A stretch of 48,967 nucleotides of DNA from Patescibacteria group bacterium (GTDB lineage: Bacteria > Patescibacteriota > Minisyncoccia > Minisyncoccales > Staskawiczbacteraceae). Each line of letters starts with the position of its first letter. Position 1 is the stretch's first letter. This document shows positions 1 through 48,967 of this stretch, in pieces. Position numbers and translations under genes: made by a program. The stretch spans positions 1 through 48,967 of the forward strand of contig JAHIOM010000011.1 of assembly GCA_018895235.1 (NCBI GenBank), given 5' to 3'. Below the pieces are notes generated by a model. It was not told the DNA's origin. It ran no database searches and worked only from the letters and a program-made list of their open reading frames with translations.

Positions 1-152
1 AAAGCGGGGCGAGCGAAAGCGGAGGCGGTTGCGGCTAAGAAAAGGGGTCTGGGGAAAAGGAATCGCCGCAGCCGCCGACGCGCTGGTAATTTTCAGGAAT
101 TTTTGATAAAGTGAGTTCGAGCGAAGTCGTAAATATACTCCGATTAAAATTT

Positions 153-235
153 GCCGCGGTGGTGGAATGGCATACACGGGGGACTTAAAATCCCCTGGCC
201 GAAAGGCCATGTGGGTTCGACTCCCACCCGCGGCA
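153..235 (+). tRNA. tRNA-Leu(TAA)
   Basis: Acceptor gccgcgg/ccgcggc, anticodon loop cttaaaa in stem gggga/tcccc, long variable arm, T-arm gtgggttcgactcccac. Confidence 0.93.
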
Positions 236-243
236 TATAAATT

Positions 244-987
244 ATGGCTACTTTACTTTGGATATTAATCAGCACTTTTTTAGTCAGTTTGGTCTCTTTT
301 ATTGGAATTTTTACAATATCTTTAAAAGAGAAAATTCTTGAGAAGGCGCTGTTTTTTCTTGTATCTTTGTCTATCGGCGGACTAATGGGCGGGGCTTTTT
401 TGCACCTTTTACCAGAAGCCATAGAAAAGTTTGGGAATGGCGATATTTTTTTATACACATTAACAGGATTCTTTTTATTTTTAATAATTGAAAAAATCAT
501 TCATTGGCGGCACTGCCATGAAAGCCATTGTCCGATTCATGCGTTTGCCTATATGAATCTAATAGGTGATGGAATACATAATTTCATCGACGGATTAATA
601 ATGGCTGCAGGTTTTATCGCCAGTCCGGGGCTGGGAATCGCTTCAACAATTGCTATATTTTTACACGAAATACCGCAAGAGATTGGTGATTTTGGAGTTT
701 TGGTATATGGTGGGTTTAGTAGAAAAAAAGCCCTTATTTTTAATTTTTTGACAGCTCTGACAGCAATTTTAGGAGGGGTGATTGGTTTTTATCTTTTGTC
801 TTTTACAGAAATCGCTTCAAAATTTTTATTGGCTTTTGCCGCCGGAGGATTCTTATACATAGCAGCTTCAGATTTAATACCGGAAATCAGAAAAGAAATG
901 AGGATTAAAAAGTTTTTCATTAACTTTGGCATTATATTTTTGGGGATATTAATAATGTATTCTCTGAAGTTTCTTGGGATAGAGTAA
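244..987 (+). CDS. ZIP-family metal transporter
   Basis: Multi-TM ORF with HNFIDGLIMAAGF and HEIPQEIGDFGVL motifs typical of ZIP transporters. Confidence 0.88.
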   Translation: MATLLWILISTFLVSLVSFIGIFTISLKEKILEKALFFLVSLSIGGLMGGAFLHLLPEAIEKFGNGDIFLYTLTGFFLFLIIEKIIHWRHCHESHCPIHAFAYMNLIGDGIHNFIDGLIMAAGFIASPGLGIASTIAIFLHEIPQEIGDFGVLVYGGFSRKKALIFNFLTALTAILGGVIGFYLLSFTEIASKFLLAFAAGGFLYIAASDLIPEIRKEMRIKKFFINFGIIFLGILIMYSLKFLGIE

Positions 988-996
988 TATACAAAC

Positions 997-1027
997 AAAA
1001 AGCCCCGCTATTTAACGGGGCTTTTTG
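997..1027. terminator. Bidirectional Rho-independent terminator
   Basis: aaaaagccccgctatttaacggggcttttt between convergent genes. Confidence 0.85.
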
Positions 1028-1043
1028 TTTTCTATTTGTTAAC

Positions 1044-1559
1044 TTAATTAGCTAATATTTCCACGTAGGCCAATTCTGACCCGAATTTTTTTGCTTCTCC
1101 AGTATCTGAAAACCAAATGTCAAGGTGATAATTTCCCTTTTTTAAACTCATTCTATCTTCTACTATAAAGATTTTATTACCGTATAATTCCGGTACCCTA
1201 ATTCTGCTTCCGAAGGGCAAAAGATTATTAGCTACAATTCCATCTTCCACCATAGCGCCCGAAGCCGTTATAAAAGGAGTGCTGTCTGTTTCTGCTATTG
1301 TACTAGAATAAGCAGTAATTACCATTTTTATTTTCTTTTTTATCTGGATGGACTCTGTGGGATTGGATTTTGATAAAAGCGTATTGTCTTGGGCTGTTGC
1401 CAGGTCGGCAAGATAAGCATAATTATTAAGTAAAAAATCCGCCTCACTGGTTTTGGGGATAGTTAATTCTAATCCGCCAACAGCCAAAACAGCTAGCATT
1501 AAAAAGCTGAAAATAACCTTTTTAAACCTCAGAGTAGTGTTTTTTAGTGAAAAATACAT
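1044..1559 (-). CDS. 3D (Asp-Asp-Asp) domain secreted protein, RlpA-like barrel
   Basis: N-terminal signal segment; VITAYSS...TASGAMVEDGIVANN...FGSRIRVP...VEDRM...LDIWF pattern. Confidence 0.8.
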   Translation of the reverse strand: MYFSLKNTTLRFKKVIFSFLMLAVLAVGGLELTIPKTSEADFLLNNYAYLADLATAQDNTLLSKSNPTESIQIKKKIKMVITAYSSTIAETDSTPFITASGAMVEDGIVANNLLPFGSRIRVPELYGNKIFIVEDRMSLKKGNYHLDIWFSDTGEAKKFGSELAYVEILAN

Positions 1560-1620
1560 ATTAAAACCCCTTTAAAGGGGTATTTTGATATGCTATCATA
1601 TTCTAGAGTTAATGTCAAGA

Positions 1621-1692
1621 GCGGGAGACGGGATTTGCACCCGCGATCTTCTCGTTGGCAACGAGACATTCTACTGCTGAACTACTCCCGCT
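1621..1692 (-). tRNA. tRNA-Gly(GCC)
   Basis: Acceptor gcgggag/ctcccgc; anticodon loop ttgccaa on minus strand. Confidence 0.93.
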
Positions 1693-1699
1693 TATTCGG

Positions 1700-1771
1700 T
1701 GCCGCGGAAAGGAATCGAACCTTCCACCCTTGCTTTTTCAGAGCAATGCTCTACCACTGAGCTACCGCGGC
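1700..1771 (-). tRNA. tRNA-Phe(GAA)
   Basis: Acceptor gccgcgg/ccgcggc; anticodon loop ctgaaaa. Confidence 0.93.
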
Positions 1772-1817
1772 ATAATTCTATATTTTAGGCATAATAAATC
1801 TTTTTCGCAAGAAGATG

Positions 1818-1890
1818 TGGACGATGCAGGACTCGAACCTGCGGCCTTCTCGATGTAAACGAGACGCTCTACCAACTGAGCTAATCGTCC
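1818..1890 (-). tRNA. tRNA-Val(TAC)
   Basis: Acceptor ggacgat/atcgtcc; anticodon loop tttacat. Confidence 0.93.
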
Positions 1891-1898
1891 TAAGGAAG

Positions 1899-1980
1899 TG
1901 CGCGGGAGAGGACTCGAACCTCCAAGCCTTGCGGCGCTACCACCTCAAGGTAGTGCGTTTACCAATTTCGCCACCCGCGC
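1899..1980 (-). tRNA. tRNA-Leu(GAG)
   Basis: Acceptor gcgcggg/cccgcgc, anticodon loop ttgaggt, long variable arm. Confidence 0.92.
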
Positions 1981-1995
1981 TCGCGATAGCATATC

Positions 1996-2475
1996 TTATT
2001 TATTCTCCGTGGTCGGTTCAACTGTTTTCTCCTCTTTTTCTTCTACAGAAGGTTGGATGGGTGTCTCTTCAATTGGTTCTGCTGTTGTTTTGGCATATTC
2101 CTCTCTTTTTAATCTTGCTCGTTTGCCCTTAGCAGTTCTTAAATAATATAGTTTTGATCGTCTGGCTTTGCCTTTTTTGGTAATCTCTATTTTACTTATA
2201 GAAGGGGAATGAATCGGGAAAATCCTTTCTACTCCAATACCCGACATCACTTTTCTTACGGTGATAGTAGCGGAAACCCCTTTTCCGTGTTTTTTTGCAA
2301 TGATTAATCCTTCAAAAATCTGAATTCTTTCTCCTCCCTTTTTTTCTTTCCCGCCAGAGGCGGGTCCGCCTTGGGCGGATATTCTTTGGTGTATCCGTAC
2401 GGTATCGCCCGAACGGATGTCAGACAGGTCTTTTTTTAGCTGGTCTTGATTAAATTTATCAATTTGTTTACTCAT
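1996..2475 (-). CDS. rplS: 50S ribosomal protein L19
   Basis: SGDTVRIHQRI...ERIQIFEGLIIAKKHGKGVSATITVRKVMSGIGVERIFPIHSPSI...AKLYYLR; Glu/Thr-rich C-terminal tail. Confidence 0.95.
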   Translation of the reverse strand: MSKQIDKFNQDQLKKDLSDIRSGDTVRIHQRISAQGGPASGGKEKKGGERIQIFEGLIIAKKHGKGVSATITVRKVMSGIGVERIFPIHSPSISKIEITKKGKARRSKLYYLRTAKGKRARLKREEYAKTTAEPIEETPIQPSVEEKEEKTVEPTTENK

Positions 2476-3181
2476 AATTTTTTGACTTCAAATCTTTAAT
2501 TATTTTATTTAAATCTTCTGGTAATTCTGATTTTATTTCCTTTATTTCTCCGTTTGGCGTTTCAAACTTTAAATATGAAGCATGGAGGAAATGGCGCGTT
2601 AAGCCTTCTGGAACGGGTGGATTCTTAAACCCGTATACCTTATCTACGGCAATAGGGTGGTGGATATAAGCTAAGTGGCATCTTATTTGGTGTTTTCTGC
2701 CGGTTTTAGGGATAACTTCTAAAAGGGTGTAACCTTCATATTTTTCTAATACTTTATATTCAGTTATTGCCTGTCTTTTACCCTCCGATCCCGGTTCTCC
2801 TGATAAAAAAGCTTTTTGTTTTTTTCTGTCTTTTGGCGATCTGTCAATCAGTGTTTCTATACTGCCTTTATTCTCTTTAACCTCGCCTATTACTAGGGCT
2901 AAATATTTTTTTTGTATAGTCCTATTTTTAAACTGTTTTTGCAAAAAAAACAAGGCCTGATTGGTCTTTGCCACTAAAAGTATACCGGAAGTGTCTTTAT
3001 CTAATCTATGAACAATTCCGTATCTGGGAGAAGAACCCGCGCTTTTCAATTTAGAGTTTTTTTCTACCAAATAATCTATTAAAGTTTTTTCTTTTATATT
3101 ACTTTCTGGGAAAACTATTACTCCAGCCGGCTTGTCTACCACTAGAATATCATCATTTTCATATAGTATTTTTATGTTCAT
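2468..3181 (-). CDS. RluA/RluD-family pseudouridine synthase
   Basis: HRLDKDTSGILLVAKT motif and C-terminal KTGRKHQIRCHLA. Start trimmed to MNIKILYENDD because the upstream part of the ORF runs into tRNA-Val. Confidence 0.93.
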   Translation of the reverse strand: MNIKILYENDDILVVDKPAGVIVFPESNIKEKTLIDYLVEKNSKLKSAGSSPRYGIVHRLDKDTSGILLVAKTNQALFFLQKQFKNRTIQKKYLALVIGEVKENKGSIETLIDRSPKDRKKQKAFLSGEPGSEGKRQAITEYKVLEKYEGYTLLEVIPKTGRKHQIRCHLAYIHHPIAVDKVYGFKNPPVPEGLTRHFLHASYLKFETPNGEIKEIKSELPEDLNKIIKDLKSKNYE

Positions 3182-3184
3182 GTG

Positions 3185-3258
3185 TGGGCGATAGAGGATT
3201 CGAACCTCTTGCCTCATGCGTGTCATGCATGCGCTCTAACCAATTGAGCTAATCGCCC
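3185..3258 (-). tRNA. tRNA-Val(GAC)
   Basis: Acceptor gggcgat/atcgccc; anticodon loop atgacac, stem catgc/gcatg. Confidence 0.9.
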
Positions 3259-3279
3259 AATTATATTTGAGATGATGGG

Positions 3280-3351
3280 TGGGCGTGGTTGGAGTCGAAC
3301 CAACAACCTTGGTCTTATAAGGGCCCTGCTCCGCCGTTGAGCTACACGCCC
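3280..3351 (-). tRNA. tRNA-Ile(TAT)
   Basis: Acceptor gggcgtg/cacgccc, T-arm gttggttcgactccaac, anticodon loop cttataa giving TAT at 34-36. Anticodon stem has apparent mismatches at 27-43 and 30-40. Confidence 0.78.
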
Positions 3352-3363
3352 AGCATAATAAGC

Positions 3364-5190
3364 TTATCCTCTTTTAATCAATTTTTCAAACTCTTCTCTT
3401 TCAATAGTTTCTTTCTTAATCAAGGTTCTGGCAATTTTATTGAGTAATTTTTTCTTTTTATTCAAAATATTAGTTGCTTCTTTTTCGGCATTCTTGATAA
3501 ACTTTTCCACTTCTTTATCAATCAGGGCGGCTACTTTTTCAGAATAATTCCTTTGTTCTGAAATCTCCTTTCCTAAAAATACCAGTTCTTCTTTTTCACC
3601 AAAAGAAATCGGTCCCAAAGAAGACATTCCGTATACTTTAACTAATTTTCTGGCTAAATCCGAAGCCCTTGTCAAATCATTGCTAGCGCCAGTTGTTATT
3701 TCTTTAAATATTATTTTTTCTGCGCAATAACCGCCAAGCAGAGTTGCTAGTTCTGATAAGAATGCTTTCTTGCCCTTAATCTTTCTCGTTTCGTTCGGCA
3801 TTTGCAAAGTATATCCTGCTGCCATACCCCTGGCAATAATGGAAATTTTCCTTATAGGTTCTGTTCCCGGGAGAGAGGCGGAAACTAAAGCATGACCGGC
3901 TTCATGGAAAGCAGCAATTTCTTTTTCATTTTTCGATAAAATATGGCTTTTTCTTTCTGGTCCCAATAAAACTTTTTCAATCGATTCTTGAAACTCTTCT
4001 TGGTAAATTTGAGTTTTATTTCTTTTAGCAGCTAAGAGAGCGGCTTCATTAGCAACATTAGCCAAGTCTGCTCCGGAAAACCCGGGAGTTCTTTCGGCAA
4101 TTTCTCTTAAGTTAATGCCGTTTACCAATGGTTTGTTTTTGCAGTGAATTTTCAAAATTGATTCTCTATCGTTTATATCTGGTGGGTCCAAAACAATTTT
4201 TCTATCAAACCTGCCTGGTCTCAAAAGCGCAGGATCTAATATGTCGCCTCGATTGGTTGCTGCCATTACAATTACATTACTTTCTCTTTCAAATCCGTCC
4301 ATTTCAACCAATATCTGGTTTAATGTTTGTTCCCTTTCATCGTGTCCTCCGCCAATTCCAGCGCCTCTGTGTCTGCCGATAGCGTCTAATTCATCAATAA
4401 AAATAATTGAAGGAGAATGTTTTTTTGCCACATTAAATAAATCTCTTACCCTTGCCGAGCCGACTCCAACAAACATTTCTACAAACTCTGAGCCAGAAAT
4501 AGAAAAGAAGGGCACATTTGCTTCTCCAGCTACTGCTCTTGCTAATAATGTTTTTCCAACGCCAGCCACACCCAAAAGCAATACACCGCGCGGAATTTTT
4601 GCACCCATTTGAAGATATTTTTTGGGAAACTTTAGGAAATCAACAATTTCTTTCAATTCTTCTTTTGCCTCTTTTAAGCCGGCAACATCTTTAAAGCTGA
4701 TTTTGTCTTTGGGGTGGCCTTCTGCTCCGAATAGACGGGCTTTGGATTTAGTAAAATCAAATGCCTGCATTGCCCCACCTTTTGCTTGGCGGAATATCAT
4801 CCAGAAAAATACCCCGAATACTACCAAGGGCAGAATTCCGAATATTAAAATTGGTGTTAACCAAGACCAAAAATCCTCTTTCTGTTTTTGGATATCGATT
4901 TCAAGAGCAATCAATTTTTCCTTATCAACGCCGTAATTTATCAAAGATTCAGCCAAAGTAACACTTGTTTCTTTTTTAGATACAGCTTTTTGGCCGTCTT
5001 TATAAATAACAGAAAGGTCCTCGCCCTCAACTGTAATTTTTTCTACTTTATCCTGATTAATTTCTCCCACTAGTTGGCTCATGGAAATCTCTGATGTTTG
5101 TTCAACGGGAATAGCAATAATACTAAAAATTCCTCCCAACACCAAAAAAATCAGGATTATTATAATAAAATTTTTAAGCAAAATGTTCAC
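3364..5190 (-). CDS. ftsH: ATP-dependent zinc metalloprotease FtsH
   Basis: Two N-terminal TMs, GVAGVGKT Walker A, FIDELDAIGR Walker B, SRH region, HEAGH zinc motif. Provided ORF extends to a GTG at 5196; a GTG at 5188-5190 is equally likely. Confidence 0.97.
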   Translation of the reverse strand: MNILLKNFIIIILIFLVLGGIFSIIAIPVEQTSEISMSQLVGEINQDKVEKITVEGEDLSVIYKDGQKAVSKKETSVTLAESLINYGVDKEKLIALEIDIQKQKEDFWSWLTPILIFGILPLVVFGVFFWMIFRQAKGGAMQAFDFTKSKARLFGAEGHPKDKISFKDVAGLKEAKEELKEIVDFLKFPKKYLQMGAKIPRGVLLLGVAGVGKTLLARAVAGEANVPFFSISGSEFVEMFVGVGSARVRDLFNVAKKHSPSIIFIDELDAIGRHRGAGIGGGHDEREQTLNQILVEMDGFERESNVIVMAATNRGDILDPALLRPGRFDRKIVLDPPDINDRESILKIHCKNKPLVNGINLREIAERTPGFSGADLANVANEAALLAAKRNKTQIYQEEFQESIEKVLLGPERKSHILSKNEKEIAAFHEAGHALVSASLPGTEPIRKISIIARGMAAGYTLQMPNETRKIKGKKAFLSELATLLGGYCAEKIIFKEITTGASNDLTRASDLARKLVKVYGMSSLGPISFGEKEELVFLGKEISEQRNYSEKVAALIDKEVEKFIKNAEKEATNILNKKKKLLNKIARTLIKKETIEREEFEKLIKRG

Positions 5191-5336
5191 CCCCACACCA
5201 AACGAGTTTATCGTTTCAAGATTTTATAATGTCGCTATCTTGAAACGTTTTACTCGTATGTTTTTAAATTATTATCTTTGTTATACAACCCTCACACTTG
5301 AGTCGAATAAAATTAAAACTCGTTTGGTGTGGGGGT
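5189..5336. repeat. ~148-bp element with ~21-bp perfect terminal inverted repeats and an internal inverted repeat
   Basis: acccccacaccaaacgagttt at 5189 is repeated inverted as aaactcgtttggtgtgggggt at 5316-5336; inner cgtttcaagat/atcttgaaacg. Confidence 0.9.
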
Positions 5337-5409
5337 TCATATTTCTAAATATATTTTTATACTACTTAATTTATCACAATTCTTCTTATATATCAATTAA
5401 ATGAGTAAA

Positions 5410-5558
5410 CCCCAGCACAAATTTTGCTAAATACGAGGTGGCAACCCGCTTCGCCCAACAAGGTATGGGGCTGTTCGCCCCACGCAGGTTGCAAAGTTAA
5501 AACCTTATCATTATTTATTCGATTTGTCTAAACAAAACCACGGCAAAATTTGTGCGGG
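5410..5558. repeat. Structured repeat element, copy A
   Basis: Outer stem gcacaaattttgc/gcaaaatttgtgc, middle stem gcaacc/ggttgc, hairpin tggggc-tgttc-gcccca; homologous to 9016-9161. Confidence 0.88.
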
Positions 5559-5607
5559 ATTATTTTGTTTTTTCTATATTAAAAATAAGGAAACAAAATA
5601 AAAAAAG

Positions 5608-5630
5608 AGGCGCTGTCGAGAACAGCGCCT
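5608..5630 (-). terminator. Rho-independent terminator
   Basis: aggcgctgtcgagaacagcgcct followed by a T-run on the minus strand. Confidence 0.8.
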
Positions 5631-5694
5631 TTAATCGCTAACAGGTCTTGTTATGGGTTCAATTCAACCGATCTCTCGAAAATCGGTTACGTTA

Positions 5695-6798
5695 CTACCG
5701 GGAACTTTTGGAGGCTACGACGTTGGTGTCGTTGTTTTCCGGGGCGGTCTCCTCGCCCTTGTCATTTTGTTCTCTGTCGGATGTCTCAATTTCGGCTTCC
5801 GGGAGGATTTCTCCTAGTTTGGCATTTGCTATGGCTCGTTTGATAGAGAACCACAGCATCCTGACCTTGCGGCCGTACTCAGGCTTGTCTTTAATGAAGG
5901 GTGGTTTATCCCATGAGAGGGATTCAACCTTCAAGAAGACTGGCGGCCTGAGATCCATTGCCTCGCGGATGCTTCGCTCGAAATTGCCCCACCCGTGGAG
6001 CTCGTTGCAGACATCGATGACAGTAATCTTCTCGCCGTCGCTGTGGACGACCAGACGACCGCCTTCGAGTCGAAACGACTTTTCCCTTTCGTCGCCTTTT
6101 GGTTCTTGACTGGGGACGTCGATAACATAGTTACCGGGTTTGCCGATAACCAGGTCATCAAGATTGGTCGTTCCCATCTGAACCAATTCTTCCTTCTTGA
6201 TTCTCCATCCTTCGCGGACAGCGGCCCAGACCCGAGTAAGCATAGCCCTGAAGGCCTGCTGGATCTGGATTATGTGATTTTCTTCGAAGGAGGCGTCCAA
6301 GGAGAAATTGTACTGCTTGAGTTGGGCCGAGATTGATCCTTCGCCAGTGGTTTCCACTACCAGCTGTTTTTGTTTGACCATGTCGGCCAAAAGTAAAGCT
6401 ACTCCCGCGTGGCTGGTGTAAGTCTGGCTGAACCTGGACAAGAATAGGGCTAACCAGGCAGCGCGCCTGATGGTCGTATTCTCGTGGTTCAAGAGACCTG
6501 CCAGTGTTTTGCGGTACTTCTTTGCTTCGTTGGCGAAACGGTCCCGTTTGGCCTGGTTGGACCCGTCGTAATTGGCTAACCAAGTTGAAGCAGTAGTTAC
6601 CCACTGGTTAACCTGATCAGCGCTCTGTTCCAGCTTCTGGTCCATTTCCTCAGTGGCAGCCATATCTACAACCTTTGGTAGGGCATCCACTGGAGGGGGT
6701 TCCGGCACTTTAATCACGTCCGGGGTTATGTCCTGAAAACTGTCGCCTTCTGGTCCGCCGCCCTTCAAATCTTTCTTTTCTTTTCTTTCGCGTTTCAT
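5695..6798 (-). CDS. Hypothetical protein of unknown family in a locally GC-rich segment
   Basis: Long ORF, strong upstream promoter (6869-6897) and downstream terminator; no family recognised. Confidence 0.8.
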   Translation of the reverse strand: MKRERKEKKDLKGGGPEGDSFQDITPDVIKVPEPPPVDALPKVVDMAATEEMDQKLEQSADQVNQWVTTASTWLANYDGSNQAKRDRFANEAKKYRKTLAGLLNHENTTIRRAAWLALFLSRFSQTYTSHAGVALLLADMVKQKQLVVETTGEGSISAQLKQYNFSLDASFEENHIIQIQQAFRAMLTRVWAAVREGWRIKKEELVQMGTTNLDDLVIGKPGNYVIDVPSQEPKGDEREKSFRLEGGRLVVHSDGEKITVIDVCNELHGWGNFERSIREAMDLRPPVFLKVESLSWDKPPFIKDKPEYGRKVRMLWFSIKRAIANAKLGEILPEAEIETSDREQNDKGEETAPENNDTNVVASKSSR

Positions 6799-6868
6799 GG
6801 GTTTTACCCTTTCTAGGCCTTAGGCCTTTCTGTAAAATTGACCTGTTGCGATTTTAAGAACTGGTTAT

Positions 6869-6897
6869 ATTTTAGCATATTATATAAATCTTGTCAA
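6869..6897 (-). promoter_or_regulatory. Sigma70-type promoter (TTGACA-17-TAAAAT)
   Basis: Minus strand TTGACA (6892-6897), 17-nt spacer, TAAAAT (6869-6874), upstream of the 5695-6798 ORF. Confidence 0.75.
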
Positions 6898-6920
6898 TAA
6901 AAAACCACCATCAAAGAAAA

Positions 6921-6943
6921 AACAGCGTTGGAAAGCGCTGTTT
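6921..6943 (-). terminator. Rho-independent terminator
   Basis: aacagcgttggaaagcgctgttt with T-rich minus-strand 3' side. Confidence 0.75.
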
Positions 6944-7514
6944 AATTTGTAGAATTATCTTTGGGCGAGAAAAAGTATATCGCCCTTTCGTTGGATATAG
7001 GATTTCTACAGGCAAATTTTGCCAACTCCTTGGAAAGAGATTTTTCATTGCCTGCAATAATAATAATCTTTAAACCTGAACGTTCTGCTTCTTTAACAAG
7101 AGGCAGAAAATCTTGGTCTCCGCTTCCTATACACAAATAGGATAGGTCTCCCATTTCAGCAATCATTTCTTTTCCGAATTCAATCATTTCAGAATCAACA
7201 GTATCTATTCTGGGACCAGTTTTTTCTACAACAACTTTTGGGCATACTATTGCCCAGAATTTCATTTGGGATAAAATATCTAGATTAAGGTTGATTGCCG
7301 GCGGCGGTCCAAAAACAAAAACCTCCACGACTCTCCCGAATTCTCCTAACTTCCGTATTATTTTTGTAAAACCTCCAACCAGTGAAAATCCAAAGGGGCC
7401 GGTAGAATCGGTATTAAGCAACAAATTTTCTAAATCTAATAATACCAAGATTTTACGCTTTGGCTTTGGCTTTTTCCATCGCCTCAAAAATTTGTTATAC
7501 CAAAGAATACGCAT
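6942..7514 (-). CDS. NYN-domain (LabA/DUF88-like) protein, putative nuclease
   Basis: KILVLLDLENLL..., VDSEMIEFGKEM, LCIGSGDQDFLPLVKEAERSGLKIIIIAG match the NYN/PIN-like pattern. Confidence 0.85.
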   Translation of the reverse strand: MRILWYNKFLRRWKKPKPKRKILVLLDLENLLLNTDSTGPFGFSLVGGFTKIIRKLGEFGRVVEVFVFGPPPAINLNLDILSQMKFWAIVCPKVVVEKTGPRIDTVDSEMIEFGKEMIAEMGDLSYLCIGSGDQDFLPLVKEAERSGLKIIIIAGNEKSLSKELAKFACRNPISNERAIYFFSPKDNSTN

Positions 7515-7629
7515 GATATTCCTTCCTTTCCGTTATAACAAATGCGGCTAATCCTCTCTGTTCCTTACTCCTTTTCAAAGTGCTCTAAAATTGCTTTCTG
7601 TATTCTATATAAAAGAAATAAATTTGTCA

Positions 7630-7716
7630 ACCCTTCACCTTTCGGTAGATACAGTATTATTGTAAAGAAAATAAGAAATTATAACTGCCACAGGGTGTTC
7701 CCGAAAGGTGAAGGGT
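7630..7716. repeat. MITE-like palindromic element, acccttcaccttt family, copy 1 (16-bp perfect TIRs)
   Basis: acccttcacctttcgg ... ccgaaaggtgaagggt. Confidence 0.9.
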
Positions 7717-7777
7717 CAACTCCATTAACCAAAACAAAAACCCCTTAAAGGGGTTTAAAACTCCGCAATAAAATTAA

Positions 7778-8893
7778 TTATTCCTTTTTAATTAACTTCA
7801 AACTCATTCTGTATTCCTTTGGTTCAACCGCGGAAATCTGAAATTCATAAACTTGGCCGATTTTTAACATTTCTTCCATTTTTTTTTGCGAACCGAATTC
7901 GGAAATATGACAAAGTCCTTGAATCTTAGCTTCGTTTTTGCTGGCATCTGAAGCGGGCGCAGATTCAATTTGAACAAAAGCGCCGAAAGGATTGAATTTA
8001 GTTACCTTGCCCGTGACCTTGTCTCCTTTTTTGTATTTTTTTTCAAGACTCTCCCAAGGATTCTTTTTCAAACTTTTTAAAGAAAGGAATACTTGGCTAT
8101 TCTTAATTTCAATAATTTGAGCTTTTATAACTTCACCGATTTTTACCAAATCAGCCGGGTTTTCAATTAATTGCCAGTCCAATTCAGAAATATGGATTAG
8201 GCCTTCTATTTGAGAGACAGAATCTTTGGCGGGTAGCACGGGGAACTTTATAAAAACCCCAAAATTAGCAATGCCAGAAATCTCGCCGTCAATTACGTCG
8301 CCCTTTTTATAATTTTCCAGAATCTCTTTTATTTTTTCTTCGCTTTTTGCCTTTTCTGACAGAATTAATTTGTTTTCTTCCGCTAGCAAATCGAGTATTT
8401 TTACTTCCAATGTTTGACCGATAAACTTTTGGAGTTCCTTTAATATTTTTTGTCTATCAGCATCAGCCACCCTTGGATAATGTTCTGGGGAAAGTTGCGA
8501 AACCGGCAAGAACGCCGAGATGTCTTCAACTGCGGTCAGAAGGCCACCCTTATTGACGCCGGTAATTTTAACTTTAAAAATATCTCCTTTTTCTTTGATA
8601 TCTCTTAACTTCTGCCAGCCGATTTGTTTAGTTGCTTCCCTTAAAGAAAGTTCTTTATAGCCATCCTCATTTTCTAACTCTGTTACTTTGGCATAAATCT
8701 TGTCTCCGACTTTTAAATCTTTTATAATCCTTTTTGCCTCATAGAATTCCCTTCCGTATATTATGCCGTTTCCGTGTATTCCTAAATCAACAAAAAGAGA
8801 TGAACGATCTCTGCCGACGACTGTGCCTTCTGCAATCGAACCTTTAGAAATCTGCGAAGGCGTTTCTTCATTTTTTATAATATCTTGTTCCAT
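7778..8893 (-). CDS. rpsA: S1 RNA-binding domain protein (30S ribosomal protein S1-like)
   Basis: Repeated S1 domains (GTVVGRDRSSLFVDLG..., GVFIKF...IEGLIHISELDW, KVTKFNPFGAFVQIE...GLCHISEF). Confidence 0.88.
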   Translation of the reverse strand: MEQDIIKNEETPSQISKGSIAEGTVVGRDRSSLFVDLGIHGNGIIYGREFYEAKRIIKDLKVGDKIYAKVTELENEDGYKELSLREATKQIGWQKLRDIKEKGDIFKVKITGVNKGGLLTAVEDISAFLPVSQLSPEHYPRVADADRQKILKELQKFIGQTLEVKILDLLAEENKLILSEKAKSEEKIKEILENYKKGDVIDGEISGIANFGVFIKFPVLPAKDSVSQIEGLIHISELDWQLIENPADLVKIGEVIKAQIIEIKNSQVFLSLKSLKKNPWESLEKKYKKGDKVTGKVTKFNPFGAFVQIESAPASDASKNEAKIQGLCHISEFGSQKKMEEMLKIGQVYEFQISAVEPKEYRMSLKLIKKE

Positions 8894-9015
8894 AGTAATA
8901 TTTTCTAATATACACTATCTACAAAATTTAGCAAGAACCAGCAGAAGAAAAAACCTTGTGTTAAGAGACGATTTATGATATTATTGTATAATTACTTCTT
9001 TAAATTGTAATGCAA

Positions 9016-9161
9016 CCCCGCACAAATTTTGCGGGGTATTCAACCGCAGCCCGCTTCGCCCAACAAGGGATGTCCCTATTCGGGACGCGCAGGCTGCAAA
9101 GATTTACGACTTTATTAAAATTCTTTTATTGAGCGAAAGCGGTGGCAAAATTTAAGCGGGG
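9016..9161. repeat. Structured repeat element, copy B
   Basis: Same architecture as 5410-5558; conserved cccgcttcgcccaacaagg; stems gcagcc/ggctgc and gtccc/gggac. Confidence 0.88.
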
Positions 9162-9197
9162 TGCTCATTTATTTCTTCGCCGACGCTCATCGATAAA

Positions 9198-9854
9198 ATG
9201 AGCAAAATTATTTGGGCAGGACAGTCGTGTTTTCAGATCGCTGTCTCCAATTCTAAAGATCATTCAGCTCAAATTGTGATAGATCCCTTCGATGAAAAAA
9301 TAGGCTTGAAGGCCCCTCGGTTTTCTGCTGATATTCTGCTTATTACCCATAATCATTCGGACCACGACAATAAAAAGATTGTTAAGGGCGAACCGTTTTT
9401 AATAGAAGGTCCCGGCGAATTTGAAGTAAAAGGAGTTTTTATTAGGGGGATTTCTGCTTTTCATGATGATTCGCAGGGAAAAGAAAGGGGGCGAATTACA
9501 ATCTATACTATTGAGGCAGAAGGTATGAAATTTTGTCATTTAGGGGATTTGGGCCAGTCGCAACTAACAGACGAACAGTTAGAGGAGATAGGTTCGGTTG
9601 ATGTTTTAATGATTCCTATCGGTGGGACATATACAATTTCCAGCCAAGAGGCCTCAAAAATAATTTCTCAAATAGAACCGAAAATTGTTATCCCAATGCA
9701 TTATCAGATGCCAAACCTTAAATTAAAATTAGATGACGTTAAGAAGTTTTTGAAAGTTATGGGGAAAAACTCAATTATACCGCAAGAAAAGTTTCAGGTG
9801 AAAGAAAACGCTCTGCCTAAAGAAGGAATGGAAATAGTAATATTAATGCCATAA
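9198..9854 (+). CDS. Metallo-beta-lactamase-fold hydrolase (UPF0173-like)
   Basis: ADILLITHNHSDHD, CHLGDLG, PMHYQMP motifs. Confidence 0.88.
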   Translation: MSKIIWAGQSCFQIAVSNSKDHSAQIVIDPFDEKIGLKAPRFSADILLITHNHSDHDNKKIVKGEPFLIEGPGEFEVKGVFIRGISAFHDDSQGKERGRITIYTIEAEGMKFCHLGDLGQSQLTDEQLEEIGSVDVLMIPIGGTYTISSQEASKIISQIEPKIVIPMHYQMPNLKLKLDDVKKFLKVMGKNSIIPQEKFQVKENALPKEGMEIVILMP

Positions 9855-9861
9855 AAGTTTA

Positions 9862-10080
9862 ATGCCGATCTCGTCTCAAATTAAAGATTTTATAAAAAAA
9901 CTGCAGAATTTACCGTTGCGGCAAAGGAAGATTATTTTATGGGCAGTTGTAATAATTTTAGGGATAGCGCTTGTTTTTCTGTGGTGGAATTTTACCAAGG
10001 AAAAATTAAAAAAAATAGATTTAAACGACGCAGTAAAACAATTTATTCCTTCGGCTGAAGAAGGACAAAATGGAGAGTAA
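9862..10080 (+). CDS. Small single-TM protein
   Basis: ORF between MBL-fold gene and gyrA; one TM ([19 protein letters not shown]). Confidence 0.6.
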
Positions 10081-10081
10081 A

Positions 10082-12550
10082 ATGCCAGAAAAAATACAAG
10101 AAAAAAATACTAATATTGGTAATGTTAAAAACAGGGAGATAGTTGAGGAAATGAAAGATTCTTACATTGATTATGCAATGTCAGTTATTGTTGCCAGAGC
10201 CCTGCCCGATGTCCGTGATGGCTTAAAGCCGGTTCATCGGAGAATTTTATATGCGATGTTGGAAGATGGTTTAAGGCATAGCGCAAAATACAGAAAATCG
10301 GCGACAGTTGTCGGTTCTGTTTTGGGTCGTTACCATCCCCATGGAGATGTTGCGGTATATGAATCAATGGTTAGGATGGCCCAGGATTTTTCTCTAAGAT
10401 ATCCGCTTATAGAAGGTCAAGGGAATTGGGGTTCAATTGATGGAGATTCTGCTGCGGCAATGAGATATACAGAATGCAAGCTTTCCCTAATTGGCGAAGA
10501 AACTCTCAGAGATATCGAAAAAGAAACGGTTGATTTTTCAGAAAACTATGATGGAACCCGCAAAGAGCCAACGGTTTTGCCCTCTCCTTTACCCCAGCTG
10601 CTTTTAAATGGTTCTCTTGGTATTGCCGTTGGAATGGCGACAAACATCCCTCCTCATAATCTTTCCGAACTAATTGATGCCGTCCTTTGTTTAATTGATC
10701 ATCCAAAAACAGAGACGCCCGATCTTTTTCAATTCGTCCAAGGGCCGGATTTCCCAACTGGCGGCATAATTTATGACCAGAAAGAAATAATCTCCGCTTA
10801 TTCCCAGGGCAAGGGTCCGGTTGTGATGCGCGGCAAAGCGGATGTTATTGAAAAGGGGGGAAACACCCAAATTATTATCAGCGAGATTCCCTACCAGGTT
10901 CAAAAATCAGATTTGGTTATAGAAATGGCGAATCTGGTTTCCGAGAAAAGGGTTGAAGGAATAAGAGATATCAAAGATCTGACCGACAGGGAGGGGATGA
11001 GAATTGTAATTGATGTCAAAAAAGGATACCAACCCCAAAGGATTTTGAATAGATTATATAAATTTACCAATTTGCAGAAGATTTTTTATCTGAATATGTT
11101 GGCTCTGGTTGATGGGATTCAGCCGAAAATTCTCTCGCTTTCCGAATTTCTTAATTATTTTATCGCTCATCGCAAAGAAGTTATTACGAAAAGGACAAAG
11201 TTTGATCTCGAAAAAGCCAAAGAAAGAGCCCATATTTTAGAAGGATTAGTTATAGCTTTGAGAAAAATTGATGCAGTAATCGCTACGATTAAAAAATCCA
11301 AAGATAGAGAAGACGCCAAAAAGAACTTAATGAAAAAGTTCAAACTTACCGAAAGACAGGCGATAGCAATTTTAGAGATGAAGCTGCAAACATTAGCAGG
11401 CCTGGAACGTAAGAAAATTGAGGAAGAATTAAAGGAAATTTTAACCAAGATAAAAGAACTTATCGCAATTTTAAAGAGCCCGGAAAAATTAAAAACTATC
11501 GTTAAGAAAGAATTACAGGAATTAAAAGAAAAATACGGAGACAAGCGAAAAACCAAGGTAATCAAACAGAAACTTGGAGAAATTACTGAAATCGATTTAG
11601 TTCCCTTGGAGGAGACGGTAGTGACGCTTACCAGGGGCGGATATATTAAACGGATAAACCCTACCACTTATAAAATTCAAAAAAGAGGGGGAAAAGGAAT
11701 AATGGGTATGAAAACGATGGGAGATGATATTGTAGAACATTTCCTTTCTGCTTCTACTCACGATAATCTTCTTTTCTTTACTGATTCGGGCAAGATTTTT
11801 CAAACCCAACTTTATGAGATTCCCGAGGGCACAAGGGTAGCTCGTGGCAGAGGTTTGCTGAATTTTTTGGAGATTTCCACCGAAGACAAAGTTCTGGAAT
11901 TGCTGCCAATTAAAAAAGAAGAGGCGGGCAAAACAAAGTTTTTAGTGATGGTTACCAAAAATGGAAAGATAAAAAAGACCGCCCTGGAAGATTTTAAAAA
12001 CGTCAGGAGGTCCGGTATAATCGCTATAAAATTGCAAAAAGGAGATTCTTTGAAGAAAGTTGTCAAAACTACCGGAGAAGATGAAATAATTTTGACCACT
12101 AAAAAAGGCATTGCGATTAGGTTTAAAGAAAAAGACATCAGAACAATGGGCAGATCAGCTGCCGGAGTAAGGGGGATTAACCTTAAAAAGGGAGACGAAG
12201 TGATAGGAATGGATATAGTCCCGTCAGAAGACTCAAAGACGAAAAACAAAAATTATTTATTGGCGGTTATGGAAAATGGTTATGGTAAGAGGACCGATGT
12301 TATCCAATACAGAATTCAGGGAAGGGGAGGTTCGGGCATTAAAACTGCTCAGATTACCTCAAAAACCGGAGAATTGATTTTCACTAAGATTTTATCGGGA
12401 GAGGAAGAAGATTTGATTGTTATTTCCCAAAAAGGTCAAGTAATCAGAACAAAGGTTGGCTCAATATCTATACTCGGCCGCGCAACCCAAGGCATAAGGA
12501 TTATGAGATTAGACCCGGGAGATAAAGTGGCCTCCGGCGCCTGCATTTAA
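10082..12550 (+). CDS. gyrA: DNA gyrase subunit A
   Basis: [72 protein letters not shown]-terminal GyrA repeats with a KRGGKG box. Confidence 0.93.
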
Positions 12551-12592
12551 GCGGTAATCAATAATAGTTGCAGGTTTTTATGGTTTTATTGT

Positions 12593-12643
12593 ATAATTAT
12601 AAGTGAGGAAGAAATGAGAATTTATTCTCATTTCGACCGAGCG
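12593..12643 (+). repeat. Hairpin repeat, agtgaggaagaaatga..tcatttcgaccgagcg family, copy 1
   Basis: Identical core to 12667-12717, 74-bp period; stem gaaatgagaat/attctcatttc. Confidence 0.92.
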
Positions 12644-12666
12644 ATTAAATATGTAGCGTAGCTATA

Positions 12667-12717
12667 ATAATTATAAGTGAGGAAGAAATGAGAATTTATT
12701 CTCATTTCGACCGAGCG
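12667..12717 (+). repeat. Hairpin repeat, copy 2
   Basis: 51-bp identity with copy 1. Confidence 0.92.
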
Positions 12718-12762
12718 CATAATTATTTGGTAGAACCAACATAATTTTATAATATAGCGAAT

Positions 12763-13098
12763 ATGGTAATTATGAAAAAAATATATATTTTACCTCTTCT
12801 GATTATTATAGGCGTATCATTTGTTAGTTTGGCAACCGCGGCTGAAATTACTAATCCGTTAGGCAACACCAAAGATATTAAAACCCTTATAACCAAAATT
12901 GCTGACGGAGTAGTGGTTATTATTGGTCCTATAGCAACTATAATGTTAATAGTCGCCGGTATTTTGTATCTTACTTCAGCTGGCAACCCCGAAAGAATTA
13001 ATAACGCAAAAACCGCTCTTATATACGCTGTGATTGGAATTGCCGTTGCTATATCGGCAAAAGGAGTAGCTGAATTTATTGGAACCACCTTAAAATAA
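12763..13098 (+). CDS. T4SS-pilin/VirB2-like small membrane protein
   Basis: Signal peptide plus two TMs, VIIGPIATIMLIVAGILYLTSAGNPERINNAKTALIYAVIGIAVAI. Confidence 0.8.
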   Translation: MVIMKKIYILPLLIIIGVSFVSLATAAEITNPLGNTKDIKTLITKIADGVVVIIGPIATIMLIVAGILYLTSAGNPERINNAKTALIYAVIGIAVAISAKGVAEFIGTTLK

Positions 13099-13147
13099 AT
13101 AAAAATTTAAAGGTCGATAAAAACAAAAAAATAATAGAAAAAACAAA

Positions 13148-13453
13148 ATGAAAAGAAATTTAATCGCCTTGTCCCTTATTGTTGTTATTTTGGCTGCGCC
13201 GGTATTGGTTTTGGCGCAAAAACAAGGTCTTACTCTTGATGGTATAATCAACAGCATAAAAAACGCCACTTGGAAGGTTTTTGGGATAATAGCTATTGTT
13301 ATGTTTGTTGTGGCTGGCGTATTGTTCTTAACAGCCGGCGGAGATCCTGAAAAAGTTGGTACGGCAAGAAAGGCCTTTATATGGGGAGTGGCAGGTGTAA
13401 TAGTGGGTATTTTAGCTTTCTCCATAATAACGTTCGTGGAGGCGCTATTGTAG
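13148..13453 (+). CDS. T4SS-pilin/VirB2-like small membrane protein
   Basis: Paralog: VFGIIAIVMFVVAGVLFLTAGGDPEKVGTARKAFIWGVAGVIVGILAFSI. Confidence 0.82.
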   Translation: MKRNLIALSLIVVILAAPVLVLAQKQGLTLDGIINSIKNATWKVFGIIAIVMFVVAGVLFLTAGGDPEKVGTARKAFIWGVAGVIVGILAFSIITFVEALL

Positions 13454-13477
13454 TTTGATGAAGAAATTAAAACCGAG

Positions 13478-13522
13478 ATAACTCTATTGGGTGGCGCGCG
13501 CTACCAAATAGAGTTATCTTCA
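13478..13522. repeat. Long perfect-stem hairpin between pilin paralogs 2 and 3
   Basis: agataactctatt...aatagagttatct around ggcgcgcgct. Confidence 0.82.
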
Positions 13523-13539
13523 TAGATTGTCTGGATAAA

Positions 13540-13860
13540 ATGAAAAAAATATTATTTATATTAAGTGCATTATCAATTATTTTGATTTTGCCAGAGATGG
13601 TTTTTGCAGCTTCTGTGCCCGAACCGTCGGGGGGGTTGGATCTAACTAATGTAATAAAGGGCATAGCAAGTGCTATGTGGAAGATATTTGGATTAGTGGC
13701 AATTGTTATGTTTGTAGTTTCTGGTATTTCATTTTTAACCGCTCAGGGAGAACCGGAAAAGCTTAAAAAAGCAAAAGATTCTTTTATCTGGGGTGTGGCA
13801 GGCGTAGTAGTCGCTATTTTAGCTTATTCTATTGTAGCCATGGTTTCTTCATTATTTTAA
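13540..13860 (+). CDS. T4SS-pilin/VirB2-like small membrane protein
   Basis: Paralog: IFGLVAIVMFVVSGISFLTAQGEPEKLKKAKDSFIWGVAGVVVAILAYSI. Confidence 0.82.
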   Translation: MKKILFILSALSIILILPEMVFAASVPEPSGGLDLTNVIKGIASAMWKIFGLVAIVMFVVSGISFLTAQGEPEKLKKAKDSFIWGVAGVVVAILAYSIVAMVSSLF

Positions 13861-13921
13861 AGCAGCAGGTTCTTAAGTGATAAAATAAAACAGGGATTAC
13901 TCTGTTAGTTAAAGTTTCAAC

Positions 13922-14221
13922 ATGAAAAAAAACTTAATTATTTTCTTACTCATTGTAGCGCTTTTTTTGCCCACGATAATATTAGCAGCGACAGATCTTA
14001 ATCAGACACTTTTAAATATAAGGAAAGCGGTGTGGGATATTTTTGTAGTATTAGTAATCATTTGTTTTATTGTTGCCGGCATTATGTTTTTAATGTCGCA
14101 GGGCGATCCCGAAAAAATGAAAACCGCTAAAAAGGCCCTTTTAGCGGCTGTTATTGGGACGGCAGTCGGGATCTTGGCTTATTCAGCTATGAGCATAATA
14201 AAAACAATTATTGGTAATTAG
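13922..14221 (+). CDS. T4SS-pilin/VirB2-like small membrane protein
   Basis: Paralog: IFVVLVIICFIVAGIMFLMSQGDPEKMKTAKKALLAAVIGTAVGILAYSA. Confidence 0.82.
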   Translation: MKKNLIIFLLIVALFLPTIILAATDLNQTLLNIRKAVWDIFVVLVIICFIVAGIMFLMSQGDPEKMKTAKKALLAAVIGTAVGILAYSAMSIIKTIIGN

Positions 14222-14329
14222 AAATATTCTAGAGCCGCGATGACGAAATTTAAACACGCGCATAGATTTTCTTGCGCGTTTTGGTTTCTATTGGCAAATA
14301 TGGGGAGTTTTAGTATAGTATTTATAGAG

Positions 14330-14412
14330 GCGGGTATGGCGAAACAGCAGACGCGCCAGCCTTAGGAGCTGGTGAGAGCAATCTCGTGGGGGTGCAAATC
14401 CTCCTACCCGCA
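14330..14412 (+). tRNA. tRNA-Leu(TAG), CCA encoded (14413-14415)
   Basis: Acceptor gcgggta/tacccgc; anticodon loop cttagga in ccagc/gctgg. Confidence 0.93.
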
Positions 14413-14420
14413 CCAAATTA

Positions 14421-14449
14421 AAAAACCGCCCTGCGGCGATTTTTTTTGT
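14421..14449. terminator. Rho-independent terminator
   Basis: aaaaaccgccctgcggcgattttttt. Confidence 0.7.
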
Positions 14450-14473
14450 TTTTTTATTCTTTATTATTTCGTA

Positions 14474-14902
14474 TTAGCTCTCTTTTATAGAAATGCCCTT
14501 TTTGTTTTTAGTTAAGTTTTTGGGGAATTTTATCATCAAAAGACCTTTATTAAATTCTGCCTGGGAATGAGAAACATCAATATCTTCAGGTAAGATTATT
14601 TTTCTGGAAAAGGAGCCCCAGTGGCATTCCCGGTAAAAATAGTTTTTGTTATCATTATTTTCAGGATTCGGCCTGCACCCCTTTATTATAAGCATGTCTT
14701 TATCAATTTGAATTTCTATCTCTTTGGAAGAAATGCCGGCTATAGCCGTTAATACCACGAAGTTAGATTCATTTTCGTAAACATCTACTGCCAATTGCCC
14801 GTCGCTTTGGAAGAGTTTTTCTCCCCCCTTATTTAACACTTCTGCCGGGATGGGAGAAGACGAGGATGGTTCTTTTATTTTTATTTTTTTGGAAGAATAC
14901 AT
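14474..14902 (-). CDS. Hsp20/alpha-crystallin family small heat shock protein
   Basis: QLAVDVYENESNFVVLTAIAGISSKEIEIQIDKDMLIIKG ... FSRKIILPEDID pattern. Confidence 0.88.
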   Translation of the reverse strand: MYSSKKIKIKEPSSSSPIPAEVLNKGGEKLFQSDGQLAVDVYENESNFVVLTAIAGISSKEIEIQIDKDMLIIKGCRPNPENNDNKNYFYRECHWGSFSRKIILPEDIDVSHSQAEFNKGLLMIKFPKNLTKNKKGISIKES

Positions 14903-15654
14903 ATACTTTTCATCTTTTTAAGTTTTCTAAACGCCAGGGTGATAAACAAAGCAAGGCCTAATAAGATTACTACGGGAATAATAAACTTTAATGGTGTTCC
15001 AATTTCCATTATAGAGAAATTATAGAGACCGTGCAACAGAACGGCGATTGACAGTCCTAAAATCGTTAGTCCCGACCTTCTATTTTTAAAGAGCGACAGA
15101 GCCAAGAAATAGCCGACTAGTCCGGAACATAAGGCGTGCAAGAAAGTTGCGCCAACAAACCTGAAAAAGCTGATAATAATGGTTCTGGTAAAAAGTTCAT
15201 TCAAAGAGAATATTTTTTCAGCCGGCGGCAACAGGTATAAAATATTTTCCAAGGCAGCAAAACCCAAAGCGCCGACTATCATATAGATCATTGCGTCCAC
15301 CGGTTCGTCAAAGGCAAGATTTTTTAAAACCTTTCCTTTGACTAACAGATATTTGAAGAGCTCTTCAACGAAGGCTATAGCTAAAAACCAATAAAGCAGG
15401 GAAGTTAAAAGGGAAGGAAGGGTAATTGCGTTTATTACATGCGCTAATCCAAACTCCACTGCAAAAACCGGTATAGTAATTACCATTCCCCAAAAGAAGA
15501 TTTTTAAAATCATTCTGGTAGGCTCGGCAAGTTTGTCTTTTCTTAAAAATTGCAAAAGCCAGGTAACGCTCGCTGTCGTTCCGAAAAATATATATATAAC
15601 AAAACGCGACATTGGTACTGCTATTCTTGCTAAGAGAGGAATTAAAAAATTCAT
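14881..15654 (-). CDS. PrsW-family intramembrane protease
   Basis: Polytopic; FVEELFKYLLVKG, ALENILYL, HALCSGLVGYF motifs. Confidence 0.85.
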   Translation of the reverse strand: MNFLIPLLARIAVPMSRFVIYIFFGTTASVTWLLQFLRKDKLAEPTRMILKIFFWGMVITIPVFAVEFGLAHVINAITLPSLLTSLLYWFLAIAFVEELFKYLLVKGKVLKNLAFDEPVDAMIYMIVGALGFAALENILYLLPPAEKIFSLNELFTRTIIISFFRFVGATFLHALCSGLVGYFLALSLFKNRRSGLTILGLSIAVLLHGLYNFSIMEIGTPLKFIIPVVILLGLALFITLAFRKLKKMKSICILPKK

Positions 15655-15660
15655 GCAATT

Positions 15661-17748
15661 TTATGATTTTGGCTTGCCCTCCGAAGTTTTAACGTAGGAG
15701 GGCCATTTCTCGACCATCAAAGATTTTTTTCTGTTTTTAACTGGCAATTGCTGATAAATTTCCTCGGTTATAAAAGGAATAAACGGGTGTAATAATTTCA
15801 GAGAGGTTAACAGCGTGTATAAGATAACTTTTTGACTTTTTGCCCCTGAGCTTTGAGTTTTGAATTTTTCTATATAAACGTCGCAAAAGTCATGCCAGAA
15901 AAAATCGTATAGTTTATGGGCTGCTTTACCGAAATTGAACGCCTTAATGTCTTTTGTAGTTGATTCTACTATTTTTTCCAATGTTTTCAAAATCTTTTTA
16001 TCGGCTGAGGTTAAATCTTTATCTTTAGGTTTGTTTATTAATAGCGGGGTATTACCTGTTTTTTGCAAAACAAACCTTGAAGCATTCCAGATTTTATTGC
16101 AAAACTTTTTACCCATTAAAATATTATCTTCCACAAATTTTATATCTTGTCCTCCCATAATCTGGAAAGATAAACCAAAACGCGTAGCATCAGCTCCATA
16201 TTTTTCAATTAAATCCATAGGATTAATGCCGGTGCCAAGGGATTTTGACATTCTTTTCCCATCTCTGGTTAAAACTGTAGCGTGAATTATTACATCTTCA
16301 AAGGGTATTTTTCTCATAAATTCCATTCCCGAAAATATCATTCTTGTAACCCAAAGATTTAAAATGTCCCTGGCAGTAGTTAATACACTTGTCGGATAGA
16401 ATGTTTTTAAATCTTTTGTTTTTTCTGGCCAGCCCAAAGTAGCGAACGGCCAAAGGGCTGAACTAAACCAAGTATCTAAAACATCATTCTCGCCCTCAAG
16501 GGGAATTTTATGGCCCCACCAGATTTGGCGGGATACACACCAGTCCTTTATATTAGAAAGCCAATCAAGATAAGGTTTTTTAAAAGAAGCGGGATGAAAC
16601 TTTATTTTTCCATCTTTAACCGGCTTTCCTGCAATCTTGGCGAGTTCCTTCATATTCAAAAACCATTGTAGAGAAGGGATTGATTCAACCGTGGTATGGC
16701 AGCGATAACATTTTGGGATTTGATGTTGGTATTCTTCAATCTTTTCTAAATAACCCTGTTCTTGTAAATCGGCAACAACTTTTTCCCTTGTTTCCAAAAT
16801 CCTTAGTCCTGAATATTTTTCCGGCACATTTATCATTTTTCCTTTTTCATCAATAACCTGAACAATTTCCAATTTATGTCTTTGTCCTATTTCATAATCA
16901 ACAAAATCATGAGCGGGAGTTACTTTCAAGGCGCCCGTGCCAAAATTAACATCAATTAAATCATCGGTTACAACAGGAATTTCTTTATTAACGAGGGGCA
17001 GTATAAGTTTTTTACCGATTAAACCCTTAAATCTTTTGTCTTTTGGATTAACCGCCACTGCCGTGTCTCCCAACATTGTTTCCGGTCTTGTAGTGGCAAC
17101 AGTAATAAATTTATTTTTATCATCTGCCAAAAGATATTTTATATACCAAAGTTTTCCTTTTTCTTCTTCGTATTCCAGTTCCAAATCAGATAAACTGGTT
17201 TGGCACCTTGGGCACCAACTAACCACCCTTTTTCCCTTATAAAGCCAGCCCTTTTTGTAATAATGTAAAAATGCTTCTTTCACTGCTTCAGAATAACCTT
17301 GGTCCATGGTAAAGCGAGTTCTTGACCAATCAAGCGAGCAGCCTAATTTTTTAAGTTGATTTAAAATAATATCCCCGTATTTATTTTTCCAAGCCCAAAT
17401 TTCTTCAATAAATTTTTCTCTGCCTAAATCAAACCGAGATTTTCCCTCTTTTCTTAATTTTTTTTCAACTACATTCTGAGTAGCAATTCCAGCATGATCG
17501 GTTCCCGGCAGCCAAAGGGTTTTAAAACCCTGCATTCTTTTAAACCTAATTATTGTATCTTGAATAACCGAGTTTAACGCATGGCCCATGTGGAGTTCAC
17601 CCGTAACATTTGGAGGGGGAATAACTATGGTAAAGGGCTTTTTATGGGTTTTAGGAAGTTTGTCGGGATTAAAAAAGCCGGACTCCTCCCAGAGTTTATA
17701 AATCTTTCCTTCAACTTCTTTTGGTTCGTAAGTTTTTGGTAAATCCAT
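15661..17748 (-). CDS. valS: Valyl-tRNA synthetase
   Basis: PPPNVTGELHMGHALN (HIGH), TRDGKRMSKSLG (KMSKS), editing domain TTRPETMLGDTAVAVNP. Confidence 0.96.
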   Translation of the reverse strand: MDLPKTYEPKEVEGKIYKLWEESGFFNPDKLPKTHKKPFTIVIPPPNVTGELHMGHALNSVIQDTIIRFKRMQGFKTLWLPGTDHAGIATQNVVEKKLRKEGKSRFDLGREKFIEEIWAWKNKYGDIILNQLKKLGCSLDWSRTRFTMDQGYSEAVKEAFLHYYKKGWLYKGKRVVSWCPRCQTSLSDLELEYEEEKGKLWYIKYLLADDKNKFITVATTRPETMLGDTAVAVNPKDKRFKGLIGKKLILPLVNKEIPVVTDDLIDVNFGTGALKVTPAHDFVDYEIGQRHKLEIVQVIDEKGKMINVPEKYSGLRILETREKVVADLQEQGYLEKIEEYQHQIPKCYRCHTTVESIPSLQWFLNMKELAKIAGKPVKDGKIKFHPASFKKPYLDWLSNIKDWCVSRQIWWGHKIPLEGENDVLDTWFSSALWPFATLGWPEKTKDLKTFYPTSVLTTARDILNLWVTRMIFSGMEFMRKIPFEDVIIHATVLTRDGKRMSKSLGTGINPMDLIEKYGADATRFGLSFQIMGGQDIKFVEDNILMGKKFCNKIWNASRFVLQKTGNTPLLINKPKDKDLTSADKKILKTLEKIVESTTKDIKAFNFGKAAHKLYDFFWHDFCDVYIEKFKTQSSGAKSQKVILYTLLTSLKLLHPFIPFITEEIYQQLPVKNRKKSLMVEKWPSYVKTSEGKPKS

Positions 17749-17756
17749 ATAGTTGA

Positions 17757-18941
17757 TTATTCTATTTTAAGATTAGCATCAACTTTGATTTTTTTCCACT
17801 TTTCTTTTTTTCCACCTTTATATTTAAAGTAGCCGGCAATTGCTACCATCAAAGCATTATCGGTGCAGTTTTCCGGCTTTGGAATGAACAGTTTAGCTTT
17901 CGGGACCAACTTTTTTACCCTTTCTGTAAACTGTTTTCTTAATTCCTTATTCGCCACTACGCCGCCGCCGAGGATTATTGATTTTGCTTTTCTGTTGATT
18001 GCGGCATTAATAGTTTTTCTGGCTAAAACATCAATTATTGACTGTTGAATCTCTTTGCACATTTCTTGGATGTATTTTTTATCTTTTCTTACCTTTTTTA
18101 AATTATCATAAAGCACCGCAGTTTTTAAACCGGAAAAACTAAAATCATAATCTTTAGTGTTTATCATCGGACGAGGCAACTTAATTTTCGGTTTGCCGAA
18201 AAATTCAGCGGCCCGTTTGGAAATTTCAGGTCCGCCGGGATAACCCAATCCCAGAATTCTTGCAGTTTTGTCAAAACATTCGCCGGCAGCATCGTCTCTT
18301 GTTTCACCTAGAATTTCATATTTGCCGAAGCCCTTCATTAAAAATAATAAAGTGTGGCCGCCAGAAACAATTAGACAAATGGCGGGGAAATCCCTTTTGA
18401 TTAGTTTCTTTATTTTTCCGTTCTGAAGCATATTTACAAAAATATGAGCTTTAACGTGATTTACTGAAATTATGGGTAAATCCCAAAAATAAGATAGGGT
18501 TTTAGCAAAATTTACTCCGGTCCATAAACATGGTTCAAGCCCAGGCCCGTTTGTTACTGCGATTAAATCGATATCTGGTTTTTGGTATTTTTTAAAAAAA
18601 GAAGTAATTCTTTTTTGCAGCTCTTTTTCTCTTTCTAATATTTTTTCTAAATCTTTAAACTTAAAACTATAATCTTTCTTTTTAGATTTTGAGTTTTTTA
18701 TTTTTGATAATCTCGATTTTCTTAGAGAATCAATTAAAACTGGCACCAGATTTTTTTGATGTTCCCTTTTCGCCAGAGCCGGGTAAACCCCGCCCCATTT
18801 TTTATGGATTTCAACTTGCGAAGATATGATATTACTTAGAACCTTAAAAGAGCCGTTTTCTCCGGTTTTTACTATAGTAATTCCAGTATCGTCGCAAGAA
18901 GTTTCAATCGCTAAAATTGTTATTTCTTTCTTAGTTTTCAT
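17757..18941 (-). CDS. tsaD: tRNA N6-adenosine threonylcarbamoyltransferase TsaD
   Basis: ILAIETSCDDTGI, KREHQKNLVPVL, VNHVKAHI, VSGGHTLL, GGGVVANKELR. Confidence 0.95.
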   Translation of the reverse strand: MKTKKEITILAIETSCDDTGITIVKTGENGSFKVLSNIISSQVEIHKKWGGVYPALAKREHQKNLVPVLIDSLRKSRLSKIKNSKSKKKDYSFKFKDLEKILEREKELQKRITSFFKKYQKPDIDLIAVTNGPGLEPCLWTGVNFAKTLSYFWDLPIISVNHVKAHIFVNMLQNGKIKKLIKRDFPAICLIVSGGHTLLFLMKGFGKYEILGETRDDAAGECFDKTARILGLGYPGGPEISKRAAEFFGKPKIKLPRPMINTKDYDFSFSGLKTAVLYDNLKKVRKDKKYIQEMCKEIQQSIIDVLARKTINAAINRKAKSIILGGGVVANKELRKQFTERVKKLVPKAKLFIPKPENCTDNALMVAIAGYFKYKGGKKEKWKKIKVDANLKIE

Positions 18942-19051
18942 TATCTTTACATTTTGTCAGAAAACTTGCTTTTTTTCAATCCATTCGATATACTCAGGAT
19001 TGCCCTGAACTTGTCTGGGGGTAATTTTTAAGATAAAATTAAAGAACATTT

Positions 19052-19123
19052 GCCGCTATCGTCTAACGGTTAGGACACTAGCTTTTCAAGCTAGTAATCG
19101 GGGTTCGATTCCCCGTAGCGGCA
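19052..19123 (+). tRNA. tRNA-Glu(TTC)
   Basis: Acceptor gccgcta/tagcggc; anticodon loop ttttcaa in ctagc/gctag. Confidence 0.94.
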
Positions 19124-19131
19124 CCCGTAAA

Positions 19132-20658
19132 ATGGAAAAAACCTATCTTAACATTTCAAAAGCATCGGATATTGCCGTTTTTAAAGAACGGATAACTTAC
19201 CGGTTTTTAGAAATGATTCCGGGTTTAATAAGTTTGGGGACCCTTTTTTGGGTTCTTGTTTTGTCTTGGTGGAGACCAGCCTGGGTTGCAGTTTTTATAA
19301 TCCTTTTCTGTTTTTATTATTTGTTGAAAATCATTTTTTTAGCATTTCACCAAGTGGTCAGCTATTTTAAAATGAAAAGACATTTAAAAATTGATTGGGC
19401 GACAAGAGTAAAAAAGATAAATAGGTGGAAAGATATTTACCACTTGATTATTCTACCGACTTACAAAGAGGGGATTGAGGTAATAGAAGAAAGCGTGGGA
19501 GCATTGTTAAACTCTCGGTACCCCAAAAACAAGATGATTGTTATTTTGGCTATTGAGGAAAGGGCAGGAAAAAGAGGATTAAAAATTGCAAGGGATATAA
19601 GAAATAAATATAAGGATAAGTTTTTAAGGTTTGAGGTTTCCCTGCATCCCAAAAACATACCGGGCGAAATAGCGGGAAAGGGTTCTAATTCTGCTTGGGC
19701 CGCGAAAATAGCAAAGAAAGAAATTATTGATATTTTAAAGATCCCCTACAAGAATGTTTTAGTTTCTAATTTTGATATTGACAGCAAGGTTTATCCTGAT
19801 TATTTTTCCTGTCTAACCTGGTATTATTTAAAAGTAAAAAATCCTCTCAAAACCAGCTATCAGCCGATTCCCGTTTATAACAATAATGTTTGGAACGCCC
19901 ACGCTTTTTCCAGAGTAGTTGCGACCTCAAACACCTTTTGGCAGATGGTTCAGCAAGAAAGAGCCGAGAAGCTTACAACTTATTCAACTCATGCCATGCC
20001 CTTTCAGGCCTGGGTAGATGTTGGTTATCCTGCAAATATAGTTTCTGATGATTCCAGGATATTTTGGCGCGCCTACCTCTATTACAACGGCAACTATCGG
20101 GTAGTCCCTATTTATTACCCGGTTTCAATGGACGCAGTGGTAGCTAGTAACCTTTTGCAAACAGCAATTAACCAATACAGGCAGCAAAAAAGGTGGGCTT
20201 GGGGCTGCAATGAAATCCCCTATTTAATTTATGGTTTTTGGAAGAATAAAAAAATTCCAAAGTGGAACAAATTTATTCATTTATATACCGTGATTGACGG
20301 GTTTTGGTCATGGGCGACCGCCGCCCTTTTGATTTTTTGTTTGGGTTGGTTGCCGGTGGTGTTGGGCGGAGAAAAATTCAGCACGACAATTCTTTCTTAT
20401 AACCTGCCCTTCTTAACAGGAAGAATTATGACTTTTTCTTTAATAGGTTTGATTATTTCTGCTATTTTAAGCACTTTGATGCTGCCCCGCCGGCCAAAAA
20501 ACATTAGTCGGCTAAAAGGGCTTACTGTATTTTTACAATGGATTTTGCTGCCCTTTACCTTAATTATTTTCGGAACATTTCCGGCATTAGATGCCCAAAT
20601 TCGTTTGATGCTGGGCCGTTATATGGGATTTTTAGTTACAGAAAAGGTGAGGAAGTAA
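19132..20658 (+). CDS. Family 2-type membrane glycosyltransferase
   Basis: HLIILPTYKEG, NFDIDSKVYPDYF, QQKRWAWGCNEIPY (QxxRW), flanking TM segments. Confidence 0.85.
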   Translation: MEKTYLNISKASDIAVFKERITYRFLEMIPGLISLGTLFWVLVLSWWRPAWVAVFIILFCFYYLLKIIFLAFHQVVSYFKMKRHLKIDWATRVKKINRWKDIYHLIILPTYKEGIEVIEESVGALLNSRYPKNKMIVILAIEERAGKRGLKIARDIRNKYKDKFLRFEVSLHPKNIPGEIAGKGSNSAWAAKIAKKEIIDILKIPYKNVLVSNFDIDSKVYPDYFSCLTWYYLKVKNPLKTSYQPIPVYNNNVWNAHAFSRVVATSNTFWQMVQQERAEKLTTYSTHAMPFQAWVDVGYPANIVSDDSRIFWRAYLYYNGNYRVVPIYYPVSMDAVVASNLLQTAINQYRQQKRWAWGCNEIPYLIYGFWKNKKIPKWNKFIHLYTVIDGFWSWATAALLIFCLGWLPVVLGGEKFSTTILSYNLPFLTGRIMTFSLIGLIISAILSTLMLPRRPKNISRLKGLTVFLQWILLPFTLIIFGTFPALDAQIRLMLGRYMGFLVTEKVRK

Positions 20659-22860
20659 TTATTCCAAATGAATCTTTTCGCGGAACATCTTTAGTTTATT
20701 CTGTAAAACAGGATATTTTTTTAATTCAGGATCTTCTTGTAAAATCGCTTTTGCTGTTTCTCTTGTTTTTTCAACCAGTTTTAAATCCCTTAAAGAATCC
20801 ATCATTAAATCAGGAATGCCCCACTGCCTGTTTCCAGATAAATCGCCGGGTCCCCGGATTTCTAAATCCTTTTCTGCTAATTCAAACCCGCTGTCAAAAT
20901 CAACCAAGGCCTTTAATCTTCTTCTGTTTAACTGGTCTGGTGAGGTAGTTAACAAAAAACAGTATGATTGATATTTTGCCCTGCCAACCCTGCCCCTGAA
21001 TTGATGAAGTTGGGCCAAACCAAATCTTTCAGCTCCCTCAATCATCATTACTGTTGCGTTGGGTATATCAATCCCGACCTCAACAACCGATGTGGATACT
21101 AAAATATCGGTTTTTTTATTTTTAAAATCTTTCATTATTTTCTCCTTTTCTTTACTTTTCATTTTTCCGTGGAGCATTGCGACTTTTAGGTCCGGGAAAA
21201 CATTTTTTGACAATTTCTCATATTCTTCTTCTACCGCTTTTACTTCTGACCAGCCGTTGAAATCTTCCGCTTGAGGCAGGGGCCCTATAATTGCGCTTGA
21301 ATCTTCTGAACTTTCTAATTTTTTCTTCTTTTTATTTTCAATTCGCGGACATATTACAAAAACCTGTCTTTTTTTCTTAACTTCCTTTCTTATAAACTGA
21401 TAGGTTTTTTCTCTTTTTTCAGGTCCTATAATCTCAGTGATTATTTTTTTTCTGCCTTTTGGCATTTGGATAATTAATGATAAATCTAGGTCGCCATAAA
21501 CAGTTAAAGCCAAAGTACGGGGGATTGGGGTGGCAGTCATTGACAATAAATGGGGGATAATGCGTTGGTTATTTTGAGCGCATAATTTGGCTCGCTGTTC
21601 TACGCCGAATCTGTGCTGCTCGTCTACCACTACCAAAGCCAGTTTTCCGAATTTAACTTTATCTTGTATCAAAGCGTGAGTGCCGATAAGAATATTTAAT
21701 TTTGTATTTAGTTTTTTGGTGTAGGGATTTATTTCTCCCTTTATCATTTTCAAAAGTTTGTTTCTGGAGACCTCAATAGTGTCATTTTTAAGCTTGCGGG
21801 AATATATTTTATCTTCTTTTCCCGTCATTAACCCCACGCTTAGATTAAAATCTTTTAAAACGTCAAATACGGTTTTAAAATGCTGTTTAGCTAAAATTTC
21901 TGTTGGGGCCATAAACGCTGTTTGGTATCCTGCTTTGGCCACGTTTAAAGTAGCAATTGCCGCAACAACTGTTTTGCCGGAGCCAACATCACCCTGTAAA
22001 AGCCGGTTCATTGGCCTTGATTTTTCCATATCTTTTAAGACCTGCCAGGCTGACTTTCTTTGGTCATCGGTAAGATTAAAAGGCAAAGATTCTACGAAAT
22101 CCTTGATGGTGTCTAATTTCACCGGGATTGAAACTGCTTTTTCTTTTGCCAATTTTAACCTCTCTCTTAAAACAAAAAGTTCGATATAGAATAATTCTTC
22201 AAAAGAAAATCTTTTTTTAGCTGCTTCGGCCAATTTTAAAGAATCGGGAAAGTGTATCTGCCAGATTGCTTTATTAATGGGTAAAAACTCGTTTTCTTTT
22301 AATATCTGGGGAGGAAGAGTTTCAGGCAGTTTATTATTTAACTGCAATAATAATCTTTTAATAATAGACCTGAGCCACCTTGAAGACAGTCCTTCGGTTT
22401 CAGGGTAGACAGAAATTAAACCTGAAGTATGGGTTGGAGTTTTTTCGGGGTCCGGCTTTTCGTATTGGGGGTTTGATAGATAAATCCCTTCTTTTTTTGA
22501 GAAAGCGGTTTTTCCGGAAAGCAAAACTTCATCATCTTTTTTTAAGATTTTTGTTAAGTATGGCTGATTAAACCAAGTTACCTGGATTGCTCCGCTATTA
22601 TCTTGAATTATGGCGGTAGTGACAATCATTCTCCTTTTCCATGTTCTTTGGCTTTCAATTTCCAAAATCTTTCCTCGGACAGAACAAGTTTGGTTTAGTT
22701 TAACTTCGCCAATCGGGATTAAATTAGAAAAATCCTCATAACGATGAGGAAAATGAAAAAACAAATCATTTACCGTTTTAACACCGAGTTTTTTGAGTCG
22801 TCTCCGCAAGGTTGGCCCGATGCCAAACAATTCTTCAATTGGAGTAAAAAGAGTTAGCAT
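20659..22860 (-). CDS. recG: ATP-dependent DNA helicase RecG
   Basis: LLQGDVGSGKT, VVDEQHRFGVEQR, MTATPIPRTLAL, RGRVGR; N-terminal wedge/OB domain. Confidence 0.96.
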   Translation of the reverse strand: MLTLFTPIEELFGIGPTLRRRLKKLGVKTVNDLFFHFPHRYEDFSNLIPIGEVKLNQTCSVRGKILEIESQRTWKRRMIVTTAIIQDNSGAIQVTWFNQPYLTKILKKDDEVLLSGKTAFSKKEGIYLSNPQYEKPDPEKTPTHTSGLISVYPETEGLSSRWLRSIIKRLLLQLNNKLPETLPPQILKENEFLPINKAIWQIHFPDSLKLAEAAKKRFSFEELFYIELFVLRERLKLAKEKAVSIPVKLDTIKDFVESLPFNLTDDQRKSAWQVLKDMEKSRPMNRLLQGDVGSGKTVVAAIATLNVAKAGYQTAFMAPTEILAKQHFKTVFDVLKDFNLSVGLMTGKEDKIYSRKLKNDTIEVSRNKLLKMIKGEINPYTKKLNTKLNILIGTHALIQDKVKFGKLALVVVDEQHRFGVEQRAKLCAQNNQRIIPHLLSMTATPIPRTLALTVYGDLDLSLIIQMPKGRKKIITEIIGPEKREKTYQFIRKEVKKKRQVFVICPRIENKKKKKLESSEDSSAIIGPLPQAEDFNGWSEVKAVEEEYEKLSKNVFPDLKVAMLHGKMKSKEKEKIMKDFKNKKTDILVSTSVVEVGIDIPNATVMMIEGAERFGLAQLHQFRGRVGRAKYQSYCFLLTTSPDQLNRRRLKALVDFDSGFELAEKDLEIRGPGDLSGNRQWGIPDLMMDSLRDLKLVEKTRETAKAILQEDPELKKYPVLQNKLKMFREKIHLE

Positions 22861-22880
22861 GTTTAATAGTTTATCTTATC

Positions 22881-22905
22881 AAAAAATACCCGCAAGGGGT
22901 ATTTT
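22881..22905. terminator. Rho-independent terminator
   Basis: aaaaaatacccgcaaggggtatttt. Confidence 0.65.
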
Positions 22906-22910
22906 ACATA

Positions 22911-22983
22911 TGCCCTCGGCAGGACTCGAACCTGCAATTTTTTGGTCCGCAACCAAATGTCCTATCCATTGAACGACGAGGGC
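22911..22983 (-). tRNA. tRNA-Arg(GCG)
   Basis: Acceptor gccctcg/cgagggc; anticodon loop ttgcgga in tttgg/ccaaa. Confidence 0.92.
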
Positions 22984-23064
22984 CTCTACTTTAAAACTAC
23001 AATACAATGAACATAAAATCAAATTGACTTTTAGTATTTTTATTGCTAAGGTTAGTGATTAATT

Positions 23065-23149
23065 GGAGGAGCCGCACGATGGTCGTGCAAAAGTTTGCTA
23101 AACTTTGACCCTTTACGGGGTCTTGTGGGTTCGAGTCCCACCTCCTCCG
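23065..23149 (+). tRNA. tRNA-Ser(GCT)
   Basis: Acceptor ggaggag/ctcctcc, anticodon loop ttgctaa in aaagt/acttt, variable arm gaccctttacggggtc. Confidence 0.92.
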
Positions 23150-23150
23150 C
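23124..23150 (+). repeat. 27-bp direct repeat, tRNA-Ser(GCT) 3' end, parental copy
   Basis: tgtgggttcgagtcccacctcctccgc, identical at 23840-23866. Confidence 0.95.
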
Positions 23151-23354
23151 TTTTGTAATTTTAACTCAGAATTGGGTTAAAATTAAGAATATGGTGGGAT
23201 GAGAACCCCACAAAAGGGGTCGGGGAAATTGGGTATTTCCCCGTGTAGGAAACCAGCAAAGCGCAAGAAACCGAGGGTTTCTTGGGAGCGAGGGACGAGC
23301 GACGGGTTCTAACGAAGTGGAGTTCCACCTCCTCCGCCTTAAAATTTATTTTTT

Positions 23355-23436
23355 GGAGGGTTGCGATAATGGTATTCGGCTGGTCCTGAAAACCAGTGTC
23401 CTTCGGGACTTGCAGGTTCGAGTCCTGCACCCTCCG
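23355..23436 (+). tRNA. tRNA-Ser(TGA)
   Basis: Acceptor ggagggt/accctcc, anticodon loop cctgaaa in ctggt/accag, variable arm gtccttcgggac. Confidence 0.9.
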
Positions 23437-23446
23437 CAAATTCTTA

Positions 23447-23475
23447 TTGACACTAGTAGCCCATACTGGTATCAT
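23447..23475 (+). promoter_or_regulatory. Sigma70-type promoter (TTGACA-17-TATCAT)
   Basis: TTGACA 23447-23452, TATCAT 23470-23475, ATG of the endonuclease-like ORF at 23484 (possibly leaderless). Confidence 0.75.
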
Positions 23476-23483
23476 TAACAATA

Positions 23484-23831
23484 ATGAGAACTACACAACG
23501 AAAAGGAGATATTGCGGTTTCTCAAGCAATCGCGCGCTTTACAAAAATGGGTTATGATGTTGCTTTACCATTTACCGAATCTGCTTCGTACGATTTGATA
23601 GTTGATACTAACAAAGGATTGAAGAGAGTGCAGGTACGGTATAGTAGCGTAAAGGAAGTTGCTTTACGAAGAATACATTCTAATTCAAAAGGGTACGTAG
23701 TAAAAAAAACAAAACCCCATGCTTATGATTGGCTTTATGTTTTTAAAAACAACGGCGAGGAATATCTCATTAAAAGATGTCTTTCTAATCGCAATTCGAT
23801 CAGACCTAAATTTATTCATCTTCTTAAATAA
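23484..23831 (+). CDS. PD-(D/E)XK homing-endonuclease-like protein (group I intron endonuclease-like)
   Basis: KGDIAVSQAIARFTKMGYDVALPFTESASYDLIVDTNKGLKRVQVRYS...DWLYVFK: pattern of the PDDEXK_5/I-Ssp6803I-type fold. Confidence 0.75.
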   Translation: MRTTQRKGDIAVSQAIARFTKMGYDVALPFTESASYDLIVDTNKGLKRVQVRYSSVKEVALRRIHSNSKGYVVKKTKPHAYDWLYVFKNNGEEYLIKRCLSNRNSIRPKFIHLLK

Positions 23832-23839
23832 TTATTATA

Positions 23840-23866
23840 TGTGGGTTCGAGTCCCACCTCCTCCGC
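23840..23866 (+). repeat. 27-bp direct repeat, detached copy of tRNA-Ser(GCT) 3' end
   Basis: Identical to 23124-23150 with no tRNA 5' half attached. Confidence 0.95.
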
Positions 23867-23899
23867 AGTTAGCATTTTTTATCGAGGACCGAGACGCTC

Positions 23900-23924
23900 A
23901 AAAACCGCCCATTGGCGGTTTTTG
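23900..23924. terminator. Rho-independent terminator
   Basis: aaaaaccgcccattggcggtttttg. Confidence 0.75.
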
Positions 23925-23926
23925 AA

Positions 23927-24655
23927 TTAATCTCTTGCTACAACTATTCCCCAAACTTCTTTTGCGCCGGCACTTTTTAAAATCCTTGCGCATTCTTCCA
24001 TTGTGGCGCCGGTGGTGTAGACATCATCAATTAAGAAGATTTTTTTGTTTTTTATTGCTTTTGCATTTTGACAGGCAAAAACATTTTTTAAGTTCTCCAA
24101 GCGTTTTTCCCGCGGTAACTCCATCTGGGCCGGAGTCGATTTTATTTTCACTAAGATGTTTTTAAGAACCGGCGTTTTTACAATCTTCGAAATCTCTTTT
24201 GCTATTTCTTCTGATTGGTTATAGCCCCTTTGTTTTATTTTCTTTTTATCTAAAGGAATAGGAATTAAAACAGCACCTTTTAATAATTGTTCCGGTTTTT
24301 CACCAAGCAACAATAAATGGTCGATTATTATAGAAGCGAAAGTTCTTGCCAGATCTTTTAGATAATACGGCGGATATTTGAAAAAATGAATTAGTTTTCT
24401 AGTTAATGGTTTTTCTTTGTAAGATAGAGAAGAGTATAATCCCAAAAGTTTTTTTGAGCTGCATTTTTGGCATTTTCCTTTTTGGTTCTGGTTTGGCAAA
24501 CGCACAGCGCCCTTTTCGCAAAGACAATATCTATATTCTGAAATATCTAAAATGGCTTTACAGTCGTCGCAAAGATAAACACCCTCTGCATTACAACCAA
24601 GGCAAAAACGAGGGAATAAAATGTTCAATATAAGCTCTTTAATTTCCTCTTTCAT
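23927..24655 (-). CDS. ComF family phosphoribosyltransferase-like protein
   Basis: Cys-rich N-terminus (CLGCNAEGVYLCDDC, CQKC), KQRGYNQSEEIAKEIS, IFLIDDVYTTGATMEECA. Confidence 0.92.
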   Translation of the reverse strand: MKEEIKELILNILFPRFCLGCNAEGVYLCDDCKAILDISEYRYCLCEKGAVRLPNQNQKGKCQKCSSKKLLGLYSSLSYKEKPLTRKLIHFFKYPPYYLKDLARTFASIIIDHLLLLGEKPEQLLKGAVLIPIPLDKKKIKQRGYNQSEEIAKEISKIVKTPVLKNILVKIKSTPAQMELPREKRLENLKNVFACQNAKAIKNKKIFLIDDVYTTGATMEECARILKSAGAKEVWGIVVARD

Positions 24656-24714
24656 TTATCCACAATATAATAAATTTGCGAATTAAGGTATAATAAGATA
24701 ATTAATTTCCAAGT

Positions 24715-25782
24715 ATGACTTTTAATCCTTTTAGAATGTTTTTCCCCAAAAAAATGCTGGGGATAGATATCGGAACTTCATCTATTAAGATTGTTGAGAT
24801 TTCAAAGTGGGGTGGAGGAAAAACCCTGGAAAATTACGGAGAAATAAAATCCGCCTCCCTTTTAAAAGAACCCTTCAGGACCTATGAAAGGGGGAGTTAT
24901 GTACTCTCAAATTATTTTGCTTCAAGAGCAATCAAAGCCATATTAGAAGAAGCAAAAATTAAAACCAGGGCTGCAATATTTTCAATTCCGGATTTTTCAA
25001 CTTTTTTCGTTTCTTTTGAATTACCGCCAATGGCCGAAAGCGAGATTTCTGATGCCGTGCGTTTTAATGCTCCTCAATATATCCCCCTTTCCATATCAGA
25101 AACCACTTTAGATTGGCGGCTGATAAGCGGAACGCCGGGAAACAATCGCTCTAATTTAAAGGTTTTAGTGGTAGCCGTTGCCAATCAAGTTGTCCAAGAG
25201 TATCAGAGAGTTGCTCAAATGGCCGGTCTTGAATTATATGCTCTAGAAGCTGAAGCGCTGGCAGTTGCAAGGTCTTTGGTAAAAGATAATAAAAAAATAA
25301 TTTGTTTGATTGATATAGGAGTTCAAAGCACAACCGTAAATATTGTTAATAAGGGCATTTTGGAAAAAAGTTTTAGCTTTGATTTTGCGGGGAATCAGCT
25401 TACTTATGCTATATCCTCTGCCCTTGATAAAGGATATAATGAGGCAGAGGAAATAAAATGCAAAAAAGGGCTTCTTTCCAAAGAAAAAAATATCAGCGAT
25501 ATCCTCTATCTTTTAATCGATCCTTTGTTGGTTCAGATTAAAAAGATTATCAGCGAGTTTTCCCAAACAGAGGGAAAAGAAATAGAAGATGTTTATTTAA
25601 CGGGGGGCACCGCTAACCTCCCCGGCTTAAAAGAATATTTCAAAGAGGCGCTTAAAAAGAACATAGAGGTTCCGAATTGTTTTTCTGATTTTCTTTATTC
25701 GCCCATTCTTACCGAAAGCTTGAAAGATATGAGCCCTCGTTATTCCGTGGCCGTGGGGGTTGCTATGGGTGGGCTGGGGTAG
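24715..25782 (+). CDS. pilM: Type IV pilus assembly protein PilM
   Basis: MLGIDIGTSSIKIVEI, actin-like ATPase fold; first gene of the pilus cluster. Confidence 0.92.
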   Translation: MTFNPFRMFFPKKMLGIDIGTSSIKIVEISKWGGGKTLENYGEIKSASLLKEPFRTYERGSYVLSNYFASRAIKAILEEAKIKTRAAIFSIPDFSTFFVSFELPPMAESEISDAVRFNAPQYIPLSISETTLDWRLISGTPGNNRSNLKVLVVAVANQVVQEYQRVAQMAGLELYALEAEALAVARSLVKDNKKIICLIDIGVQSTTVNIVNKGILEKSFSFDFAGNQLTYAISSALDKGYNEAEEIKCKKGLLSKEKNISDILYLLIDPLLVQIKKIISEFSQTEGKEIEDVYLTGGTANLPGLKEYFKEALKKNIEVPNCFSDFLYSPILTESLKDMSPRYSVAVGVAMGGLG

Positions 25783-25813
25783 TTCACATTTTGTGGAGCA
25801 AAAAGATTGTTGT

Positions 25814-25864
25814 ATAATTATAAGTGAGGAAGAAATGAAAGCTTGCTTTCATTTCGACCGAACG
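25814..25864 (+). repeat. Hairpin repeat, copy 3
   Basis: Same flanks as copies 1/2; loop region replaced by aaagcttgcttt. Confidence 0.92.
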
Positions 25865-25887
25865 ATTAAATATTTGGCGTAGTCAAC

Positions 25888-25938
25888 ATAATTATAAGTG
25901 AGGAAGGAATGAAAGCTTGCTTTCATTTCGACCGAACG
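25888..25938 (+). repeat. Hairpin repeat, copy 4
   Basis: 74 bp from copy 3, nearly identical. Confidence 0.92.
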
Positions 25939-25966
25939 ATTAAATATGTAGCGTAGCGATAATCAT

Positions 25967-26584
25967 ATGGATTTCGGGATAATTTATCAACTTAAAACAA
26001 AAAAATTCTGGTGGCTTGATGTAATATTTTACTTTACAGTCGCGCTTTTGCTGGCGACAATTATTTGTTTCGTTATTTTTAGCATAAAGATTTCTTTCCA
26101 GGAGAAAAAATTGGAAGATCTGCAAAACACTATAACAACCAGTACCGGCACCGCCCAGCAAAAAGAGGAAGAGAAAAAAGTTTTTGAATATCAAAAAAAG
26201 ATTGATGATTTTGCCGCTATTTTAGCTGTTCACAAAGCTCCGACAAATATTCTAAAGTTTTTTGAGGAAACAACGCTTCCCAATGTTTGGTTTAATAATT
26301 TTTCGATGAATGCACAGACAGCCGGCATTAGAATTAACGGAGAAACCGAAGATACGGTTGCGCTTAGTCGCCAGATAGCGGTATTCGAGCAAAATCAGTT
26401 TGTTGAGAACGTTGCCGATTTGAATTTTGAATCGACAGAAACCGGGAAAACAAGATTTAGCTTGAATTTAGCACTCGATCCTAATATATTTTTTCTGACC
26501 ACAATTGAAGAAATACAGCCAGAAGAAATTTTAGAAACAGTTAGTCCATCAAGTAGTTTGTTTTTAAATAATAATATTTTTTAG
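25967..26584 (+). CDS. pilN: PilN-like pilus assembly protein
   Basis: Position after pilM; N-terminal TM and coiled-coil. Confidence 0.6.
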   Translation: MDFGIIYQLKTKKFWWLDVIFYFTVALLLATIICFVIFSIKISFQEKKLEDLQNTITTSTGTAQQKEEEKKVFEYQKKIDDFAAILAVHKAPTNILKFFEETTLPNVWFNNFSMNAQTAGIRINGETEDTVALSRQIAVFEQNQFVENVADLNFESTETGKTRFSLNLALDPNIFFLTTIEEIQPEEILETVSPSSSLFLNNNIF

Positions 26585-27130
26585 ATGGAACTAGATAAAC
26601 CAATTGCTATAGCCGTTATACTTTTCATAATCCTGGTTTTAGGATTTTATTTGGTAATTCCAAAATACAGAACATTCCAGGATTTATTGATAAATCTTGG
26701 GAAAAAAGAAGCAGAACTTCAGGGGAAAGCCGCTTATTTTGTTGAAGTAACAAAAACCTATAAAGAGTTAATGCAATATCAGGAAAATTTGAAAAAAATT
26801 GAAACTGCGCTGCCGGATAATCTTGCTATGGCCCCTTTGATTAATTTTATATACCAAAAAGGCGCTGAGAACGGCGTGATTATCAAAAATATATCTATTC
26901 TAAAAAATGCATCTGTTGGTGCAAACACTAAAATAAAAGAAACCAATGTTTCTCTTAATCTTTTCGGGTCGTACAATGCCTTCAAATCATTTCTTACTTC
27001 TATAGAAAAATCTGCTCGTTTGATGGAAGGCGGAAATATTTCTTTCAGCGTTACGCCGCCTTCACTGACAAGTCCTTTAATACAAGAAACTTATCCCATA
27101 AAATTAGACATTAAAGCTTATTCTTATTAA
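26585..27130 (+). CDS. pilO: PilO-like pilus assembly protein
   Basis: N-terminal TM, coiled coil, C-terminal ferredoxin-like region; position. Confidence 0.7.
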   Translation: MELDKPIAIAVILFIILVLGFYLVIPKYRTFQDLLINLGKKEAELQGKAAYFVEVTKTYKELMQYQENLKKIETALPDNLAMAPLINFIYQKGAENGVIIKNISILKNASVGANTKIKETNVSLNLFGSYNAFKSFLTSIEKSARLMEGGNISFSVTPPSLTSPLIQETYPIKLDIKAYSY

Positions 27131-27132
27131 CT

Positions 27133-27561
27133 ATGGCAATAGTCTTTATTTCTCCTAAAGAAAAACAGAAGGTTTTTATTCTAGGCATAGCTGGGCTTTT
27201 TGTCTTGTTTGTAATTGTGATTAGTTTAATAGTTTTTTTAGCCAAGCCGAAAGAAATACCAGCAGAACTAGTTTTCAAAGCGCCCAAAATAAGGATTAAT
27301 TTTGATGTTTTAATATCAAATGAAATCAGAAATCTGGAATTTTTTCCCGAAATGGAAAAAGAATTTAATTATACGGCCCGGACAGAAAGCGGCCAAGAAA
27401 AATCCGGCAATATCTCGGCCCCCAGCTCGGAAAAGGCCATAGAAATTTTAACAGCCCTTAATTTATCTAATATTACCCTAGAAGAAATAAAAATTGGGAG
27501 AACCAATCCCTTTTCTCCTTATTATGAGATTAAGCCGTCTTCTTCAAAAACCAAGAAATAA
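27133..27561 (+). CDS. Hypothetical pilus-cluster protein with N-terminal TM (PilP position)
   Basis: Position between pilO and pilB. Confidence 0.55.
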   Translation: MAIVFISPKEKQKVFILGIAGLFVLFVIVISLIVFLAKPKEIPAELVFKAPKIRINFDVLISNEIRNLEFFPEMEKEFNYTARTESGQEKSGNISAPSSEKAIEILTALNLSNITLEEIKIGRTNPFSPYYEIKPSSSKTKK

Positions 27562-27591
27562 CAGAAATAATTATGTAAATTTTTTACAATA

Positions 27592-29319
27592 ATGAATAAT
27601 CTAGTCCAAAAATTAATTGATCGAGGAATCTTAAATGAGAAAAAACAGAAAGAGATAGAATATGATATTAAAAAAACAGGTAAGAGTCCCGAAGAGATAA
27701 TTATTGAAAAAGGAATTATTCCGGAAGATGTTATGTTTAGAGCCAAAAGCGAAATCTTAAAGATACCGTTGAAAAAAGTTTCTCCCGAAGATATACCCTT
27801 AGAAACATTGGAATTAATCCCGGAGGAACCGACGGCAAATTACAAAATGATTCCCTTGGCAAGGAAGGGTAATATTATGGAGATAGGGATGGTTTATCCG
27901 GAAAATATTCCGGCCCAAGACGCCTTAAGATTTTTGAGCAGGCAGGGTAAATTCAAATACGAGGTTTTCCTGATTACCTTAGAAGATTTTAACAAACTTC
28001 TCAAACAGCACAAAAATTTAAAAAGTGAAGCAAATAAAGTATTAACGGAACTTGAAAAAACCAAAAAGGGAATTACCGAGCGCCCGAAAGAAAAAGTTGG
28101 AACGATAGAAACGATTAGCGAAGAAGCTCCCATTATTAAGATGGTTTTTGCAATTCTGCGGCACGCCTTGGAGGCAAGTGCCTCAGATGTTCATATTGAG
28201 CCGGGTAGAGATAAATTAAAGATACGCTTCCGCGTTGACGGTGTGCTGTACCCGACTCTTTTCTTGCCCTTAAGTGTTTATCCATCTATTACCGCCAGAA
28301 TAAAAATTCTTGCTAATCTTAAAATAGACGAAAATAGAATTCCTCAAGATGGCAGGTTTTCAACCAAAATAGACGATAAAGACCTTGATTTTAGAGTTGC
28401 AACTTATCCCACTCTAAATGGCGAAAAAGTGGCAATTAGAATTCTTGATCCTACCGAAGGGCTTAAGTCCTATGATGCGCTTGGTTTAAGGGGAAAGAAT
28501 CTTGAGAAAATAAAAGAAGCGATAAAAAAACCATACGGTATGATTCTGGCCACGGGTCCAACCGGTTCGGGAAAAACAACCACCCTTTATGCTCTGATGA
28601 GGCTTTTGAATAACGAGAGTGTTAATATTGTAACCATTGAAGACCCTATTGAATATTCCATCGCCGGAGTCAACCAATCCCAAATCAATCCTGAAATCGG
28701 TTATACTTTTGCCCAGGGACTAAGGCAGATTCTTAGGCAAGACCCGAATATTATTATGGTTGGTGAGGTGCGTGATGAAGAGACGGCAAACCTTGTTACC
28801 CACGCTGCTTTAACCGGTCATGTTGTTCTTTCAACCTTACATACCAACTCTGCTGTTGGGGTAATCCCAAGATTAATTGATATGGGCGTAAGGTCGTTTC
28901 TAATCCCATATACCTTAAGGGCGGCAATTTCCCAAAGGTTGGTTAGAATGCTTTGCCCATACTGCAAAAAGAAGGTTGTGCCGTCTGATAAAATCAAAGA
29001 ATATATTTTAAGTCGTATAAAAACAATGCCGCCTGCAGTCAAAAAAGAAGTTAAAATTGGAGAAACAATTTATATCTTTCAACCCAAAGGATGCGAAAAG
29101 TGTAATTTTAAGGGTTATACGGGCAGGATCGGTCTTTTTGAGGTTTTGCCGATGAGCGACGAATTATCTGAACTAATTCTGAAGAGCCCAACAGAGGGAG
29201 CTATTCTCAAATTAGCTCAAAAACAAGGTATGCTTACTATGGAGCAGGAAGGAATTTTTAAGATTTTAGCCGGAGAAACAACCTTTGAAGAGGTTGCAAG
29301 GGTAACTGAGGAAAAATAA
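27592..29319 (+). CDS. pilB: Type IV pilus assembly ATPase PilB/GspE
   Basis: SDVHIEPGRDKLKIRFRVDG, GPTGSGKTTTLYA, EDPIEY, CxxC pairs CPYCKKK and CEKCNFKGYTGRIG. Confidence 0.95.
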   Translation: MNNLVQKLIDRGILNEKKQKEIEYDIKKTGKSPEEIIIEKGIIPEDVMFRAKSEILKIPLKKVSPEDIPLETLELIPEEPTANYKMIPLARKGNIMEIGMVYPENIPAQDALRFLSRQGKFKYEVFLITLEDFNKLLKQHKNLKSEANKVLTELEKTKKGITERPKEKVGTIETISEEAPIIKMVFAILRHALEASASDVHIEPGRDKLKIRFRVDGVLYPTLFLPLSVYPSITARIKILANLKIDENRIPQDGRFSTKIDDKDLDFRVATYPTLNGEKVAIRILDPTEGLKSYDALGLRGKNLEKIKEAIKKPYGMILATGPTGSGKTTTLYALMRLLNNESVNIVTIEDPIEYSIAGVNQSQINPEIGYTFAQGLRQILRQDPNIIMVGEVRDEETANLVTHAALTGHVVLSTLHTNSAVGVIPRLIDMGVRSFLIPYTLRAAISQRLVRMLCPYCKKKVVPSDKIKEYILSRIKTMPPAVKKEVKIGETIYIFQPKGCEKCNFKGYTGRIGLFEVLPMSDELSELILKSPTEGAILKLAQKQGMLTMEQEGIFKILAGETTFEEVARVTEEK

Positions 29320-29323
29320 TAAC

Positions 29324-29436
29324 GCGATACCAATATACGAATGGCATACTAATGATACGAATATTGTGTCAATAAAACTAAAACGCTAATTCGTATTCAT
29401 TAGTATAATTAGTATGAATTAGTATATTAGTATCGC
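29324..29436. repeat. 113-bp imperfect palindrome built from atactaat-type units
   Basis: gcgatacCAATATAC... opposite ...gtatattagtatcgc between pilB and pilT. Confidence 0.85.
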
Positions 29437-29442
29437 ATTTAT

Positions 29443-30507
29443 ATGGACTATTTAAATCAAATAAAAAAACTTTTAGCAATTGTTCTTGAAGAGGAAGCGT
29501 CTGATTTGCATATTTCAGTTGGGCATCGGCCGACATTAAGAATTACAGGTCAGTTGATACCTTTGGCAAAAGAGAAAAAAATTGAGTCGGTAGATGCAGA
29601 GGGGATAGCCAATGCTTTAATGAACGATCTGCAACAAAAAAAGTTTCTTGAGGAAAAAGAAATAGACTTTTCCCATGACTTTGAAGGCAGAGCAAGATTT
29701 AGAATAAATGTTTTTTTTCAAACAGGAGATATAAGTTTGGCTTTGCGTTTAATCCCCGTCAAAATTAAAACAATCGAAGAATTAAATATTCCGCCGATTT
29801 TACACGAATTTACAAATAGGTCGCAAGGGTTGGTTTTAATAACCGGCGCATCAAGTCAAGGCAAAACAACCACTTTGGCCGCCCTTATAGACGAGATAAA
29901 CCATACAAGGCCGGTTCACATAATTACCATTGAAGACCCGATTGAATATGTTTATGAAGATGACCGTGCGATTATAGACCAGCGGGAAATTTATCAGGAT
30001 ACCCTCAGTTTTACGAGGGCCCTTCGGGCTACTTTCCGCCAGAATCCAGATGTTATTATGGTGGGAGAAATGAGGGATTTGGAAACAATCTCAACCACTA
30101 TTACTGCTGCAGAGACGGGACATTTGGTTTTTGCCACTTTGCATACTAACTCAGCTTCTCAAACAATCCATCGTATTGTTGATGTTTTTCCAGCCGAACA
30201 GCAGAACCAGATAAGGCATCAATTATCCGGTTCGCTTTTGGGCATAGTAAGCCAAAGATTAATTCCCAGAATAAAGGGCGGTTTTATTCCCTGTTGCGAA
30301 ATAATGATTGGTAATGCAGCTGTCGGGAATCTTATCAGAGAAAACAAGGTTCATGAAATACCAGCTGTTATTGATACTTCGTCAAAAGAGGGAATGATTT
30401 CTTTTGACAGGTATTTAGCAAATCTTGTCAGAAAAAAAGAAATTTCTCTTAAAAACGCCATTGATTATTCTTTAAATCCTACTGAGGTCAAAAATCTTCT
30501 AAGATAG
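29443..30507 (+). CDS. pilT: Twitching motility ATPase PilT
   Basis: ASDLHISVGHRPTLRITG, TGASSQGKTTTLAALID, MVGEMRDLETISTTITAAETGHLVFATLHTNSA. Confidence 0.95.
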   Translation: MDYLNQIKKLLAIVLEEEASDLHISVGHRPTLRITGQLIPLAKEKKIESVDAEGIANALMNDLQQKKFLEEKEIDFSHDFEGRARFRINVFFQTGDISLALRLIPVKIKTIEELNIPPILHEFTNRSQGLVLITGASSQGKTTTLAALIDEINHTRPVHIITIEDPIEYVYEDDRAIIDQREIYQDTLSFTRALRATFRQNPDVIMVGEMRDLETISTTITAAETGHLVFATLHTNSASQTIHRIVDVFPAEQQNQIRHQLSGSLLGIVSQRLIPRIKGGFIPCCEIMIGNAAVGNLIRENKVHEIPAVIDTSSKEGMISFDRYLANLVRKKEISLKNAIDYSLNPTEVKNLLR

Positions 30508-30517
30508 TATTTTATCA

Positions 30518-31726
30518 ATGAAGTTTGTCTACCAAGCAAGAAGTAAAGAGGGGAAAATTGAAAAAGGAACAGTTGAGGCCTCTTCTAAAGAAGCGGCAGC
30601 CGCTGCTTTGCAAAAGTACGATGTTTTTGTCACATCTCTAAAAGAGATAAAAGAACCTTTTTCTTTTTTACAGGGAAGGTTTTTTAAAAAAAAGGCCTCT
30701 AAAAAAGATTTAGCTGTTTTTTCCCGTCAGTTGGCAGTTATGATTGAAGCAAGGGTTCCGGTCGTTCAAAGTTTGTTAAGTTTAGCCGCCCAGACCGCAA
30801 AAAGCGATTTTAGAGATGTAATTACCAAGGTCTCCGAGTCGGTTGAAGAGGGTAGCAGTCTTTCAGAGGCGTTTTCTCTTTTTCCTGAAGTTTTTGATGT
30901 TTTCTTTATTAACTTAATTAAATCTGGAGAGGCTTCCGGTAAAATTTCCGAAGCCCTTGATTACCTGAGCTCGCATTTAGAGCGAGAGCACGATATTACG
31001 GCAAAAATAAAAGGAGCGATGATTTATCCTGTCGTTGTTTTATCGGCCCTTTTAGTGGTAGTTGTGATAGTTATGACGGTAGTGATGCCAAAATTAATAG
31101 TAATTATAAAAGATATTGGTGGCCCAATTCCCTTAAGCACCAGATTAGTATTAGGCTTTTATAACTTTTTTACGCATTATGGGTGGATAATATTAATCGC
31201 TTTTGTTTTCTTGGTAGCTTTTTTAATTTATTACTTCAAAAGCGAAAAAGGGAAAAAAGTTTTTGACAGGATGATTATCAAGGTCCCTTTTGTCAGCGAG
31301 TTTTTAAAGAAAACCTACCTTACTCGTTTTGCCGAGAATCTTTCTACTCTAATCACTGCCGGTCTGCCCATTACCCGCGCCTTGAAAATTACAAAAAACA
31401 CAATTAGTAATTTTGTTTATCAGGAAATCGTTGACGAAACCGAAAAAAATGTTTCTGAAGGAGCAAAAATAAGTTCTGTTTTGGTAAAATATCCCGAATA
31501 TATACCTACCTTTGTTATTCAGATGATAAAAGTGGGTGAAGAAACCGGCACACTGAATAAAACTTTGATGGAAATCGTAAATTTTTACCAAAAAGAAATA
31601 ACAAGAATAGTGGATAACTTTATGACCATTATTGAACCGATTCTGATACTTGTTTTAGGATTGGGTGTGGCTTTATTGGCTATTTCGGTTTTATCTCCGA
31701 TGTATGGAATGTTGGGCGCAATGTAA
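30518..31726 (+). CDS. pilC: Type IV pilus inner-membrane platform protein PilC/GspF
   Basis: FSRQLAVMIEARVPVVQSL, LITAGLPITRALKI, C-terminal TM. Confidence 0.94.
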   Translation: MKFVYQARSKEGKIEKGTVEASSKEAAAAALQKYDVFVTSLKEIKEPFSFLQGRFFKKKASKKDLAVFSRQLAVMIEARVPVVQSLLSLAAQTAKSDFRDVITKVSESVEEGSSLSEAFSLFPEVFDVFFINLIKSGEASGKISEALDYLSSHLEREHDITAKIKGAMIYPVVVLSALLVVVVIVMTVVMPKLIVIIKDIGGPIPLSTRLVLGFYNFFTHYGWIILIAFVFLVAFLIYYFKSEKGKKVFDRMIIKVPFVSEFLKKTYLTRFAENLSTLITAGLPITRALKITKNTISNFVYQEIVDETEKNVSEGAKISSVLVKYPEYIPTFVIQMIKVGEETGTLNKTLMEIVNFYQKEITRIVDNFMTIIEPILILVLGLGVALLAISVLSPMYGMLGAM

Positions 31727-31756
31727 ATGAGCGAGGTTTTCAAGCCGAGCGAATTT

Positions 31757-31769
31757 ACCCCGCCCCCTA
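31757..31769 (+). repeat. 13-bp terminal inverted repeat, left
   Basis: accccgcccccta; exact inverse at 31992-32004. Confidence 0.92.
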
Positions 31770-31775
31770 TGCAGT

Positions 31776-31994
31776 ATGTATTATATTTATATTCTTAAAA
31801 CTAAAAAAGGTTTCTATATTGGATATACAGAAGATTTAAAAAGAAGATTAAAACAACACCAAAGAGACAAAGAAAGTGTAAGATTAATCTACTATGAAGC
31901 TTATTTGACAGAAAAAATAGCTAGAACGCGCGAAAGAAAATTAAAATATTATGGTAGTGTCTGGCGAGCCCTCAAAAAAAGAATTATCGCTTAG
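31776..31994 (+). CDS. GIY-YIG nuclease domain protein
   Basis: YYIYILKTKKGFYIGYTEDLKRRLKQH...YYEAYLTEKIARTRERKLK. Confidence 0.92.
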   Translation: MYYIYILKTKKGFYIGYTEDLKRRLKQHQRDKESVRLIYYEAYLTEKIARTRERKLKYYGSVWRALKKRIIA

Positions 31995-32004
31995 GGGGCG
32001 GGGT
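31992..32004 (+). repeat. 13-bp terminal inverted repeat, right
   Basis: tagggggcggggt; overlaps the GIY-YIG stop codon. Confidence 0.92.
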
Positions 32005-32129
32005 GTTCGTTATTCACACTTGACCTTACCTTGCAGTATCATATAATAAAATAACGTAACCCAAAGGGGTAAAATAAAAAAACAAAAGGTCGATTTAAAA
32101 TTTTATACAAAATTTTAAGAAAAAACAAA

Positions 32130-32561
32130 ATGAAATCATCTAAAAAAGGTTTTACATTAATTGAGTTATTGGTGGTAATCGCCATCATCGGTATTTTGGC
32201 CGCCATTGTTTTTGTTAATGTCAGTTCAGCTAGAAGTAAGGCAAAAGACGCTGGCATAAAAGGCAACTTGGCTTCTATACCAGCTACGGCGGAACTTAAA
32301 TATGATACTGCTAGCAGTTATGCTACAGTTTGTACGACGGCTGCGGACGGCAAACAAGCTTTTGATGCAGCAGCAGTTCAAGGGAAAACAACTACCTGTG
32401 GTGCCACTGCTTATAGTTGTTGTAACTCTGCGGCAACTACATATGTTGCTTGTGTTGAACTTAATGCTACTGCTGGCAAAGGTTGGTGTATTGATAATAC
32501 AGGAGCCAAAAAAGAAATAACCAATACAGCTTGTACATCTAGTATTACTGCATGTCCTTAA
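32130..32561 (+). CDS. Type IV prepilin (major pilin-like)
   Basis: KKGFTLIELLVVIAIIGILAAIVFVNV class III signal. Confidence 0.93.
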   Translation: MKSSKKGFTLIELLVVIAIIGILAAIVFVNVSSARSKAKDAGIKGNLASIPATAELKYDTASSYATVCTTAADGKQAFDAAAVQGKTTTCGATAYSCCNSAATTYVACVELNATAGKGWCIDNTGAKKEITNTACTSSITACP

Positions 32562-32578
32562 TATTGATACGTTGTTGA

Positions 32579-32609
32579 AAAACTGTCCCGATAAGCGGGA
32601 CAGTTTTTG
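32579..32609 (+). terminator. Rho-independent terminator
   Basis: aaaactgtcccgataagcgggacagttttt. Confidence 0.85.
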
Positions 32610-32652
32610 TTTACGTCAAAGAAATAATGAGTTAAAATATAAATAGAAGAAA

Positions 32653-33465
32653 ATGTTTTTTAATTTTTTAAATATTTTTATATTTTTATTTGGTTTGATT
32701 GTCGGCAGTTTTTTAAACTGCGTGATTTATAGGCTTGCCCTCACACCAAAACTTGGTAGTGATGGGTTGGAGAAAAAACAGAGTTTTTTAACTGGTCGCT
32801 CTTATTGTCCAAAATGCAAGCATCAGTTAAATTGGTATGATTTAATACCGATTTTAAGTTATTTGCTGTTGTTCGGAAAATGCCGTTATTGCAAGAAATC
32901 AATCTCTTTCCAATACCCCTTAGTAGAATTGGCAACGGGATTATTGTTTTTAGCAGTTTTTAATCCAGAGTATGCGGTTCGGACTCTCTATTTATTGCTG
33001 ATTACTTGTTTTTTGGTAGTTATTTTTGTTTACGATTTAAAGCATTACATTATTCCAGATAAAATTGTTTTTCCCGCTATCGGCATTGCTCTTTTTTATA
33101 GCTTGTTTTTGTTGTTCACCGGCGACTATTCATTATCCCATTTTTTAAGCATGATTTACGCCGGAATTTTACCAGCCTTGTTTTTCTTTTTGATATTTAT
33201 TATATCTAAAGGAAAATGGCTGGGATTTGGCGATGTTAAATTAGTGTTTTTTATGGGTTTGTTTTTGGGTTTTCCGGAAATATTAGCAGCTCTGTTTTTA
33301 GCCGTGTTTTTAGGTGGTATAATAGGGATAGGATTGATTATTGCCAAGATTAAAAAAATAAAAAGCGAAATACCTTTTGGTCCATTTTTAATTATAGGCA
33401 CTTATCTGGCCTTATTTTTCGGCCAGGAGTTGGTTAATTGGTATTTAAATTTACTTCTTTCGTGA
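32653..33465 (+). CDS. pilD: Prepilin peptidase (PilD/GspO)
   Basis: GLIVGSFLNCVIYRL, CPKCKHQLNWYDLIP, CRYCKKSISFQYPLVE, GFGDVKL. Confidence 0.95.
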   Translation: MFFNFLNIFIFLFGLIVGSFLNCVIYRLALTPKLGSDGLEKKQSFLTGRSYCPKCKHQLNWYDLIPILSYLLLFGKCRYCKKSISFQYPLVELATGLLFLAVFNPEYAVRTLYLLLITCFLVVIFVYDLKHYIIPDKIVFPAIGIALFYSLFLLFTGDYSLSHFLSMIYAGILPALFFFLIFIISKGKWLGFGDVKLVFFMGLFLGFPEILAALFLAVFLGGIIGIGLIIAKIKKIKSEIPFGPFLIIGTYLALFFGQELVNWYLNLLLS

Positions 33466-34052
33466 CAAAACAAAACGGTTTTACTTTAATTGAAATGGTA
33501 GTGGTGATTGGCATTATTATTGTGCTCGTAAGCATTACGGTTGCTAATTTTAGCGAGGTAAGGGGACAGCTGGCCTTAAAAAGAGCAGCTCACCAATTAA
33601 TGCAGGATTTAAGAAAAGCCCAGGAAATGGCAATGTCCTCAGCAGGGTTAAATGGCACAGGGGATTGTTCTCTGCCGGTAAGGGGTTACGGTATCTATAT
33701 TGACTGCTTAACAGATAATAAAAGTTACAAACTATATGCCGATACAACGGCAGATACTGGTTTTGATTGTGAAACCTATCCTCCCACAGAATGTTGGGAA
33801 TACTATAATCCACCCGATTGCATCATTGAAACTCTTTTTATCCAAGAAAACGGAGTGATTATAAAAGAAATAAATAATACAACCGGAGGAGGAAGGATTA
33901 GTATTAATTTTAAACCGCCGAATCCCAATATAAAAATAAAATGGCTTTTATCTATCGCGGATGAGGTTGAAATTGTTTTGGCTTTGGAATCCGATCAAAC
34001 GAAAACCAAAACAGTTATTGCTAATAGGATAGGCCTACTGCAAATAAAATAA
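33438..34052 (+). CDS. Prepilin-like (GspH/FimT-type) protein
   Basis: NGFTLIEMVVVIGIIIVLVSI. Confidence 0.85.
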   Translation: MVFKFTSFVTKQNGFTLIEMVVVIGIIIVLVSITVANFSEVRGQLALKRAAHQLMQDLRKAQEMAMSSAGLNGTGDCSLPVRGYGIYIDCLTDNKSYKLYADTTADTGFDCETYPPTECWEYYNPPDCIIETLFIQENGVIIKEINNTTGGGRISINFKPPNPNIKIKWLLSIADEVEIVLALESDQTKTKTVIANRIGLLQIK

Positions 34053-34065
34053 CTAGTTAGTAAAC

Positions 34066-34572
34066 ATGAAAGGTTTTTTCTCTTTTAAGAAAAATAAGGG
34101 CTTTACAATGTTGGAAATGATAATTGCCACCTTTATTTTAGTTGTTGGCATCATCAGCGTATATTCTTCTTTTGCCCGCATAACAATTGCAACATCAATT
34201 GTTTCATCAAAATTAACGGCTGCTTACTTAGCCCAAGAAGGTATAGAAATAATAAGGAATATTAGGGACACAAATTGGCTGAAAGGCTTTAACCAAGATA
34301 ACGGTTTAAGTACGACTTGTTCTCTTGGATGTGAAGCCGATTATACGACCAAAACAGTTGAACAAATAGCCGCTTATGCGGGAATGCCCTTGTGTATAAA
34401 CACCGAGGGTTTTTATAATCATTTTAGCGGTTCCCAAACGATATTTAAAAGAAAAATCACAATTACTTCCCCTGTTGCTGATGTTCTTCTGGTTTCTGTT
34501 CTTATAGAATGGGAAGACAGGGGAACGCCATATAATTTTACAGCCGAAGAATCTTTATATGATTGGTATTAA
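34066..34572 (+). CDS. Prepilin-like (PilV-type) protein
   Basis: KGFTMLEMIIATFILVVGI; AAYLAQEGIEIIRNIRD. Confidence 0.85.
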   Translation: MKGFFSFKKNKGFTMLEMIIATFILVVGIISVYSSFARITIATSIVSSKLTAAYLAQEGIEIIRNIRDTNWLKGFNQDNGLSTTCSLGCEADYTTKTVEQIAAYAGMPLCINTEGFYNHFSGSQTIFKRKITITSPVADVLLVSVLIEWEDRGTPYNFTAEESLYDWY

Positions 34573-34624
34573 TAAAAATAACAAGCTGGTAATAAGAAAA
34601 AAAGCTTTTAAATCAAGGGGATTT

Positions 34625-34726
34625 ACCCTTCACCTTTTATTTCCTATATGAAAATTAAACAAAGTAAAATTAATAAACAATCAAAGTATTACTTTTCTCA
34701 TAACATCATTAAAAAAGGTGAAGGGT
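34625..34726. repeat. MITE-like palindromic element, acccttcaccttt family, copy 2
   Basis: acccttcacctttt ... aaaaggtgaagggt. Confidence 0.88.
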
Positions 34727-35256
34727 TTACTTTGATTGAGCTGATAGTGGTTGCTTCTATTTTTTCTCTGGTTCTTTTTACCGCCACCGACCTTTTTATT
34801 TCCATATTTCAGCAACAGAGAAGAACACTAAACCAGCAAGAGCTTTTAAACCAAACCAGTTATGCCGTTGAATATATAAGCAGAGCCATAAGAATGGCAA
34901 AAAAAGACGACAGCGGTTTTTGTTTGGGAACCCCAAATATAAGTTATGCGCTTACGCGTGAAAATACAGGTGTAAAATTTATTAACCATTCTAATAGCGA
35001 TATTTGCCAAGAATTTTTTTGGGACTCCCTTACTAAAGAACTAAAAGAATCAAGATATGGCGGTACCCCTCTTTCTCTTATTTCAGACCACTTACAGGTG
35101 AATTATTTAAGCATTGAGCTTTCCGGAGAGTCGGGCGACGATGATTTACAGCCAAGAGTTACTATTTCAATGGAAATTCAGGTTAAAGGAACTGGAGAAC
35201 AGCCCAAAAAACAAATTCAAACAACAATTTCTCAAAGAAACTTAGATGTCCAATAA
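34648..35256 (+). CDS. Prepilin-like (PilW-type) protein
   Basis: KKGEGFTLIELIVVASIFSLVLF. Confidence 0.85.
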   Translation: MKIKQSKINKQSKYYFSHNIIKKGEGFTLIELIVVASIFSLVLFTATDLFISIFQQQRRTLNQQELLNQTSYAVEYISRAIRMAKKDDSGFCLGTPNISYALTRENTGVKFINHSNSDICQEFFWDSLTKELKESRYGGTPLSLISDHLQVNYLSIELSGESGDDDLQPRVTISMEIQVKGTGEQPKKQIQTTISQRNLDVQ

Positions 35257-35341
35257 TTGCAAGCGAGGGAGAAAAAGAAGAATTCATTCTTATTTTTCGA
35301 CCGAGCGAAACAATTATATAAACTTTGATTTCTATAAAACT

Positions 35342-35854
35342 ATGAATTTATTTAGAAAAAATAAACCCTCACTACCAAAAATTTGGTGCGGGGGTAAAGA
35401 AAAGGGCGTTGCCCTATTGATTGTATTTTTTATTATGGGTATATCTCTGAGCGTTTTTTTGGGGGTTAGCGCGATTCTATTCAGCGAAATTAAAGTAATA
35501 AGAGGAATGGGATATTCTGTGAAGGCATTTTATGCCGCCGATACGGGAATAGAGGAACTTCTTTACCTTGATAAAAAGAAAATACCAGATGAAGGGACGC
35601 GGGGCTTTTGCGATATTTGTAATAGCTGTCTTTCGTTTGACTGCCAGGGCTGTTCAGTTTCTGCCGATTGCGACCCAATAGACTGCACGAATTGTCAGGT
35701 TTCTTATTGTGTCGGTAGTGGTTGCGACGGAACTGGTGATAAGAAATATATCGTGATAGGCAGTATTACGCCAGAAGAAGAAAGTTTTAAATCTTACGGA
35801 AGTTATCAAGGAACAACAAGAGCAATTGAATTAGAATTAAATATCGGTTATTAA
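35342..35854 (+). CDS. PilX-like pilus accessory protein
   Basis: VALLIVFFIMGISLSVFLGVSAI...AFYAADTGIEELLYLDK; start trimmed from 35246 to MNLFRKNKP (start uncertain). Confidence 0.7.
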   Translation: MNLFRKNKPSLPKIWCGGKEKGVALLIVFFIMGISLSVFLGVSAILFSEIKVIRGMGYSVKAFYAADTGIEELLYLDKKKIPDEGTRGFCDICNSCLSFDCQGCSVSADCDPIDCTNCQVSYCVGSGCDGTGDKKYIVIGSITPEEESFKSYGSYQGTTRAIELELNIGY

Positions 35855-35863
35855 ATTTTAGAC

Positions 35864-37927
35864 ATGGCAAGAGAAGAATTAAAAAAAAGAATAGGAAAAC
35901 TTAGGGAGTTGATTAATCACCACCGCTATCTTTATCATGTTTTAGATAAACAAGAAATCTCAGATGAGGCCTTGGACTCTCTTAAAAAAGAACTTTTTGA
36001 TTTAGAACAAAAATACCCTGAGTTTATTACTCTTGATTCGCCCACTCAAAGGGTGGGAGGAGCGCCCCTAAAAGAGTTTAAGAAAATAAGGCATCCAGAA
36101 AGGATGCTTTCTTTGAATGATGTTTTTTCAAAACAAGATTTTTTAGATTGGCAGGAAAGAGTTTCGAAACTTCTAACCGAAAAAGAAAAAAAAGACATAG
36201 ATTTTTATTGCGAATTAAAATTAGACGGCTTGGCAATAGAACTTATTTATGAAAATGGATTATTAAAAACAGGTTCAACCCGCGGCGACGGAATTGTAGG
36301 CGAGGATGTTACCCAAAACTTAAAAACAATAGAGGCAGTTCCCTTGAGATTGAGAGATATAAATAAGGTTATAGAAGAACTAAAAAAAGAAAACTTAAAG
36401 AAAATTGCCGAAAATATAAGGAATAAAGGGCTGAAAAAAGTAATTGTCCGGGGTGAAGTGTTTCTGACCAAAAAAGAGTTTGAAAAAATTAATAAAATCC
36501 AAGTAAAAAAGGGACTGCCCTTGTATGCCAATCCCCGAAATATAGCAGCAGGTTCAATTCGCCAACTTGATCCAAAGGTTACGGCTTTACGCCAGCTTGA
36601 TTCTAACGCTTACGATTTATTAACTGATTTTGGTCAGAAGACCCATGAAGAAACGCACAAAATTCTAAAAGCTCTTGGGTTTAAAATAAACAAAAATAAT
36701 AAATATCGCCAAAACGCCAATAAAGTTTTTGAACTTCATAAATTTTGGCAGAAAAACAGGGATAGCCTTCCTTACGAGATTGATGGCATTGTCGTTATTA
36801 TCAACAATAACAACATTTTTAAGAAGTTGGGAGTGGTGGGCAAAGCGCCCAGAGGGGCAGTTGCTTTTAAATTCTCCCTAAAACAAGCGACTACTAAGGT
36901 CGAAGATATTTTTATTCAGGTCGGCAGGACCGGAGCTATGACTCCGGTTGCCCGCTTAAAACCGGTAAGCATTTCCGGGGTTACGATTACTCGGGCTACC
37001 CTTCATAATAAAGACGAGATTAAAAGGTTAGGAGTGAAAATTGGAGATACGGTGATAGTTGGCAGGGCAGGAGATGTAATCCCCGATATTGTTAAGGTAT
37101 TGACCGAATTGAGGACCGGAAAAGAGAAAGATTTTAAAATGCCAAAAGTTTGTCCCTCCTGCGGATCAAAACTAATAAAATCAGAAAGAGAATTGTTTTG
37201 GCGTTGTCCCAATTCAAAATGTTTTGCAAGAAAAAGAAGGGCTCTTTATTATTTCGTTTCCAGGGGGGCTTTTGATATTAGGGGATTAGGTCCTAAAATT
37301 ATTGACCGTCTTTTGGAAGAAGGATTAATCCGAGACGCAGCTGATTTATTTGAATTAAAAGAAGGAGATGTAGTCCAATTAGAGAGGTTTGCTGAAAAAT
37401 CAGCTGAAAATCTGATTAAAGCAGTTCAAAACAGCAGGAAAATATCTTTGCCGCGATTTATTTATGCTTTGGGCATTAGAAATGTAGGACAAGAAACCAG
37501 CCAAGATTTGGCAGAATATTTTGGAGATATGGGAAAGCTAGAAAAAGCAAACCTTGATGAACTGCAAAAAATAAAAGACATTGGACCCGTAGTTGCCGAG
37601 TCAATTAATAAGTGGTTTTCAGATGAAAGAAATAGGAAATTCTTATGGAGGCTTAAAATATCAATTAATATAATCAAAACAAAAAAGGAAATAAAAGGCG
37701 GAAAACTAAAAGGAAGAAGGTTTGTTTTAACCGGAGAATTAAAAACTATGTCCAGAAATCGGGTCAGAGAAATAATAAGAAATCTTGACGGTAATGTTTC
37801 AGAAGCGGTTTCCAAAAACACCGATTTTGTTGTTGTCGGTTTAAACCCCGGCTCAAAATTAAAGATGGCAGAGAAATTGGGCGTAAAAACCATAAAAGAA
37901 GAAGAATTTTTAAAATTATTGCAATAA
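35864..37927 (+). CDS. ligA: NAD-dependent DNA ligase LigA
   Basis: ELKLDGLAIELIYENG (KxDG), zinc finger CPSCGSKL...CPNSKC, HhH and BRCT domains. Confidence 0.97.
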   Translation: MAREELKKRIGKLRELINHHRYLYHVLDKQEISDEALDSLKKELFDLEQKYPEFITLDSPTQRVGGAPLKEFKKIRHPERMLSLNDVFSKQDFLDWQERVSKLLTEKEKKDIDFYCELKLDGLAIELIYENGLLKTGSTRGDGIVGEDVTQNLKTIEAVPLRLRDINKVIEELKKENLKKIAENIRNKGLKKVIVRGEVFLTKKEFEKINKIQVKKGLPLYANPRNIAAGSIRQLDPKVTALRQLDSNAYDLLTDFGQKTHEETHKILKALGFKINKNNKYRQNANKVFELHKFWQKNRDSLPYEIDGIVVIINNNNIFKKLGVVGKAPRGAVAFKFSLKQATTKVEDIFIQVGRTGAMTPVARLKPVSISGVTITRATLHNKDEIKRLGVKIGDTVIVGRAGDVIPDIVKVLTELRTGKEKDFKMPKVCPSCGSKLIKSERELFWRCPNSKCFARKRRALYYFVSRGAFDIRGLGPKIIDRLLEEGLIRDAADLFELKEGDVVQLERFAEKSAENLIKAVQNSRKISLPRFIYALGIRNVGQETSQDLAEYFGDMGKLEKANLDELQKIKDIGPVVAESINKWFSDERNRKFLWRLKISINIIKTKKEIKGGKLKGRRFVLTGELKTMSRNRVREIIRNLDGNVSEAVSKNTDFVVVGLNPGSKLKMAEKLGVKTIKEEEFLKLLQ

Positions 37928-37932
37928 TATAA

Positions 37933-39042
37933 ATGTTTGGCAATTTGTCTTTTAAACCATTAAGGGCCCACCTTAGGAGGTTGGATTGGTTGCTTGCGGG
38001 CAGCGCAATATTGTTAACTATTATCGGACTATTAGCAATATATAGCTCCTCTTTGAGAAAAGGAGATTTTTTGAATTTTAAAAAACAAATACTTTTTTTT
38101 ACGGTGGGTTTTATTTTAATGATTTTAATTAGTTTTTTTGATCACCGTGTATTAAAAAACAACTCATATTTAATCTTAATCCTTTATTTTCTCGCTCTTT
38201 TGTTTTTAATAGGTTTATTCTTTTTTGCCCCGGAAATCAGAGGAAAAAGAGGATGGTATAAATTTGGGGTAATGTCTTTTGATCCTATTGAACTGCTTAA
38301 AATTACTCTGATTATCCTGTTAGCTAAATATTTTTCTATGAGACACGCTGAAATGTATAGGTTCTGGCATATTGTTTTTTCTGGCATTTATGTTTTAGTC
38401 CCTTGTTTGCTGATTTTCTTTCAGCCGGACTTAGGCGCGGTTTTAATTTTGGTAATCGTCTGGCTCTCTATTTTATTGATTTCCGGGATTAAAATTCGCC
38501 ACTTCTTAATTCTTTCTTTGGTCGGTCTTATTTTATTACTGCTTTCCTGGCAGTTTCTGTTGCATGATTATCAAAAGAGCAGAGTCTTGGATTTTATTTT
38601 CCCTTATGACCCCTTGGGCACCTCTTGGAGCCAGAGTCAGGCGGAGATTGCTATTGGTTCTGGTCAAATCTTTGGCCGCGGTTTTACCAAAGGTTCTCAA
38701 ACCCAATATGGGTTTTTACCAGAGCCTCATACTGATTTCATCTTTTCGGTTGTTGCTGAAGAATCCGGTTTGGTTGGCGTACTGCTTGTATTTTTTCTTT
38801 ATTCCATATTGATTTGGAGGACAATTAAAATCGCTGTTATGTCTCGGTCTAACTTTCCTCGGCTTTTTGCTTCTGGTTTCGCTGTTATTTTAATTGCCCA
38901 ATTTTTTATCAATATCGGGATGAATGCCGGTATCCTTCCGGTTATTGGGATTTACCTTCCTTTAATCAGTTACGGCGGTTCGGGATTGATAGGGACGTTT
39001 GTTGGTCTTGGAATTATACAAAGTATAAAGATTAAAACATAG
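37933..39042 (+). CDS. rodA: RodA/FtsW/SpoVE (SEDS) family protein
   Basis: Polytopic; FQPDLGAVLIL, EPHTDFIFSVVAEESGLVG, LPLISYGGSGLIGTFVGLGI. Confidence 0.9.
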   Translation: MFGNLSFKPLRAHLRRLDWLLAGSAILLTIIGLLAIYSSSLRKGDFLNFKKQILFFTVGFILMILISFFDHRVLKNNSYLILILYFLALLFLIGLFFFAPEIRGKRGWYKFGVMSFDPIELLKITLIILLAKYFSMRHAEMYRFWHIVFSGIYVLVPCLLIFFQPDLGAVLILVIVWLSILLISGIKIRHFLILSLVGLILLLLSWQFLLHDYQKSRVLDFIFPYDPLGTSWSQSQAEIAIGSGQIFGRGFTKGSQTQYGFLPEPHTDFIFSVVAEESGLVGVLLVFFLYSILIWRTIKIAVMSRSNFPRLFASGFAVILIAQFFINIGMNAGILPVIGIYLPLISYGGSGLIGTFVGLGIIQSIKIKT

Positions 39043-39066
39043 GCGCCATAATCGGTTCAGCTATTG

Positions 39067-39134
39067 ACCCTTCACCTTTCTTTTGTTATACTTTATTATA
39101 TTGTGTTCTAAGTGACAAAAAGAAGGTGAAGGGT
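39067..39134. repeat. MITE-like palindromic element, acccttcaccttt family, copy 3
   Basis: acccttcacctttctttt ... aaaaagaaggtgaagggt; 13 bp from the IS left end. Confidence 0.85.
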
Positions 39135-39147
39135 GCGGAAGATGAGA

Positions 39148-40204
39148 TACATAGGTAACACCCTTGTTTTACCAAAATCTGGTAAAATCAAGGACAAATG
39201 TTTAACCTATGTATCAATATGCAACAAATATTCGCCTACAAGGGTGTCTTAGGCATCCAGAAGTTCTTATACCCACCCAACCTCAGCCCGGAAGCCCAAG
39301 CCAGACTCAAGTGGATGGACCATTACAGGCAGACAAAGAATGTATCTTTAACCTGCCGACATTTCAACATATCCAGGAAGACCTTCCACAAGTGGAAGAA
39401 TTTCTACAACCCCCACCATCTTATTACTCTAGAATCAAGAGACAGGGCTCCTAAGAGGAGAAGACAAAGAGAAATATCTTCAGAGCAGGAGATGAGAGTG
39501 GTAAATCTAAGGAAGCAATATTTAAGGTACGGAAAAGAAAAGCTCTCCCTTATATACCAATCTCTTTATGGAGAGAAGATATCCTGCTGGAAGATACAGA
39601 AAACCATTGAGAAATACAGGCTCTATTATCACCCTCAAAGAACAGAAGCTATTAGAAGAAAAAGACAGAGATCTCAATACAAAAAGAGGATAACTGAGCT
39701 GAAACAAAGGAAGATATCCGGATTCCTTTTGCAGATAGATACAGTGGTCATTTATTGGAAGAGCGTTAAAAGATACATCGTCACTGCCATAGATAAATAT
39801 TCCAAGATTGCCTTTGCCAGGATGTACACGACCCATTCTTCCTACAACAGCAGAGACTTCCTCCATAGATTAAACTACCTCTTAGATGGTAAGATAGACA
39901 ATATCCAGACAGACAACGGATCTGAGTTTCTGAAACACTTTGACAAAACATGTTCTGAATTAAACATCAACCACTATTTTTCCAGAAACCATACCCCCAA
40001 AGACAACGCTGTCTTAGAGAGGTTTAACAAAACATTACAGGAAGAATTCATTGCTCAAGGAAACTTTGACACAAATCTTAACAGATTTAATCATTCCTTA
40101 ACCGAGTGGTTGATAGAATACAACTTCAGAAGACCTCACCAAGCGCTGGGATATATATCGCCAATTAATTTTCAGGTTAAACACTTAAAAGTGTTACCTA
40201 TGTA
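39148..40204 (+). mobile_element. IS481-like insertion sequence (approximate ends)
   Basis: 14-bp TIRs tacataggtaacac (39148-39161) and gtgttacctatgta (40191-40204) around a DDE transposase. Confidence 0.85.
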
Positions 40205-40226
40205 CCCTTCTAGTACATTTCCTTGA
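39198..40226 (+). CDS. IS481-like DDE transposase (rve integrase core)
   Basis: HTH (SLTCRHFNISRKTFHKWKNFY), LQIDTVVIY, IQTDNGSEFLKHF, NAVLERFNKTLQEEF, YNFRRPHQALGYISP. Confidence 0.92.
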   Translation: MFNLCINMQQIFAYKGVLGIQKFLYPPNLSPEAQARLKWMDHYRQTKNVSLTCRHFNISRKTFHKWKNFYNPHHLITLESRDRAPKRRRQREISSEQEMRVVNLRKQYLRYGKEKLSLIYQSLYGEKISCWKIQKTIEKYRLYYHPQRTEAIRRKRQRSQYKKRITELKQRKISGFLLQIDTVVIYWKSVKRYIVTAIDKYSKIAFARMYTTHSSYNSRDFLHRLNYLLDGKIDNIQTDNGSEFLKHFDKTCSELNINHYFSRNHTPKDNAVLERFNKTLQEEFIAQGNFDTNLNRFNHSLTEWLIEYNFRRPHQALGYISPINFQVKHLKVLPMYPSSTFP

Positions 40227-40250
40227 CTTATTATATATAAAGAGTATAAT
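40223..40250 (+). promoter_or_regulatory. Sigma70-type promoter (TTGACT-16-TATAAT) at IS right boundary
   Basis: ttgact 40223-40228, tataat 40245-40250. Confidence 0.75.
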
Positions 40251-40319
40251 GGATTTAGACTCGTAAGTCGAAGTATCTTAATTAAGTTTTTAATTTTTAA
40301 TTGAAGACCCAACAAGTAG

Positions 40320-40364
40320 AGCGACTCAGTCATTAAAAGGTCGCTTTTTATGTGGCAGTGCCAC
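40320..40364 (+). promoter_or_regulatory. Leader hairpins: terminator-like agcgac..gtcgctttttat and gtggcagtgccac
   Basis: Between promoter 40223-40250 and ATG at 40383. Confidence 0.5.
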
Positions 40365-40382
40365 AACATTAATAAAATCAAC

Positions 40383-40577
40383 ATGTTCAAAAAGTTTGAT
40401 GATGGCCCAAAAGGTAATTTCACACCTAGGCCAATGATTAAAGGAGACTGGAAATGTTCAGAGTGCGCAACGGCAATAACCGAACTCCCCTTTGAACCAG
40501 CTCCTGATAGACCAATCTATTGCAAAGAATGCTGGATGAAGAAAAGAGCAGAAAGAGGAAATAGATTTGATCGATAA
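40383..40577 (+). CDS. CxxC-x(n)-CxxC zinc-ribbon-like small protein
   Basis: KCSECATAITELPFEPAPDRPIYCKECWMKKR. Confidence 0.85.
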   Translation: MFKKFDDGPKGNFTPRPMIKGDWKCSECATAITELPFEPAPDRPIYCKECWMKKRAERGNRFDR

Positions 40578-40592
40578 ATAGGAATATACAAC

Positions 40593-40624
40593 AAAAAAAC
40601 CGCCAAACTTGGGCGGTTTTTTGT
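40593..40624. terminator. Rho-independent terminator
   Basis: aaaaaaaccgccaaacttgggcggttttttg. Confidence 0.85.
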
Positions 40625-40630
40625 TTATCG

Positions 40631-41053
40631 TTATTTTATTCTAAGATAGTTTGAAATTGTTTTTATAGTGTAATCAACAAACTCCACCGTCGCGCCCGCT
40701 ACCCCTTCTGATGCGCCCGTTATTATCTTTTTAAAGATATTTTGGAGCTTAACATCTCCTGTTTTATCAGCAGCATCAGAAAGATTTCTTAACCATTCAG
40801 CTTGGTCAATTTCTTTTTTTGTGTCTAAACCAAATTCTTGGCGAGAAGGTTCCATAATCAAATCTAGGGCCTGAATATAGAGAAAACTTTCTTCTATGGT
40901 TCCTGTTAAATCTTTTTTTGATGATTCTAGCTCTTTGATTTTATCTTGATAAATTTTCCCGATATCAGCATTAATTTGGAAAAAATAGAAATTAATGCCA
41001 ATGCTGGCAACCAACAACAAACACAATATTATAATAATAATATTTTTAGCCAT
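40631..41053 (-). CDS. Hypothetical membrane-anchored protein
   Basis: N-terminal TM then helical region; no family recognised. Confidence 0.65.
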   Translation of the reverse strand: MAKNIIIIILCLLLVASIGINFYFFQINADIGKIYQDKIKELESSKKDLTGTIEESFLYIQALDLIMEPSRQEFGLDTKKEIDQAEWLRNLSDAADKTGDVKLQNIFKKIITGASEGVAGATVEFVDYTIKTISNYLRIK

Positions 41054-41077
41054 AGCTATATAGATTTTATTAACCGT

Positions 41078-41761
41078 TTACTTCTGCCCTACTTTATTAT
41101 TTACAATAATAACAAACTCCCCTCTCGGCTTTTGTCCTTCTAATATTTTAAATGTTTCCTCTATTGTACCGCGATGGACTGTCTCAAATTTTTTGGTCAA
41201 CTCGCGGCAAACAACCATTTCTGACTTAGGTGACAACTCTTTTAATTCTTTTAAGGTTTTAATAATGCGATGGGGTGATTCGTAAAAGACAACCGAATAC
41301 TTCGAATTAACAATTGACTCTAAAAACTTTTTTCTTCTTTTTTTAGCGGGAGGAAATCCCATAAAAAAGAACCTATCAGTGGGCAGACCGGAAATACTTG
41401 CCGCAGCAATGACAGCCGACGGACCCGGAACCGCTGTGATTTCGGTTTGGGGAATTTTGGCAAGAATCTCTTTGATTAATTGGTTCCCGGGGTCAGAGAT
41501 ACCGGGCGTGCCGGCATCAGAAACCAAAGCCAGATTTTTGCCTTGCCGTAAAAAGTTTAAAATGTAGTCAACTTTTCTAATTTTGCTGTGCTGGTGATAG
41601 CTGACTAATTGAGTGTTTATTTGGTAACGGTTCAACAACTTGCTCGTTACTCTTGTGTCTTCGCACAGAATCAAATCAACTCCCCCTAAAACTTCAAGAG
41701 CCCTAAGGGTAATATCTTTGAGATTGCCTATCGGAGTAGCAACAATATATAGAGTGGTCAT
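41078..41761 (-). CDS. rsmI: 16S rRNA (cytidine(1402)-2'-O)-methyltransferase
   Basis: LYIVATPIGNLKDITLRALEVL, CEDTRVTSKLL, LVSDAGTPGISDPG, TAVPGPSA. Confidence 0.95.
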   Translation of the reverse strand: MTTLYIVATPIGNLKDITLRALEVLGGVDLILCEDTRVTSKLLNRYQINTQLVSYHQHSKIRKVDYILNFLRQGKNLALVSDAGTPGISDPGNQLIKEILAKIPQTEITAVPGPSAVIAAASISGLPTDRFFFMGFPPAKKRRKKFLESIVNSKYSVVFYESPHRIIKTLKELKELSPKSEMVVCRELTKKFETVHRGTIEETFKILEGQKPRGEFVIIVNNKVGQK

Positions 41762-41806
41762 TTTTTAATTAAGATTTAAATATTAATTCATTTATTCAAA
41801 ACAAAA

Positions 41807-42247
41807 TCAGGGACAAAAAGTAATGTCTGCCTCACAATCGGCCTGATCAATCTGTTTTTTGTTGCCCGTACTATCAAGACACCATGCCTTGCTTTTGTCT
41901 TCAGGGACATTAAGCTGGACGCAGACCGTCCACTCATCAGAATCATGATGACAAACCTTGCATTTTTTGGGATTTTTGTCGCAATCGGCGCCAGGAATCG
42001 CGTCATAAACCGTTTCTACTCTATCATCGTTGCAGAATCCTCCATAGTTTCCATTGCGCTCGTCATAATAAACTTGAGCTAGATAGGATAGTTGGTCTAT
42101 GCCCATTTTGACTGCGGCATCTTTTGCTCTCCCTCTTATGCTGGCGACATTAATAAAAACAATGGCAGCTAAAATCCCGATAATCGCGATAACCACCAAC
42201 AATTCAATCAGGGTGAATCCTTTAATCTTTGCTTTTTCCCATTTCAT
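41807..42247 (-). CDS. Type IV prepilin (second major-pilin-like gene)
   Basis: IKGFTLIELLVVIAIIGILAAIVFINVASIRGRAKDA, closely matching the 32130-32561 N-terminus. Confidence 0.92.
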   Translation of the reverse strand: MKWEKAKIKGFTLIELLVVIAIIGILAAIVFINVASIRGRAKDAAVKMGIDQLSYLAQVYYDERNGNYGGFCNDDRVETVYDAIPGADCDKNPKKCKVCHHDSDEWTVCVQLNVPEDKSKAWCLDSTGNKKQIDQADCEADITFCP

Positions 42248-42250
42248 TTT

Positions 42251-44941
42251 TTAATTAGTTTTCTTATATTTAATAAAAACCCATTTTGCAATTTCAACAA
42301 GAGCAAAATTCAGCAAGCCAAAGGCCAAAAGAATGAGCCATTCAAAAAAACCCAAAGAAACGGTTTTAAGAAGTTTTTGGAAAACTGGAACATAGAGAGC
42401 GATGATAAGAAAAAAGAAGCCGGAGGCAATAGACAAATTAACATATGTATTAGAAAAAGGATTGTACTGCCAGATATTTTTTCTCAAATTCCGACAGGAA
42501 AAAATAACAAAAAACGAATCAATTGCTAAACCGACAAATATTATACTGCGGATTAACTCTATAGGATAACCCATATAAAAAAACCACAAAAAAAGGCCAA
42601 AAAGAATAATGTTACTAAAAATACCGATAATGAAAATTAGAACATTCATTTCTTTATTTAAAAGCGGCAAACGGGGATCCTCAGGGGAACGATTCATAAT
42701 ATCTTTTTCTTCTGACTCAAAAGTTAGAGCCATTGCCGGTAGCGTGCTTTCTATCATATTCTTCCAAAGAATTTGGCCCGGCAAAACCGGCAAAGGCAAG
42801 CGAAAAATTACACTAAAACCAATTAACATTATTTCGGTAAATCCGCCGCTCAATAAATAAGTAATAATTTTCCTTACATTATCCATTATTCTCCTTCCCT
42901 CTTTCACTGCTGTAATAATAATACTAAGATTATCGCTCAAAAGTATAAGATCTGACACCTCTTTTGCGGCTTCCGTGCCAGAGCCCAAAGCTACTCCAAT
43001 GTCGGCTTTTTTGAGCGCCGGAGCATCATTAACTCCATCGCCGGTCATTGCCACCACCTCCCCTACATCTTGCCAGGCCTGAATAATTCTCATTTTGTGG
43101 CGGGGCTCCACCCTTGCATAAATCTCAATATCTTTTACTACTTTTTTTAACTCTTCATCGCTCATTTTATCTAATTGTTTTCCTTCAAGAATATTTTTTT
43201 CTTTACAAGGCAAACCAAGCTCCTGGGCAATGGCTTTTGCTGTTAGTTTATGGTCGCCAGTAACTAAAATTACCCTCATTCCCGCTCGCTGACAGGTTTT
43301 GATGGTATTTTTGGCGTCTTTCCTCAAAGGATCGTGGAGGGTAATAAACCCTACAAAAATTAGTTCTTCAATTTTGGGATTTTGGTCGTCAATGTTTTGC
43401 TGTTCGGTTTCTTTGTAAGCTACAGCAAGCACTCTCTGTCCTTTTGAAGATAGAATTTCTTGCTTTTTAATTAACTCAATAGTTTTTTCCGCCAAGAGAG
43501 GTATTTGTTGACCATTGAGCTGCAAGTATTTTGACATTCCTAAAACTACTTCCGGCGCGCCCAAAACAGAAAGAATATTTTTTCCGTCCCGGCCCTTGTG
43601 CAATGCGGCAGAATATTTATAAACAGGGTCAAAAGGAACAGTATCAAGCCGAGGCTGATTTTTCTCTATTTCTTTTTTATTAAGCCCGGCCTGCATACCG
43701 GCTATTAAAAGAGCTTTATCTGTTGGCCTGCCTCTAACAATCCATCTTTCAAGCGCCTCGTCAGGATTTTCAATAAAGGCCTCGCAGCAAAGCGTGGCGA
43801 TTTTAAGGGCTAAAATATTTACCCCGTTAAATTGTGAAGCAATTTGTGCGGGGTGGGATCCGTTTTCTTCGTTGGCTTGCCCCCCACCAAAAATTTGGTG
43901 GGGGGTATAAACACCTGCTACCTCCATTTTCCCTTCAGTTAATGTTCCTGTTTTATCAGTCGCAATTACAGAGGTGCTTCCCAGTGTTTCAGCGGCCACT
44001 ATTTTTCTAACCAAGCCCTTCTTTTTTAATATTCTCTGTAAGCCAAAAGCAAAAGTGACTGTAACAGCCACGGGCAGACCCTCAGGAATGGCAGCCACCG
44101 CTACGGCGATACCAGTTAACAACATTTCCAAATAACCCTTTCCTGTTAGTACGCCAAAAATAAAAATAAATAAACACAAAAAAACAATTATTAACCCTAG
44201 AACTACGCTGAAGCGGGCTACTTTTTTTTGAAAGGGCGTTTTTTCTTCTTTTGCCTCTTTTACCATTTCAACCACTTTGCCAATTTCTGTCTGAAGCCCG
44301 GTTTCGGTCACAATGACCCTGCCTATTCCCTCTTCAACCACTGTCCCCATATAAACCATATTATCTCTATCAGCCAAGGAGGTTTCTTGTTTTAAAATTT
44401 TTGGGTCTTTTTTATTGGCGAGCCATTCACCTGTTAAAGCCGCTTCATTTATTTTAAGATTGTGAGACCAGATTAGCCGGCCGTCTGCCGGCACCTTGTT
44501 GCCGGGGTTTAATAAGACAATGTCGCCCGGAACCAGTTCTCCCTGCCTTATTTCTTTTTCGTTTCCCTGTCTTATTACAAAGGCATCCACTTTAACCACT
44601 TTTTTAAGAGCGGCTAAAATATTTGATGTTTTGTTTTCTTGGAAAAAACCAATAATAGTGTTTAAAAAAACAACACCAAAAATAACAATGGCGTCTGTGA
44701 AATCCCGCAGAATTAAAGTAACAAAACCCGCTATAATCAAAATATAAATAAGAGGGCTTTTAAATTGCCTAAAAAATATTTTTGTTTTCGGAAGGGGTTT
44801 TTCTTCGGGCAGCAAGTTCTTGCCAAATTGCCTTTGCCTGATTTCTACTTCTTCTTCTGTCAAACCGCGCTCAAAATCTGAATTGAGTTTCTTTATTGCT
44901 TCTTCAAAAGTAATATTGTGCCACTGAATTTCTTTGTTCAT
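42251..44941 (-). CDS. Cation-transporting P-type ATPase (SERCA/PMCA-like)
   Basis: TDKTGTLTEGKM, AALTGEW, MTGDGVNDAPALKKADIGVALG, PEGLPVAVT. Confidence 0.96.
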   Translation of the reverse strand: MNKEIQWHNITFEEAIKKLNSDFERGLTEEEVEIRQRQFGKNLLPEEKPLPKTKIFFRQFKSPLIYILIIAGFVTLILRDFTDAIVIFGVVFLNTIIGFFQENKTSNILAALKKVVKVDAFVIRQGNEKEIRQGELVPGDIVLLNPGNKVPADGRLIWSHNLKINEAALTGEWLANKKDPKILKQETSLADRDNMVYMGTVVEEGIGRVIVTETGLQTEIGKVVEMVKEAKEEKTPFQKKVARFSVVLGLIIVFLCLFIFIFGVLTGKGYLEMLLTGIAVAVAAIPEGLPVAVTVTFAFGLQRILKKKGLVRKIVAAETLGSTSVIATDKTGTLTEGKMEVAGVYTPHQIFGGGQANEENGSHPAQIASQFNGVNILALKIATLCCEAFIENPDEALERWIVRGRPTDKALLIAGMQAGLNKKEIEKNQPRLDTVPFDPVYKYSAALHKGRDGKNILSVLGAPEVVLGMSKYLQLNGQQIPLLAEKTIELIKKQEILSSKGQRVLAVAYKETEQQNIDDQNPKIEELIFVGFITLHDPLRKDAKNTIKTCQRAGMRVILVTGDHKLTAKAIAQELGLPCKEKNILEGKQLDKMSDEELKKVVKDIEIYARVEPRHKMRIIQAWQDVGEVVAMTGDGVNDAPALKKADIGVALGSGTEAAKEVSDLILLSDNLSIIITAVKEGRRIMDNVRKIITYLLSGGFTEIMLIGFSVIFRLPLPVLPGQILWKNMIESTLPAMALTFESEEKDIMNRSPEDPRLPLLNKEMNVLIFIIGIFSNIILFGLFLWFFYMGYPIELIRSIIFVGLAIDSFFVIFSCRNLRKNIWQYNPFSNTYVNLSIASGFFFLIIALYVPVFQKLLKTVSLGFFEWLILLAFGLLNFALVEIAKWVFIKYKKTN
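43821..43906. repeat. Two palindromes inside the P-type ATPase CDS
   Basis: accccgttaaattgtgaagcaatttgtgcggggt (43821-43854) and gccccccaccaaaaatttggtgggggg (about 43879-43905). Confidence 0.88.
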
Positions 44942-44960
44942 CTTTGATAAATATTTAAAA

Positions 44961-46295
44961 CTAGTAAAGATAGCCCCAGGTCTGAAGCCTGTCAGAATCC
45001 TTGTACCATTTAAGCCCGATGTCTGTTCTATAAAACATATTCTGAAGAATTATATTGTTTATTCTTAAATAAACCTGTTTTCTGGCATCATCCACGGTTA
45101 AACCAGCCCCGGTAACTACTAAAACATATCCTGACTCACCGGCTATACTCCAAGTTCCATTCACCATTTTGACATCTCCTAGGTGAATACCATCTAAATT
45201 ATTCTTTTTGAAAAGTATTGAAAGGTCTTTATAAATAAAAAATTCGTTTTTATCATCAAAAGGAAAGGGCGGAACAGCTACAACCACGCCGATTTGAAAT
45301 CCTTTTTTTGTTTTTAGTTCGGTTGGCTCTTTTTTTGCTAATTTATAAAGAAATTCTCCCCATAGATTTGTTATCCCTTCTATTTGAATACTTATTGTTG
45401 GATAACCGAATCTTGCTGTTATTTCCAGGGGATAAATCCCCCTAGCGTTGGCTATACAATTTATATCGATATAGCCCGCATAACCCGACCTAATCAACTC
45501 CGGCTTTATTTTTTCCAAGGTATTCCTAAATATTGCATTTGACGGAGACCAATACATTAATGTTCCCATTTCGCCCGTGTAGGGGCCGATATCCCCGGGA
45601 AACAGTTTTTTGTGTTCAAAATTTATATTAACAGGATAAACAAAATCCTCTCCATTAAAAAAAGCTCCAGCGGCAACCTCAACTCCAACAGCCATTTTTT
45701 GCAGTTGAAACTTTTTTATCTTTTTTGCCCAGGTTTTTTTATTCTGTTCGAGAATCTCCATTAAATCCTTTCCGTCTTCCTCTTGACCTAAAAACAATAT
45801 CCCCTTTTGTTCTGAAGATATAGTACCAGATGGCTTGAAAACATATCTTCCTGGATTTGTTTTAATAAATTCAATTGCCGAATCAAAATCGGAAAAATCC
45901 CAGTGGAGAAGAACGGGCATTCCTGATTTTTTCATTTCATCTTGGCCGAATTCTCTATCTTCTTCAAGTTTATCCGTGTATTTGCTGCCGCCCACCACAA
46001 GTTTCCCCGAAGCCCTTAACGAATCTGCAATTTCTCCAAAGCCGACATCATCAAAAACAATAACATCTGCCCAATCTTTGTGTTTTTCCCAATCGTCAAC
46101 TTTATCAAGAAAACCATCGTAAACATCTTTATCGGTTTCGCTCTTGATATATATTTTCACTTCATGGCCCTCTTTTTTAATCTGCCAAGCCAAATCTCCG
46201 CTTAAACTTTCAAAAGAAACAAATAAAAATTTTTTAGAGGGAAAAAGATGATTATTCAGAACTTTCTCATTATTTTTTTCTACACCGTTGGTCAT
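44961..46295 (-). CDS. ATP-grasp enzyme related to phosphoribosylamine-glycine ligase (PurD-like)
   Basis: GGSKYTDKLEEDREFGQDEMKKSGMPV, GRYVFKPSGTISSEQKGI, YAGYIDINCIANARGIYPLEITARFGYP. Confidence 0.75.
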   Translation of the reverse strand: MTNGVEKNNEKVLNNHLFPSKKFLFVSFESLSGDLAWQIKKEGHEVKIYIKSETDKDVYDGFLDKVDDWEKHKDWADVIVFDDVGFGEIADSLRASGKLVVGGSKYTDKLEEDREFGQDEMKKSGMPVLLHWDFSDFDSAIEFIKTNPGRYVFKPSGTISSEQKGILFLGQEEDGKDLMEILEQNKKTWAKKIKKFQLQKMAVGVEVAAGAFFNGEDFVYPVNINFEHKKLFPGDIGPYTGEMGTLMYWSPSNAIFRNTLEKIKPELIRSGYAGYIDINCIANARGIYPLEITARFGYPTISIQIEGITNLWGEFLYKLAKKEPTELKTKKGFQIGVVVAVPPFPFDDKNEFFIYKDLSILFKKNNLDGIHLGDVKMVNGTWSIAGESGYVLVVTGAGLTVDDARKQVYLRINNIILQNMFYRTDIGLKWYKDSDRLQTWGYLY

Positions 46296-46315
46296 TTTAT
46301 TTTTATTTAATTATT

Positions 46316-46741
46316 TTATTCATATTTCCAGTCATAAGTTCCGTAAGAAACTGTAAGTTCCTCGCCTTTTTTTATTTTTCTCAAAGTCGAAAAAGAACCA
46401 TCATCTATTCTTTTCAGATTCGGATTTTCTGAATTATTAGGGAAAAAAGAAATATCCATTCCGTCTAAACCAAACTCCGGTATTAGAACGCTGCCATCTT
46501 TCTCAATAACAAAGAAATCATCAATCATTTTTAAAACCTCTTTGTCAAAATTCTTAAAATCAGAAGTTTTAAATTCGTACCAATTTTGTTCTTTTATTCC
46601 TCGAAATGGGTCTTTGTTTCTAGGAATGTCTCTTACAGCAAAAACGCCGACTCCGCTTATCTTCGATGGTTTTAGGCGACAGTAGGTATTTTTTAATTTT
46701 TTAACAATATTGCTTTTTAGCGTCTTTTTCGAATTTACCAT
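46316..46741 (-). CDS. SET-domain protein
   Basis: SKISGVGVFAVRDIPRN, SFFPNNSENPNLK, IKKGEELTVSYGTYDW. Confidence 0.82.
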   Translation of the reverse strand: MVNSKKTLKSNIVKKLKNTYCRLKPSKISGVGVFAVRDIPRNKDPFRGIKEQNWYEFKTSDFKNFDKEVLKMIDDFFVIEKDGSVLIPEFGLDGMDISFFPNNSENPNLKRIDDGSFSTLRKIKKGEELTVSYGTYDWKYE

Positions 46742-46792
46742 TTTTTAATTCGCTCTAATTTTATTCTACCATAAAATAAAAAAACAAAATAA

Positions 46793-46823
46793 AAACCCAA
46801 GAAATTAATCTCGGGTTTTTTCC
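46793..46823. terminator. Rho-independent terminator
   Basis: aaaacccaagaaattaatctcgggttttttcc. Confidence 0.7.
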
Positions 46824-46859
46824 TTATTCTAAAAAGTGGAAATCTTTTGAACTCATCTC

Positions 46860-47255
46860 TTATTCAGTGGTTTTGCCGTCAAAATGATCTTCGCTGTCTG
46901 CTGTAGCATCGGCTTTGGTCGTATGGATTGTTCCGTCTTTGTGTTCTGGCGGAGAGTAAATAGTATAAAGTTTAAGCTCGGAATCAGGACCATTTATGAC
47001 ATTGTGCCTGGCTCCTGCTGGAATAATAATGGCTGTACCATCTTCAATAATATGTTCTACCCCGTCTATAATCGCTTTCCCCCTCCCCCGCTCAACCCGG
47101 ATAAATTGATCTAATGTGTGCACCTCTTCTCCTATATCTTCTCCCGGTTTTAAGGTCATCAAAACCAACTGACTATTTTTTGCGGTATAGAGAACCTTGC
47201 GAAAGTTCTCATTTTCGATTGTTTCTTTTTCTATATTTGATATATATCCTTTCAT
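46860..47255 (-). CDS. Cupin-domain protein
   Basis: LKPGEDIGEEVHTLDQFIRVERGRGKAIIDG...IIIPAGARHNVINGP. Confidence 0.9.
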   Translation of the reverse strand: MKGYISNIEKETIENENFRKVLYTAKNSQLVLMTLKPGEDIGEEVHTLDQFIRVERGRGKAIIDGVEHIIEDGTAIIIPAGARHNVINGPDSELKLYTIYSPPEHKDGTIHTTKADATADSEDHFDGKTTE

Positions 47256-47374
47256 AAAATATTTATTTAATTTAATTAATAATAATTTATCCTATCAAAA
47301 AACCACCCCGATTGAAAGGTGGTATCTACTCCGTCTAACAGACGGCCCGTCCGTAGCTTTAGCAAGGGAGGGAG

Positions 47375-47437
47375 TTAGCCTCGCCCGTAGGCCTAGCCTT
47401 CGTGGCTACGGCCGAGGGAACTTGTTTAGTATAAAAA
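47375..47437 (+). repeat. ~62-bp direct repeat, copy 1
   Basis: ttagcctcgcccgtaggcctagccttcgtggctacggccgagggaacttgtttagtataaaaa. Confidence 0.93.
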
Positions 47438-47438
47438 T

Positions 47439-47639
47439 TTACTTTTTAATATTTTTCCCAGATGCTAAAGAAGTAAACCACAAAATGAATGGTCTTCTTA
47501 ATCTATCTATAGACCAATTATCATCCTTGAAAAGGGAGTTTTTCTCCGCTTTAAATTGGGTAAGTAAAGATAAGGTGGCTTGAAGGTGTAAGGGAGATAA
47601 TTTATTATGTTCTTCTAAAAAATGCTGCTTTTTGGTCAT
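47439..47639 (-). CDS. Small hypothetical ORF between the direct repeats
   Basis: 66-aa ORF (MTKKQHFLEEHNKLSPLHLQATLSLLTQFK...) exactly between two direct repeats; coding status uncertain. Confidence 0.4.
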   Translation of the reverse strand: MTKKQHFLEEHNKLSPLHLQATLSLLTQFKAEKNSLFKDDNWSIDRLRRPFILWFTSLASGKNIKK

Positions 47640-47701
47640 AATTTATGATACAATAATTCCCGAAAATAATCAAGTTTATTTGCTCCGCATCGTGGACGAC
47701 A

Positions 47702-47763
47702 TTAGCCTCGCCCGTAGGCCTAGCCTTCGGGCTACGGCCGAGGGAACTTGTTTAGTATAAAAA
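47702..47763 (+). repeat. ~62-bp direct repeat, copy 2
   Basis: Identical to 47375-47437 apart from a 1-nt deletion in the hairpin loop. Confidence 0.93.
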
Positions 47764-47815
47764 ATAACTCACCTTTTTCAAGGTGAGTTAAAAATTAAAA
47801 TCTTTTTAAAGTTTC

Positions 47816-48625
47816 TTATCTTCGCAACCAACCAAATAGCCACCCAAATAATCCTCTGGCTTGCTTTTCTGTTTGCGCTACTTGTTGTAATCTATTTTGT
47901 TCTTGCTCTATATTGCTTATTTGTTCTTGAAGCATAACTTTTACTTCATCGTCGCAAGCGCACTCTTCCCTTAACTGTGTAAGTTGTTGTATTCTTTCTC
48001 TATTGCGATTAACCTCTTGTTCTATTGATTCTGCTGTTTCTTGATCTCCGCCCACAAAAAACCTAACAAAACGACTTCTAGTTTGTATTTTTTCTTCTGC
48101 TCTTATGGTTGCCTGGACCGAATTATCAAATTCTTGGGCAATCTGTGATATTTGAGAACCAATGCCTGAGGTTAAATCTTCCAAAGAAAGCAAAGCATGT
48201 ACAGCTTCTCTAACCTTATTTTGGTTCTGGTATACTTTTTGCTGAACATTGCTTAATCCTTGCATCTCTTGGTTCATTTCCTGCTTCTTTTGCTGAACCA
48301 TTTCTTTTGCTTCGGTCATAGTGCGGGCCTTTTGCTGGTTTCCTGAAATAAGGTTTTGCTGACCAGAACCTTCTTCCTGCTCGCCTTCCCTTGTTTGTGT
48401 TTGCTGCTCTGTCTGTGTTTGCTGCTCTTCTCCGCGATTTTGAGTTTGCTGTTCTGTTTCTGTCTGTACCTGCTGACCCTGTCCAGTTCCTTGACCTTGC
48501 TGGTTTTGTCCAGAATCCATTGTCCCTGTGGCTGGATTATTGGATCCTTGTTGCCCCCCTTGGGCAAAAACCACTGAACCAGATACGATTAAAACTAATG
48601 AAACAAAAATTAATCTTTTCATATT
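47816..48625 (-). CDS. Exported Gln-rich low-complexity protein
   Basis: Signal peptide MKRLIFVSLVLIVSGSVVFAQ, then EQQTQT/GEQ repeats and a helical C-terminus. Start trimmed to MKRLIF. Confidence 0.65.
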   Translation of the reverse strand, partial: NMKRLIFVSLVLIVSGSVVFAQGGQQGSNNPATGTMDSGQNQQGQGTGQGQQVQTETEQQTQNRGEEQQTQTEQQTQTREGEQEEGSGQQNLISGNQQKARTMTEAKEMVQQKKQEMNQEMQGLSNVQQKVYQNQNKVREAVHALLSLEDLTSGIGSQISQIAQEFDNSVQATIRAEEKIQTRSRFVRFFVGGDQETAESIEQEVNRNRERIQQLTQLREECACDDEVKVMLQEQISNIEQEQNRLQQVAQTEKQARGLFGWLFGWLRR

Positions 48626-48750
48626 TTTTATATTAATTATTAATCTAAAGACCTTTATTTTATTTATTATAACAAACAAAAAAATTGAAAGCCACTGAGC
48701 AAAAACTTAGCTCCGCCTAGCAGACGACGTTAGAACCTGTTTAATGCAAA

Positions 48751-48957
48751 CTATTTAACCTTATACTTTAAAAGCAGAATAATAGTTAACAAAGGAGTAA
48801 AGAAAAGCAACGCCATATAAAACAAGTCTGATATTTTTCCTATCAGGCTCATTTCGTTTGCAGTCAAAAAGAAAACAATGCCTGGAGTAGTAAAAAATTG
48901 CACAATAAACAAACTAAGTACAATAATATTTAACGAAATTACTAACCTTTTTAACAT
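48751..48957 (-). CDS. Small two-TM hypothetical protein
   Basis: Hydrophobic 68-aa ORF at window edge. Confidence 0.5.
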   Translation of the reverse strand: MLKRLVISLNIIVLSLFIVQFFTTPGIVFFLTANEMSLIGKISDLFYMALLFFTPLLTIILLLKYKVK

Positions 48958-48967
48958 AAATCTATTT

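Follow-up and report, generated by a model that had tools for sequence, protein, structure and literature searches.

Several kinds of small dispersed element have been described in prokaryotes. Prokaryotic MITEs, such as the Neisseria Correia element, are shorter than 500 bp, have inverted ends and no ORF, lie adjacent to genes, form a stable stem-loop, and are flanked by target duplications in younger copies (PMC10969869). Rickettsia palindromic elements (RPEs) are palindromes of about 150 bp that occupy many unrelated sites in a reduced genome, often in frame inside ORFs and with a conserved peptide (PMC10969869). REP, BIME and REPIN sequences, which are associated with RAYT, are small palindromes, sometimes in inverted pairs, that are mobilised in trans; REPs are 20–40 bp long and carry GTAG/CGTC tags (PMC3733652, PMC2817692). 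Finally, PMC11270868 reports, in CPR rRNA genes, uncharacterised short ISs without ORFs as well as GIY-YIG ISs for which no intron match exists and which seemingly lie outside a homing context.

Here we compare with these systems two related elements, copies A and B, in a window of 48,967 nucleotides (positions 1 to 48,967 of contig JAHIOM010000011.1, assembly GCA_018895235.1, from a Patescibacteria group bacterium). A first-pass annotation had described a two-copy element with one folded architecture and a nearly invariant loop, and both copies were recovered with their boundaries right to within 1–2 nt (Table 1). The window contains exactly two occurrences of the loop, CCCGCTTCGCCCAACAAGGNATG; none appeared in 100 shuffles, even when 3 mismatches were allowed. 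Each copy is about 150 bp long, without a conserved frame or transposase ORF, and has terminal inverted repeats (P1 arms of 16–18 nt) beginning with CCCC. P2 is 9 bp, longer than initially annotated, and two further features were added, namely a short CCC/GGG stem (P3) that forms a junction in the core and a hairpin that adjoins the 3′ side of both copies. A and B are 80% identical over the inner 56 nt and 69% over the whole elements.

Table 1. Coordinates of the elements and adjoining features in the window
Feature	Position	Strand	Details
Palindromic element at ftsH start	5190..5335		ends CCCCCACACCAAACGAG; 4-bp target duplication TTCA/TGAA
Copy A, palindromic element	5410..5558	+	R1 model 131 bits, E 5e-23; P1 arms 5410-5427/5543-5558
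Copy A core	5441..5492	+	P2 5441-5449/5484-5492; CCC..GG loop stem P3; P4 5466-5471/5477-5482
Copy A 3′ hairpin (TTATTTTGTTT / AAACAAAATAA)	5560..5601	+	outer arm enters T-run of minus-strand terminator
Intrinsic terminator adjoining copy A	5608..5630	-	downstream of minus-strand gene 5695-6798
ORF-less element	7631..7715		ends CCCTTCACCTTTCGG; target duplication TCAA
Copy B, palindromic element	9016..9161	+	R1 model 137 bits, E 3.5e-24; P1 arms 9016-9032/9145-9161
Copy B core	9046..9097	+	P2 9046-9054/9089-9097; P4 9071-9076/9082-9087
Copy B 3′ hairpin (GCTCATTT / AAATGAGC)	9163..9203	+	start codon of downstream gene enclosed
Metallo-beta-lactamase-fold gene after copy B	9198..9854	+	PF13483 165 bits
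246-bp GIY-YIG element	31758..32003	+	inverted ends CCCCGCCCCCTA; 72-aa GIY-YIG protein encoded
ORF-less element	34626..34725		ends CCCTTCACCTTT; target duplication TTTA
ORF-less element	39068..39133		ends CCCTTCACCTTT; exact target duplication absent

From sequence comparison, we conclude that A and B are putative non-autonomous, MITE-like palindromic mobile DNA. They share with MITEs the small size, inverted ends, lack of an ORF, proximity to genes and stable folding, but differ in their strongly folded, covarying multi-stem core, in a 3′ hairpin that contains a host signal, and in what appear to be partners with a gene for a GIY-YIG nuclease rather than a classical transposase. Size, palindromic form and scattered sites in a reduced genome recall RPEs, whereas the A/B family lies at gene starts, promoters, terminators and RNA genes; a coding, RPE-like reading was rejected, since from copy to copy the frame is disrupted by indels and stops. 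The small palindromes and trans mobilisation of REPs are also reminiscent of A and B, but REPs have neither long inverted ends nor 4-bp target duplications, and the wider A/B family has both, which does not fit an IS200/IS605 or REP identity. With the CPR insertions the family shares the 23S intervening-sequence site type, although the part of PMC11270868 used here describes no inverted ends, target duplications or family beyond rRNA genes.

The compensatory stem changes noted between the two copies proved genuine across 15 homologues, in which 88% of cells were paired (78% when shuffled, and 31–46% when stem partners were slid), 14 stem pairs changed on both sides, and the covariation score was 0.292 versus 0.117. 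The first-pass annotation had taken such changes as a sign of selection on structure and not simple duplication; the latter part stands as far as it goes, but covariation between arms is not in itself proof that a folded RNA is under selection, because in this family the flanking hairpin has arms that follow the insertion-site sequence as well. On the gene-sense strand there are 48 A.C mismatches but 14 G.T, and the antisense strand gives the more stable fold in 18 of 23 copies. Together with the occurrence of both orientations and the lack of a match in Rfam at either threshold, these strand asymmetries speak against a structured RNA. The annotation had left open a novel structured RNA or a palindromic element, and only the second half is borne out; its support comes from the inverted ends, the dispersal of copies, the empty sites and, in sister families, target duplications. 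A structured repeat that resembles a new RNA can be explained as mobile DNA, a warning that RNA discovery in such genomes may go astray if it relies on paired covariation alone. One process that may contribute is palindrome correction, whereby template switching during replication copies one arm onto the other and a function of the fold is unneeded. We regard it as rather unlikely, and it would modify mobility instead of replacing it: in its favour, the two outer arms of the hairpin agree with one another wherever an element has inserted, and their matching therefore does not depend on a single conserved RNA, but correction alone leaves unexplained why the loops and the P2–P4 layout are kept across families.

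A covariance model search of the genome, as the annotation had suggested, found a third copy (G000:C20:13095-13261), bringing the number to three, and relatives were detected in 46 of 247 genomes of the order and in 6 of 388 other genomes sampled across the phylum. Relatives lie at the start codons of genes for L27, L28, L3, L33, GroEL and DnaK, and others at -35 boxes, terminator T-runs, tRNA/tmRNA 3′ ends and the 23S helix 25 site. Copies occur in both orientations relative to transcription, and one 23S rRNA site is occupied in three genomes, in one of them the opposite way round. A conserved signal at the insertion site is present again on the right side of the element, and the 3′ hairpin adjoins 36 of 57 copies (7.5 expected). 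The metallo-beta-lactamase-fold gene after copy B starts with ATGAGCAAA (MSK), compared with the native ATGGC- (MAK) in relatives, and 25 of 27 family genomes have this gene without the element. Empty sites at groEL, rpmA and rplC were also found within one genus, and presence is patchy between sister species. Start codons, -35 boxes and terminators of essential genes in these reduced genomes are repeatedly struck by small elements and survive. To the left of start-codon copies, some sequences resemble a long direct duplication, too vaguely to be claimed as one.

These sites bear on two RNA-based explanations. In a riboswitch-like, cis-acting leader, the start codon would be hidden by the 3′ hairpin and released when the 5′ arm of that hairpin paired with the ATGGC on the left. 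The arm GCTCAT of start-codon copies can indeed pair with either the left ATGGC or the right start codon, and the genes concerned would be those of ribosomal proteins and chaperones; but we consider a leader improbable, given the other copies at -35 boxes, beyond terminators and in 23S rRNA both ways round, the patchy presence between sister species, and the mismatched, weaker-folding gene-sense strand. Neither orientation nor position relative to genes is constant, which does not fit a cis-regulatory leader. Even less credible, and in our view highly improbable, is an independent small RNA gene that was duplicated: although the fold is stable and holds no ORF, promoter, terminator and orientation are inconsistent, copies sit inside rRNA and by start codons, sites are found empty, and Rfam has no match.

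The mobile DNA reading is further supported by sister elements. An exact repeat of at least 4 bp flanks 44 of 78 elements with ends CCCCGTTAGAAAT (5.1 when shuffled, maximum 13 of 2000), and a target duplication flanks 10 of 34 with ends CCCCGCACCAATTT (1.3 when shuffled). The insertion next to copy A altered the ftsH start from ATGAAC to GTGAAC. A and B themselves have no simple direct target duplication, as the 3′ hairpin intervenes. No larger TTAGAAATTT element with a classical transposase was found; 20 stretches of about 4–9 kb around single-ended matches contained short elements only.

Elements of 246–295 bp with the same end design as A and B carry as sole ORF a GIY-YIG nuclease of 72–88 aa. 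The ORF in the element at 31758-32003 scored 33.7 bits against PF01541 (cut-off 22.6), the ends of this element recur in six ORF-less copies elsewhere in this genome, and Y3, Y5, Y14, G16, R24, H28 and E41 are invariant in six GIY-YIG proteins. Three end-families in this genome, one of them represented by the GIY-YIG element at 31758-32003 in the window, each combine one GIY-YIG element with ORF-less copies: 6 for CCCCGCCCYCTA, about 16 for CCCRGTTAAATAA, and 14 for CCCTTCACC (11 with a target duplication; a contig end cuts the ORF). Of six complete small GIY-YIG ORFs, four have inverted ends of at least 13 bp, compared with 4 of 1081 control ORFs, and two have target duplications (TATG and TGAA). 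Two small GIY-YIG ORFs, L319 and L345, lack inverted ends. A control for recurring inverted ends around ORFs was swamped by A/T-rich 10-mers and excluded from the evidence. The encoded proteins are relatives in sequence of the small UPF0213 GIY-YIG proteins (PDB 1zg2, 1ywl). TTAGA-type ends flank both the nuclease-carrying elements L288 and L311 and window-like cores in L095-L098. We know of no flanking inverted ends for UPF0213 GIY-YIG proteins.

Small GIY-YIG elements are, unexpectedly, the likely mobiliser of A and B. We infer this from the shared end design, as a search of 835 of this genome's 837 kb found no GIY-YIG ORF with precisely the ends of A and B. Movement by a Y1 (HUH, RAYT-like) transposase that acts on single-stranded hairpins, with the GIY-YIG ends shared by chance or hitch-hiking, is in our judgement unlikely. 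The folded core, possible strand bias and one-sided hairpin would suit such an enzyme, and Y1 proteins, present in 132 of 247 genomes, are enriched with the element (34/46 versus 98/201 others, p = 0.003), so another mobiliser is conceivable; but long inverted ends and target duplications are foreign to IS200/IS605 and REP elements, each of the three end-families matches a GIY-YIG element, and no Y1 match was obtained in 12 of the 46 genomes that carry the element. With this modest association, Y1 as sole mobiliser was rejected.

We consider it reasonably probable that A and B are MITE-like mobile DNA moved by sister GIY-YIG machinery that recognises their fold and hairpin as DNA. Each comprises CCCC-starting terminal inverted repeats, a foldable dyad-derived core, and a 3′ hairpin with the insertion-site signal in its outer arm; the nuclease that is the sole gene of the sister elements may recognise the inverted ends, and the core and hairpin may serve as recognition features when extruded or single-stranded. 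In transcripts, the long P1 duplex might be tolerated or removed by RNase III, by analogy with 23S intervening sequences and Correia elements. More tentatively, these elements could represent a Patescibacteria insertion-element class of 246–295 bp, with CCC inverted ends, 4-bp target duplications and an end-to-end 72–88 aa GIY-YIG gene, which would also mobilise large populations of ORF-less palindromes including A and B. Confirmation would establish a new type of bacterial transposon of unusually small size, among the smallest autonomous ones. GIY-YIG enzymes cut or nick DNA; to our knowledge, strand joining by one is not established. If the link holds, a new enzyme class would enter bacterial transposition, and the element would be the first bacterial transposon known to us to be moved by a GIY-YIG enzyme. 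For the short insertions that have already been counted in CPR rRNA genes but not characterised, the nuclease is likewise a testable candidate enzyme.

Remaining database searches were largely negative: A and B reached no Rfam family at gathering cut-offs, Rfam intron models gave no group I or II match, a plasmid collection gave no match, and viral contigs contained neither TTAGAAATTT ends nor a GIY-YIG relative. Two exact matches to the core loop were found in viral contigs.

The first-pass annotation placed two copies of a structured element in the window, and both were found at its positions (copies A and B; table below). Its reading of the inner stems was also borne out, as these differ between the copies by paired changes. 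In the window the central loop CCCGCTTCGCCCAACAAGGNATG has exactly two occurrences, and shuffled sequences contain none. Overall identity of the two copies is 69%; the same genome holds a third copy, and copies inside one genome reach up to 95% identity. By DNA search, 10 of 98 genomes contained relatives. The covariance model, built from 15 sequences, has four stems: P1, the terminal inverted arms (17 bp), and P2, P3, and P4, the core (9, 3, and 6 bp). The fold was backed by pair counts that are inflated by relatedness of the sequences (88% of cells paired versus 78% in shuffles and 31-46% with slid partners; 14 pairs with both sides changed). The model search of relatives that the annotation had proposed matched 46 of 247 genomes of the order, with at most 8 matches per genome (some weak ones being a single copy counted twice, once per strand), and 6 of 388 other genomes across the phylum, while the Rfam comparison proposed with it returned no matching family. 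Named records containing the core were Patescibacteria/Parcubacteria metagenome assemblies. In IMG/VR, the exact core loop was present on two putative viral contigs, which are possible transfer vehicles.

Elements and repeats by position, ends, and target duplication
Feature	Position	Ends or motif	Duplication	Remarks
Copy A	5410-5558			
Copy B	9016-9161			
Third copy	G000:C20:13095-13261			additional hairpin within loop
Distinct palindromic element, ftsH start	5190-5335	CCCCCACACCAAACGAG	TTCA/TGAA (4 bp)	
GIY-YIG element	31757-32004	CCCCGCCCYCTA		72-aa ORF; 13-bp inverted repeats
GIY-YIG element, other genome		CCCCGTTAGAAATTA		
GIY-YIG element, other genome		CCCCGTAACATTACATC	TATG	
GIY-YIG element, other genome		ACCCCGTTAGAGAT	TGAA	
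~74-bp repeat units	12586-12726; 12660-12800; 25807-25947	GAGGAAGAAATGAGAATTTATTCTCATTTCGACCGAGCG (hairpin)		two tandem copies each place
Near-exact ~68-bp direct repeat	47375-47443; 47702-47769	TTAGCCTCGCCCGTAGGCCTAGCCTTCG...		~327 bp apart

Window-type copies lie directly 5' of the start codons of L27 (three families), L28 (assigned by sequence reading, Pfam giving no match), L32, L33, L3, GroEL (three), DnaK, GlyA, and an MBL-fold gene. Others adjoin -35 boxes (TTGACA-17-TATCAT in L003, TTGACA-16-TATAAT in L028), and some copies, copy A included, meet the T-run of an opposite-strand terminator. Three relatives, one in opposite orientation, split 23S rRNA at LSU model position 583 (helix 25, a known intervening-sequence site); two others adjoin tmRNA and tRNA 3' ends, and one at a contig end (L102) appears, from its sequence, to sit within a gene for RNase P RNA, the contig being too short for a model match. 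The insertion sites are the clearest evidence for mobility. The MBL-fold gene of copy B is element-free with a MAK start (ATGGC-) in 25 of 27 family genomes, and is preceded by the element only in this genome and G005, where the start is now ATGAGCAAA. Filled and empty sites also occur side by side within a genus: groEL carries the element in G190 and G191 but not in G192 or G193, rplC carries it only in G191 of these four, and rpmA has it in G080, whereas G140-G142 and G144 lack it. Elements with ends that are sisters to those of copies A and B carry direct target duplications in 44 of 78 cases for CCCCGTTAGAAAT (5.1 expected; maximum 13 in 2000 shuffles) and 10 of 34 for CCCCGCACCAATTT (1.3 expected), the most frequent of which match YNNR (TTTA, TAAA, TTCA, TGAA, TCAA, TTGA, CTTG, and TATG). 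Separately, in G038 and G148 a nucleotidyltransferase-like gene (L159, L166) has at its start an inserted mini element of 68 bp, which gives a new start codon and lengthens the protein by MNQKFLTG; at L159, a leader ORF overlaps this new start at ATGA.

Of 57 copies, 36 have a hairpin adjoining the right side (7.5 expected with the arm taken from another copy) and 7 have one on the left (4.1 expected). The outer arm of the 3' hairpin holds the start codon, -35 box, or terminator run, and where a copy sits at a start codon, a further start signal is retained in the left flank. The right copy's second codon is unlike the native or left one for the MBL gene, DnaK, and L3, so the element may bring some of the right signal with it. 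Simple cut-and-paste does not account for this doubled signal and 3' hairpin layout. At three G125 loci (L052, L069, L073), the left side also bears a mirrored hairpin, conserved with the element and not with farther flanks, and the GAGGAAGAAATGAGAATTTATTCTCATTTCGACCGAGCG repeat hairpin is similar to the outer hairpins.

The annotation had proposed a structured RNA or a palindromic element, and only the latter was supported. Full-core relatives (L095-L104) contain two inverted half-cores with mirrored loops (CGAATAG/CTATTCG), as expected for a DNA palindrome. Arms of the outer hairpin agree with each other at every site, so matched arms are not necessarily a sign of a functional RNA in this case. 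Four observations argue against a selected leader RNA. Orientation is mixed, presence is patchy, the gene-sense strand has more A.C than G.T mismatches (48 to 14, with 15 from one position), and the antisense strand folds better in 18 of 23 copies (p = 0.001, the copies not being independent).

A candidate mobiliser of these DNA palindromes came from scanning the window for inverted repeats, which found the element at ftsH, where GTG has replaced ATG as the start codon, and a small GIY-YIG ORF between inverted ends. Six ORF-less elements of this genome share the ends of the latter (end families were scanned over 835,217 of 837,229 bases), and five of them keep the asymmetric bases that follow, TATGC on one side and TAAGC on the other; in the ORF-bearing element these contain the start and stop codons. 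Similarly, the CCCRGTTAAATAA family comprises one GIY-YIG element (G000:C10, 282 bp) and ~16 ORF-less copies. In the CCCTTCACC family, 11 of the 14 ORF-less copies have exact duplications; its GIY-YIG ORF runs off the end of a contig, and the left side of this element reads TTGA and then CCCTTCACC. Three more GIY-YIG ORFs in other genomes each fill an element of 279-295 bp. Catalytic-type residues are conserved in the proteins. Exact inverted ends of at least 13 bp flank 4 of 6 complete close homologues versus 4 of 1081 control ORFs, a homologue sample that is small and partly selected because the first search was by motif and the HMM was built from its finds; the homologues L319 and L345 had no such ends. 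Copy B and an ORF-less element of the CCCCGCCC family (L251) have in common a CCCCG end and a 3' hairpin starting TGCTCA, and TTAGA-type ends enclose window-like cores in L095-L098 and GIY-YIG ORFs in L288 and L311. The scanned bases of this genome yielded no GIY-YIG ORF bearing exactly the A/B ends. We infer that copies A and B probably belong to the same mobile system.

The consulted text of a study of CPR rRNA genes (PMC11270868) counts many short uncharacterised insertions, most at stem tips or bases, and considers GIY-YIG insertions not to be introns and seemingly outside homing; inverted ends are not described in that text. Our literature search covered open-access papers and returned none linking GIY-YIG to bacterial inverted-repeat elements, so the novelty of this link is provisional. 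The features of the family match those of prokaryotic MITEs (PMC10969869). Unlike Rickettsia palindromic elements, its members do not preserve frames.
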